From: Vicia villosa
Taxonomy: Eukaryota > Streptophyta > Magnoliopsida > Fabales > Fabaceae
Length of the DNA: 64,000 nucleotides
Assembly (NCBI RefSeq): GCF_029867415.1
Contig: NW_026705581.1
Location: forward strand, 372,001 to 436,000
Direction of reading: 5' to 3'
The notes below the pieces were generated by a model. The model worked only from the letters and a program-made list of their open reading frames with translations. It did not search any database and was not told the DNA's origin. The first letter of the stretch is position 1. Every line of letters begins with the position of its first letter. Shown here piece by piece: positions 1 through 64,000 of this stretch. The position numbers were made by a program, and so were the translations under genes.

Positions 1-2263
1 CTTGGATCTGCCATTCTGGACGTTTACCTCCTCTGAAGTTAATGGGTTTCACCCACTTGTCCTCAGGGACATCCCGTCTTGGGTCGAAAAGTCTTTGGCT
101 TTTCAAACATCTTCCTGTATTCTCCAGCCCTTCGACCACTGTTTTCTCCTGTATACATGAACTGACGATTCTTGCCTCGACGAGGGTCGAACCTCACTTT
201 GTTTGCAGCATCAACATTGAAAACAGCATCACACCTTGGACATAATCCAACTTGAGAGTTGTTGTTGTGACACCTCTCAAGGAATTTCAAAAGGCTCTCC
301 TTTGGTTCAGGATAGACCATGCTCAAGACTTTGCCATCAGTAGCACCGTCTTGCTTTCCGCCGAAACCATCAGTAGTTTCGACCATCATCACATCAGCAA
401 GCTCAGTATAGTGAGCCTCTTCGACTTGCAAGGGATCAGTATCAACTTGCATTGCTGACTTTGGCTTTTCTCCAAACTGTAACCTTCATTCTTTCAAAGC
501 TTTCTGCACCAAATCCCCGAAAAGAACATATTGAGAAGTCTTATGACCCAGGAAATTATGAAATTTACAAAATCCTCTTTTTTTCTTTTGTTCAAGAGGA
601 GGATTTTTAAGTCCTGGGGGTACTATAATTTGCCCGTCAGTAACCAACAAATCAAACATCTCATCACATTTTGTTATATCAAATGAATACGTTTTACTAG
701 AAAAAATTTCATTTTTACTTTCGATCGGGTTTTTATCTTTCGAGGGCTTGAGTAATTTACAAATATATGGTGGTCCTGGTTTCAATTCAGCCATATTGAC
801 CTCTCCCTCTTCGTATTCACCATCACTATCAGAGTCGAACTCATTTGTAGTAACATAGGCTATCTTTTCTTTCTTATGATATTTACTAACTCTGGCTTTT
901 TCAGCTTTTAGCCTTTCGACCTGGCGTACTCTGTCTGCCAGCTGTGCCATATCTCGCAAATGTTGGGTGTCTAATTTCTTCCTTATGGAATAATCTAACC
1001 CACCTGCAGCCATTTCGACTAACTCATGTTCAGGAATTTGTGTGAAACATCTAGCTTTCAATAACCTAAAACGGTTTAGATAGTCATCGACTGTTTCAGT
1101 ACCCTTTCGCCTAACTCCAGCTAATTCTTTTAGACTAATCTTCGACTGTCCCATATAAAATTGCTCATGGAACAATCGTTCTAACTGGTTCCATGAAAAC
1201 AAAGATTGTGGGGGGTAAGGTCGTGAACCAAGTAAACGCATTTTTTGTTAAAGAACTTGGGAAATATTTCATCTTTAAATTCTCATTGTTTGCTAATTCT
1301 CCAGCCTCTGTTTGGAACCTAGCAATATGTTCGACTGTCGATTCGCTAGTTTCACCAGCAAATTTGGTAAATTTTGGAATTTTCCAACCCCTATGCAATT
1401 CTGTCTGCCTTACGTACTCTAACAATGGGGAAACAAAATTTGGTCTATGCAAACCTACATTTATTCCATTCTGAACTAGGATTTGTTCGACTACATTCGA
1501 GATATTATTGTGTCCAACATTGACATCTTGCTGGATATTTCTAAGAACCTGATCAGCATCTTGATGCCTTTGTACTACTCTAGGGATTTCTTGTTCAATT
1601 TGGTCCCCATTTCTAGGAGTTTCAACTACTCTAACATTCGACCCTTGTGGAGTCGAAAGGTTTGGTTGTGGGGGCGCTCCAAAGAAATCTGCTATTCTGG
1701 CCATTTGTCTAGCCAATATTTCATAACTTTGGTTCGTATTGTTTATCATGGGAGTAAAAACAGTTCCCATTTGTTGAGTAAGGGCATTCACCATTTCATG
1801 ATTACTTTCGTCTATTTGTTGTCGAATTGACAACATTGACGTAGTACTTAAAGATGGCAAAGCCTGGTTATTGTAACCTATGCCCATAGGTCGACCCCCT
1901 GGATTTGATGTGCTTGTTGCCATCATGCTGTCGGAATACAGTGAAGGATTTGTGTGTAAACCTTGCATCATAGACGTAGGCATTCCAAACTGAGGGTTAA
2001 AACCTGGTGGAATATCATTCCATGAAACGGCGGTCGTAATGGGTTAAACAGTGACCGTACATTCATTGGTGATGATACCAATGTTGCTGCCGTCGATCAC
2101 CAATATTTGTTGTTCTAACTGGGGATGAATTTGCGGCATTTTGTGATGTTGTTCCGGTTAGAACAACTCCTTGATTTCCAGAAAGGTCAGAATCATTTGT
2201 ATTAACTTCAGACATGTTAGTTAATTTTCGACCACTTCTTAGTATCATACATAACCATAACAC
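1..2263 (-). pseudogene. Ty3/gypsy gag region, broken, runs off the left edge
   Basis: Minus-strand Gag of a Ty3/gypsy retrotransposon, read in pieces at 2263-2063, 1983-1165, 1241-486 and 452-63. The middle pieces carry the retrotransposon gag core (a WNQLERLFHEQFY-type segment followed by a YLNRFR-type segment). Near 585-520 there is a CxFHxxxGHxT zinc-finger-like motif whose last cysteine is a tyrosine. Reading frame changes between 1983-1165 and 1241-486 around position 1200. A TGA at 486-488 interrupts the otherwise continuous frame into the 452-63 piece, and another TGA lies at 63-65. The order gag, PBS, LTR going rightwards shows that the element points left, with protease and polymerase outside the window. 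It is non-functional as read. Ogre/Tat affinity is possible but not established. Confidence 0.8.
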
Positions 2264-2293
2264 AAATAAATATTAAACAAACAGCAATTGACG

Positions 2294-2312
2294 GGTCCCA
2301 CTGGGCGTGCCA
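2294..2312 (-). other. Primer binding site of the minus-strand gypsy element
   Basis: On the minus strand the bases just inside the LTR read TGGCACGCCCAGTGGGACC. They start with TGG, as expected for pairing with a tRNA 3' CCA end, and lie three bases from the LTR end at 2316. The position between LTR and gag supports the call. The priming tRNA was not identified. Confidence 0.65.
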
Positions 2313-2315
2313 ATT

Positions 2316-3084
2316 TGTTTACCCAGAAATATGGTAAACAAGCGCAAGTTTCCTTTTTAAAGGTTACTTTTGCGGAATCAACTAGAATATTCCAGGACTA
2401 ATTGCTTTAATTTGTTTATTACGTGTATCTGGTTTGTATTAAATGCAGCAATAACTTTAAAGTAAAAGTAAACACTGAAATTCAAGACTTTAAAGTAAAT
2501 GAAAGCAATAAAAAGCAGTAAATGTGCACTGAAAGTAATGCATAACGTAAAATGATTGCATAAATTAAACTGGTACGCATACGTACATCCCAAAGTTGCA
2601 CTCGTCACTCATTTTGCACAGAGATTTGAGTTTACTTGTGTTTTTGTAGAAAATGCGGACCCTAAACTGTTCCTATTGAACTTGCTTAAATAGTAAAAAA
2701 TAAAATAACTACTACTAACGGTCGACTAATTATCAATCAACACGTGTCTTCGACATGCAATATCTTCAACTGTGAGACTTCCACGTGTCCTGTGAAAACT
2801 GCCAGAAAACTGCTTGAAACTGCCTCTTGACTTCTGATGCTCTCCGACTTCAGAGCTATACTTAAACAAAACGTCTAAGTTTTTCTGTTTGTTCTAGTCG
2901 AACATGCATGGTGTATTGACTAATTCTAATCGAACCTTGGCAATGATGATTTATTGGTAGTCGAACGTCAGTCTTGACTAAACAAAACTATTTAATCAGA
3001 CTCTTCGCCTTAGATTCTTTAATAATCTCACCTGTCTTAGAGATCACTTACCATTATTTAGCAAGTCGAAATCCTAGGGTAACA
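2316..3084 (-). repeat. 5' LTR of the minus-strand gypsy element
   Basis: On the plus strand the 769-bp segment begins TGTTTACCC and ends GGGTAACA, a TG...CA LTR with a short imperfect terminal inverted repeat. It sits directly beside the primer binding site. The partner LTR lies beyond the left edge, so the target site duplication cannot be checked. Confidence 0.75.
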
Positions 3085-3113
3085 CACGGATGACTTAATA
3101 TGATTAGAAATAG

Positions 3114-3118
<5 letters not shown>

Positions 3119-3178
<60 letters not shown>
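3119..3178. repeat. (AT)n microsatellite
   Basis: About 60 bases of uninterrupted AT dinucleotides, 35 bp beyond the end of the gypsy LTR. Confidence 0.95.
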
Positions 3179-3180
<2 letters not shown>

Positions 3181-3182
<2 letters not shown>

Positions 3183-4740
3183 AGTTGGATAGTTATAATT
3201 CAAGTTAAATTAAAATAACAAAATTTATTCTAAAATTATTTACATAAAATATAATGTGGATTTATTTGAATTACCACCATTATATTTGTATAATGTGAAT
3301 AATAAGTAGTCAACTAATATTAAAATAATCAAATCAGTTCTTAAATTAAACATAATTATTATAATTAACCTTTATTGTAATTAAACCATTATAGTTAGAA
3401 AATTTGAATAAATATTCTATGTTGCTTTTTTGTCGTATTGAAATGTTACAGCGTATAACAACCCGTTAGTAATTGCGAACAGACCAACTTGGACCATTTA
3501 ATCTTAGTTAGTGTTTTAAAAATCGAATCGAACCGGCCGATTGGACCGGTCAGATCGAGAGCAGAGGAGTCATCGGTCTGGTCTGATTACCGGACCAGAT
3601 ATGCTATTGAACCGGTGAGAACCGGCCAAAACCAGAAAAAACTGATGAATCGACGGTTTTAGAATACTGGTGGTTCAAATGAATGTTTTTTTACGCATAA
3701 AACGATGTCGTTTTTATGATTTTAAAAAATATATATAATTAAAATATAATTAGACTTTATTCAAACCTTATTTGAAACAACTTTTCTCATGTTTGCAATT
3801 AGACCTGATTTAAAATTTATTTAAATTTATATTTTCTATTATTTTGTTGTGAGTGATGATTATATTTAGAATTTGAATGTAAAGAATAAACATGTGAAAT
3901 TATGATATTTTAAAATTTTGTAGGTGTTGTGATATTTTTTAGAGACTAAGTCATCCAGTTTGACCGATTTAATAAATATATATAGTATTGCAATAGAGAC
4001 CGATTTATTCAACCGAGTTATCCGGTTTATTCCGATTTAGTTATGCGGTTCGACAAGTGACCCATTAGTTCAACCAGTGACCCAGTACCCTCACCAGTTT
4101 GATGATCAATCCGATTTTTAAAACACTGGTCTTAGTAGTGAACTAATATTAAAATAATCAAATTATTTACTGTAATTAATCCATTATAATTAGAGAATTT
4201 GAATAAATGAAGCGTATCTCAATCAATTTGTAATTAACATTTATGATGTTTTATTCTATTGTTTTGAAATGTTAGAGTGTATCACAACCTGTTAATAACT
4301 GCGAACATATCAACTTGAACCGTTTAATCTGCAGATTTATGCGGATCAAGTTAAAAGGACGGGTTGGTCTACATACTTAGCTCTAATTATAATTAGAGAA
4401 GTTATATAATTATTATTCAAGTTAAATTAAAATAATGAAATAATTTTTAAAATTAAATATAATTATATATTATTAGCATTTATCGAAATTAATATATTAT
4501 AGTTAGAGAAGTTGAATAAATATTTTGTGTTGCGTTTTATGCAATTTTCCCCTTTTTTTTTTAATTTCTACTCACAACCCGTTAATAATTGCAGATAAAC
4601 AGAGATAAATTTGGTTAATTTATGGATTTATGTGGACCGAGTTAAACAGGATTGTTTAACTCACATACTCAACTCAAATTATATTTAGAGAAGTTGAATA
4701 ATTATTGTTCCAATTAAAATAAAATAATAAAACAAACACG
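3181..4740. repeat. Diverged tandem repeats, about 200-300 bp per unit
   Basis: Related blocks recur around 3181-3500, 4137-4395, 4396-4685 and 4686-4740. They share an element reading roughly GAGAAGTTGAATAATTATT, an AT-rich stretch, and a less AT-rich part with CAACCCGTTAATAATTGCG-like sequence followed by a TTTAATCT or TTTATGG segment. The later repeats are about 297 bp apart. The first pair is about 200 bp apart once the inserted hAT element is subtracted. No protein motif was found; this looks like an old degenerate satellite-like array. Confidence 0.5.
3509..4128. mobile_element. Non-autonomous hAT-type element, 620 bp
   Basis: Terminal inverted repeats read TAGTGTTTTAAAAATCG at the left and CGATTTTTAAAACACTG at the right, matching apart from the first base. 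The flanks give an 8-bp duplication, ATCTTAGT at 3501-3508 and GTCTTAGT at 4129-4136, with one mismatch. Eight-base duplications are typical of hAT elements. The interior holds repeated ACCGGTT/CCGGTTC-like motifs and no coding sequence. It is inserted in the degenerate tandem array. Confidence 0.75.
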
Positions 4741-6185
4741 TTAAATTGATAATAATTTTCATTAGCACAAATTTATCAATTTTGAAAGCATATACAAAAT
4801 AATTAATATATTATCATAAATTTCAAATTTGTATCTCACTTTGTGCCGCGGACATTTGGTCTTTTGATTAATTACACAATAATTAGAAACATGGTAATCA
4901 TGAGGGTATAATATAAAGGGGTACAAAATAATGCTAATATGTAATCCTAAATTAGAATATTAAAATTTTTTATACAAATTAAAACATTAATATTATTAAT
5001 TATATTTTAATAGTGTTTGTAATTGCAGTTTAAATATTAAATATTTTTAAAAAGAACATCATATATAAATAAAATTGATAGATGCAATTATTAATAATAT
5101 TTTCTCAATTTTTATTTAATGAGACTAAATTTTTTTATGCATTGATAAAATTTTATGTTACAAACTAAATAAGACAATTAAAATGAGAAAAAATAACTGT
5201 CTTTTGGTGTTTTTGATGTTAAGTCAAAACAAATAAAACAAATTATAAAAAAAATCATACTTAATTGATTGAATCAATTTTTAAGAAATAAAATGATAAT
5301 GTGATCTTTAACGTTTAATTTCATTATGATATTGTTTTTAGCTTTCTCACAAATATGAGAAAAAAATTATATACAAAATTTAAAATTTAAAATTTGTGTA
5401 AATATTATAAATATGAGAAAAAAAATTTACATACAAAATAAAAAATTTGTATATTATTAAATGTCAATTTACATATTTCTAACACCAAATTAAAATATAT
5501 TATTAATATTCCTAACATTTTATTCAATTTATTTGATTGGTCGGATTTAAAATTACAACAAATTAACAAAATTAGAAATTTAAAGAAAGACACAAGGAAG
5601 GTTTGAGAAGGAAATGGTAACAGAGGAGAAGGGGGAAATAAAAGGTTTAAGGAAAAGAAGGAGAAACATTAAACATAAATGAGATATGGAAGAGATAAAA
5701 TTACGGGTGTCAGAAAAAAAATTCTGCAATTCTCAATGTAATGTCTTGAATCTGAAAAGGCAATATTGAAAACAAAATACTTTTATTTTCATAAATTTGG
5801 AAAGAAATTATTAATATATTATGCTTAGAGTATTTTATATTATATAATGAATGGGTAGGATAAATGTGAGTATTCAACATAATTTTATTCTTGAATAAAA
5901 TTCAAGCAATATAATTGAATAGTACAATTAAAAATAACTGCCTTTAAATTTTATTCTATTTTCTATATGAGACTATTTGCAATGCATTTATTATTATTAA
6001 CTCAATTGTCTATTTTTGTCGTATTGGAATAATACCATGACAATGACAATTATTGTTGATAATTTCCAACACTAACCACCTAACTAACAAATAGTTATTT
6101 AAATGGCTTGGGCAAGAAGTTAATCTAATAATCTGCTTGGTAAGATCCAAAAATGAACTTTAGCTTTTAACTTTTCAACTCACAT
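4741..6185. other. AT-rich intergenic DNA
   Basis: Very AT-rich sequence with homopolymer A and T runs and no protein-like open frame. A purine-rich patch lies at about 5580-5680. No gene or structured element was recognised. Confidence 0.6.
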
Positions 6186-6533
6186 TAATGAAAAAACTCT
6201 GTTTGGTAATGCTATTTTAGTTTTTAATTACCTTTTAGTTTTTTTACTAGCTTTTAACTTTTTTTCCAAAAACTATTTGAAGTAGCTTTTGAGCTTGTAG
6301 CTTTTACCTTGTGATTTTTTTCCATTTATACCCTTATTAATGTAATAAAATATTATTATCCTTATTAATTAAAAGGGTTAATACCTATTTTCCCCCCTGC
6401 CATATAGGCGACATTTGAAAAAACCCCTGCAAAAAAAAAAAGTTGCAAGAATTCCACTAACATTTGAAGATTCTCTCATTTTAAACCTTCGTCAGATCCA
6501 GTCATCCAAAATGCTTACGTGGCATGTATTTTT

Positions 6534-6815
6534 TTGATTTTTTAAATTTTTTTTGTTGACTGGATAGCCCATGTGGCTTTTTATATTATTTATTTATTAT
6601 TTTTATTGCCAAGTAATTTTTTATTATATAAATTCTTAGTTTATATTAGAAAGCATATTAATGCCCAAAAATTTTTGATTTTTTAAATTTTTTTTGTTGA
6701 CTGGATAGCCCATGTGGCTTTTTATATTATTTATTTATTATTTTTATTGCCAAGTAATTTTTTATTATATAAATTCTTAGTTTATATTAGAAAGCATATT
6801 AATGCCCAAAAATTT
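6534..6815. repeat. Perfect 141-bp tandem duplication
   Basis: Two copies of a 141-bp unit containing GTTGACTGGATAGCC and ending ATGCCCAAAAATTT follow each other directly. I saw no mismatch between the copies, so the duplication is recent compared with the diverged arms of the element that contains it. Confidence 0.9.
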
Positions 6816-6817
6816 GT

Positions 6818-6892
6818 CTTTGGTGGGAGTTGAACCCACACCATTAATATACCAACACAAGGCTGAAACCACTAGACCACTTGATTTAACTT
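6818..6892 (-). other. tRNA-like Pol III module in the left arm
   Basis: Read on the minus strand, an A-box-like TGGTCTAGTGG (6869-6879) is followed by a B-box-like GGTTCAACTCC (6826-6836) at tRNA-like spacing, flanked by short pairing ends. It is not a convincing functional tRNA. It corresponds in position to the module at 8081-8155. Confidence 0.55.
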
Positions 6893-8080
6893 GTCTTTTT
6901 AATGCTTCGAATAAATCTTATAATATTCTCTTACAGTAATTTAAATATTCATGTTATGTTTTCTAACAATTTTTTTCATTTTTTCATTTTTCTGTTTTTT
7001 TATTTATTTTTTCTGTAATCTTTTTACTATTTAACTTAATTTTTTTATTTTTTTAAAATATTTAGTTTTATTTCAATTATTTATTATTTTCATTTTTAAT
7101 TATTACAAAAATGTATTTTTTTTAATATTTATTATTTGATTTTAATATTTACAACAATATTTTTTTTTAATTATAGTTTTAAATTGTATTCGTTTAAATT
7201 TGTAAATAAATAATTAAAACGTATTAAATTAAATAAAATGTATTTAAATATTAAATAAAAACACACGTTTTAATTATTAAATAAAAATGTATTAAAATAT
7301 TTTTTATTTAATATTTAAAGTTATTAAACAAATACAATTAAAATGTATTAAATTAAATAAAATGTATTTAAATAATAAATAAAAACATACGTTTTAATTA
7401 TTAAATAAAAATGTTTTGTTCACTAAGCCATTGGTCTATTTTGTTCATTGAATATTTTGAATGGTATTAGTAGCATACTGCATTTTAATTTAAATAGGTT
7501 TTACTAGTTTTAATTTAACTATATTAATATAATTAATTTATTTTAGTTTTAATTTGGTTTATTTTTAATTACATAAATTAGTTTAAATATTAATCTTAGT
7601 ACATTAATATTTAAAACGTTATTATAATTAAATAACTAGTTTTAATTACATTTAGTTATTATATTTAAAACGTTATTATATTTATAACGTTATTAAATAG
7701 CATACTGCATTTATATTATATAGCATAGTGCAGTTATATTATATTTAAAACATTATTATATTTATAACTAATTAAATAGCATACTGCATTTATATTTTAA
7801 CTAGTTTTAATTTAACTAGATTAATTAAACTAGTTTTAAATTAATTAATATAATTAATTTAGTTTATACTAACTAAGCCATATAAAAATATTTTTATGTT
7901 TTATATAATAATTAATAATTTAGTTTATACTAACTGAACCATATAAAAGTATCTATTATTAATTATGATTCTTTGGTTTATAATAACGTTTTAAATAGCA
8001 ATTAACTATGATTCTTTGGTTTATAATAACGTTTTCAGAATCTATTAAGTATTAGCAAAGGCAACTAAATGACAAGAACA

Positions 8081-8157
8081 AAGCTGCAGCTGAGTGGTAA
8101 CGTTGTGCTTTTAGTAAGTTTGGGTGTCATGGGTTCAACTCCCATTGAGACCATGTT
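8081..8157 (+). other. tRNA-like Pol III module in the right arm
   Basis: Plus-strand module with an A-box-like segment (GCAGCTGAGTGGTAACG, from about 8085) and a B-box GGTTCAACTCC at 8132-8142. Together with the left-arm module it points outwards towards the element end. An unclear acceptor stem argues against a functional tRNA gene. Confidence 0.55.
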
Positions 8158-8639
8158 TTTTAGCTTTAATATTTAGCATTTTAACAACTTGACAATAAAA
8201 TAATAATAATAATTGCCACATGGAATTAAAATTAATAAATAAATAAAATAAAAAAGCCACCTGGGCTATCCAGTCAACGAAAAAAATTAAAAAAATCAAA
8301 AAAATATATGCCACGTAAGCATTTTGGATGACTGGATCTGACGAAGGTTTAAAATGAGAGAATCTTCAAATGTTAGGGGAATTCTTGCAACTTTTTTTTT
8401 TTGCAGGGGGGTTTTTCAAATGTCGCCTATATGGCAGGGGGGAAAATAGGTATTAACCCTAATTAAAATGATCTTTAAGTCATTTTGTATCTATCAGATA
8501 ATGAAACAGCTAATTTACCAAACACTTAAGTTAGCTTATCAACTATCAGTCACCAACTATATAAACTATCAGCTATCAACTATCAGCTACCAACTATAAG
8601 CTACCAGCTAGTTTTATCAGACAGAGCCTAAGTAACTTT

Positions 8640-10119
8640 GTTACTAACCTAACTAACTTTGTTACTAATATGGTTAGGCTTGGTGTGGTGTGATAATATA
8701 TAATATCAAAATTATTTGTGTTAAAATAGAATTAGTGACGGCAGTTCTGCTCCCACCACATGCACCGTGAGTAATAAAGACTCTTGCTTGCCTTAAATCT
8801 TTATTTCAAACCTCTTTTCCTCTTTTTGTTCAAGTCAACTTTTTCTTGTCCTTGTTTATTGACTATTCTTCTTTATCTTCTTGTAAGACTATTATAGAAT
8901 GGTTAGAAGCGCTACGTTTAGATTTATATTTCTGATAATTTTATTTAATAAAATAAAATTCCATTCCCTTCAAATTAAGGAAAATTATTGCATCACTAAC
9001 ATAAAAGCCTTTTGTTCTTGGTCAATTAATGTATTAACTTAAAACAAAGAAGACCCAAAAAGGAAAACAATTGAATAAACCATCTTTTTATTTGTATGGC
9101 TCTGATTGAAGACACATGAGAAGCATCAACCTTTGATTCTTTAAGGTATATTTATATGTTGAAAAGGTGTAATCTAACACAACGGTTCCACTAAAATCAT
9201 GGACGGATCTATAGCTCAGCCAACCCGGACACGCGTCCGGACTCAACCCCTTCTTTCGTTGTATACTCTCCATCTAGTAGTCAATTTTTAGACAACATTA
9301 AAGATAAAATTAAGAGCAAAATTAATAAAAATAGGATGTGAAATTTTTGGACAAAATCAAAAGCAAAATTTTTAGACAAAATTAAAAAAATCAAAATGTA
9401 AAATTAGTAAAAATAAAATGTAAAATTTTTGTCCAGACTCTAAAATTTCCGCCAATTGCTAAAATGGTGGCATGTACATGCTCTTGTCGTATAAGGACAA
9501 TTACATAACCCATTGTTTCAAAAGTAGGATAATAATAAAGAGAGTACGTCACAAATTTAATAGACTTAACTTATGTCATAAGTTACCATTTATTTGATAA
9601 GAGACATATATACTCATTAAGGTAAGCAAGGTCCTTCTTAACTTTGTAGGAACCAATCACTACATTCTCACACTCCTTTATTTCTTTTCTTTCCCTACCT
9701 TGTAAGAGTCATCTTGTGCTTTTTTTATACTTTAGAAACCTTTTTTCTAACAAAGGCAAAATTGAAATACCTAAATCACTTTTTATAAACTCTTTTTCAA
9801 GATATGTGTTTTTATCTACCTGGCTTTATCTTGTTCAAATAATGTGGACATATTGTCTTAGGTCTCACTTATTTCTCAGAAAGTTCACTTAGATATTCTT
9901 TTTGGGCTTTGTGGCAGTTGGGTATATAATTTATAAAGTGGTAGTTGGTTGATTTGCATTGATTCGATTTGGTTACATGGTTTTATACTATAAAAGAACT
10001 TGATTATGAATTAATAAGTTTTATGTATAAGTTATAAATTATTTTTTTATAAATGTTACTATAAATTATATTAATAAAAATAAACTCAAAAATATTTGTG
10101 AAAAATATAGGTCTCTCAA
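8640..10119. other. Intergenic DNA without a recognised gene
   Basis: AT-rich with short repeated words (AACTTTGTTACTAA twice near 8633-8675). A short repeat-like patch at 9200-9240 contains GGACGGATCTATAGCTC and ACACGCGTCCGGACTC, words often seen in transposon debris. No gene model is supported. Confidence 0.5.
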
Positions 10120-10124
10120 ATAGT

Positions 10125-10369
10125 TGTTAGTGCGTAAGGCATTTTTAGTGAGGAGAAAATAGAGAAAATAAAGAAAATAAGAATTATATTATTGAATTGA
10201 ATTGTACAAATGATGATACAGACCATGACTATTTATATACAAATTCGATTGGGCTTGGACTTACACAACTTGGATTATATTTGATATTATTAGATTATAT
10301 TATATTTGATATTATATTAATAATATCAATCATAGTAATATCTCAACAAATCTAAATAATATCTCAACA
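10125..10369 (-). repeat. 3' LTR of the copia element at 10125-14820
   Basis: Begins TGTTAGTGCG and ends ATATCTCAACA on the plus strand, with an LTR-type TATA word (TATATAAATAG on the minus strand) near 10230. It matches the right LTR over its full length. Confidence 0.9.
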
Positions 10370-10399
10370 TAGCCCCGATAATCCAAGTTGTCAAACAAC

Positions 10400-13300
10400 T
10401 TTAAAAATAGTCAATCTTAACTTTCATAATTTCTTTCTCAAATTTAGGAATTTGTCGTTCTTCAATCTCTTGGTGAAAATGTCGGTCAACTGTGCTTCAC
10501 TCAAGCAATGTCTAACTTCATGTTCACCTCGATTTACCTTTTCCCTCAGGAAGTGAAATCAAGCTTCGACATGCTTACTCCTACCATGCAGAACTGGATT
10601 CTTCGCCAAATTTATGGCTGATCCAAATTATTTTACATGCAGCATATGATCCTGCTATATATTAAGCTTCACACAATGATAATGCCACCACAAGTTGTTT
10701 CTTCAAACACCATGAAATTGGGTCACCAAATACTTGAAAAAATATCCAGTTGTGCTTCTTCGATCTTCCTTATACCCACACCAATTAGCATCTGAAAAGG
10801 AAGTAATTGTTGCTTCTTCACCTTCATAGTCTCGTCAATATAGAATTCCATAGTCTATCGATCCTTTTAGGTATCTTAGAATTCTTCTTGCAGCCTTCGT
10901 GTGTGATACTCTTGGTTCACTCATAAGGAATCTTAGAATTCTTCTTGCAGCTTTCATGTGTGATACTCTTGGTTCACTCGTGTATCAGTTCATTAACTCG
11001 ACTGCAAAACCTATATGAGGTCGACTGTTGTACACATATCTTAAATCTCCAATAATTTGCTTGAACAAAGTTACATTGAATTTGTCTTCCTCTCCATGCT
11101 TCTCCAACTTCAAGTTTTTTTCGAAAGGTGAGGATGCAGGATTCAAATCATTCATTCTGAAACTCTTGAGTATCTCTTTGACATACTTCCTTTGATGCAA
11201 CACCAAATATGCTTTGACATTTGAAATTCCATGCTTAGGAAATAAGACTATTTTTCTAGATTCGACATTTCAAGTTCCTTCATCATCAGCTCTTTGAACT
11301 TTGACAAGTTCTCCAAGTTATTTCCAGTTACCGACAAGTTATCGATATATAAGAAGATGATTGTTATATTTTTTGCCACAACCTGAACATAGACACCATA
11401 CTCAGATTTGCATTTGAAAAATCCTAATTCGACTAAGTATGATTTTGATCTTCTTGTTCCATGCCCTAGGTGCCAGCTTGAGATCATAGAGTGCTCTGTG
11501 CAACTTATATACTTTAGTCGTTTCCTTCTGAATCACAAAACCAGGAGGTTGTGTGACATAGACCACTTTATCTAAAGAACCATTCAGAAATTTTGACTTC
11601 ACATCTAAGTGAAATGTCGACCATCCTTGGTTGCATGCTAATGCTACCACTAGTCAAATAATCTCAAATCTTGTTACTGGAGAAAATACTTTAGAGAAGT
11701 GGATCCCTGCTCTTTGAAGAAATCCTCGAGCTAGTAATCTTGCTTTATGTCTTGATATCGACCCATCAGCATTGGGTTTTAGTTTGAACACCCACTTTAC
11801 GTCAATAGTTTTTTTAAGTGCTGGCAATTCGACTAATTCCCATGTGTTGTTTCTCTCGATTGCCAGTAACTCTTGGACCATAGATAACTTCCATTGTTGA
11901 ATCTTTAAAGCCTCACTATAGTTGATTGGTTCAAAACATGCAAGTAAAGCAAAATGTACTAATTCTCCATCAAGTGTGACTTCATCATTTCCAGCTACTT
12001 CATAGTCTTGAAGTCTTGCTGGAAGAATTCAAGTTCTTTGAGGTCTTTGGCTTGTAGAAACCACACCTTCTTCGACTTCGAATGTGACAGGAATGTTAGA
12101 AACTCCATCGACTTCGATCGGAGTTTCAAAAATTGCATCAACTTGGACTTTAGAAGTTTCCTCTTCAAAGTTAGAGCTCATCAATGGCTTGTTGATTGAA
12201 TTACTCGAATTACAATCCCAGGAAGAATTTTTATTAACCACAATATCTCGACTCATCACAATCTTTGCATTAATTGGATTGAATAGCATTTAGGCATCAG
12301 TCTGATGATATCCTACCATAATCATAGGTTCACTATTGTCATCAAGCTTCCTTCTTCTTGCATCAGGAACATGCTTGTAAAAAATAGAGCCAAACACCTT
12401 CAGATGACTCACTAATGGTCGTTTGCCACTCCACACTTCTTTAGGAACCTTATTCTTCAACTTCTTGGTAGGGCACCTATTCAAAATATAAATTGTAGTC
12501 GAAACAGCTTCACCCCATAAGCAGTTTGGCAGATTCTTCTTCTTCAGCATGCATCTCGCCATATCCAATATGGTTTTATTCCTTCTTTCAGAAATTCCAT
12601 TATGTTGAGGAGTATAAGGAGCAGTTACTTCATGATCAACACCATGTTCGATACAAAATTCTTTGAACATCTTAGATGTGTATTCTCTACCTCCATCTGT
12701 TCGCAAAACTTTGATCATCTTCTCACTCTGGTTTTCGACAAGTATCTTGAATTTCTTAATGATGTCAAACACTTCATCCTTTCTCTTGATCACATAGAGC
12801 CACAACTTTCGACAAAACTCATTGACAAACGAAGAAAAATATTTGTTTCCACCAAGGGTCTGTTCTTCGAATGGACCACATACATTTGAGTGTATCACTT
12901 TGAGTATGTAGGACGATCTTATTGGCATAGTCGAAGCAAAAGAGTTTCTAGATTCCTTTTCCGACTAAACAACCTTCACAGAATTTTTCAGGCATCTCAA
13001 GACTTGGAACACCAATAACCATATCTTAAGTAATTGGTTGATTGAGTGATCAAAATTTCAAATGTATAAATCTCAAATGCCACAACCAACTATCCTTGTG
13101 GTCGACAACAGTTTTTAGACATTGTACTTCAGTCGAACTGATCATGGTCTTAAACTTCATGTTCTTCGATAGAGGAGATTTCAAGACCGAATTGTTCTGG
13201 GTGTCGAACACTTTTAAAACTCCATCTTTCAGGACAACTGAGAAACCTTTTTTAACTAGTTGTCCAACACTTAGCAGGTTGCACTTCATACCAGGTACAT

Positions 13301-14380
13301 AGAGCATATATTTGATCATAGCTTTCCCTGCATACTCATGTGAAAAACTATGTTACCAGTATCTTCTGCTTGCAACAAACTATTATCAGCAAATTTTACC
13401 TTGCTCTTCTTCGATTCGTCGAAATCTTCCAACCACACGTTTTGACCAATCATGTGTTCGAGTAGCCTGAATCGAGGAACCAGATCTTGGATTCGACACG
13501 GTTATATGCAATTGCAGCCATATCCTCCATACATTCAGGATCGTCTGAATCTTGGCGTTCAAGGTTCATTCCTTTGTTATTGCCTTTTATCGATCCATTG
13601 TCTTTCCTGTACCAACAATGTTTAGACAAGTGACATCACTTCTCATAGTGATAGCACTGCACGCCTTTACATTTCTAATCTTCTTTGTCCTTTCGATAGT
13701 TTCTTCCTCCTCCTTTTGAGGATTCAGAAGTTCTAACTTCGACTTGTTGCTTGTGAGAGTTCGACCAAAGCTTCTTGCCCCGAGTCTTGTCGAATTTGCC
13801 TTTGAATTTGTTGGAGCCACCATTCTTTTTCCATGAATGAGCCTGCAAAGCTTCTATCGAATCTTGAACTCCTTTCCTTTCGACAATCCTAATCTCATGC
13901 GCTTCCAACGAACCAAATCTTCCATTTTTAGGGTTTCAAGTTGATTGGATTCTTGAATAGTTGCGATAACGTGATTAAAGTGAAAGGTCAATGTATGCAT
14001 TACCTTATCAACTATCATCTTATCAGTTAGGGTTTCACCACAACCCTTCATGAGATGGACGGGTTTCTGCACCTTCGACACATACTCTGCAACTTTTTTG
14101 TCTTATCCATTGACAACAATTCATATTGTCGACGCAAGGTCTGCAACTTGACAACCTTAACTTTCTCACCTTCGTCATAATATTTGACAAGAATACCCCA
14201 TGCCTCCTTCGTCGATTTAGCATGATTGATTATGTCGAAATTTGTAGTATCAACTACTGTTTGAATGCAATACGCAGCCTTGCAATTCTTCTTCTTGGCT
14301 TTGTTGTGTTCTATTTTTTGTGCGTCAGATGCATTTGCAGCCAGCGGAACATTGTCGGTAACTATTTATAGGGTTTCATG
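10400..14380 (-). pseudogene. Copia gag-pol polyprotein, multiply broken
   Basis: Minus-strand remnants appear in order from the right. Gag-like segments lie at 14223-13587. A pre-integrase segment (13319-13050) contains LYVPGMKCNLLSVGQL. The integrase core (12928-12290) contains LRTDGGREY and [14 protein letters not shown] linker occupies 12289-12029. Reverse transcriptase is in four pieces (11881-11654, 11650-11402, 11487-11248, 11206-10985) with WVFKLKPNADG, FHLDVKS and a degraded active-site segment YIDN in place of YVDD. RNase H debris (about 10860-10640) has lost its frame. A 57-bp tandem duplication at 10871-10980 adds to the damage. It cannot produce a working polyprotein. Confidence 0.85.
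10871..10980. repeat. 57-bp tandem duplication in copia RNase H region
   Basis: Two diverged copies of a segment beginning ATCTTAGAATTCTTCTTGCAG and ending TTGGTTCACTC start at 10873 and 10930. Confidence 0.8.
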
Positions 14381-14575
14381 AAAGCCAAACAAGGATTACA
14401 TCTATTTTCTCAATCAAATCCAATTCTTGCCGTCAAGCATTTGAAGAGAATTCAGGATGCCATTGGTACCACTCACCTTTGCAGTGATTGATTTATGCTC
14501 CTTGGAAACACACCACTGGCATGAAGTTCTTGAAAACACGATCAAGAACAGTAACCGGAAACTCTGATACTAATG

Positions 14576-14820
14576 TGTTAGTGCGTATAACACTTTTAGT
14601 GAGGAGAGAATACAGAGAATAAAGAAAATAAGAATTATATTATTGAATTGAATTGTATAAATAATGATGTAGACTATTACTATTTATATACAACCCTGAT
14701 TAGGCTTCGACTTATACAACTTAAATTATATTTGATATTATTAAATTAGATTATGTTTGATATTATATTAATAATATCAATCCCAATAATATCTCAACAA
14801 ATCCCAATAATATCTCAATA
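14576..14820 (-). repeat. 5' LTR of the copia element at 10125-14820
   Basis: 245 bp, starts TGTTAGTGCG and ends CTCAATA, where the other LTR ends CTCAACA. The terminal CA has decayed to TA. The TSD ATAGT follows directly. Confidence 0.9.
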
Positions 14821-14825
14821 ATAGT

Positions 14826-15344
14826 GACATAACTTATCTCAATAAATAAATTCAATTAAATTAATCTAAACCGCTCCTAAATTTTAGATGAATATCTAAG
14901 TTGATTGATATTTAGAAACATTCCCTTCAAAAACTATTTGATAAATAAATTTAAAATTAAAAATTATATTTTGCAATTTGGTCGGGTCACTTTAATGGTA
15001 AGGACTTAGGAGGCCTCTCTTTACCCCTTCGATCTTTTGCCCTCTCCATCCGGGGTTTCCCAAAGATTGATATATTTCCCATGCCATCACCACTTTCGGA
15101 TCCTTAATTAAATTTTCCATCTTGCATCCTCATCATGCTCCCATTTCTCCTTGCCGCATAAGATCCCATTGCATCCAACTCCTACCCTAACCATTGTCAA
15201 CAAATATCCGTGTCTTTCTACAATACTCCCTCCGGCCTTATTTACAAGCAAAAATTTATTTTTTAAGTTTATTGAGTTATAAATATATCTGATCTACATA
15301 TATACTCACATCGAAGGATTTGAAAATATATAAAAAAAATGAAA
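14826..15344. other. Intergenic DNA with a Stowaway-like end
   Basis: No gene seen. At 15224-15235 the word TACTCCCTCCGG matches the usual terminal sequence of Stowaway MITEs, but no partner end was found, so at most a truncated element is present. Confidence 0.4.
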
Positions 15345-15680
15345 AATAACTTTTTTAATTTATTAGTTAGTTTGTATATTTCCTTAATGTTAGAAATACT
15401 AAATTTTCATATTCTTCTACAATGTTCTCCCTTTAGAGCCTGTTAGATGGTGTGAGTTTCACTTTTGTCGTCTTGGAGAATTTTTCTTGTTCTTGGTTTT
15501 GATTTTTTGAGACTCTTCAAAAGTGTTATTAGAGCCTTGGTTTCGCTTTGTGCAAGGACCAGAAATTAAATTATATATTGAATCTTGTTATGATTTTTGG
15601 ATTCTCACATTTATGAGAGACAATTTTTGTTTCAAGTGTGAACGGTTAAATTTTGCGTCAAATTTGAAAGGATACAAAAT
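15345..15680 (+). pseudogene. Old copia-like relic, left half
   Basis: This segment continues at 20605-20945 on the far side of the 15681-20604 insertion, and the joined sequence resembles 26870-27590. The shared text includes TTTCGCTTTGTGCAAGGACC and TTGAATCTTGTTATGATTTT. A PBS-like GTTATTAGAGCC near 15519-15530 suggests an LTR-to-leader junction of a copia-type element on the plus strand. No intact protein remains. Confidence 0.5.
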
Positions 15681-16125
15681 TGTTGTGAATTCAATGCCAC
15701 GAACAAAGTATTAAATAAAGGATGAATAAAAAACAAGGAAGAAGAGGAACACAAGATTGGTTATAACTGCTATTCTTTTACTTTCTCTTTAAAACAAGAT
15801 TACAAGTTTGCAAGAATAACAAATAACCTCTCTCACCCTTAATTAGGATTTGCAGCTTAGCAATGATGAGAGACTAGTATGCTATTTATAATAAAACCTA
15901 ACATACTAACTAATGGGCTTTTTCAGCAAGGCCCATTACACAAGCCAACTTAATAAACAAGCTAACTTAACAAATTAGGGCTTAAACACTAAAACCTAAT
16001 TTAACATGCTAACGACCCTAGCATCTTCGACACAAGCATGTGAACAACCTTCGAATTCATGCTTAATCCTGTCGAACCAAGAAGCTACCCTTCGACCAAA
16101 CTAGAGTTCGATCCAATATCTCACA
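15681..16125 (-). repeat. 3' LTR of the 15681-20604 copia element
   Basis: Begins TGTTGTGAATTC and ends ATATCTCACA on the plus strand, with a TATA-like TTATAAATAGC on the minus strand near 15880. It is almost identical to 20160-20604. Confidence 0.92.
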
Positions 16126-16168
16126 AATCTCCACCTTGGACCTAACTCTACAACGTCAAGGGAACAAA

Positions 16169-19100
16169 CTAGCTTTCTTCATGCAGCTTTATCAACTGCA
16201 TACAGTGGAAAAACTTACAACTCGGCAATGTCTTGGTGATCATATCAGCAGCATTGTCTTCAGTCGAAACTTTCAGCACTTGGACTTCTCCATGCTCGAT
16301 TACTCCTCTGACGAAATGCAGCCTCACATCAATGTGCTTAGTTCGCTCATGATAGGCTGAATTCTTTGACAGGTGTATTGCACTTTGAATATCACATTTA
16401 ACAGTGATACATCGACCTTGAAGTTTCAGCTCCTTCGCAAAACCTTCAAGCCACAATGCTTCTTTCACAGCTTCAGTTAGGGCAATATACTCCGCTTCAG
16501 TGGTTGATAGAGCAACAACCTTCGGAAGTGTTGCTTTCCAACTAATTGCAGTGCCAAACATAGTGAAAACATATCCAGAAATAGATTTTCTGGAATCCAT
16601 ACAACCTACATAATCAGAGTCGACATACCCTTCTATTACTGCTTTACTATCTTCACCCAAGGCTCCACCATAAATTAGGACTCTATTCAGAGACCCATTT
16701 ATGTACCTTAAAATCCACTTCAATGCTTGCCAGTGAGCCTTTCCAGGGTTCGCCATGTACCTTCTTACAAGACTTACTACATATGCTATGTCGGGTCTAG
16801 TACAGACCATAGCATACATCAAAGAACCAACTATATTAGCATATGGGATGCTTTTCATATAGGCTCTTTTGACATCAGTACTGGGACACTGATCAATACT
16901 CAGCTTGAATTGAGGGTTTGTTGGAGTCACAACTGGCTTCGAATTCGACATGCCAAACTTTTCGAGAATCTTCCGTAGATATGCCTCTTGAGATAAGCAT
17001 AACTTCGACTTCTTTCTATCTCTTCGAATGTCAATTCCAAGAATCCTGGAAGCAGCTCCTAGATCCTTCATATCGAACTCCTTATTGAGTTCAGCCTTCA
17101 CCCTCGTCACATCTTCAACATTGTTGCTTGCTATGAGAATATCATCCACATAAAGCAACAAAATAACAAATGAATTACCAGGTCGAAATCTGAAGTAAAC
17201 GCAGTGGTCGAACTGACTTCTAATGAAACTTATGCGTGCCATGAACTTGTCGAATCTCTTATTCCACTGTCGAGGAGATTGTTTCAGCCCATACAAAGAT
17301 CTCTTTAACTTGCACACACAATCTTCCTTCCCCTTTTCGACATACCCTTCAGGTTGCCTCATCAGGATCGTTTCATCTAGATCACCATACAAGAACGCAG
17401 TCTTCACATCCATCTGTTCCAGTTCAAGATCTAACTGTGCCACCATGGAAAGCAACATTCGAATGGACCTATGCTTCACAACAGGAGAAAACACATCATT
17501 GAAGTCGACACCTTCTTTCTGAGTGAAACCCCTTGCAACTAACCTTGCCTTGTATCTTTTCGACGTCACTCCTTCAATTCCTTCCTTAACTTTGAAAATC
17601 CATTTACAGCTGACTAACCTTGCCCCAGCAGGTTTCTTGATTAGTTCCCAAGTATGATTATCATGAAGAGATTTCATCTCATCATCCATGACCTTCAGCC
17701 ATTCAGTCTTATTTCGACTCCTCATAACTTCCTTGTAGTCTCTAGGTTCTTCGTCTAGAACCTCACTTGCAGAGATTAAGGCATAAGCTATAAGATCTGC
17801 ATACCTAAGTCTGTGAGGTGCCTTGATGACTCTTCTCGACCTATCTCTCGACAATAGGTAGTCATCGTCAGTTTCCTCAACTTCCTCAGCATCTTCTGCT
17901 TCTTCTTCGACTTCATCAGGGATATGCAATTCAGCATCAACATGCTCCACCTCAACAGGAATCTCTACCTGTTCCAGCTCTTCGTCAGATGTTTCTGTAC
18001 TTCGACCAACATCATCGGTTTTCTTAAAAGCCATTTCAGCTTCATTGAAAACTACATCTCGACTGGTGATACACCTCCTGTGACCTGGCTCTAGGAACCA
18101 TAGCCTATAAGCTTTGACTCCTTCTGGGTATCCCATGAACATGCATTTCAGAGCTCTAGGTTCGACCTTGTCTTGCCTAATGTGAACATAGGCTACGCAG
18201 CCAAATATTCTCTGTTTTTTGAGATCTGGTGGATGTCCCGACCAAACTTCTTCAGGTGTCTTCATATCTAATGCTGTCGAAGGACATCTATTTATCAGAT
18301 ATGTTGCTGTCGAAACAGCCTCAGCCCAGAACACCTTCGTTAACCCCGCACTAGTCAACATGCATCTGACTCTCTCCAAAATAGTTTGATTAAACCTTTC
18401 AGCCAAACCATTTTGTTGTGGAGTACCTGCAGTAGTTCTATGCCTTGCAATACCAGAGGCAGCACAAAAACTGTCGAATGCCTCATTGCAAAATTCAAGG
18501 CCATTGTCGGTTCTCAACCTCTTGACCTTTCTGCCAGTCTGATTTTCAACCAGAGTCTTCCAACTTTTGAAATTCTCAAGAGTTTCATCCTTAGTCTTCT
18601 GGATGAATACCCATAATTTTCTGGAATAATCATCTACTATGGATAGAAAATACCTTGCTCCTGAATGTGATGGACACCTTGCAGGCCCCCAAAGATCAAC
18701 ATCGATGTAATCAAGGGATCCATGTGTTCTTTGTTTGCCTTTGTTGAACTTCACTCTGCAAGATTTTCCAAGTACACAGGGTTCACAAAACTTCAATTTT
18801 TCGACTTTGTCTCCACCAAGCAGATTTTGTTTTCCTAATTCGACCAGACCCCTTTCACTGACATGGCCCAATCTCATGTGCCAGATTTCTGTTTTCGACA
18901 AAGGTTTCGTGGATGCAACATTTGTCGAACCACTTACAACTTCAGCCTCAAGGGTATACAAGCCTTGTTTCTTCACGCCTCTCAAGACTTCCTTCGAACC
19001 CTTCATGACTCTTAGGATACTTTTCTCTCCTTGGAAAACATATCCTTTCTTGTCGAATTCACCAAGAGAAAGCAGATTTCTCGTCAAATCAGGAACATAC

Positions 19101-20233
19101 CTGACTTCAGTCAACAACCTTATTGACTCATCATGGAGCTTGAATCTTACAGATCCAACACCTGCAATCTTGCAAGCCTTGTTGTTTCCCAGCAATACTG
19201 ATCCACCATCTTGATCACATAATTCCTCGAACAAGTCTTTGTTTGGAGTCATGTGCCAAGTGCAACCTGAATCCATAATCCACACCTTCTTAGAGTCACT
19301 GCTTGAAACCACAAGAACATCAGATGATTCGAAATCATCTTGAACAATGGCAGCGTTGCCATTATCCTTACCTCCATGATATTTCAGGCGTTCAGGGCAC
19401 ACCTTTCTTGTGTGACCCTCCTTCTTACAATGGTAGCATCGAATGCCAGATGCTTCGCCACTGTAAGACTTCGACTGGCTTTTTCCTTTCTTCTTGTCGA
19501 ACTTACCATCCTTTCATAAGAGTTTTCCTTTAACGGCCAAACCTTCGCCAACAGTCGAAGGTTTATGCTCCTTTCGTTCATTCAAGTCCTTAGAGTACAA
19601 GGCTGATTGAACTTCTTCAAACGTCAGGGACTCCCTTCCATACAAGAGAGTTTCTTTGAAGTGAGCATGTGATCGAGGCAAAGAACACAATAGTAACAGC
19701 GCTTGATCTTCATCATCGATCTTCACATCAATATTTTCAAGATCAAGAATCAGCTTGTTGAACATATCCAACTGCTCAGCCAATACTTTGTCTTCAATCA
19801 TCTTGAATGAATACAAAGCTTGCTTCAGGTAGAGTCGATTTACCAGCGCTTTGGTCATATACAAACTTTCAAGTTTCACCCATAACCCTGATGCCGTCGT
19901 CTCCTTTGATACCTACCGGAGAACCTTATCACCAAGGCTCAACAAAATTGCGCTGTGTGCTTTCTCGATCATATTCGTCTTCTCCGCTGCCGTCAATTCT
20001 GCATTCATGGCTGCCTCTCCCTTCAACGCTTCCAAACAACCCTGCTGAACCAGTAGGGCTTTCATCTTCAAGCGCCACAGACCGAAATCATTCGCTCCGG
20101 TGAACTTTTCAATCTCATACTTTGTTGAAGGCATCTTCTCCACGCTCACCGCACCAATTTGTTGTGAATTCAATGCCACGAACAAAGTATAAAATAAGGG
20201 ATGAATAAAGAACAAGGAAGAAGAGGAACACAA
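16169..20233 (-). pseudogene. Copia gag-pol polyprotein with two in-frame stops
   Basis: One continuous reading frame of about 1,350 codons, broken only by TAG at 19913-19915 and TGA at 19514-19516. Domains in order are Gag (20233-19514) with a CX2CX4HX4C zinc knuckle at about 19445-19400, and protease with DSGCTWHM (residues 44-51 of the 1,077-residue lower piece). Integrase follows, with an HH-CC finger and a core containing RTDNG and GTPQQNGLAERFN. Reverse transcriptase has YVDD at about residue 751 (17139-17152). RNase H has DSDYVG and STTEAEY, and the frame ends at 16169. All catalytic signatures I looked for are present, so only the two stops visibly inactivate it. Both are compatible with C-to-T change at methylated cytosines. 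It would supply cDNA synthesis and integration for its family if expressed in full. Confidence 0.92.
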
Positions 20234-20604
20234 GATTGGTTATAACTGCTATTCTTTTACTTTCTCTTTAAAACAAGATTACAAGTTTGCAAGAATAACA
20301 AATAACCTCTCTCACCCTTAATTAGGATTTGCAGCTTAGCAATGATGAGAGACTAGTATGCTATTTATAATAAAACCTAACATACTAACTAATGGGCTTT
20401 TTCAGCAAGACCCATTACACAAGCCAACTTAATAAACAAGCTAACTTAACAAATTAGGGCTTAAACACTAAAACCTAATTTAACATGCTAACGACCCTAG
20501 CATCTTCGACACAAGCATGTGAACAACCTTCGACTTCATGCTTAATCCTGTCGAACCAAGAAGCTACCCTTCGACCATACTAGAGTTCGATCCAATATCT
20601 CACA
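20160..20604 (-). repeat. 5' LTR of the 15681-20604 copia element
   Basis: Begins TGTTGTGAATTC and ends ATATCTCACA on the plus strand, with the TSD AAAAT directly outside at 20605-20609. For the minus-strand element this is the promoter LTR. Confidence 0.92.
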
Positions 20605-20945
20605 AAAATTATATTTATAAGTTAACTAACTCATATAACAAATTTATTGAGATTTTAGACGGAGATGTAATGTCTTCCTTTGAAAATGATATCCTAAAAT
20701 AGTAGTCACAGTAGAAAAGGTAGCGATTGTGGCAATCGCAGCAGAGGACAAAATAGTGGTCACGGTAGTGGTGGTCGATATATCCGAGTCACTAAGCAGA
20801 GGTAATCTCACGTCTTACTAAATATAAGCAACAATTTTACTGTTGAAAGTTGTCATAGTACTCTTATTATTGGTTGGATCTTTACCTAACTTGGATAAGT
20901 CTTTAAATTCAAACAAAGTGTTACATGCCCTTAGCTATATTTAAA
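20605..20945 (+). pseudogene. Old copia-like relic, right half
   Basis: Continues the relic at 15345-15680. It contains a glycine/arginine/serine-rich coding trace at about 20700-20790 (GRG/GHGSGGR-like), as in the basic tail of copia Gag before the zinc knuckle. It aligns with 27240-27590. Frame is lost. Confidence 0.5.
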
Positions 20946-21994
20946 AAACCTTAGTATTTTTGAAATGGATAACAATACAAATTAAATGTGTTACATGCCC
21001 ATGAAGTCCATTTTTTAGACCATATCCAAATTAGAGTCCCCTATATACTATAACACTACCATACGTAACTAATTATTGAGTGTCCAAAAGAGAAACGTGA
21101 TTCCATTACAAAGTGCAGAACATAAGGCATCGAATACCAAGTCATACATCTCGTTTTTTAACAAAAGGCATCACAAGAATAAGTCCCCTTTCAAAGATTC
21201 TAGCTATATTGTTACTTTGGCATCTACAAAAGACAACAATTTAGAATGGAGACAAAGTTTCCACACACATTTGAGCCTTTCGCAGAGTTTAAGAAAAGAA
21301 ACAAGATAAACATTTGGTTCTTTTACATCAAGTCACTGTCCAACTTCAATTATCCTTGTCATTCTCTGCATGAAGTTTTTTCCTTTTCTACTTTTTTTGA
21401 CTAATTTTGCACATAATATTCTGTTTCTTTGTCTTTTTTGGGATATATGCTTTTGATGAACTTATCATTTGAGAGCGATGATGAGCATGAGGGATCCAAA
21501 GCACTTTTGATGTTATGGATGATGATGGAGGTACCACCATATCTTGCATCATGCATGCATGCTTTTATTCATTGTGTGTGATTGTGGTCTCTATGTAGAA
21601 ATTAAAGAGGTGGTCAAAAGATAGATGATACATGTGCTATAGCTTGTGCTAGAATGTGTTTATGAATAGATATATAGATCTCCAAGAGAAGATCGAGGTT
21701 GTTGCTTTTGATGTTTGTTGGGTCAGTTTTCTAAAGTGAACATGTGTAGCCATGTTGTGTTAAGAATGAGAAAGAAGATCAAGTAATTAATTTCCCTTAA
21801 AACATGTTCAATTGGAACATAATGCTGTGTCATTGATCAATTCTGTAACATAGTTTAATATATCAATCTGTTTTTTTGTTATTAATACATGTTAGACCTT
21901 TTCGTATTAAAAATATGGGTAAATTATCCTCTCCTTCCTTGGATGATAATCTTAGCGCAACACCGTAACAATAATTTATTCAAAACACGGGTAC
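20946..21994. other. Intergenic DNA, no recognised gene
   Basis: A 77-codon open frame at 21076-21309 has no recognisable motif and is not called. The rest is low-complexity, T-rich or GA-rich sequence. Confidence 0.5.
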
Positions 21995-22101
21995 GTAATC
22001 GATTACGCCAAACACTGTAATCGATTACGCCTTCGATAAATAGAAAGGAAAAACATAAAAAGCCTTCTTAACCGATTACACCTTTTCGCATAATCGAGTA
22101 C
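21995..22101. repeat. Two pairs of 12-bp palindromes, 22-bp spacing
   Basis: GTAATCGATTAC occurs at 21995-22006 and 22017-22028. Degraded copies TTAACCGATTAC and ATAATCGAGTAC lie at 22068-22079 and 22090-22101. Each pair is offset by exactly 22 bp and the pairs are 73 bp apart. They lie about 100-200 bp 3' of the copia RNase H relic (minus strand), so probably in its 3' LTR. The same arrangement is in the Tekay LTRs at 56761-56937 and 63109-63285. Confidence 0.8.
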
Positions 22102-22194
22102 GCCCACGAAACAGCCAGTCACGACATTCCAGAATGACTCATTTTTTAAGTTGTTTCAACCAAAATGCTTCTAGATGCTTATACCATGCATTTA

Positions 22195-23265
22195 AATTAT
22201 TATGAAGTTCCAATACACCACCTTAATTCTAATGCTCCAAGTTCTTCATGTTCAAGTTCATCGCCAACTTCTTGAACACATCATTTGTGACTCCCTTTGT
22301 CAACAAATCCGCAAGTTATTCTTTGCTTCGACAGTATTCAATTCCAGCTTGCCTTCAATAACCACATCTCTCAAGTAAAGAAACATCATCTCAATATGCT
22401 TGCTCCTCCCATGTGCAATGTGATTCTTAGCAAGGTTAATGGTTGAAACATTATAACTAAAAGTGTGACAACTTCTCCTACAATGTTGTCCAGCTCCTCT
22501 AACAGATTCATAAGCCACACAGCTTGACACTTACATAACGATGCAGTGATATACACGGCCTCACAAGAAGAGAGTGCAACTACTGGTTTCTTTTTAGAAG
22601 TACACCAAGTGTTTAGTGCTCCTCCGAACATAAAGACATAACCAGTTGTAGACTTTATATCATTTTTATCTCCGCACAAATTTGGAAGTGATATAACCGA
22701 GAAAATCGCATTTTCTACCCGTATCTGTTGCGGGAAAGAGAATTCTGCAGCCAAGAGTTCCTTTGACGTATCTTAGGATCCTCTTAACTGCTTCCAAGTG
22801 AGACACCTTCAGTATCTCCATGAATCAACTTGCAATACCGATACTAAACGCCAAATTTGGCCGCGTATTGCATAAGTAACATAATGATTCAATTAATCAT
22901 ATATATTGCATTGGATCCATATTCTTCTCATCTTCACTTTTTGACAGTTGTAACCTTGCTTCAGCTGATGTATTGGTAGCATTACAATGTTCCATATCAC
23001 ACCTCTTCAATCTCTTAAGAGCATACTTTCTTTGATGCATGTGCAGTCTCAATTTTGACTTGTTGGACTCTATGCCAAGAAAGTATGTCATAACATTTCA
23101 AACTCTTCCATAAGTTCACTCTTGAACTTAGAGATACTCAACTCATTGTTGACCGTGATCAACACATCATCAACATATATATATAAGCAAAGTATGATTA
23201 CATCTTTGCTTGTATCCGTTTTCACATAGACACCGTGTTCAAAAACACATTTCTAACAAAATCCC
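22195..23265 (-). pseudogene. Copia RT-RNase H relic, truncated
   Basis: Minus-strand Ty1/copia polymerase debris. The reverse transcriptase end includes a YVDDVLITVN active-site segment at about 23185-23150 and TYFLGIE (23091-22897). RNase H follows with a STTGYVFMFGGA segment and ALSSCEA (22754-22386), then HGRSKHIEM (22530-22300) and a decayed carboxyl tail to about 22210. Several frame changes and stops are present, and no integrase or gag was found. The 5' part is missing upstream of about 23265. Confidence 0.8.
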
Positions 23266-23528
23266 CCAAGGGGGTGAAGAAGTATAAAAAAATCCCAAAA
23301 AAGGGCAAAGAAATATAAATCCACTAGTGGCTAGAAAGCCAAACCATCATTCTTCCTCATGGGGAATCTCTTCCACAACAACACTATCTAGCCGAGGGTC
23401 TTTTTGTTATTTCTCTATAATTTGAATTGGCATTATGTTTGGTAAAACTAATATAGTAGCAATTAGTTAAATAGGATATATAACTTGTAAGAGAAAGTCG
23501 GTGGAAGTTCTATTTGACAAAGAAACAT
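23266..23528. other. Unassigned spacer between copia relics
   Basis: Includes the small palindromic word ATCCCCCAAGGGGGT near 23265 and no coding sequence. Confidence 0.4.
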
Positions 23529-24529
23529 GTTGAGTAGATTTGTTTCAACATCTAGACAACATGTCGAAGAACATGTCCTATGCTAGCCATTCGACATCGC
23601 GCCTGAATCAGAACTGTTGTTGACTGAATCTAACTCAACAATTAACAGCAATGCAAAATATTACTAACCAATATTATGCAATCATAGGTGGCACATGAAA
23701 GACCTGATAGAATCAAATTAGAATATGTTTGAATGAAGACTTTCTAATTTTGGATATTTATTAGGAAGATTTAATTGAAGACCCATTTTGTAGGAGAATC
23801 TTTTTGAGATTTATAACAGCTAATGAAGCTGTGATTAGAAGCCCAAATCTAGTTGGGAATAGGTTATAAATAGAAGCTTTGTAACCTAGGTTTTTTAAGT
23901 CAACCAATATATAAAATTATAAGGATTGTGTTGGTAGGTGAAACCACCCGGTTTGTGGGACGGTCACCTTGTTATCACTCAAAAGCCTTTAGGTAATGGT
24001 TTAAGTATTTTTCTTGGAGGAAGCTTTTAAGCAACTCCAGGATGGTGTTCTTAGTCTAGAGTCATGGCTGAGTATGGAGGGAAGTGCGGCTTCCTTCCCG
24101 ACATAGAAGTGTGTCTCCTCATTATGGAAGTGTGTCTTCTATATTGTGGATATAGGATTGTGGAAATTAGGTCGTTGGTACAGCTCCTGGGACTTGAAAT
24201 TGTACAACATCACTGAGGTGATTGGAAGTGGAATGGAGATATTTCATATCTAGAGAGGACCTAGGTAGAGATTGCATTGAGTGGGGATTAAGTGAAGAGT
24301 TGTAAACGGGGTAGTTTAGCTCTGAATTGATACTACTGATAGTGGATTTCATTCCTGGCTTGGTATTCCCTAGAGTATGAGAGTTTCTCCGAACTGGGTG
24401 AACAATTTTGTGTGTTTTTATGCTTTTTAGTACTGCTTTTACATGTTTATATTCCTTGTACATGTTTCTTCCAGATCAGATGTCTCGACATCCTATAGGA
24501 CATATGAGTTCTATCATACCATAATTTCA
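23529..24529 (+). repeat. LTR of a Sirevirus-like copia element (left LTR)
   Basis: Starts TGTTGAGTAG and ends TTTCA, followed after two bases by a primer site. It contains a promoter-like region (GGTTATAAATAGAAGC at about 23861-23876) and a GGTGAAACCACCCGG segment. The start was placed at the nearest TGTTGA and is less certain than the end. No matching right LTR was found. Confidence 0.55.
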
Positions 24530-24531
24530 AT

Positions 24532-24546
24532 TGGTATCAGAGCATG
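24532..24546 (+). other. Primer binding site, initiator-tRNA(Met) type
   Basis: TGGTATCAGAGCATG directly follows the LTR. TGGTATCAGAGC is the usual complement of the 3' end of plant initiator tRNA-Met in copia and many gypsy elements. It sets the plus-strand orientation. Confidence 0.75.
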
Positions 24547-26150
24547 AATCATGTTCTATCTCTAGATGAGATCCTAGGAAGATACTTTCTGGTCCATGTG
24601 CAAGAAAGATAGTTATGCTGAATGGTTGTATGGACTTGGTCCGCTCTTATGTTTAAGAATTGTCCTTAGAAGTGGAGGATGGACTATTCGTGACAAGGTG
24701 TGTGGTGACCTTTCCTTGAGGGTGTCAGGAGAGTAGTGACTCATGTTGTTTCTGAAGCTTGGTGGAGGAGTTTTTCGTTTATTCAGTTGCAACTGATGGA
24801 AAACTTCTGGTGTATCCTCTGATGATGTATCCTATGGTGTGATACATGAAGGATTGTGTCGATTAACTTATTAAAGTAGCCAAATATACTTGAGATTTGT
24901 CTCAGGTCCACTCATAAAGGGATTTTCAATAAGTTCATTGATAAGAGATCGGAAGAAAGCAATTTATTTTTGCTCTCTTCCCTGGAAGGCCAACCACAGT
25001 TCTTTGTTGAAGGGTCTCTTGGTGCAGTTCTTGAATGATGTTCCACAAAATGTTAAGACATCATATCAGTAAATTATGCCAAATTTTGATGGTTAAAGAG
25101 ATTGCACAATAAATGCTTTGGGGGCTGAACAAATGTGTATTGATCGCATATGTTTGGAACCTACTCCTGATCTAGAAAAGGAGGCATCTGGATCTAAGAA
25201 GTTTCAATGCTAAAAACTTGTCTTAGATGAATATGTTGATCAAGACACAAGCAACATATGGGATACTTCTTGGGTTGGTTTATTTCTGATCCAATGAATT
25301 AGGAGTGCAGAAGCTTAGCATGCTATTGTATTTGAAGGACATCTCAACAAGGTTCTTCTTGCATAAAGTCTATACTAATGTCAAGAACATTATCTCTGAC
25401 ATCCGTTTGGTTCTTATGACCAAAAGAATAAAAGTTTTAGAGAAAAGGTCTTAAGGCAGTAATTATCCAAGGATGGATAATGAAAGGCAAATCAACATAA
25501 GTTCAGTGGATGATAAGTATTTGCACTTTGGAAGTATCATCCAATCTATTGGACTGATTCTTCAGTATTAACTTGAGGAAAGGGAGCTGAACATACCACA
25601 TCAAGAGCAAGGTATGAATACTCAAGGGAGACCCCTCTCAAGTTCAGAGTCCAACTATGTGGTGTCTTCACATATTGGAAGAGTTGCTGATGCATTAAGG
25701 GCTGAAGTGCATTAATGAGTCTTGTAGAAGAAGAGATGGTTATGGTATAGTGCTGACTTTACCACTTGCTTGTTGTTTTCTGCTCTAGATACCTATTAGA
25801 GGGAATCTCTTATTTAGGTGCAGAAGTTTGGCTCCTTACACCTCAATGTCAGACAGGAGGTCTTACATATGTTCCTGAGGTGTTTATCATGCATGTCACT
25901 GCATGATATCTGATCCTGAAGGATGATCAGTTGCTGAAGAACCTCCTTGTATCCATAGCAGGAGTTATACATAGATTACTTCATATATCCTTTTATTTCC
26001 TTTACCTTTTCTAGTCGAAGCATTTATTTTCAGAGTCATTTTATATGCTTTTCTATTGTCCTTTAAGATTTCAGTTTGAACCTTTAAATTCCAGTCACTT
26101 AGAATTCATGGTCGAAGTCATCTTTACCTACATTATTAGATAGTTATAAT
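24547..26150 (+). pseudogene. Decayed interior of the Sirevirus-like element
   Basis: Follows the primer site but has stops every few dozen codons in all frames. Short plausible coding traces exist on the plus strand (for example around 25110-25200), but no family motif could be assigned. It is called from its position and its lack of any other explanation. Confidence 0.35.
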
Positions 26151-26269
26151 ACTTAGAGAATTTTTTGTTTTTTCATATAAACAAAGTAACACTAGAATAT
26201 GAACCCAAATATATAAATGATTAAACTTTGACACATGTCCTAGGATCAATCTAGTCGATCCTGTAAGTT

Positions 26270-26587
26270 ACCAAAATATTCAATTTGGAAGACTAGCGAT
26301 TGTTTTACCAGAAATCACGATAAACACATGCATATAGCAACGATTAATTTAAGTCGATGTAATAAAAAAAAATCTCAACAATTTTATTATCGTTGAAAAA
26401 AGTGACTTATAACAATCATTATTAATGTCGCTAGAAATCATTCAAGTTTTGAATATGCATATTGCAACGACTAATATAAGTCGTTGTAATCTTTCTCCCT
26501 CTCTCTCTCTCTCTCACTATCTCTCTCTCCATCACATTATTGTCAATGAAAATAAATTTTCTCCAACAACAATAACTATTGTTGCTT

Positions 26588-26661
<74 letters not shown>

Positions 26662-26860
26662 ACTTAATAACTATATTAATATTTTAATAAATAATTTTTT
26701 ATTAATTTAATGGTTGATATGTGTTCTTCTCATCTCTCATTATAAAAATTCTCCTACTTATATATAACAACAACTAATTTAAGTTGTTGTAATAAATTAC
26801 TTTTTGCAACAATTTCATTATTGCTGAAAAAAACTATTCTCTTTGAAAGATTTAGAATTA
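26270..26860. repeat. CACTA-like block of CAACGACT..AGTCGTTG repeats
   Basis: Repeated short inverted motifs include GCAACGACTAATATAAGTCG (from 26463), a diverged copy at about 26327-26357, and CAACAACTAATTTAAGTTG (from 26768), with matching half-words at 26395-26430, 26560-26590 and 26805-26830. Such inward/outward subterminal motifs are typical of CACTA transposons. No transposase or clear CACTA terminus is visible. A CT-rich run (26497-26530) and a (TA)n run (26592-26654) lie inside. Confidence 0.5.
26592..26654. repeat. (TA)n microsatellite
   Basis: About 62 bases of uninterrupted TA dinucleotides within the CACTA-like block. Confidence 0.95.
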
Positions 26861-26869
26861 TAAAACACT

Positions 26870-27590
26870 GAATGAGCAATATATTTTTTTTTATTATTTA
26901 ATTTCTATATTCTCTTAATGTTTGAAATTCAAAGTTTTCATGTTTTTCTACTATGTTCTTCCTTTAGAGCATATTAGATGTTACTTACATGTTGTGTGAT
27001 TCACTTTTGTGGTCTTGGAGAATTTTTTTGTTCTTGATCTCGAGTTTTTAAGACTCCCTAAAATTGTTATTAAAGCCTTGATTTCGCTTTGTGCAAGGAC
27101 CGAGAACTGACTTATGTATTGAATCTTGTTATGATTTTAGGATTCTCACACTTATGAGAGATTTTTGGTTTAAAGTGTGGAAGATTAAGTCTCCAGTACA
27201 ATTTTAATGGGTGTTTATAAGATAGTTGACTCATATAACTAATTTATTGAGGTTTTGGACTGAGATGTCTTTCTTTGAAAATGATGACCCAAATTAGTAA
27301 GCGCAATAAAAGAGACAGTGGTTGTGGCAATCACGACAGAAGATGAAATAATGGTCACATTGGTGGGGGTGGTCGCTTTAAACATCAGTAGTAGACTTCA
27401 CTAACGTATTCGAGTCACCAAGAGGAGGTAATCATGTCTTATTCAAATACAAGACACTGTTTTACTGTTGAATATTGTCATAATATTCTTAATTTCTTAT
27501 TATTGGTTGTGGACATGCATTATTTCTCAACTCACGCAACTCTTTAAATTGAAACAATGTGTTAAATGCCCTTAAACTAATACATTTTTT
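26870..27590 (+). pseudogene. Second copy of the old copia-like relic
   Basis: Aligns with 15345-15680 joined to 20605-20945. Shared words include CTTTGTGCAAGGACC, TTGAATCTTGTTATGATTTT and TTTACTGTTGAA. It is uninterrupted here and so shows the pre-insertion arrangement. The middle again has a GHGxGG-like basic Gag trace (27300-27380). No open frame. Confidence 0.55.
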
Positions 27591-27889
27591 TTATCTCAGT
27601 TAGAAAATTTATCATTGATCATGATGTCTTTGTTGAATTTAATCCATTTGATTTTCTATGAAGAGTTTTCAAACAATTTTTTTTTGTTGAGATCTAAGAG
27701 TTTCGGTCATCTCTACCCATTTACCTCAAGACATTATACTACAAACCCTATCACCCTCTCTACCTTTGTTGCATTAGGGGAAATGATTTATTTTATAAAA
27801 CCCCCCTAATCAAACAAACTATTCACGATTTGATGGTGAAGAGGAGATGGTTTTAAATTTTTCAATATTCCAAAATAGAGAGATGAATT
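27591..27889. other. Spacer, nothing recognised
   Basis: AT-rich. An open frame of 64 codons at 27615-27809 lacks any motif. Confidence 0.4.
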
Positions 27890-28560
27890 GAAAAAGTTTC
27901 TAAGTCAAGTTCCACATTGTGTGTTCGTTGAAAAACCTCCTTAGTCCCACATTTCTTAGATTAGAAATCTTGGCTAGTTTACTTCATTATATAAGTAAGT
28001 CATTTGTTTCATTCTAAAACACACCAAAAACTTATTTTGAGTTTTTCCTTTCTCACTCTCATAACTCCGCGTCTTTCAAATTATCGAAGCGCCAACTTCT
28101 CCCCCTCTTACTCGTTGAATTTTCCGAGTACTTTCTTGCATTCTCCGTAGAGAATAATGTTAATTTCTCCTCGTTTGAGTTGAGAAATTATCAAGTATAA
28201 TTTTTATTGGATTCTCTTTAGAGAATTATTGAAATTTCTCTTGGTTTGAGAAATTACTACGACTGGTCGTTATACCAGATACTAAGGTGGCATTTATACC
28301 ATATTTGAATAGACTTAGTACCATTTGAGGGTGTATTTCTAGATAGATTATCTACCGTGCAAGTAGTAATCGTACAGTATAGAACTGAGCTGTTTTATCC
28401 TTGAGACGTTGTGGTTATTAAGAGCTGCTTTGCATAATTTTGGCAGTACCACAAAATGTCTTAAAGAAAGCGTGGTGTTCTGCGACTCGACCCAATAATT
28501 TCTTTGATGGAAAACTTGTTAAAATCGTGATCCAACAATTTTAAGACGTTTCAAATTTTC
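27890..28560 (+). repeat. Probable LTR and leader of a copia relic
   Basis: Contains TTAGTCCCACATTTCTTAGA, a TATA-like ATTATATAAGTAAG near 27990 and a long pyrimidine-rich leader, just upstream of copia Gag remnants. This matches the layout of the 5' end of plant copia elements. Exact LTR boundaries were not found. Confidence 0.5.
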
Positions 28561-30650
28561 ATGGCTACCGATTGGTACTACTGCGGATATTGTCTTTGAC
28601 AAACTGTTCATTATTGAGAGATGTCACTTCAAATGTTGGCAACAAAAAGATGATTTTCATCTTAATGTTGAAAAAGATAGCTAACATTATGACCGACGAC
28701 ATTTTGTTGCTCCTTTTGGATCAATCAAACAAACTAATGGTAAGAAATTTGAGGATTCAAAAGGAACACATAATAGTGTTGAAGTTGAATCTGGTGAACA
28801 GATTAAAGCGAACAATTTACAGCTTAGAAAAAAACCACCTTATAGAAAGAATGATTATAACATTCTGAATGAAATTGCAAATGATCTGTATGACTATTAC
28901 AGTAACTGCGATACTTCAAAATATGTTTAAGATACTCTAAAAAACAAATATAACATTGAAGAAGCTGGAGAACAGAAAAATGATTTTAGCAACTACGTGA
29001 TGTATTAAATGGTAGATGAAAGGTCCCTAAAAACCCAAAGTCATGAACTTCAAAAGATTGCTCATGAGATCATCAGTAAAGGTATGTATTTATATGAACA
29101 ATTCAAATTTCTTATATTATTGACAAACTGCCCCCCAGTTTGAAAGTTTTTAAGAATTATGCTTTGTTACAAAATAAAATAATTTTTAATTGAGAAACTG
29201 ATTATTCTTATTTAAATTGAAGAAGAATCTCAGAGACATGATTAATAATAAAAAGTCTAGGTTGTTTTAAAAAACAAAAATAAATTCGGTATGGTTCTGA
29301 ATCCATATGGCAAATCATTAAAGAATTTGAACCGCAATATTGTGAACCTAATTAAGAATGGGCACCCTTCTATGGCCCCAATTTCTCCAACTAGACAACA
29401 ACCACCACCTCAAAGAAATGAAGTTGTTTTCCCATTGTCTCAACTGTGAAAAACTAAGTCATATGGCTAAAAGATATAGAAGGATTGAACCTGGTGTAGA
29501 ACGTAATTCACAGTTTAACCTGGATAATGGACAATTTATTACTATGATCATTGAAATAAACATGGTTGATGGATCTGATGGTTGGTGGATAAACACCGGT
29601 GTCTCTCGTCGTGTTTGTTATGATCCTGTTATGTTTAAAACATACACAAATACTAAAGATAAGAAAGTGTTGTTAGGAGATGCCCACACCACTAATGTTG
29701 TCGATATTGGAGAAGTGGAACATGGCCACCTATGAAAAGACTTTAATCTTGAAGGATGTCATTTATACTCTAGAGATTATAAAGAATCATGTTTATGTTT
29801 TTTTCTTCTTATAAATAAGGAAAGATTTAGTCAGTTTATTGGGGTAGATTTGTACACCATCATCACAAAGAATGATATTTTTGTGAATAAAATTGATAAG
29901 TTTAAAAACTTTGTAAAGAATTTGATAATGATTTAGTTATAATTTGTAGTGATAGGTGTTGTCGATATTGGAGAAGTGGAACATGGCCACCAATGAAAAG
30001 ACTTTAATCTTGAAGGATGTCATGTATACTCCAGAGATTATAAAGAATCATGTTTATGTTTTTTTTTCTTCTTATAATTAAGGAAAGATTTAGTCAATTT
30101 ATTGGGGCAGATTTGTACATCATCATCACAAAAAATGATACTTTTGTGAATGAAATTGATAAGTTTAAAAACTTTGTAAAGAATTTGAAATTGATTTAGT
30201 AAGAAATTGTAGTGATAGGTAAATTGTATAATTCTAGTTTATTTAATTATTTCTATAAACAACATAGAATTGTACATGAAACGACTGCTCCATATTCTCC
30301 TTAAATGAATGGTGAAGCAGAAAGAAAGAATAGAACTCTTACTGAACTTGTTGCAATTATGATGAATTCTGGTGCTGCACCTCAATGACGGGGGGAAATT
30401 TTATTAACTGTTTGTTATGTCCTGAATAGAGTTCTCAAGTCAAAGAGTAATATATCTCCTTATGAGAAATTAAAGAAAATATATGAGTGTGTATTCATCG
30501 GGTATGCAGTAAATAGTAAGGCATATAGGTTTTATGACCTAAATAAAAAGTGATCATAGAATCAAATGATGTTGATTTCTATGAAGACGAATTTCCCTTC
30601 AAATCGAGAAATAATGGGGGCACTCAATTGAGTCACATTCATGTGATAAG
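28561..30650 (+). pseudogene. Copia gag-protease-integrase relic
   Basis: Plus-strand debris in the expected order. Gag traces lie at 28572-29000. A damaged zinc knuckle (CLNCEKLSHMAKRY, last Cys lost) is at about 29435-29480. The protease segment WWINTGVSRRVCYD at about 29580-29625 has Asn where the catalytic Asp should be. An integrase end with HETTAPYSP and MNGEAERKNRT lies at 30260-30350, followed by VFIGYAVNSKAYRFYD to 30540. Stops and frame changes are frequent, and a 261-bp segment is duplicated (29697-30218). The relic stops abruptly at 30650 where the next LTR begins; reverse transcriptase is absent. Confidence 0.8.
29697..30218. repeat. 261-bp tandem duplication inside the copia relic
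   Basis: Two copies beginning GTTGTCGATATTGGAGAAG start at 29697 and 29958. They differ at scattered positions and by small indels, so the duplication is old. Confidence 0.9.
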
Positions 30651-32348
30651 TGTAGCGGTGAAATTGGTGAGACTAAATCCATGAGAAAGACGTAGCTCAT
30701 TTGTTTTAAACAGAGTCGCCACCGCGCTTTATTGTTTCCAAAGGAAATGGGAGAAAGATTGAATAAAACCCAAAGAAGTTTTTAAAATCAAAACTAATAA
30801 AATAAACAGAGATTTAGGTACGGGGATTTGTTATGCAAGGGGAAGGTTTTAAGAACCCCTCACATCTATGGTGCTCCATAGGAAACCTCTTTGAAAATAT
30901 TGTTGTTTTGGTGTACATTTGTTTTGAAAAGCATATGTGAGTTTGTTTAAATAGAATGTGGGGATGGGAAAAGACATTTTTGAAAGTGAGCTTGATAAGA
31001 CATCGCATATTAGGCCTACATACCCCTTTTAACAAAAGGGAAGTCAGAGCTTTTGTAGTTATTCTTAAAAGGAAAGTAAAAGAGCCAAAGTGGCCAAAAT
31101 CTTTTTGGGTGTTGAGCTTTAACAATACTCAACGGATTTTTTTAAAATGTTACGCTTTAACAATACTTAACGAGCTTAATATAAAGATACCAAGCTTTAA
31201 CAGTACAAGGTCAATGGACTAAGAGTAGTTTCACTAGGAATAATTCTCCTCTTAGTACTAAGGTTTTAAAACAAAGGGTTGGTTTTAACAATACAAAACC
31301 AAGGGTTGAGTTTAAAAAGGTTGAGCATTGACAATACAAAACTATTTTTAAAACAAGTGAAAAACTTTAACAATACTAAGCACAAAGTAAAAGAGATTTG
31401 GAAAAGAGTTTGAGTACCTTGACAATTTTAGTCAATACCATTCTCATTCCTTTGGATTTTTCAACAACAACTTTAAGTAATCAATCAATGGATACCTCAA
31501 ATGTATGTGTGATAACATGTGTCACAAAAGACAAGCAAGTAAGTATGATAATCATCAATGATAATGGGCAAGGATGTTTATACCTTAGGATTAATTCATG
31601 TATGAATGAATAGGATGGATGATGGACATGGATCTCATGCATGTGGGTTAGTAAACAAAGTATATACAAATGATAATACAACGAGTAACAAGTACAAAAA
31701 TACAAGGATAAAAATCAACAAACATATGTATATGGATAAAAGATAATGATCAAGGTAAATAAATCACATTTTAACATGGATAACAAAGATCAAGATGTTT
31801 TTGGATTAGCGTTTGAAACTAGGGTTTTAGAATCACACCTAAACCTAATTGATTTTTAATGATTAAAATACCAAATTCAAAAAGAGAATTAGTTTAAGGG
31901 TACATGATATAGCCAAGGAGAAATGATCCTAACCCTAGAAAAATATTCACAATTTATTTGAAGAGAAAATTTAAAGAAAATGATTTTTTTTTAATTTTAA
32001 ACACTTAAAAAGAACATGTTTTTTGATTAATTTTTTAAATGGTAAAATAATAAATATTTTTGGATTTTTAATCATAATTTAAAAATAGACAAAATAAATG
32101 AACAACACAAAAAAATCAAGTTAAAAGGAACGATTTTACTATTTTTTTATGATTTTTTCAAAGTTTGATAAAAAAAAGAAAAAAACAAGTGTTTAAAAAT
32201 AAGGTTTTGGTCTTGAAAGAATTCACGCCCCTTGCCTTGTAGATCAAAAGGTTATCCACTGGGCCATACGCTTGGCCCAGTCAGAAGGTGCATTACATTC
32301 AATACAAAGTAGCACAAGTTGTAAAATATGGAAAAAATAAAAGAAGCA

Positions 32349-32432
32349 AAAGGTTTGTGGTGAAGGAGATTCGAACCCCAGACCTAAGGGTCACACACAT
32401 AACACACACTCATTACCAACTCAGCTAGAACG
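32349..32432 (-). other. tRNA-like module inside the Ogre-like LTR
   Basis: On the minus strand a TAGCTGAGTTGGTA A-box-like segment (32414-32427) precedes GGTTCGAATCTCC (32365-32377), a good B-box. The spacing is tRNA-like, but the ends do not form a convincing acceptor stem. Confidence 0.5.
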
Positions 32433-33510
32433 ATGTAGTCATACATAACACGCCTTGCATTACACTTAAAATAAACTAAGTTTCTAAATTCAAATTCTCC
32501 CACTTCATCTTCTTCGTGTATCAGCAACAAGAACAACAATCGTGCCAAATTTAAACATTCTCAAAACTTAATCAATTTTGAAAATAAAACATCAACGTGA
32601 TCAACATCAAACCACGAACTCAACCATATAATTATCAAGCATTTATTCACACTCAAACACGTGAACTTCTGGAAATCAGTGATGAACCCTAAAATCCATT
32701 TTTAAAATTAAATTCTCAAAACACACAATCAAGCCTAAAACCTTAGGGCTATTAATCCCTACATGTATCTGAACAGAATGGTATCAAGTTTCATGCAAAT
32801 AAGTACCTAAATGACTAAATGCAAGTTTCAAAATGTACCTTTGAAAACAAGGTCGATTTGCACTTTAGAGAGGTTACAGAGATGATATGAGGACCTTGAT
32901 AGCTTCACCGACTTCCAAGGAGTGTGTTGGAATGCTTAGAATGACCTAAAACTTCGTCCAACTCCAAACTCGATAGCACCTAAAGCTCAAGCAAACAACA
33001 ATGGTGAATGATGATTAAGATGCTAGAGATGCAATTTTAGGTTTTTGATAGCTTGTATGAGTGATATGTAAGGTGTTTGGATGATTGGTTTGAATGAAAA
33101 TGGCCTATGTAGCTCAACACGGCTTCAAGTGCAAGTAAGGTATGTAAAAATGGAAGTTGGTGATTATGTGGTTACAGGCCTTGTGTGAATGTTTGGATGG
33201 CTTCTATTTGATGTATAGAAGCTATCTGAAGTGATAGTTTGGTTGGTTTGTGTTTGGTTTGTGTTTTGGAAGGTTAAGGCTTCAAAAGTATGGTAATGGA
33301 GGTAAAAATGATGATTTTAGGTTAGGAGTGTTTTGGGAGGTGGTGAGGTGATGGACAGCTTCTAAATGATGTTTAGAATTTGTTTGGTTGACACTCAAAA
33401 TTGGTAGAACTCAAAATCACTAAAAAAATGCAAAGATAGGAAATTAGAGAATTTCAAGTGAGGGGTGACTTGGAGAATTCTAGAGTGTTTTATTTTTGAA
33501 GCAAGACCCT

Positions 33511-33519
33511 CTATTTATA
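33511..33519 (-). promoter_or_regulatory. TATA box of the Ogre-like LTR
   Basis: TATAAATAG on the minus strand, followed by AGGGTCTTGCTTC and an A/C-rich leader, as in plant LTR promoters. Confidence 0.5.
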
Positions 33520-34112
33520 AGCCAAAATTAGGGTTTGTGGGTGAAGGAATCTTAGAATTTGGAGATCACATGTGAGAGTTGTACCACATTGCTTATTCAT
33601 GAAGAAAGAAGAAAATTGTGGTTCCAAGAGCAAGGTATAACTTCAAGCATGCAGAATTTTGAACAAAAACTTCTTAATTTCATATCTCTCAAATTAATCA
33701 CTTTTTGATGAAATGAGATAAGTGACAAAGTTGTTTATTTAATTAAGATCTACAACTTTCATGCTGGTAGATTTTTGAGTTTGAAGGTGAAATTTGAAGT
33801 TCCCAAAATAAGGACAAAATCACTTAAAAACCCTAATTTTGACTTTTTTTGACTTTTTTATTCTTGATAAATTTTCTTAGTCAAATGACTTCATTAATTA
33901 TATGTTGATGAATTTGATCTTTAAAAGTCTAATGTTGACCAATTTTCTCAAAAATAAGAAAAATTATGTTTCCATAAAAAAAAAAAAATTAATCTTTATT
34001 CAAGAACTCATGTGAAAAAATTCATTCTCTAGGCATAATCTATTGTAATGTCAGCCCAATCTATCTATTTTTGAGAATAACATAATGGAAGTGTAGTAGT
34101 ATAACATATGAG

Positions 34113-34650
34113 TAGGGGTGGCAAAACGGGCCGGGGCCCGCCGGGCCGCCCGCGCACCCGCCAAAAAATGGCGGGTTGGGTTGAGATTTTACGCTCGCCG
34201 CTCGCCAAAGCCCGCCCCGCCAAAACCCGCCGCCCGCCGTACCCGCCCCGCCAAAGTCCGCCGCTCGCCAAAATCCGCTCCTCCTCCAAAACTCACTATA
34301 TTTTTTAGTTAATTATAGTAATTGCAATTTTTGATGGTTTATTTTATGCATTTATTTATAAATATATGTAGTATTTTTTAGAGTAAATTTGTTGAAAAAT
34401 TACTTTTATAAAAAATTGTTTAAAAAAATAAGTGAAAAGTTTAATTAAAAGGTAAAAAAAGCATATTAATCTATTAAAAAATATAAATAAAAATAGGCGG
34501 GTAAGCCCGCCGCCCGCTAACCCGCCATCTTGGCGGGGCGGGCATGATTTTGATGCCCATTTTACTTCGCGAGTATGCCCGCCCCGCTCGTTTTTTGGCG
34601 GGCATAAGGCGGGGCGGGCGACGGGCGGGCGGCCCGTTTTGCCACCCCTA
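34113..34650. mobile_element. GC-rich hAT MITE, 538 bp
   Basis: Ends TAGGGGTGGCAAAACGGG and CCCGTTTTGCCACCCCTA are perfect inverted repeats. The 8-bp duplication CATATGAG is exact at 34105-34112 and 34651-34658. Subterminal regions are packed with CCCGCC/GGCGGG words around an AT-rich centre, so each end is far richer in CpG than anything nearby. There is no coding capacity; the open frames here are translations of the repeats. It lies within an exon of the RPA-like gene. Confidence 0.92.
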
Positions 34651-34972
34651 CATATGAGTACCGCACAATCACGATCCCAAAAGATAAATTTCCCTTGCTG
34701 GTTGTCGTCAATACAATCAACTTCCAACTTGTACCTTAAATAAGTTTATTGAAGTTAGTTTAGTGCACCCCACATAGAAACATCCATTTAGTATTAGTAG
34801 ACAAATAAAATTAACCTTTGTATTGGTACATCAATATCATGGCCAGCTTTACACTTTAGAACTACTTCTTTCAATTGTACAGACCTTGTGCATTTAGTGC
34901 ATCCATCAAAAAACCAACCGGACTTGGTAATAAATTTCTTGGTTATAGCCGTTGTCACACAAATAGTATCCT

Positions 34973-35293
34973 TGATAGGAAGCTAATCCGAAAATGATAG
35001 ATAGTATTTAGTTATATTTTAATATTTTTAGTTTAATTAGAATTATTAATTTAAGGTTTTATACTAGTTGGTATTTTAGTTCAATTGCTATTGAATTGGT
35101 TTCCACTAGTATTTGGGCATTTTAGTTATTGGCCCATTAGTAACATTATATATGTAGTGTCATTGACACATTAAAGATCAATCAAAGAAATCAAAGTTGT
35201 TTTTATCTCTATTTCCTTAGTTTATTTTAATGTCTTTCTCTTTTTATTGTTGAACCCTAATTCTATATTCTTGGTAGGATTAGCTTCCTAACA
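34973..35293 (+). repeat. Left LTR of the gene-capturing element
   Basis: 321 bp, ending TAGCTTCCTAACA. It includes an AT-rich promoter-like region and CATTATATATGTAGTG. It resembles the right LTR mainly at both ends and in general layout; overall identity looks low. Confidence 0.7.
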
Positions 35294-35307
35294 TTGGTGC
35301 TTTCATC

Positions 35308-37146
35308 ATGTACTCAAATCCTCCTATGGATTACCCTTATCTTACACCTTCATCTCATCAATGGAGCATTCCTCCTACCTATCCCACAAACCCCTCTTTC
35401 ACAACTCCTACCACACCTTCATTTCCATCTTTTCCATGGGAACTTTTCTCACCCTATTACACAAATCCATATGTGCCAACACCATCCCCATATCTGTATT
35501 TCAATCATGGCTTTACACCTCCTCCACCTAACCCATATTCATCTTATCCTACATCTCATTATTCACCCAACTACAACAATTCCTATCAATTCCAAAATCC
35601 AAAAAAAAACTCCTCCATACTTGGTTCTAAATTTCAAACTCATTCTAGAAATAGAAGAGATTTTGATAAGTATCTCCAAGTGAGTCATCCCTCTTTTAAG
35701 AAAAGATCTCAAAAAAATTCCCAAAACCCTTTTGAAGAAATCAAAAACCCTAAATCTGATGAACTAGATTCAAAAAGAGTGAAATGGAGAATGGTTCTAT
35801 CGAACAAGAAGCTTAGAACCGAGTGCACCCAAAATCAAATCACCACTGAATCGAATTTCTTATCTTCATCTTCCAACTCATCCAAACTCCTAACTCTTCC
35901 ACCAACAAACCCATTTTTTCCAAGAGAGAAAAACTCCACCCCAACATCCTCTCCATCCAACCCGACCAAATCCGACACCTCCACACAACACACAATCCAT
36001 ACTTCCTCAGACTCGCAGAATCCTCCGGTTTATGGCGAAATTCAGACTTTGCCTCTGACGTCATCATCTGCGTCCTCAACACTGGAATCTGGCCGGAGCT
36101 CCAAAGCTTTTCCGACGAGTCCCTCTCTCTCTATTCTCCCTTCATCCTGGAAAGGATCATGTGAAGCCACCCACTATTTTCCTAAATCTTCATCCAACGG
36201 AAAAATCATCGGTGCGAAGGCTTTCTACAAAGGCTACGAAGTGTACCTTCAAAGACCCATTAATGAAAGCGTCAAATCGAAATCTCCTCGAGACACAGAA
36301 GGCCATGGAACTCATACAGCCTCAACCGCGGCCGACTCGATCGTTGTTAACGCGAGCTTGTTTCATTTTCCTAACGGTGAAGCTAAGGGAATAATAACAA
36401 AAGTCAGGACCGCAGCGTGCAAAATCTGTTGGAAACTCGGTTGTTTTGATTATGATATTCTTGCTGCTATGGATGAAGCTGTTTCAGATGTGGTTCCTGT
36501 GATTTCACTCTCTATTAGTTCTAATGGCTATGCATCTCATTATTATCGCGATTCGATTGCGATTGGTGTTTTTAGTGCTATACAATACAGTGTTGTTGTT
36601 TCTTGTTCTGCAGGAAATTCAGGTCCGGGTCCTTATACCTCTGTTAACATAGCTCCTGGGATTTTAACAGCTGGTGCTTCGACGATTGATAGAGGATGGA
36701 ATGCTAGAGTTGCGAAGGAGGAAACATTGACGGCAATTCTGATTCTTAAGCGTTCAATTGAAGTTCCTAATAAAGACACTGTCAATAGATTGGGACTTCT
36801 GCTAATGAAAGTTGAAGGAATCCCACTTTTGTTGGTTCTGGATGATGTGTGGCAAAATTCAGAACCACTTATTGAGAAAATCCAATTCCTGATATCAGAT
36901 TTCAAAATTCTGGTCACTTCAAGGGTTGCATTTCTAAAATTTAGCACAACGTGTGTCTTAAAACTTCTTGAAAAGCTCTGTGTCAATATGCCTCTACTTT
37001 CCAATGATACAAGGTATGCATTCTCGGATCCACTCGCTAAACAACCGTATTTCACTTCGAACACCATAGCAACACCTCCACTACCACCTGAACCTCCAGA
37101 CAAGAGTTTATATATTTGTCACCATGCTCTCTATAGCCGATCTTAA
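35308..37146 (+). CDS. Chimeric ORF1: leader, subtilase and NB-ARC pieces
   Basis: 612 codons starting at the first ATG after the LTR. Residues 1-200 are proline/serine/tyrosine-rich, then basic; they may be a remnant Gag leader and were not identified further. A captured subtilase covers about 35925-36693. It lies in another frame up to about 36130, then in the ORF frame with GHGTHTAS (residue 332 on) and [10 protein letters not shown] (residue 432 on). The Asp of the catalytic triad is Asn in the out-of-frame part, and the Ser region is missing. An NB-ARC piece follows (about 36694-36975), with kinase-2 LLLVLDDVW (about residue 507) and RNBS-B-like FKILVTSR. No P-loop or LRR is present. A proline-rich unidentified stretch ends the ORF. 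It cannot be an active protease or a complete resistance protein. Whether it is translated is unknown. Confidence 0.7.
35925..36693 (+). pseudogene. Captured subtilase (peptidase S8) fragment
   Basis: Translation shows LPDQ-like text ([13 protein letters not shown]), the Asp-region VLNTGIWPE, then the [51 protein letters not shown] and [10 protein letters not shown] blocks of plant SBT1-type subtilases. In plants these are secreted serine proteases. It covers the front half of the catalytic domain without introns. One frame change occurs near 36110-36140, and the catalytic Ser part is absent. Confidence 0.85.
36694..36975 (+). pseudogene. Captured NB-ARC fragment of an NLR gene
   Basis: Contains the kinase-2 motif LLLVLDDVW and the following [11 protein letters not shown], with the [10 protein letters not shown] spacing seen in RPW8-type (ADR1/NRG1-like) plant NLR proteins. 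In an intact receptor this region binds and hydrolyses ATP. About 90 residues remain, fused in frame to the subtilase piece. Confidence 0.75.
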
Positions 37147-37400
37147 TCTCCTGTGCGGGCATCATGCTAAGAGTCACTTTTGGTTCTTCACCATCATCAC
37201 ACAATATTCTACACAAGCTTTTACATGGGCATGGCAGCATCTCAACATCATACTTCCTCATATTGCAAAGGTACTTAACTTCGGCGCCTATGTTATTACA
37301 TGTTGGAAAAATTCTGTTGTTGTGGTTGATATTTTTGGGATTTTGCCGATCATTGAAAAGAATAATATTCAACATGATGCATTGTTTGTTCCTTGTAATT
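37052..37400. other. Unidentified captured segment
   Basis: Neither strand gives a recognisable family. On the minus strand the open frame 37573-37052 contains a plausible protein stretch ([24 protein letters not shown]), while the plus strand is read by the start of ORF2. It could be a fifth captured gene piece in antisense. Confidence 0.3.
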
Positions 37401-38020
37401 TGGTAACAATATTTCAAGGCTTTGAGAGTTATGTTAAGAAGAGTATTTATGGTTGTAATGATGGAACCAAGTGTGTTTCGGCTGAAATCGACGAAGCAGT
37501 TGAAGTTGCTAAGAAAGTTGATTATGTTATTTTGGATCAAATTCAAGAAAGGAAATATCATGATAGAGATCATTTATATTTGCCTTATAAGCAACATGAG
37601 CTTATTAAAAGTGTTTCTAAAGATTCTAAGAGACCTGTTATTTTAGTTATTTTGTGTGGTGGACCTGTTGATATTACTTATGCTAAGTTTGATGACAAAA
37701 TTGGAGGGATTTTCTGGGCTGGTTATCTTGATAAGCTGTACTCATGGGATACCAACTCAGCATATATTCATGAACCTCCATACTTCAAGGGCATAACCAT
37801 GGTTCCTCTTAGACCTCATGGTGTTAAAAATGCTTATTGCCTGCTGAATTTTAGTGACAATATAACAACTGATCACATTTCTCCTGCTGGAAACATTAAC
37901 AAGGACAGTCTTGATGCTTTGATGTTGCTTTCATGTATTGTTTATTTCTTAGGAAGTAACTATTATGTGAAACTTCAAGCAACTGCAACCGATCCCTCTA
38001 AAGACAATCTAGAACCTTGA
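37124..38020 (+). CDS. Chimeric ORF2: beta-xylosidase and aconitase pieces
   Basis: 298 codons overlapping the end of ORF1 by 23 bp in another frame. Residues 1-95 are unidentified. About 37400-37734 matches the C-terminal domain of plant GH3 beta-xylosidases ([55 protein letters not shown]). About 37735-37916 matches the end domain of aconitate hydratase ([11 protein letters not shown], then [17 protein letters not shown]). The last 35 residues may be retroelement tail. No catalytic centre is complete. The two pieces are joined in frame with no intron, so they passed through RNA or joined as exons. Confidence 0.7.
37400..37734 (+). pseudogene. Captured beta-xylosidase (GH3 C domain) fragment
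   Basis: About 110 residues with the ordered blocks [44 protein letters not shown] and [10 protein letters not shown] found in cell-wall beta-xylosidase/arabinofuranosidase enzymes. It lacks a few residues after VDYVIL and all of the N-terminal catalytic barrel. Confidence 0.8.
37735..37916 (+). pseudogene. Captured aconitate hydratase fragment
   Basis: About 60 residues matching the C-terminal swivel-domain region of aconitase, with YIHEPPYFK and [11 protein letters not shown]. Aconitase interconverts citrate and isocitrate. The Fe-S cysteines lie outside the piece. Confidence 0.8.
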
Positions 38021-38050
38021 GGACAATGTTCAATGTGAACCGGGCGGCAA

Positions 38051-38331
38051 TGATAGAGAGTTAATATAGTTTATTTAGTATTTTATTTTAGTTGTTGTTT
38101 TGGTAAAAATTCTAGAATGTTCTTAGGATCTTTTAAGGTTGTTTAATTGGGCTTTTATAAGTTTGAGCTTTATTTAATTATCCATGAGGAGTACTATATA
38201 TGTAGTTCCTTGAAACATTGAAAGATTATCAAATGAATGAAAAAGTTATATTTTCTTAATTTATCTTATTTTATCTTCTTAATCTTTAATTTACTCTAGT
38301 GTTGTTAGGGTTACAATCTAGCTTCCTAACA
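38051..38331 (+). repeat. Right LTR of the gene-capturing element
   Basis: 281 bp, begins TGATAGAGAG and ends TAGCTTCCTAACA, immediately followed by the TSD ATCCT. It is shorter and clearly diverged from the left LTR. Confidence 0.65.
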
Positions 38332-39749
38332 ATCCTACACATAAAAGCAATGATATTTAACGATGACAAGATGGAGATATTAATATATTAAATAGAAGTG
38401 AATTGATATGAGAAGAAAGCATAACCTGTGAGATTTTTCATCAGTAATACTTAGTATTTGTGCGTTAAACCAACAATTAACATGCTCAGAAGATCGTGGA
38501 GATTGAGTCCACTGACTTAAAACTTGATCCTGTGATATAGCAAAGTAACATCTTGGGATAGACTGCAATGGAATAAATTCAAAGAGAAATATTAGTATAA
38601 GAAAATGTGACTTAAGCAAAAATTGTTTTATTTAGAATTCATACCTTTGTTTGTAGTTAAGAATTTCATCATGATCAGCATTTATCAATAGTTTGGTACC
38701 AGCCCATAAATTCGACACAGCCACTGGATAAGATCCTATACCAAAAAGATATGAATACATTTAAACAAAAAAGCAAGTTATGATGGAAATTTAAAAGAAT
38801 AAAACATATAAAAATTTTAAAAATTGAGATAGTCTTGCAATTACTATAGTTATAAGGGTTAAATATACGATGTCCCCCTGCCATTAGAGCGAGATTCGGT
38901 TTTGCCTCCCTGAAATTTTTTTTTTGTAAACTGCCCCCTATAAAACACAGATTCTGTTTTCAGAAGCCCCTAAATGCTTTTTATTTACTTTACTTATTAA
39001 CGTTTTAACTGAATAAAAAACTGTACATATTAATTACTAAATTTTTTATAAACTATTAATATATATACTTTTATATAAAATATATTTATATTAAAACTGT
39101 ACATATAAAATGAATAATTTTAAAAAAAACTGTACATATAAAATGAATAATGTTTTAAAAAAAAACTGTACATATTTATAATTTTGTTTGTTTATACAAT
39201 ATATATTAATTTATAATTTTGTTTGTTTTATATAATATATATTAGAATCATTATAAAAAAAATATATAAAAATGATTTATAACACAATTAATTTAACACA
39301 ATTAATTTTTATATATAACTGAATTTTTAAAAATTATTTTATTTATTGTATATATTAACTAAATAAAATAAATATAGATGATGCAATAATTATAAAACTA
39401 ATTATATTTTTCAATTAAAAAATCCCTAACAAATATTAACGTTTTATTTTTTTATATAGTATATTAATTATCCCAAATTTATAAATTTCTAAAAAAATTG
39501 AACAATTCCTATAAAAAATTGAGCAATATTAATTTATATTAGTTATACTAACTTTTTATATTAGTTATACTAAAATATACTTTATATATTAATAGTTAGT
39601 TTATAGTATTTTAAGGACTCCTAGCATAAATGTTAACTTTTTTTTGTTTTATATAAATGTTAAATTTTTTTTATGTTAACGTTAACAACATTTATTTTGT
39701 TTTATATATATGTTAAATTTTTTTTATGTTAACTAAATGTTAACGATCA

Positions 39750-39752
39750 GTA

Positions 39753-39834
<82 letters not shown>
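39750..39834. repeat. (TA)n microsatellite
   Basis: About 80 bases of TA dinucleotides within the Mutator-type element. Confidence 0.95.
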
Positions 39835-39838
<4 letters not shown>

Positions 39839-40137
39839 ACATATATACTAAATTTTTTTATTTTATATGTTAAATAAATGTTAACATTTAGTATATATAT
39901 TAACATTTTTGTTTATTACATTTAAAAAAGTTAATTAAAAAATTAAATAAAAACGTTAATTAAAAACGTTTATTAAAAACTAGAAAGTGTTATAAAAATT
40001 TAATTTATAAAAGAATTATCAATTTATAAAAATCAAAAACTTTAAAAGTTCAATTAGAAAAAAATTCAAACTTATAAAAATTCAGACTTAAAATAATCAA
40101 TTTATAAAAAAAATTCAATGCAAGTGTTAACAAATAA

Positions 40138-40215
40138 AAACAGCTAGCTTAATGGTTTGGTGCTTAATATTAATGAGTACACTCATGGGTTTGAACCCCA
40201 TAGGAGTTAATTTTT
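40138..40215 (+). other. tRNA-like module in the 38856 element
   Basis: A TAGCTTAATGG A-box-like segment (about 40145-40155) and GGTTTGAACCC B-box (40188-40198) lie near the right arm, the same place as in the 6375 element. Confidence 0.5.
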
Positions 40216-40365
40216 AACATAAGCAGATCCCCCACGTCCAGTCAGCCAAACAAGGAATAGTTATAAAACCATGTTAGTGGTTCTTATAACTACAGTCTAT
40301 TTTAAAAAAACTAATTTCTCTAAGATATTTCATCAAACATTCTCGGAGCAATCTTTCAAGTGTTT

Positions 40366-40701
40366 TTAATTGAATGTTTTGTTATTTTTGCAAATTATTT
40401 TCATTGATATAAGATAGAAAAATTGAGGTACTATTGTTCTTCTTCCAATCTCAAGATTCTCAATTATTTCGTTATTCACTATAGCACACTGTGGCAAGCT
40501 AGAATATATTTTTTCAGCAGAACATCTATTAAAAACACATTTACTGGACCGAGAGCAATAACAACATGAGAGAATCACTTTGCACACTTGCATCAACTCT
40601 TTTACAAGATGAGCAGCAACAAAACCAACATACTTCAAAGAAAAGAGAGCATACTTATCAACCAAACTATGCTTAGCAGAAGTAAGTATAATAGGAGGCA
40701 C
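40366..40701 (-). CDS. Unidentified 111-codon open frame
   Basis: An open minus-strand frame with a mixed composition (cysteine-rich VILSCCYCSRSSKCVF) in otherwise AT-rich DNA. I do not recognise a family. It might be an exon remnant of a host gene or chance. Confidence 0.2.
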   Translation of the reverse strand: MPPIILTSAKHSLVDKYALFSLKYVGFVAAHLVKELMQVCKVILSCCYCSRSSKCVFNRCSAEKIYSSLPQCAIVNNEIIENLEIGRRTIVPQFFYLISMKIICKNNKTFN

Positions 40702-41458
40702 AACCCATAACTTTGTAACCTTAAATTATTCAATCGTTTTTAAAACCACTTCAAGTACTAAAATATAAAAATTAGCATACATGGAAAAGTATGCTATGGA
40801 TATATGAAATTTGGAAGAAAAAAAAGTGTACTAAAATAAAACTGATAGATATAATTTCTTAACTTAGTCCTTGATATCATTTTCCATAAAGCTAAGTTAC
40901 TGACACTTTCTTCAATATCGTTTTAGATTTTGTTTTATACGATAATATATTTTACCATATATAATTGAATTAAACTATTGTTGGTGTTATTGAATGTTGA
41001 GATTCTATTTAACATAAAATCTAGAATTTCATTCAATTCAAGAGTATAAAACCGTTGTAATGAAATGTAGAATGAAAAATATATTTTTACTGTAAAAATA
41101 TATCTCGAGTTATATTGAAAATAGCTTGAGCAATTTATGAATGTTTTTCTAAATTATAATTATAACAAAACGAACAAGAAAATTTACATATGAATTCTAA
41201 GAAAGTAAATAGTTAATTGTATGTTCTATGCTTAATCATTAAATGTCTGTACAGGATATAAGATAGTCTGACCTTTAAGACTTTTCTAATCATTCTAAAA
41301 TAACATAACATACATTGTTTTTTTACTATTAATTTGAATACTGCATGTAAATAGTGGCATCAATATAATCAAACTCAGTGCTACTTCGTCTCGATTATCT
41401 TTTGCTCCAATCTCATTTTTCTTCCTTCCTTAAGAACCTCCTCTTCAGCTTCAAGACC
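40702..41458. other. AT-rich DNA, no recognised gene
   Basis: No coding signal except a charged minus-strand stretch (LEAEEEVLKEGRKMRLEQKI) around 41385-41450, which was not assigned. Confidence 0.4.
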
Positions 41459-41569
41459 CTCAAGCAGTGACACAATTTTGTGCTAATTTTCAATGCTCAA
41501 GCAGTGACATAACTATATGCTAAGTTTCAATGCTCAAGCAGTGACACAACTCTATGCTAAGTTTCAATA
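41459..41569. repeat. Three 37-bp tandem repeats
   Basis: Units start at 41459, 41496 and 41533 with CTCAAGCAGTGACA, each followed by a TATGCTAAGTTTCAATG-like end. They sit just 3' of the PPR pseudogene when read on the minus strand. Confidence 0.85.
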
Positions 41570-41772
41570 CTTGGTCCAAAATGAAAAATGTGATAAGGAG
41601 CAAATTCACATACCCTCCCTCAAGTGGTTCAACAAGCTCTAAGCTTCAATTACATTTTCATGTCGAGTATAAGAAGTGATAAGTGTGTTGTAAGTGACTA
41701 GTGTTCTTTGAGGCATTTCGTCGAACTTCTTGTGTGCATGAATGAAGTTGTTGTGGAACACCAACCAGTGAA
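41570..41772 (-). pseudogene. Pentatricopeptide repeat (PPR) gene fragment
   Basis: The minus strand encodes KFDEMPQRTLVTYNTLITSY, followed by a short continuation into the next helix, a classic plant PPR unit. Intact PPR proteins bind organellar RNA. Stops follow within 20 codons, and only about one and a half repeats are recognisable, so this is a relic. Confidence 0.7.
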
Positions 41773-41875
41773 ATGTAAGAAATTGAGTATGAATGTATAA
41801 GAGTTGAGTTTATGTTTCAGTTATTTAAAGGAGGTTACAAACCCCCGCAATCTAATATATTTTCTTTATGTTGAC

Positions 41876-42052
41876 TATAAGTTACGTGACATCAAACCTG
41901 GCAAGTCACATCAGCTTCCGTTATACCAAACAGACGGTAGGGACTAAAATTGTGGACGGAAAATTTTAGGAGGATCATTATTTAAAAAAAAAATTTTAGG
42001 GACTACAATTGAAAGATGGCTTATTTATAGGGATGAAAAACATATTTAACCC
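41876..42052. mobile_element. Solo arm of a Mutator-type MITE
   Basis: Ends ...AACATATTTAACCC with TTTATAGGGATGAAA and the paired phrase TTTTAGGGACTA, as in legume MITEs that start GGGTTAAATATG. No matching left end was found, so only one arm is called. Confidence 0.45.
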
Positions 42053-42119
42053 TAAAAACAAACAATATATTTTGATAGTCTTGCAATAACTCCTATCTTT
42101 AATTCATACACCCTTAACA

Positions 42120-42410
<291 letters not shown>

Positions 42411-42490
42411 ATTTATATATGAGTAATGTTTAATGTCGCCAAACATATCTCAGGCGAATGTGTCACGAATGGTATGAAACAACCAAGTAG

Positions 42491-42491
<1 letters not shown>

Positions 42492-42560
<69 letters not shown>

Positions 42561-42570
42561 GTTATTATTA
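42492..42570. repeat. (ATT)n microsatellite
   Basis: About 26 trinucleotide units with one G interruption at 42561. Confidence 0.95.
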
Positions 42571-42574
42571 AATT

Positions 42575-43575
42575 AAATTTATCCTTTCAAAGAGTGAATT
42601 TCTCTCTCCATAAAAAAATAGACCACAAACACTATCTCATATTTGATAATTTTATGGTAGTTGCTTTCACCTTTAAACTGGACTCAACTATCAAGTATTT
42701 TGAAGTTGCTATAATGCTTTTGAATTTGTAATTGCTATAATACTTATGAATATTTCTTTTCAAAAAAAAAACAAAACTACAATTGGGTTAAGTTGGTGAT
42801 ATAACTAGGTATAGTAGGGTAAGTTACTCCTTTATTAAGGGTGTGTTCTTTTTCTTTTTTCATAAAAAAACATGGTATGTTTTTTCATTTTCCTGTTTAA
42901 TAATACTTATAGCTAATGAATATAACAAATACCATTTCGTAAAAAATATTCGCATATATATACACAGTGTGCTAAGGGTGTAATGTCCTTTGTTATAGTG
43001 GCAGTTTGTGTGATAGTTTTAATACTACGTGAAATATGTGTGCGTGTGTGTTCTAGTGGTGAAAACTTGAGTTTTGAAGGTATGCTCATGAAATATTGAA
43101 ATTAGAAAACAAATAAAAAAATTAAGTTAGTGAAAGTTGAATTATTGAGAATTATTAAAAAACTAAAATAATTAAATGAAAAAAATAATAAATAAATTCA
43201 TAATGAATAAGATTACAAAAATATCTTCAATTTTAACTCTACTAAGAGACTTAATAACTTTTTATATATAACATATGAAAAAATTAAATGACACATTTCT
43301 CCTCCGATAATTCAAAAAAATATGGAACAAATTTATTTTATGAATAATATTATTTTTATACCACTATTTATAGTGACACTAATACTTACCCAGAATACTA
43401 TTTATGGTATTCATACGGGTGAACAATATATTTTTAATTTTAAAAAGTATTTATAACAAATATTTTTGTTTTTAAAATTATTTTTGTTACTCAAATATAA
43501 AGTTTGTCATTAATCAATTTTATTACTGCATTAACCATAAAAATACATGTTATTAACTATATATTTTACTTATGG
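42575..43575. other. AT-rich intergenic DNA
   Basis: No gene, element or strong repeat recognised. Confidence 0.5.
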
Positions 43576-43582
43576 ATAATGC

Positions 43583-43749
43583 TAACTTGTTACTTAGGGG
43601 CACAAGTTAAAAAACTCACTTATAGAATGTTTGTATTGAAAAAATAATTAAAAAATTAGTATTATACTTTTATTTAAGTTAATGCACAATTTCCAAGACA
43701 ATATTTCTTACCTTAGTTCTTAACTTGTGCCCCTAAGGCACAAGTTAAC
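43583..43749. mobile_element. MITE with TTAACTTGTGCCCCTAAG ends
   Basis: Left end TAACTTGTTACTTAGGGGCA and right end TGCCCCTAAGGCACAAGTTA are imperfect inverted repeats of about 30 bp around an AT-rich core of roughly 110 bp. Target duplication was not resolved. Confidence 0.6.
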
Positions 43750-44097
43750 ATTTCCCTTTATTTATAACCATTATAAATTTTTTTTATTACTTTATTAACT
43801 AATAAAATGCACAATATTAACCAAGTTCTAGCATTAAAAATATGAAATATGATAATCAATATTTACACTCTATTAACCAATTATATTTGTCATATTTCAT
43901 AATTTAATATCAAATTTTGGTCGATAAAATGTAAAGATTGATTATTATATTTAATAATTTAATGTCAGAACTTGGTTAATGTTCTCTATTTTATTGGTTA
44001 ATGAATTATAAGTAAAATATATTTTTTTAATCTGAAAATATCATTAAAATAAAATAGGAAAACAAGATACACAAGGGGAGGACCAAACCAAGACCCC

Positions 44098-44450
44098 TTA
44101 ATAGCAAAGGCGAAGCCTAGGGGTACCTTTCTTGTCTAAGAGGTAATCCTTAACTATAACAGAATGCAAAAAAGGAAACCAAGAGAATCTACCAATGGAC
44201 ATTCCTAAATTCGCGAGAAAGTCAGCACAAAAATTGGCTTCTCTATACACATGAGAGATCATAAAGTCAATCATGCGAGTATACGCAATACAACAGAGCC
44301 AACGAGATCTAATCTTCCAAGAGATCATGTTTGAATCAGAGAATGCTTTAACTACAAGCATGCAATCGGATTCCATCCAAATTTTCTTAAAACCCAAACT
44401 TTTTGCTTTTTCCATGGCAACAATAGTTGCCAATAACTCAGCCAGGACTG
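44098..44450 (-). pseudogene. LINE RNase H-like domain
   Basis: About 115 residues including AELLATIVAMEKAKSLG, the acidic WMESDC motif and HVYREANFCADFLANLG, matching the C-terminal half of the plant RVT_3/RNase H-like domain. The first strand with its catalytic Asp is missing. The frame runs into the solo LTR at 44450. Confidence 0.8.
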
Positions 44451-46860
44451 TGTAACGCCCCAAAATTTAATTAATTAGTTAATTAAATTATTGAAGGATT
44501 TAATTATGGAATTTGAAAGAAGTTTGAGAATGTATAGAATAATTGAATTTGTCAGTGTGATTTTAAGAGGCGCATTTGGATTATTAAGTTAAAGTCAGAT
44601 TTAGTCGGTTAGTCGGAGAAATAATATTAAGAAATATATTATTGTATTGGATTATTTAATATAGTTGGATTTTGAGGTGGTGTGCTAAATAGCAAAGTGG
44701 AGGTGTGAAGTTTAAGTCCATTAGATATAATAATATTATTATTATTATTATTGGATTAAGGGAATAAATAAAAAGAAGGATGAATTAGGTTTTGTGATAT
44801 TGTCGTACGAAGAAAGAGGAAAAAGAATGAAGGCACTAGGGTTTGGAAGAAGAAGATACGAGAAGAGCACAAGCCGGAACCGGAATTGAAGTTCGATCGA
44901 AGTTAGAGCAGCCATTAAATCTAAGGTAAGGGGTGGGGTTCTAACTCTATTTCCAGACTCATGATGAATGATATGTGAGGGGTTAGGTTATATGAAATTG
45001 TCTCTCTGTTTGTGTGAATTGGTGTTGCAGAATAATTGTTTTATTATGATAATGACTCTATTGAAATTGTGAGTATGTGACAATATATGTTGCTGAAAGT
45101 ATACGTTGGATGAATTGTTTGTTGAGACTGGAAGTGTTGGTGTTCCGACTGTACGCGAAAAAGGGCACACTTGGAAGTGACGGACGGAAGAGAATGGTGC
45201 GCAAGGGAGCCACATGTGCCGATCGGCACATGGTATTGAGGGGATCATGCCGTGCGACATACCTTCATGCAGGAGCACCTTTTCTTTTCTTCGTTTCCAC
45301 GTGGTCTGGTACCTAGGCATGTTTCAAGAGACTTATATTTATGATACTAATGGCTTTAGTTAAATTAATATAGCATCACCTAATTTAATTGTGTGGTTGT
45401 ATAAAAAAATGTAGTATATTGGTAGCAGGGATTACTTTAGTACTAGAAAAATATAGCAGTTTTCGTAAATTAGGAGAGGTAGATATGAGCAGTATAGCAA
45501 TAGTAGGGAGTAGCAGTAGCATTATCTTGATAACAGAATGATTTTTGGATGCAAGGAATTAAATATAGAAGTCTAATAAAATTAATAGAAGTCATATAAT
45601 AATTGGTAGCGATAGCAGTGAACGAAAGAATTCCGAATTAGCCGGGTTAGCGAATTTAGCGGTAAATTTAGTTAACCGAAATTAATTGAAACTTGTTGAG
45701 GTAGTTCGTATATTTTAGTAGGTGGTTATGATTGATTTTTTTTGTGAATTATGTTGAATACATTGTGTTGTATTTTCTTTGTGATCTCTCAGCGATGTGT
45801 ATATTGTTGTTATTTTATGCGAAGTTGCAGGATGTTTTAGTTACGATGAATACCTCTATTTATTGGTATAGCAACGATAAAGGCTTATGCCTTTGTGACG
45901 ATGATGTTGTTTGTTGTGTGTGATTGTTGCATTCATACACATATGCATTTTTGGTGACGGCCTGGATTGGTAAAACAGCGACGAAGGCTTATGCCTGTTT
46001 TTGATGCCTCTATTATCGGGCAATTGGCGATGGGGGCTGAAGTCCTGGTTACCACATGTATGCGTATTTGTTAGAGTCTCATTATATGTGGCATGAGTGT
46101 GATTTAATTTTGACGTGTTGTGACTTGAGTTGTTGTTGAATTGTGATAATGTGAAGTTGTAATTATAAGTTGTTATACTAATGACGTGTTGTGACAGGTA
46201 TTGTCTGGAAGATGAGAAATAGTTGTTATAACTATTAATATGTTGTTGTTGTTGATTTTTGTTATTATAACTGTTCATGTTACTTGTTATTATAACTGTT
46301 GTCTGAAAGCTGTAACGTGATAATTTTGTATGATTTAATTCTAATATATTATTTATCATGCGTTTGTTTATATTGGTAGATATCTCACCCTTTCTGAATG
46401 ATGTTTCCCTACCATGGGAAATGGACAGGTACTCAAGTGTAGCTGTGGATGCAAAGTATCTTTAGGAAGTTTTAGTTGATGTTATTCGAGTTGGTGTCTT
46501 GCTCTGATACGTAGCACTCGGGGGGACAAAACGATTGTTTTAATTATTATTTCTTTTGCTGAATTTTTATATTGTTTTGGTTTAAATTGTAACTTAAAGT
46601 TACCGTGCAAAGATGCTATGACTTGATTTGAATATTTATGAAGTTTGTTGATTCCGCTGCGAGTTAATTATTAAATTTGAACAAGTGATTTTTAGTAATG
46701 ATCTGATTATCGTTTTAAATTCCTGTGCTATGTGTCTATATGAAGACAAATAAGCCGTAATCGTTTTTGAATGACGAATATGTGATACCTCAAATGAACA
46801 TGTTTGGAATTTATACTTCTGATTTTTATTATAATTACCGGGTAGATTTGGGGTGTTACA
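44451..46860 (+). repeat. Solo LTR of a gypsy element, 2.41 kb
   Basis: Begins TGTAACGCCCCAAAA and ends GGGGTGTTACA with the exact 5-bp duplication GACTG at 44446-44450 and 46861-46865. It has the same end style as the Tekay LTRs in this window (TGTAACATCCC), and shares with them the splice-donor-like CTAAGGTAAGGGG near 44920 and the motif CTCTGATA near 46503. It contains a 20-bp perfect palindrome at 45213-45232. No internal region is present, so it arose by recombination between LTRs. Confidence 0.92.
45213..45232. repeat. 20-bp perfect palindrome in the solo LTR
   Basis: CATGTGCCGATCGGCACATG is its own reverse complement. It lies about 760 bp into the LTR, the same general zone as the palindrome pairs in the Tekay LTR. 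Confidence 0.85.
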
Positions 46861-46865
46861 GACTG

Positions 46866-48390
46866 CATTGCTTCCAAGCAACAGTCACGATTTTCTTCTG
46901 CTCCAAATTGCCACTCCATACAGCATTTCAATGCACCACCATGCTTTGAATCACTGACTTTACCAGCTGAAGCCTACTAGCCATGGAAAGAAGACTAGCT
47001 TTCCAACCTGCCAATCTTATCTTTATTTTGTCTGCAACAAACAAGAAATGCACAGGCTTAGGTCTACCAACAAATATAAGGGCACCAAGATACACAAAAG
47101 GAGGGTTGGCCATAGTAAACCCAATTAAATCAGCTAAAGTCTTAAATCTCTCTAAAGACATGCCACCAGCATAGATGAGAGACTTGGTATTGTTACCAAA
47201 TTGGCCAGAGCAGTTAGCATACTCCTTCAGCAAATTTGCAATGGAATTTAGGGATTTATGATCCCCTCTACAAAATATCATTATATCATCAGCATATAAA
47301 GTGTGTGAGGGAACAAAAACAGTCCTGGAGGCTTTTGTAAGATTGATTTGATTGGTATTCACAAGGTGAGATATGCCTCTGCTCATAACCACTTCAGCCA
47401 GGCAGAAAAGTAATGGGGACAGAGGGTCCACTTGTCTAACACCATTAATACACTTAAAGTATCCAGTCTACTTTCCATTAAATCCAATTGAAATATTAGC
47501 AGAGTGTAAAAGAGTATCAATCCACCTACAAAATCTACTACAAAAACCAAATCTTTCAAGGGTGTTAAGAATGAATTTCCAACTAAGAGTGTCAAAGGCT
47601 TTGGATATGTCTATTTTCAATGCAACATTGCCACTATAGCATTTGTTATTCAGAATGTTAATGGCCTCAAAGGTGAGGCAGATGCTATCCTTAATATCCC
47701 TACCAATGACAAAACCATTTTGTTCCTTAGAGATCAAGGTAGGTAATATAGAGGCAAGCCTGTCATCCATGATCTTAGATATGAATTTAAATTTAAAGTT
47801 AGCAAGAGCAATAGGCCTATAATGGTTAATAGAGTTAGGTTCATTAGTTTTAGGTATAAGAATTATAGTGTTAGCATTATAGTTAGGAAGGATCCAATCT
47901 TGCAGGAAAAACTGAGTGACAGCACCAATGACATCACTTTGAATTATATGCCAATACTTTTGGAAAAACAAAGGACCAAACCCATCTGGCCGAGGAGAAG
48001 AACCATATTTAAGGCTCATGACTGCATGATGGATCTCCTCTGCACTAGGAGTTATAGTAAGCATTGCATTTGTATTATCATTCACCAGGCAAGGGATAAC
48101 TCTTTGTATCAGACCTGTGTCTTGTAGCAAAACATCTTGATTGAACAAGTTAGAAAAGTGGTTAACAAGATGAGATTCAATAATATTCTGATCAGTTGTA
48201 ACAGTGTCATTAACATTAAGAGAAGCTATTAAACTATTCTTCCTTCTAATCTTGGCATATGTGTGGAAGAATTTATTACTCCTATCTCCCTCACAATGCC
48301 ACTTAATATTAGCTTTTTCTTTCCAAAATTCTTCTTCAAGAATGAGAGCTTTCTCAAGTTCATGCTGAGCCCCAGCTTCAGCAACTTGTA
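46866..48390 (-). pseudogene. LINE reverse transcriptase, one stop
   Basis: A long minus-strand frame from 48148 to 46928 interrupted by TAG at 47468-47470. Motifs are PDGFGPLFFQKYW, FKFISKIMDDRL, DISKAFDTLSW, RQVDPLSPLLF (Gly replaced by Val in the usual RQGDPLSP) and the active site LYADDIMIF at about 47300-47280. It copies LINE RNA at a nicked target in the intact family. The lost Gly and the stop make this copy inactive. Confidence 0.88.
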
Positions 48391-48393
48391 GAC

Positions 48394-49324
48394 TTATCCT
48401 GACAAACCTATGATTTTCTGAATATCTATTAGAACAGTCTCAGCCTTCAAAACTTTGTCTTTCACATCAACAGTATTCTTGTTCCACTCCCTTAACTTAA
48501 CCTTCAATAGTCTAAGCTTTTTTTCCAAGATATACATTGGACAGCCATGGACCTTAGTATTCCAAACATCTTGAATGACTTTCTCACATTCCTCATTCAA
48601 ACTCCACATTTTAAGAAACTTGAACTGAGACTTAAAACTGATCTTATCAAAATCACAAGTGTACAAAAGAGGATAATGGTAAGACCTAACCTTGGATAAA
48701 GTATGACAAACAATAGTGTTGCAAGCATCTAACATTTCTAAATTACAAACGACCCCATCTAACCTTTTCTCGGTCAGGTGTCTACCCTTTCTACCAATAC
48801 ACCATGTAAAAAAATTTCCTACAGTGGGCAAGTGAATAAGATGGTTTGTATCATACCATTGAAAGAACTCTCTCATAGGAATATTATTAGGATTATGCAT
48901 CCCTCTATATTCATCAGCACTTATGATTGCATTAAAATCACCAATAAAGGACCAAGGGTTTTTAGTATTAGATATTAAATTAGTTAGGTTATTCGAAAGA
49001 TTCCTTCTAATAGTGTAACAGGTAGAAGCATATATCACAGAATAGCAAAAAACCTGGTTGTTAAGCTCCACAAAAAATGAACACATGTTGATCATCCACA
49101 AACAGCAATTTAGGGTTTAGGTATGACTTACAGAAGCACCAGAGATTTGGTAACAGACCTTCCCTTTTGTTGAAAGCAAAAGGCTTTAGATCAAACCTCA
49201 GCATCCATCTTTGGGGAAAATTGCAGAAGTCCATCCAAGGTTCAGCTGCAAACACAAACTCATGGGAGTTATTTTGAATAAGATTCTTTAGAGCCAGTCT
49301 CAAAGAGCTATTGGCAATACCCAT
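48394..49324 (-). pseudogene. LINE endonuclease domain, frameshifted
   Basis: Two minus-strand pieces (49324-49061 and 49101-48394) in different frames encode an exo-endo-phosphatase fold with FVFAAEPWMDF, VIYASTCYTIRRNL, FIGDFNAIISADEYRG and the RLDGVVCN segment. The SDH-like ending reads VRSYHYPLLY with a Ser-Tyr-His in place of the usual Ser-Asp-His. It would nick target DNA in an active copy. Confidence 0.82.
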
Positions 49325-49344
49325 AATGTTTCAATAGAGGCACT

Positions 49345-50790
49345 TCATAATGTAAGAATTTTAGGACCAGTGATTAGCCTGGTATTAGTTGAAGTGTTCA
49401 TCTTTTTGTTTCTCCTTTTTCTGCTAGTAACCATCTGAAAATCTCTTTGTTGGAACAAGTCCACCCCTGGAGCATCAGCATCAGCCATGTTATTCCATGA
49501 TTCTTTCAAAAAGTCTGTGACTTGTTCTTTATATCTTTCATCCAATTGAGTTTCAGGCACAAAATTTCCTAATTGTGTGGTGTCCACATACTCACTTTCG
49601 GACGATCCATCGGGCCTCTGCGAGTTGTCGGAAGAGGTGATTTCCAAAATAGCATCATTCACCACATTAGTGTTAACATTATCATTCCCTTTGGGAGTAT
49701 TTTCAGCATTGTCCGCAAGAATAGCTTGCTCTTGAACAGCTCCATCCACCTCATTCTCCTTGCTAGGTTGATTTTCTGTATTAGCTTTAGAAGTCTCACC
49801 AACTATGAATTTCCTTCCCGTAGGAACATACATATTGTTATCATGTTTTTAGATTGGAATTCTACCTTTGCAACCTGCTTGTTCTTTCCTTTTACAATTA
49901 TTTATGGAGTGGCTAATGGAGTTACAATATTTGCAAAATTCTGGTATTTTTTCATACTCTATGTCAACAAAGAAGGCAAATCCTACCCTTTCAACTAACA
50001 TTTTGTAGCTGAGATCTTTTGTGAGATCTAAGTCAACCAATATGCAAACAAAGTGCCCAAACGGCCTTTCAAATGCTGACTTATTTGAGGCAGAATCTAT
50101 ACAAATCGGTGTACCTATGCTGCTTGCAATTGCAAAAAGGATTCAAGGTCTCCAGTATTCCTGCGAGAGCCCATGAATCCTAATCCAAACCTGGGCAGAG
50201 GTTTGCTTCATATGGAATAAAGTCCTTAGTCCACGGGAACAGTTTTAAAATACCGTTGGGGAGAGTCCAAGCATTAACTGACCTGAGTACTCTTTGAACA
50301 TCTTCAAGGGAGGAGAAGGCAAAATCGAAGAATCCTTTCCCTAGTGAAGTCACACCCCACTTACCAATAGAAGGCCATAGCTCCATAAGCTTACTTTTCA
50401 GGTTCACAACCGTGAGTGGTTGAGCACCTTTGGACCAAACAACCCGACCATGCAAATGATGCTTACAGGCTTCAACTCTAAGGGCATATTCCTCCTCCAG
50501 AATCGTGATGGCAATTTTATCTCCTTTCAGACAATGGGTAGGTAATTGGATTAGCGGAATGTCACAGACATTATTGGAGACCACTGCAGCAAATGACTTA
50601 GTCTGTACCGGCTTTGTTGCCTTGTGAAGCTCGTTGGTGGTGTTTGACTTACCACTGCTTGAGTGAGTTTCTGGGAAAAGGAGAGAGACATCCATGAAGA
50701 ACAACAGAGACTTGGGAAGGAGTAAAGGGGAAAGGGGGAAGAAGGAGGTGTCTAAAGAGAGAGGGAGGAAGGAGAAAAGCAAAAGTGTTT
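49345..50790 (-). pseudogene. LINE ORF1 (DUF4283 and zinc knuckle), broken
   Basis: Pieces 50782-50180, 50040-49849 and 49833-49345. The first contains the DUF4283-type region (FAAVVSNN, WPSIGKWGVTSLGKGFFDFA). The second ends in CKYCNSISHSINNC, a CX2CX4HX4C zinc knuckle typical of plant LINE ORF1. The third is polar and low in motifs. Frame breaks lie between 50180 and 50040, and a stop lies near 49848. ORF1 proteins bind LINE RNA. Confidence 0.8.
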
Positions 50791-50830
50791 GACGGCCAGG
50801 AACTAGCCATTATCGGTGAGGGACATTAGA

Positions 50831-52775
50831 TTTTCAAATAGTCTGTTGTAGAAAGCTGTTCTAATTGAGAGGAAAAGATTCTCCTTCTTTCTTTTGACAT
50901 CTAAAATGAGGTAAGAAAAGCTTGTTTAGAAATAGGTCGTCTTTAACATCCTCACAATTTTGTTTACCTTTGGTTTGTTCAAGATAAACAAAGACGTCGA
51001 TTTTGCAAAAACTTCAATTATAAGTAAAATATGTGGTTAATATAATATATTTTTGTGGCTAATGCAGTCATAAAATTGGTTAATGACAAAATTTATATTC
51101 GTGTTACAAAAATAATTTTAAAAAATATCTTTAATAAATATTTTTTTAATTAAAATAATATTGAAAAAATAATATTCACTATATAAAAACAGCAAATCGT
51201 ATTAATGTAAGTATTGATGTCAAAAAAAATGTCAAGATAACATTGCTGATATTTTATTTATACATAATAAAATACGTAATACTTATCACTCATACATAAA
51301 AAAAAGTGTGAAGCAAATATTGTTTTCTTCTACTAATATAAAAAACGCAACATAAATATTTGTAATAGATACATAAGCTAACCCGAGACAAATATTTGAA
51401 TTACAAAAATAAATTCCGTGCAAGCACGGGTATTTGCCTATTTTTTTTATAAAATAATTAGTTATATATATGCTACCATTATTTCTCACGAATTAATTAG
51501 AAAAACTTTATATTTTTTAATATTTTAAAACAACTTCATACACATGATTTTAGGGACTGCCCTTATATGGGAAATTGAATGGAACGTCCAATAAAATTGT
51601 GGAAACTCTTTTCTATTTGTGAAATATATAAAATAACATGCGCCTCCGCTTGCTATTTATGTTTAAAATCGAATTTGTGATATTTATACGGTTTGGAATC
51701 GTACTGGTGTTGTTGCTCTACTTTTTCAATTAGGATTACTCATCATAATAATTGCGTTTCTGTTACGAGTATAGTAGTAAAAGACATATTTTAATAAAAA
51801 TCAATGCTTATATAAGAAATTTTAAGTATAGTCATAAAAGACATATTAACATCTTCATAGCAATGATAAAAAGAATGTGTTAAAGTTTTTAAATAAAATA
51901 ATAATGTTAAGTAAATATTATAAATTAAAAATAATGGCGATTAAAAAAATATGAAAAATAATGGCTAGCTAGTGGATGATTATTTATTAAAGTTAGTGGG
52001 AGAAAGGTTGATTTTTAATTATAAATAATTAATAATAATAATAATAAATAAATGTTGATAAATGAAACTACTCAATTAAATATAATTTTAGCTCCAAAAT
52101 TTACTTTAATTTTAATTTTAGCCCCAAAATATTTTTCTAAAAAGCATGAAGTTGGGTGGTTCATTATCAGGTTAGTTAATTTTTGTATAACTTTAAAATG
52201 AAAGTAAGAACAATTATAATATATATGACTACAATTTTTTTTATTTTATAAAATGAAAGGAATATCAATATATTTAAAAAAGTATTTATCATTGATTAAT
52301 ATAAAAATTTAAGGAACACATTTTTTCCTTTGATACTGTTAAACAAAATAATATATTGAATAAACATTTATGATCGATATACCAAAATAATATATTGAAT
52401 AAACATTTATGATCGATATACCAAAATATCAGAGACAAATATTTATTACTCATACATTAAAAATTTTGACAAATATTTTTTACAAATAAATATTTTTAAA
52501 AAATATGAAACACATATTTATCATTAATACATAAAAAAAATATAGAATAAATATCATAAATTAATATACAAAAAGGACAAATTATTTTTCATCCATAAAT
52601 ATATAAAAATTAAGCCACAAATATTTGTCTAGAATGCATAAAAAAACATGCAACAGACAAAATGTTTTTAATAAGCATAAAAAATTGGACAAATGTTTGT
52701 CATTCATAAATAAAAAATAATAATAAACGTATTCAAAACCAAACTCGGATAAAATCTAGTTTTTACAAGTGATTT
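50831..52775. other. AT-rich intergenic DNA
   Basis: No gene seen. A short exact duplication (AATATATTGAATAAACATTT and following) occurs at about 52350-52430. The region has many ATACATAAAAAA-like words. Confidence 0.5.
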
Positions 52776-52784
52776 TATTGAGAA

Positions 52785-53017
52785 GGATTAAATTTATTTT
52801 TAGTCTCTACAAAATTATTAAATTTGATTTTTGGTCTTTATAAAAAAAGTTATGTTTTAGTCCTTATAAAATTATTTATCCATACAGTTTTAATCTCGGT
52901 AAAAAGACTAAAACGTCATGCAAAAAATAATTTTATATAAACTAAAATATGAGACTTTTTATAAGGACTAAAAGTTAAATTTAAGATATATATAGGAATA
53001 AAAAATATATTTAACCC
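52785..53017. mobile_element. Mutator-type MITE, 233 bp
   Basis: Ends GGATTAAATTTATTTTTAG and TAAAAAATATATTTAACCC are imperfect inverted repeats of the GGGTTAAAT type. Flanks TATTGAGAA (52776-52784) and TATTTAGAA (53018-53026) match at 8 of 9 bases, the duplication length expected for Mutator. Confidence 0.7.
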
Positions 53018-53026
53018 TATTTAGAA

Positions 53027-54117
53027 TAAATCAATGATATTTGTTTTTTGAGTATAGTAAAAATGAAAAGAAATAATTGGAGCAAAGAAAAGTGAGGACA
53101 ATACAAATGTTTGTCACTCAGAGTTATTACTTTAAATTAATTTTTCAATAATGTTGCAATAAAAATAAAAATAAAGTTATAATACACTAACTCTATATAA
53201 TGTTTCACACTTCAATTTTGTTGTTATTCTTTAGAAAATAAATATGAAAAAAGTCATTTAAACGTATAATTTATACACACAACCACTATTTCTCAGAAAT
53301 TATTTCAATAAATTGTGCTTTTTAATTTTTTTTAACAAAATGTAAATAGTTACAATAACTTAGTTATAATATATGTTTAAGACTAAACACTAAACAAATA
53401 TTTATAACTTAATAAATTATTAAAATAAGTTTTTTTTTTAATGTCATCAACATAAAAAAGAGAGTAATTATATCACACTAACTATAACTATAGAATCTTT
53501 TATAACGTAGAATTCATACTTTTTTACAACACTTTTTTTCACTACCTTATTGTGTAAGAAGTGGTTGAAACATACAATTTATACAATATTACACATTTTT
53601 TCGTAGTTTTTAATTGATTCAGACTTTCTTTGCCTTATTTTACTTGAAGTTGTTGGAACATACAATTTATGCATATGACACATGATTTACCACTAATTAA
53701 TTTTTTTTATAAAGTGTAAATCAAACTTGAGACATTTGTGTAACTTATAAACTTAATATAACATTAATATGTTTTAGCAAAATATATGTCATTTATTAAT
53801 AGAAAAAATACAAAACAAGTCTTTTTCTTTTGATAATCATTAAAAAAAAAATCGAATAAATATTTCTAATCGATATACCAAAAATCAAGATATAAATATT
53901 CACTGATACTTAAAAATTTGTTACTAACATACATTAACAAAAAAACAAGAGACATATTTACTATTGATACATAAAAAAATATGGGAGAAGTATATGTCAT
54001 TGATCAAAATAGAAAAACACGGACAAAATATTTCTCATAGATAAACATAAAAAAATATGATACGATTTTTTGTCATGAATACATAAAAAAAACTTGGGGC
54101 AGACGTTTGTCTTTGTA
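53027..54117. other. AT-rich intergenic DNA
   Basis: Nothing coding. Several diverged ATACATAAAAAA...ACAAATATTT words suggest old tandem-like repetition. Confidence 0.45.
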
Positions 54118-54744
54118 TTGTCCCGGCTTGGAATATTATTTGAACCTCGTTTATTTACCAATTGAAAGAATTATGGGACCAAGGGTAAAAAGGTCATTTT
54201 ACCATCAAGTATATTTTGGTTATTCTTAAGGCTTCACATGGTGTCCCAAGTAAAATAAAGTGCGTTTGAGTCTAAAGAAATAATCAAGTTAATAATCTAA
54301 GGTTGGAGACTACAAGCATAGGTGGAAAATGCCCAAGATCAACTAGAAGGGCATAGTTAAGATTTCCTCATAAGTGAAGAGTGTTATTGTCATCGGATAA
54401 GCAAGGCTTATACAATGGTAGCTTGGGAGAAAATCAAAATTCTCATTTCACTTTCCACTTGGGAGGTCACGATTGAAAAATAAGAGATTGGAAAAAATTG
54501 TCCATTCACCATCACCTTCCATTCTAAAAAAGGTAAGTCTTTTTTTTCTCCTATCTTCTCAATAGTTTAGCAACATCTTTTTCAATCATATTTTCCATAT
54601 GTTGTTGAAAGAGATGAGAAGTCATTAGGTTGAGAATTGAAACTCTGGTATCAGATATGTGATGTCGAATGAGATGTCATGATACAAATATTTGTTGATA
54701 AAATTTATGGAACAAGATGGCAGCAGTAACTAAAAAAACTGAGT
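54118..54744 (+). repeat. Possible gypsy LTR fragment
   Basis: Starts TTGTCCCGGCTTGGAATATT and contains a transcript-leader-like segment with AAAAAAGGTAAGTC near 54530, resembling the splice-donor-like word in the other gypsy LTRs here. No end or internal region found; tentative. Confidence 0.35.
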
Positions 54745-56130
54745 GTTACATATCAGAGCATGACCCGACTCGACATAAGCAACGAAGAATTAAAATCTTT
54801 CAAGCTACTCCGAAAGCGCACTAATCTTTCAAACCTGCACGTTACCAACATAGGGGTAGCATTAAAACAGAAGAGAAGAGATATCAAACCATATAATTGG
54901 GTTTATGATAAATAATATAATAGATCAGATTATATAAAATCACCGCTTCACAGCATCAACATCACAAATTCACTTCACATCATTATATTCAACAAGCAAT
55001 TCAAGTCACAATTCAAGTCTCAGCACGTTGCATAAATTTATACACATGCAATATAGAATGAGACACTAATAATGCATATGCATGTGGTACCCAGGGCTTC
55101 AACCCCCATCGCTAATTGCCAACTAATAGAGGCATCCAACAAGGCATAAGCCTTCATCACAGGTTGCCAATCCAGGCCGTCACAAAATATGCAAATGTAT
55201 GTGACTCGATGAATGCAACATCACATACTCAACAACAACAAAACCTGTCACGAGGCATACGCATATCTCATTGTTATTACCAATAAATAGAGGTAATTCA
55301 TCATTGCAATAATTCCTGCACCTTCGCATCATCAACAAAATAATAGCATTTCATCATCAATTATATATCGCAAAGAAAATAACAGCATTATAAAATATTA
55401 TCAAAACAGTCCCTTAAATCGCTATGTATTAGTCTCTTATTTTATCAACTACTCTTCTACGGTAAATTTACACACATACGACAACTTATACAATTCACCG
55501 ATGCGACGGAAATATTCGTAACTCGTTCGGTATAATTATTTAGATAGTTCGACTATATCCCGCTAATTAATTTCCTGCTAATTTACTATTATTTTGCTGC
55601 TTTGTATTGCTACTATCAATCCAAAATTTCTCTGTAATCTACTTACTGTTTTTCACAAAAAATGCTGCATTAATCTTCTGCTAATTCAGTTCCTACTGTT
55701 ACATGCAGTTAATATCTCTCTACTATGGTTAATCCCCTGTTACTATTTCCAAAGTATCCCATTAAGTAGCTTTGATTTTTTTCGCTAGTTATTTGTGCAT
55801 TCATCACTAATTATCACTATAATTAATCTAAGGAATGATCTCTACTACTAATCATTGCATGTAAATAAATTAATATTAATACTACATATTCAACTAATCA
55901 GCCTTGTTTCCTGTTTCCATCAACATGTGATATCCCTATAGTTTCATTTAGGAAATGATTATCTTTATTGCCACCACAAAGTACATGAATTAATTAAGTA
56001 TTATAATTAATTAGAAATGAATTATCCTAGCTACATGCTACATGGTATAGGATATATTGAATAATTAACTAATAGTTTAATTCTGTGAGAGGCAATTACT
56101 AGAGGCAATCACGCTTGCCTCTTTAGCAGC
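54745..56130 (-). repeat. Inverted fragment of the 44451-46860 LTR family
   Basis: On the minus strand it contains the same ordered text as the solo LTR: GACGGCCTGGATTGG, AAGGCTTATGCCT, GATGCCTCTATTA, GGCAATTGGCGATGGGGG and CTCTGATA, spread over similar distances. It corresponds to roughly the last two thirds of that LTR and is in the opposite orientation. Confidence 0.7.
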
Positions 56131-56136
56131 AAGAGG

Positions 56137-57942
56137 TGTAACATCCCAAAATTTCTAATTTAATTAGTTTAATTTAATTTTAAATTAATTAATTTGAATT
56201 AGCATTTTATTGGAATTACGTGGAAAGAAATATAAAATGTTAAGTTGTTGGGCCTTATGGTGGGATTAGTAATATGGGGGTGTAAGTGTGAGGGAGCCCA
56301 TTTCTAATTTTATGTTTTCATAAAATAAGGAAAAACAAGAGGAGAAAGAGTTAGAACGTGAAAAACAAGAAGTTGTGAGAAGAGGAGCTGAAGAACGTGA
56401 AAGAGAACCAAAGAGGAAGAAGACCCATCCAAGGATTTGGCTAAGGTAAGGGGGGACTTGTCTGATTATCATTTATTATCGGGTTAGGGGTTAATAATAT
56501 TGAATAGATGTAGGATTCGGGTCAATTGAGTCATATGATAGGTTTAGGGATTGAATCTAATTGTATGATAATTGATCTTGTGTATGAAATCTATGATGTT
56601 GTGTGATCATGGCTTTGTTTGATGTGTAATTGATGTGTTGTGATGTGTATTTCGTGGTATGTGTGCATTTCATTTCCTATTATTCGAGTTGGTGTGATTT
56701 GAATGAGTTTGGAATGGTTGGAATGCTGTTTTCTGCAGAATTTGGGGTTGCAGGTACGCAGTAACCGGTTACTGGGAGCAGGGTAACCGATTACTGCAGT
56801 GAAAAAGGGAAAATGTGCTTTCTAGGAGTCGGTAATCGATTACTGAAAACAGGGTAACCGATTACCCATACAAAAAACAGGGGGATGTGTTTCGTGAGTC
56901 AGGGTAACCGGTTACTGGCCTTTGGGTAACCGATTACCACTGAAGGTTTTTGAAAAATGCAGAATTTTGTAAAACGCAAAACTTTTGAACCGTTGGTCCG
57001 TTTCGTGTGCCGTTTTGAGCTAAACGAACCTTATTAAATAATCTATGTGATGATTAATGATGTGATTGTGATTGAATGATGCATATATATATATATAAAC
57101 ATGCTTGATGATGATGATGATTATGATGAAATGAGTATTTGATGATGTTACTCATTAGACTTGACGATGGTATAAGTATGTTCATGTATGTTTGCATTCA
57201 TTCATGTTCATTGATGATACTGTATCCATAAGGGTGTGTTGGATCAGTGAAGGGCATGATTCCCATTGTGTGGAATCTGTGCCGGCAGGGCCGTATCTTG
57301 ATGATGTTGGATCGGTCATGGGTTATTCCCATTTGATGATGTTGGTACCACATGCATAGTGTCAGTTGCATTCATATGCATGACTTTTATAACATGATTG
57401 GATGTATTCCAGTGTTATAAATATTGATGATGTTTGGTTGACTGTTTTGTGATGATGAAACTTGTCTGAATGTCTGTTTATGAAACAATTGGGTGAACTA
57501 TACAGCTATGATGTGTTATTGCCTTATAGCCTTATAACATTTGTTAATTATGATGAAGACTCACCCTTACATGTTGTCATTTTCAGATTAAGGATAGCGG
57601 CTATTCGACTCGGTGAGGATTAGCTCATGAGTCAGTTGTTTGGTTAGCGTCAGGTGTCATGCTCTGATAGTTGTAACACTGGGGACACGATGTTTAGAGT
57701 TTAAGTTTTGATAACTCTAGTTATGTTTTGATGTTGAAGGATTAGTTTGAAAATGTTAAACTTAATCTGTTGAATTATTTCCGCTGTGTTGACATGAATT
57801 GTTTTTAATTAATGAGAATTGCCTCAGTGAATGCATGACATGACTGAATTATGTTTTAAATTATTTCGAATTGTTGCACCCTTATTTCATGTACTATGAA
57901 TAAATTTATTTAAATTGTCGCGGGGTTTAGGAGGGTGTTACA
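56137..57942 (+). repeat. Left LTR of the Tekay element
   Basis: Begins TGTAACATCCCAAAATTTC and ends GGAGGGTGTTACA. It contains a donor-like GCTAAGGTAAGG at about 56439-56450, three pairs of 12-bp palindromes (56761-56937) and a GATGATGATGAT-rich segment (57100-57160). Confidence 0.95.
56761..56937. repeat. Three pairs of 12-bp palindromes in the left LTR
   Basis: GTAACCGGTTAC, GTAACCGATTAC or GTAATCGATTAC begin at 56761, 56783, 56832, 56854, 56904 and 56926. Offsets are 22, 49, 22, 50 and 22 bp: pairs at 22 bp repeated every 71-72 bp. The DNA between the pairs is poorly conserved while the 12-mers stay recognisable. Confidence 0.95.
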
Positions 57943-57946
57943 ATAG

Positions 57947-57958
57947 TGGTATCAGAGC
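57947..57958 (+). other. Primer binding site, initiator-tRNA(Met)
   Basis: TGGTATCAGAGC, four bases after the LTR end, complementary to the 3' end of plant initiator tRNA-Met. Confidence 0.9.
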
Positions 57959-58075
57959 ATAGTCGGTCGTTGTGACCAGAGTCTTAGTGTCAGTCTTTCC
58001 TGTGTATACGACTCGTACTAACTGACTTGTCGATACTTTTGTTCTGATTAAATTGTTTGTGATTTAAGCTGAACA

Positions 58076-58906
58076 ATGGCTGGAAGAGGAGGAAGAAACG
58101 ATGATGCTATCGCTGAGGCTCTGGGCATGATTGCTGGTGTGCTGGGAGGAAATGCTGGAGGGGCAGGGATCATTGCGGACAGGCAACTGGGGAATTTTCA
58201 GAGGAACAATCCTTCGTTGTTCAAAGGTACGCATGATCCTGAAGGTGCTCAGAAGTGGCTGAAAGAGATCGAACGGATTTTCAGAGTCATTGATTGTGCT
58301 GGAAATCTGAAGGTGAGGTATGGTACGCATATGTTATTCGAAGAAGCTGATGACTGGTGGATGGCGACCAGAGCTGAACTGGAGGCTAATAATGTGGGTA
58401 TTTCTTGGCCTGTGTTCAAGAGAGAGTTTTTGAGAAGGTACTTTCCTGAGGACGTGCAAGGCCGAAAGGAAATTGAATTTCTGGAGTTGGTTCAAGGTAA
58501 TATGACAGTGCCAGAATACGCTTCGAAGTTCGTTGAGTTAGCGAAGTACTACGTTCACTACAACAACGATGAAGCTAGTGAATTCTCAAAGTGCATCAAA
58601 TTTGAGAACGGTCTCCGTGATGAGATTAAGCAGGGAATCAGGTACCCGAGAATTCGGAGATTTGTTGATTTGGTAGATTATAGCAGGATCTTTGAAGAAG
58701 ATAACCTTAAGCTGAAGTCATCTCACTCTCGCGAGTTAGTTGACAGGAAGGGTAAGAAGCCTATGGAAAAAGGAAAACCGTATGGTAGAGGTAATCCAAA
58801 GACTGGTGGTTGGAAGAGGCCTAGTGGGGGAGACTCCAGTGCTTTTGTCAGGTGCTATACCTGTGGTGAGGTCGGGCACCGTAGGAATGAGTGCAAGCTG
58901 AACTAG
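58076..58906 (+). CDS. Gag of the Tekay element, ends at an in-frame TAG
   Basis: 276 codons starting at the first ATG after the primer site. It holds the retrotransposon gag core (WLKEIERIFRVIDC...EEADDWW...FKREFLRRYFPEDVQ...EYASKFVELAKYY), a basic stretch, and the first zinc knuckle CYTCGEVGHRRNEC. TAG at 58904-58906 then stops the frame. The same frame resumes with two more knuckles ([28 protein letters not shown]) and the pol domains, so the stop falls inside what is normally one Gag-Pol protein. Gag would form the particle that packages the RNA. The stop may be a nonsense change or, less likely, a readthrough site. Confidence 0.9.
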   Translation: MAGRGGRNDDAIAEALGMIAGVLGGNAGGAGIIADRQLGNFQRNNPSLFKGTHDPEGAQKWLKEIERIFRVIDCAGNLKVRYGTHMLFEEADDWWMATRAELEANNVGISWPVFKREFLRRYFPEDVQGRKEIEFLELVQGNMTVPEYASKFVELAKYYVHYNNDEASEFSKCIKFENGLRDEIKQGIRYPRIRRFVDLVDYSRIFEEDNLKLKSSHSRELVDRKGKKPMEKGKPYGRGNPKTGGWKRPSGGDSSAFVRCYTCGEVGHRRNECKLN

Positions 58907-61900
58907 AAGAAGTGCTTCAAGTGTGAAGAGGTGGGTCATGTTGCCACTGATTGTAAGAATAAGACTGTGACTTGTTACAATTGTGGTGAAGAAGGCCACA
59001 TTAGCCCACAGTGTCGTAAACCGAAGAAGAATCAAGCTGGAGGAAAAGTTTTTGCCTTGTCTGGGACAGAGACTACTCCAGAGGATAGACTAATTAAAGG
59101 TACGTGTTTCATTCATGGCACACCTTTAGTTGGAATTATAGATACTGGAGCAACTCATTCTTTTATTTCCTTGGATTGCGCTAAAAGGTTGAATTTAGAA
59201 ATATCTGAAATAAATGGAAGCATGGTTATTGACACTCCTGCATCGGGTTCAGTAACTACTTCATCTGCTTGTTTGAATTGTCCTGTTGATGTTTTTGGTA
59301 GAGAATTTGGAATGGACTTAGTGTGTCTTCCATTGAAACAACTCGATGTCATCTTGGGAATGAACTGGTTGGAATTCAACCGTGTTCATATTAACTGCTT
59401 TACGAAGACGGTAATCTTTCCCGAAGCTGTTAATGCTGATGATCTAGACATGACGGCTAGACAAGTGAAAGAAGCCATTACGGACGGTGCGACAGTGTTC
59501 ATGTTGTTCGCAATGATGGACCTGAAAGATAAGGTAGTGCGTACTGAATTACCAGTAGTATGTGAATTTCCGGAAGTTTTCCCTGAAGATGTGAATGACT
59601 TACCACCGGAAAGAGAAGTAGAGTTTACTATTGAATTGATTCTGGGAACTAGTCCAGTGTCGATGACACCATATCATATGTCACCATCAGAGTTGGCCGA
59701 ATTGAAGAAGCAATTAGAGGAGTTGCTTGAGAAGAAATTCATTCGTCCGAGTGTCTCTCCGTGGGGTGCACCGGTATTATTGGTAAAGAAGAAAGAGGGT
59801 TCTATGAGGCTATGTGTAGATTACCGACAATTAAACAAAGTTACTATCAAGAATCGGTATTCATTGCCGAGGATTGATGACTTGATGGATCAGCTGGTTG
59901 GAGCTTGCGTATTTAGTAAAATCGATCTGAGGTCTGGATATCACCAAATTCGAGTGAAGGAAGATGACATTCAGAAGACGGCGTTTAGAACAAGGTATGG
60001 GCATTACGAATATTCGGTGATGCCATTTGGAGTTACGAATGCACCTGGTGTTTTTATGGAGTATATGAATAGGATTTTCCATCCTTATCTTGATAAATTT
60101 GTGGTAGTATTTATAGACGATATTTTGATATACTCCAAGAACGAAGAAGAGCATGCGGAGCACCTCAGAACTGTGTTAGAATTATTGAAGGAGAAGAAAC
60201 TTTTCGCAAAATTGTCAAAGTGTGAATTTTGGTTGAATGAGGTTAGTTTTCTTGGACATGTGATTTCTAAGAATGGTATTGCTGTTGATCCTACGAAGAT
60301 AGAAGCTGTATCTCAGTGGGAAGCTCCGAAATCAGTGTCGGAAATTCGTAGTTTTCTTGGTCTTGCAGGTTACTACAGAAAGTTTATAGAAGGCTTTTCA
60401 AAGTTAGCGTTGCCGTTAACTAAATTTACCAGGAAGGGTCAGACCTTTATTTGGGATGCAAAATGCGAAGAGGGATTCCAAGAGTTGAAGAAGAGACTGA
60501 CGAGTGCTCCTATCTTAATTTTGCCGAATCCGGCAGAATCCTTTGTTGTTTATTGCGATGCTTCGCTAATGGGTTTAGGTGGTGTACTGCTACAGAATCA
60601 ACAAGTGGTCGCATATGCTTCGAGACAACTCAAAATGCATGAAAGGAATTATCCGACTCATGATTTAGAGCTGGCAGCTGTGGTTTTTGTCTTAAAGTTG
60701 TGGCGACATTATTTGTACGGTTCGAGGTTCGAGGTGTTCAGTGACCACAAGAGTCTGAAGTATCTCTTTGACCAGAAAGAGCTGAATATGAGACAGAGGA
60801 GGTGGTTAGAATTCTTGAAGGACTATGACTTTGGTTTGAATTACTATCCTGGTAAGGCAAACGTAGTTGCTGATGCATTGAGCAGGAAAACTTTGCATAT
60901 GTCTATGCTAATGGTTAGAGAATTGGATTTAATTGAACAATTCCGAGATTTGAGTTTGGTATGCGAAGGTACTACTACTAGTATTAAATTGGGTATGCTG
61001 AAGCTGACCAGTGGTATTCTTGAAGAGATCAGAGAGGGTCAGAAAGCTGATGTTGAGTTAATCGATAAGTTGACTTTGATTAATCAAGGTAAAGGGGGTG
61101 AATTCAGAGTTGACGAGAATGGTATACTGAGGTTTGGAGACAGAGTTTGTGTTCCTGATCTTGCTGAACTCCGGAAGAGTATTCTAGAAGAAGGACACCG
61201 TAGTGGATTACGTATTCACCCTGGTGCTACCAAGATGTATCATGATTTGAAAAAGCTGTTTTGGTGGCCTGGAATGAAGAAGGAAATTTCTGAATTTGTA
61301 TTCTCTTGTTTGACGTGTCAGAAGTCAAAGGTTGAACATCAGAAGCCATATGGATTCATGCAACCGATGTTTATTCCTGAGTGGAAGTGGGATAGCATAT
61401 CAATGGATTTTGTTTCTAGGTTGCCGAGGACCGTTAAGAATTGTGAAGCCATCTGGGTTGTTGTGGACAGGTTGACGAAGTCTGCATATTTCATACCAGT
61501 GAGGATGGATTATCCGATGGAAAAGCTGGCTCAATTGTATATTGAGGAGATAGTTAGTCTACATGGTATTCCTTTGAGTATCGTGTCAGACAGAGATCCG
61601 AGATTTACGTCGAAGTTCTGGGAAGGTTTGCAGAAGGCTTTGGGTACTAAGCTGAGATTGAGTTCTGCTTATCATCCGCAGACAGATGGACAGACCGAGA
61701 GGACGATTCAGTTGTTAGAAGATTTGTTACGTGCTTGTGTGCTAGAAAAAGGAGGTACTTGGGACAGTTATCTGCCTTTGATTGAGTTTACCTACAACAA
61801 CAATTTTCATTCGAGTATCGATATGGCTCCGTTTGAAGCTTTGTATGGTCGGAGGTGTAGGACGCATTTATGTTGGTATGAATCCGGTGAGAGTGTTGTG

Positions 61901-62443
61901 ATTGGACCAGAAATTGTACAACAAACTACGGAGAAGATTAAGATGATTAAAGAGAAGATGAAAGCGTCTCAGAGTCGTCAGAAGAGTTATCATGACAAGA
62001 AGAGGAAAACACTTGAGTTTCAAGAGGGAGACCATGTGTTTTTGAGAGTTACTCCTATGACAGGAATTGGTCGGGCATTGAAGTCGAAGAAGTTGACTCC
62101 GCGTTTTATTGGACCATTCCAAGTTTCCGAAAAAGTGGGAGAAGTAGCTTATCGTATTGCTTTGCCACCGATGCTTGCAAACTTGCATGACGTATTTCAG
62201 GTATCGCAGTTGAGGAAGTACGTTGCGGATCCATCCCATGTGATTCATGTAGATGATGTACAGGTGAAAGATAACTTGACCGTTGAAACTTTACCTGTGA
62301 GGATTGAAGACCGGAAGCTGAAACAGTTGCGTGGCAAGGAAATAGCTTTAGTCAGAGTAGCTTGGGGAGGACCGACTGAGGGGAATGTCACTTGGGAGTT
62401 GGAAAGCCAGATGAAAGATTCCTATCCGGAACTCTTTGCTTGA
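58907..62443 (+). CDS. Pol of the Tekay element
   Basis: An uninterrupted frame, 1,170 residues from the Met at 58931. Domains in order: zinc knuckles; aspartic protease ([12 protein letters not shown], Asp at about residue 71); reverse transcriptase ([25 protein letters not shown], active site FIDD at residues 394-397); RNase H ([20 protein letters not shown]); integrase with an HPG...H...CxxC finger, core [20 protein letters not shown] and [10 protein letters not shown]; and a chromodomain-like end ([31 protein letters not shown]). The end places it in the Tekay/Del chromoviruses, whose integrase tails target chromatin. All catalytic residues I looked for are intact. Confidence 0.95.
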
Positions 62444-62470
62444 GGTATGTTTTCGAGGACGAAAACTCTT

Positions 62471-62485
62471 TTAGTGGGGGAGAGT
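62471..62485 (+). other. Polypurine tract
   Basis: TTAGTGGGGGAGAGT immediately precedes the right LTR, the usual position for the plus-strand primer. Confidence 0.8.
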
Positions 62486-64000
62486 TGTAACATCCCAAAA
62501 TTTCTAATTTAATTAGTTTAATTTAATTTTAAATTAATTAATTTGAATTAGCATTTTATTGGAATTATGTGGAAAGAAATATAAAATGTTAAGTTGTTGG
62601 GCCTTATGGTGGGATTAGTAATATGGGGGTGTAAGTGTGAGGGAGCCCATTTCTAATTTTATGTTTTCATAAAATAAGGAAAAACAAGAGGAGAAAGAGT
62701 AAGAACGTGAAAAACAAGAAGTTGTGAGAAGAGGAGCTGAAGAACGTGAAAGAGAACCAAAGAGGAAGAAGACCCATCCAAGGATTTGGCTAAGGTAAGG
62801 GGGACTTGTCTGATTATCATCTATTATCGGGTTAGGGGTTAATAATATTGAATAGATGTAGGATTCGGGTCAATTGAGTCATATGATAGGTTTAGGGATT
62901 GAATCTAATTGTATGATAATTGATCTTGTGTATGAAATCTATGATGTTGTGTGATCATGGCTTTGTTTGATGTGTAATTGATGTGTTGTGATGTGTATTT
63001 CGCGGTATGTGTGCATTTCATTTCCTATTATTCGAGTTGGTGTGATTTGAATGAGTTTGGAATGGTTGGAATGTTGTTTTCTGTAGAATTTGGGGTTGCA
63101 GGTACGCAGTAACCGGTTACTGGGAGCAGGGTAACCGATTACTGCAGTGAAAAAGGGAAAATGTGCTTTCTGGGAGTCGGTAATCGATTACTGAAAACAG
63201 GGTAACCGATTACCCATACAAAAAACAGGGGGATGTGTTTCGTGAGTCAGGGTAACCGGTTACTGGCCTTTGGGTAACCGATTACCACTGAAGGTTTTTG
63301 AAAAATGCAGAATTTTGTAAAATGCATAACTTTTGAATCGTTGGTCCGTTTCGTGTGCCGTTTTGAGCTAAACGAACCTTATTAAATAATCTATGTGATG
63401 ATTAATGATGTGATTGTGATTGAATGATGCATATATATATAAACATGCTTGATGATGATGATGATTATGATGAAATGAGTATTTGATGATGTTACTCATT
63501 AGACTTGACGATGGTATAAGTATGTTCATGTATGTTTGCATTCATTCATGTTCATTGATGATACTGTATCCATAAGGGTGTGTTGGATCAGTGAAGGGCA
63601 TGATTCCCATTGTGTGGAATCTGTGCCGGCAGGGCCGTATCTTGATGATGTTGGATCGGTCATGGGTTATTCCCATTTGATGATGTTGGTACCACATGCA
63701 TAGTGTCAGTTGCATTCATATGCATGACTTTTATAACATGATTGGATGTATTCCAGTGTTATAAATATTGATGATGTTTGGTTGACTGTTTTGTGATGAT
63801 GAAACTTGTCTGAATGTCTGTTTATGAAACAATTGGGTGAACTATACAGCTATGATGTGTTATTGCCTTATAGCCTTATAACATTTGTTAATTATGATGA
63901 AGACTCACCCTTACATGTTGTCATTTTCAGATTAAGGATAGCGGCTATTCGACTCGGTGAGGATTAGCTCATGAGTCAGTTGTTTGGTTAGCGTCAGGTG
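62486..64000 (+). repeat. Right LTR of the Tekay element (partial)
   Basis: Begins TGTAACATCCC and follows the left LTR base for base, with few changes, up to the window edge, about 290 bp short of its end. Confidence 0.95.
63109..63285. repeat. Three pairs of 12-bp palindromes in the right LTR
   Basis: Same six palindromes as in the left LTR, starting at 63109, 63131, 63180, 63202, 63252 and 63274; none is mutated relative to the left LTR. Confidence 0.95.

What the first reader, a model, noticed from the sequence alone, without database searches (positions are those of the whole stretch)
34973..38331. LTR retroelement carrying pieces of at least four host genes
Seen: perfect TSD (ATCCT), LTR-like ends, a primer-site-like start, no polymerase, and two ORFs joining subtilase, NB-ARC, GH3 beta-xylosidase and aconitase pieces, all in sense orientation and without introns. 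Known: retroelements that capture several genes are rare; maize Bs1 is the classic case. Inference: this is a non-autonomous Bs1-like element of a legume, possibly not described, which creates chimeric ORFs from defence, protease, cell-wall and TCA-cycle genes.
Basis: partly seen in the sequence, partly recalled or inferred. Interest (0 to 1): 0.9.

Follow-up and report, generated by a model that had tools for sequence, protein, structure and literature searches.

The report
Vetch retroelement family shuffling host genes
A vetch genome carries a family of small retroelements, some recently inserted, whose interiors are patchworks of pieces of many unrelated plant genes, joined into long open reading frames between a constant start and a constant end.

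Summary
It carries sense pieces of a subtilase, an RNL-type NLR, a GH3 xylosidase and aconitase, plus a cassette shared with other members. Copy L009 has a 99.35% identical interior and one 904-aa ORF; the window copy is frameshifted. The window LTRs are only 65% alike because the 5' LTR is another subtype, with an inverted LTR tip inside the duplication.

DNA similarity, blind to ORFs, gave 21 further members with the same leader: 22 members, 19 distinct mosaics. The primer-site motif is exact in 20 of 22, the 3' tail found in 19 of 22. 17 of 19 mosaics carry recognisable host domains, 11 of 19 two or more unrelated ones. Sense frames are open: 0-4 lesions in the 12 members with LTRs at least 96% alike, 21-33 antisense. 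One member lacks two GT-AG introns of its NLR parent, so that capture went through RNA. No autonomous partner or transcript was found.

The parts
34968..34972 (.). left target-site duplication ATCCT
34973..35293 (+). 5' LTR (321 bp), a different LTR subtype from the 3' LTR; 84.7% to the LTR of L013
34973..34989 (-). inverted copy of an LTR 3' tip (TGATAGGAAGCTAATCC = reverse complement of GGATTAGCTTCCTATCA, the LTR end of e.g. L018) at the outer end of the 5' LTR
   Evidence: (I24); reading of the sequence
35294..35307 (+). primer-binding-site-like motif TTGGTGCTTTCATC
35308..37146 (+). ORF1, 612 aa
35308..35810 (+). constant leader (MYSNPPMDY...), shared by the family; no Pfam domain
35936..36694 (+). 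SBT1.4 subtilase piece, 86% to intronless parent C7:106958088 (L028); 2-nt loss near 36131-36148 relative to the parent
36687..36718 (+). second SBT1.4 piece from 178 bp further down the same parent, 8-bp overlap at the jump
36767..36970 (+). NB-ARC piece of an RNL (NRG1-like) gene, 88% to four loci at C1:63.35-63.82 Mb
36961..37390 (+). family-resident cassette, also in L052, partly in L036, L051 and P0122; origin unknown; 10-bp overlap with the NLR piece
37387..37730 (+). GH3 beta-xylosidase piece, 85% to C94:1362432
37729..37918 (+). aconitase piece, 92% to C318:604940
37909..37980 (+). further short piece, 92% to C1:42694800, identity unknown; 10-bp overlap with the aconitase piece
37124..38020 (+). 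ORF2, 298 aa; continuous with ORF1 as one 904-aa frame in L009
38010..38050 (+). 3' tail (AACCTTGAGGACAA..) and polypurine-like stretch before the 3' LTR
38051..38331 (+). 3' LTR (281 bp), 97.2% to both LTRs of L009
38332..38336 (.). right target-site duplication ATCCT

Best explanation
This is one member of a multi-copy, recently active family of non-autonomous LTR retroelements in Vicia villosa. Constant ends (LTR, primer-site motif, leader of about 150 codons, 3' tail) enclose an interior of 2.6-3.0 kb that differs from member to member and is a mosaic of host coding sequence. Shown: structure, copies, parent genes for this member, RNA origin of one piece in one other member, cassettes shared between members in new combinations, and open sense frames. 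Inferred: the RNA is packaged and reverse-transcribed by an unknown autonomous partner; the reverse transcriptase switches from element RNA to co-packaged host mRNAs and to other members' RNAs and back, keeping both constant ends; products whose frame stays open from the leader to the 3' LTR propagate better, perhaps because an early stop would leave a long 3' UTR and expose the RNA to nonsense-mediated decay. The captured pieces then serve as open filler rather than as working enzymes. In logic it resembles the Gag-onc fusions of transducing retroviruses (recalled).
For: Second copy with the same mosaic: 99.35% over 2769 bp, ORF 904 aa, LTRs 99.3% alike. LTR pairs in 19 of 22 members; perfect 5-bp TSD in 10 of 19; LTRs 100% alike in L023 and L055. 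Host domains at E up to 0.001 in 17 of 19 distinct mosaics, two or more unrelated families above Pfam's cut-off in 11 of 19 (mosaics counted). The leader alone finds 8 proteins, 8 of 8 from V. villosa; seven carry matches to two or more host genes and P0127 to one. L053's NLR piece lacks two GT-AG introns (449 and 84 bp) of its parent L037 at 88-91% identity. Shared interior matches are all on the plus strand, 68 of 68, and occur in new combinations: L013 = L014-like 1-571 + L016-like 571-1323 + GH35. Sense frames carry fewer lesions than antisense in 22 of 22 members. Omega between members over interiors is 0.61-0.81 in five of six comparisons; the longer subtilase part has 16 of 40 differences at conserved sites against 0-2 in nine orthologues.
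Against: No autonomous partner, transcript or transposition was seen. Members were taken from the best DNA matches to this element (40 of 1955 candidates scored; 21 leader-bearing loci fetched), so the sample is not random and counts are lower bounds. Two of 19 mosaics (L018, L021) show no Pfam host domain; only 40 member ORFs were scanned. The primer-site motif is missing in 2 of 22 and the tail in 3 of 22. No perfect TSD in 9 of 19 (L027 has 4 of 5 bases; L009 fits GTAGG only with a 1-nt shift, by eye). Joint overlaps of 10, 4, 2 and 8 bp: only one is below 0.05 against simulated blunt joins (0.015, 0.095, 0.245, 0.055). Intron loss is shown for one piece of one member. Older members are more broken (L021 19 lesions, L015 11, L019, L020 and L053 8 each). 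Omega of pieces against their parents is lower (0.26-0.74 for the window's pieces; 0.95 and 0.28 for two parts of L053), which includes the parents' own constraint. One of 10 antisense ORFs hit Pfam. Sense coding pieces give fairly open frames even without selection.
Confidence: 0.87

Rival explanations
1. DNA-level capture, as by Pack-MULEs or Helitrons, later flanked by LTRs.
For: DNA transposons such as Helitrons and Pack-MULEs are the commoner carriers of gene fragments in maize (PMC2774510, passages); that they often hold several pieces is recalled.
Against: LTRs, primer-site motif, 5-bp TSD, shared cassettes in one orientation only (68 of 68 matches), and exact loss of two introns in L053.
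Confidence: 0.03
2. A domesticated host gene kept for a new function, as proposed for maize Bs1.
For: Long open frames; leader omega median 0.56 (166 of 190 pairs kept, 20 of 22 members); annotated gene models exist.
Against: Interiors differ between members, LTRs up to 100% alike, the window copy is frameshifted relative to L009, interior omega mostly 0.6-0.8, conserved subtilase sites changed.
Confidence: 0.06
3. Frames are open only because the pieces are sense coding sequence; nothing selects for openness.
For: Recognised pieces are sense and coding; a few joints per element could be in frame by chance; older members are broken.
Against: Five of 22 members have no break from leader to within 67 bp of the 3' LTR (L009, L013, L014, L023, L055); the window mosaic has about eight joints yet is open in L009, and its first subtilase part is read out of its native frame. 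A neutral simulation gives 6.3 stops in ORF1 and 3.1 in ORF2 at 10% divergence, but the time since capture is unknown.
Confidence: 0.25
4. Assembly chimera or chance flanks around a rearrangement.
For: The two window LTRs differ strongly.
Against: An independent copy of the mosaic on another contig (C2), a third diverged copy (C4), and heterologous LTRs explained by subtype.
Confidence: 0.01

Closest known systems
Maize Bs1
   Same: LTR element with pieces of three host genes (plasma-membrane H+-ATPase, xylan endohydrolase, beta-1,3-glucanase) (PMC13317346, section 4 read) fused to its gag part in a chimeric gene (PMC8616336, passages). The primary 2010 paper is not held. One Vicia member, P0125, also carries an H+-ATPase piece.
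   Different: In those texts Bs1 is one mosaic; here 19 different mosaics share one leader and exchange cassettes. The Vicia leader has no gag domain in Pfam.
Soybean TRIM GmaRetroS15
   Same: Small legume LTR element with pieces of three host genes, one covering exons 5-9 without introns; gene-carrying TRIMs had 5-bp TSDs (PMC4717578, section 13 read).
   Different: The gene-carrying TRIMs are 1,172-1,449 bp; that section describes no long chimeric ORF, constant leader or family of different mosaics.
Maize LTR elements with gene fragments
   Same: Host fragments inside LTR elements: 425 elements, at least 189 captures (PMC2774510, passages).
   Different: That survey found, under its conditions, no LTR element with fragments of more than one standard nuclear gene; here 11 of 19 mosaics have two or more.
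Acutely transforming retroviruses (Gag-onc fusions; recalled)
   Same: Constant 5' coding leader fused in frame to captured host sequence, replication genes lost, helper needed.
   Different: Several pieces per element, plant genome element, helper unknown, no host advantage or disease implied.

Membership tests
LTR retrotransposon (non-autonomous) | paired LTRs with TG..CA ends | tested here: met
   pairs in 19 of 22 members; 18 fetched ones 75-100% alike, window pair 65% because of subtype exchange
LTR retrotransposon (non-autonomous) | 5-bp target-site duplication | tested here: met
   window ATCCT; 10 of 19 members perfect
LTR retrotransposon (non-autonomous) | tRNA primer-binding site after the 5' LTR | tested here: inconclusive
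   TTGGTGCTTTCAT in 20 of 22; no matching tRNA identified; ARAGORN found no tRNA gene in the window
LTR retrotransposon (non-autonomous) | no gag, protease, RT, integrase | tested here: met
   none at E up to 1 in three window ORFs nor at E up to 0.001 in 40 member ORFs; not every ORF was scanned
Bs1-like gene-transducing element | pieces of several host genes in sense | tested here: met
Bs1-like gene-transducing element | capture of spliced RNA | tested here: met
   L053 against parent L037, two GT-AG introns absent; uninformative for the window's own pieces
Bs1-like gene-transducing element | chimeric ORF fused to gag | tested here: inconclusive
   fused to a constant leader without Pfam domain
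Bs1-like gene-transducing element | transcribed and translated | not testable with these tools
   no RNA or protein data
TRIM | very small element (1.2-1.4 kb in the gene-carrying cases of PMC4717578) | tested here: not met
   window 3.36 kb, interiors alone 2.6-3.0 kb

The most novel reading that the evidence does not exclude
A standing gene-shuffling system: a plant retroelement family whose life cycle depends on refilling its interior with host mRNA pieces. Constant 5' and 3' modules are kept, the filler is swapped by template switching between members and host mRNAs, total length stays near 2.8 kb, and only fillers that keep one open frame survive. It would produce new multi-domain coding sequences at a rate not described, as far as my searches show, for an LTR element.
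Probability: 0.45. Interest if true: 0.95.

Novelty: new variant of a known kind. Interest (0 to 1): 0.88.

Why it matters
Capture of several genes by one plant LTR element is described for Bs1 and a few TRIMs; a maize survey found no element with more than one nuclear gene (PMC2774510, passages). A family with 19 different mosaics in 22 sampled members, some with identical LTRs, makes the mechanism of capture, the role of the open frame and the production of new coding sequences directly testable. It also warns annotators: such chimeras sit in public protein sets as 'uncharacterized proteins'.

Tried and rejected
Age from LTR divergence was rejected: the 5' LTR of the window is another subtype, while L009's LTRs are 99.3% alike. 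A host-gene reading of the insertion site (joined flanks look like an intron acceptor on the minus strand) found no support in Pfam or PDB and is left as a remark. Short modules of 74 bp shared by pairs of members are two different sequences, not one common linker. The intron test on the window's own pieces was uninformative. A GH35 parent for L013 and a genome-wide count of the primer-site motif were wanted but the search did not complete. Nine paper searches were made; none of the listed titles and abstract starts describes this family, but most subscription papers are not held. Passages only were seen of PMC12984296 (V. villosa var. glabrescens genome; terms retrotransposon, Gypsy, captur, chimeric), PMC3726574, PMC7264820, PMC1142308, PMC2774510 and PMC8616336; of PMC13317346 the outline and sections 4 and 8; of PMC4717578 passages and section 13.
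Full report
What is in the window. The element runs from 34973 to 38331 between perfect ATCCT repeats. Its LTRs (34973-35293; 38051-38331) align at about 65% (score 78; maximum of 300 shuffles 45). TTGGTGCTTTCATC follows the 5' LTR and ORF1 starts at 35308. Pfam and PDB comparisons identify, in order, a subtilase SBT1.4 piece, an NB-ARC piece nearest At5g66900, a GH3 beta-xylosidase piece and an aconitase piece, all in sense. No gag, protease, RT or integrase domain was found in the three ORFs scanned.

Source. The window is G000:C658:372001-436000 of a 2.03-Gb assembly. The lengths of C7 and C2 equal those of the contigs of V. villosa proteins P0001 and P0121, and P0001 matches L028 (C7) at 100% over 777 aa. 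The window is therefore Vicia villosa.

Copies and parents. L009 (C2) has the same interior: 99.35% over 2769 bp, 16 mismatches, one gap, one ORF of 904 aa. The window's ORF1 and ORF2 are this frame with one frameshift. L010 (C4) carries the mosaic at 86% but lacks the leader. Parents: SBT1.4 at C7:106958088 (86%, intronless), four RNL loci at C1:63.35-63.82 Mb (88%), GH3 at C94:1362432 (85%), aconitase at C318:604940 (92%). The stretch 36961-37390 recurs in L052 and partly in L036 and L051 and P0122; 37909-37980 matches C1:42694800.

Why the LTRs differ. Both LTRs of L009 resemble the window's 3' LTR (97.2%); the window's 5' LTR is nearest that of L013 (84.7%) among those compared. Window and L009 become identical at the end of the 5' LTR and stay so through the start of the leader. 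The first 17 bases of the window's 5' LTR are the reverse complement of an LTR 3' tip found in other members. As the TSD lies outside this, the exchange most likely preceded integration (inference). LTR divergence cannot date this copy.

The family. The search with the whole element gave 43 matches; 40 of 1955 candidates were scored, and most rows cover only the 5' part. L009 and L011 were fetched for interior matches, the others for the 5' part; ORFs played no role. LTR pairs were found in 19 (not L017, L020, L021): 93-100% alike in 15, 100% in L055, 85% and 75% over short stretches in L053 and L054, 65% in the window. Perfect TSDs were found in 10 of 19: window, L013, L014, L015, L019, L022, L023, L024, L026, L055; L027 has 4 of 5; L009 fits GTAGG with a 1-nt shift, by eye. 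TTGGTGCTTTCAT lies at the expected place in 20 of 22 (not L020, L054) and the tail motif in 19 of 22 (not L017, L020, L021). Interiors from leader to 3' LTR in the 19 are 2583-3047 bp, mean 2821, SD 136; those of L011, L053 and L054 are approximate because of their LTR alignments.

Contents. Window/L009, L015/L020 and L016/L017 share mosaics (85-100% of the interior); no other pair shares more than 37%, leaving 19 distinct mosaics. Pfam at E up to 0.001 on 40 selected ORFs (39 from these members, one from L051) and on the window finds host domains in 17 of 19: subtilase/GH3; subtilase/P-type ATPase; E1/tRNA synthetase; GH35; DEAD/topoisomerase I; SF3b1 (in L020); O-FucT; PAL/permease; amidase/ABC/TIMELESS; KARI/PPR; plant mobile domain/amidase; HSP70; Cse1/LRR; NatA/ornithine-arginine decarboxylase/FAR1; NB-ARC; HDAC; dynamin/ArfGAP. 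These are above the curated cut-off; several weaker ones (eIF3, ThiF, HSP70 in L022, Exo_endo_phos, MAM33 and others) are left out. Eleven have two or more unrelated families. None was found in L018 and L021. In the protein database the leader alone finds 8 proteins (E up to 1), all V. villosa and named uncharacterized. Their interiors include KARI/SRPK kinase, Cse1/SEO, HSP70/arginine decarboxylase, HSP70/Noc2, H+-ATPase/DNA methyltransferase/exoglucanase, dynamin/importin and amidophosphoribosyltransferase/GTPase/CDPK; P0127 shows one receptor-kinase match. None matches a fetched member at over 85% across 150 aa. That search only considers proteins of similar length, so absence from other species is not shown.

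RNA origin. L053's NLR piece is contiguous where parent L037 (C2) is split into three exons; the introns (449 and 84 bp) have GT-AG ends, and identity is 88-91%. L053 has the primer-site motif and tail. This is one piece of one member; a GH35 parent for L013 could not be searched.

Recombination. Shared interior matches are all on the plus strand (68 of 68, both directions counted) and occur in new contexts: L013 matches L014 over 1-571 and L016 over 571-1323 and then carries GH35; L011 shares about 455 bp of subtilase with the window and another 578 bp with L014. Overlaps at window joints with both parents tested are 10, 4 and 2 bp, and 8 bp at a jump within the subtilase; against 200 simulated blunt joins each the fractions at least as large are 0.015, 0.095, 0.245 and 0.055: suggestive only. 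A further 10-bp overlap (aconitase to the next piece) was not simulated.

Open frames. The least number of stops plus frame switches is 0-4 in sense for the 12 members with LTRs at least 96% alike, against 21-33 antisense; shuffle means are 27.7-30.9 for the 11 of them. Over all 22 members sense is lower in 22 (for L017, L020 and L021 on the first 2700 bases only); the worst are L021 (19 against 30) and L015 (11 against 19). L009, L013, L014, L023 and L055 are open from the leader to within 67 bp of the 3' LTR (904, 959, 951, 928, 1015 codons); L023 lacks the usual start at the aligned place. Omega between members over interiors (best local alignments, which may include the leader) is 0.61-0.81 in five comparisons and 1.5 in a sixth with few changes; the shared subtilase piece of L011 and window gives 0.65; the leader median is 0.56 (20 of 22 members, 166 of 190 pairs kept). 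Pieces against parents give 0.27, 0.28 (subtilase), 0.26 (NLR), 0.45 (GH3), 0.74 (aconitase), and 0.95 and 0.28 (two parts of L053), which mixes in the parents' constraint. The longer subtilase part changes conserved sites (16 of 40 differences; 0-2 in nine orthologues), the shorter part less so (2 of 11; 0-1), and that shorter part is translated out of frame. Together this suggests that openness rather than enzyme function is kept; selection is inferred, not shown.

Orientation control. Of 10 antisense ORFs, one matched Pfam (NAD-GH in L019); that family is, from recall, a known antisense artefact of HSP70.

Place among known things. Bs1 joins three host genes (PMC13317346, sections 4 and 8 read) to gag (PMC8616336, passages). 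Soybean GmaRetroS15 holds three genes (PMC4717578, section 13 read). A maize survey found 425 elements with fragments but none with more than one nuclear gene (PMC2774510, passages). Against these, a recombining family of many mosaics with constant ends is a new variant of a known kind. Nine paper searches listed no description of it, in a library that lacks most subscription papers.

Noticed in passing
window 34300-34972 and 38332-39000, minus strand: Joined flanks read ..TTTTATGTGTAG|GATACTATTTGTG.., like an intron acceptor, with exon-like open stretches on both sides (e.g. DTICVTTAITKKFITKSGWFFDGCTKC..), so the element may sit at a splice acceptor of a host gene or pseudogene. Pfam and PDB gave no significant match.
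   Followed up: partly
window 34112-34133 and 34630-34651: 22-bp perfect inverted repeat (GTAGGGGTGGCAAAACGGGCCG) 496 bp apart around GC-rich repeats, just left of the element; looks like another small repeat.
   Followed up: no
window 39008-39200: Short AT-rich direct repeats with the unit AAAACTGTACATAT to the right of the element.
   Followed up: no
L009 flanks: L009 fits a GTAGG duplication only if its 5' LTR begins one base earlier (ATGAAAG), as if the 5' end carried an extra base.
   Followed up: no
L036 (G000:C457): The family-resident cassette lies directly before pieces that read like another subtilase; no leader was found in the fetched stretch.
   Followed up: no
P0121-P0128: Chimeric ORFs of this family are named as uncharacterized V. 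villosa proteins in public databases.
   Followed up: yes
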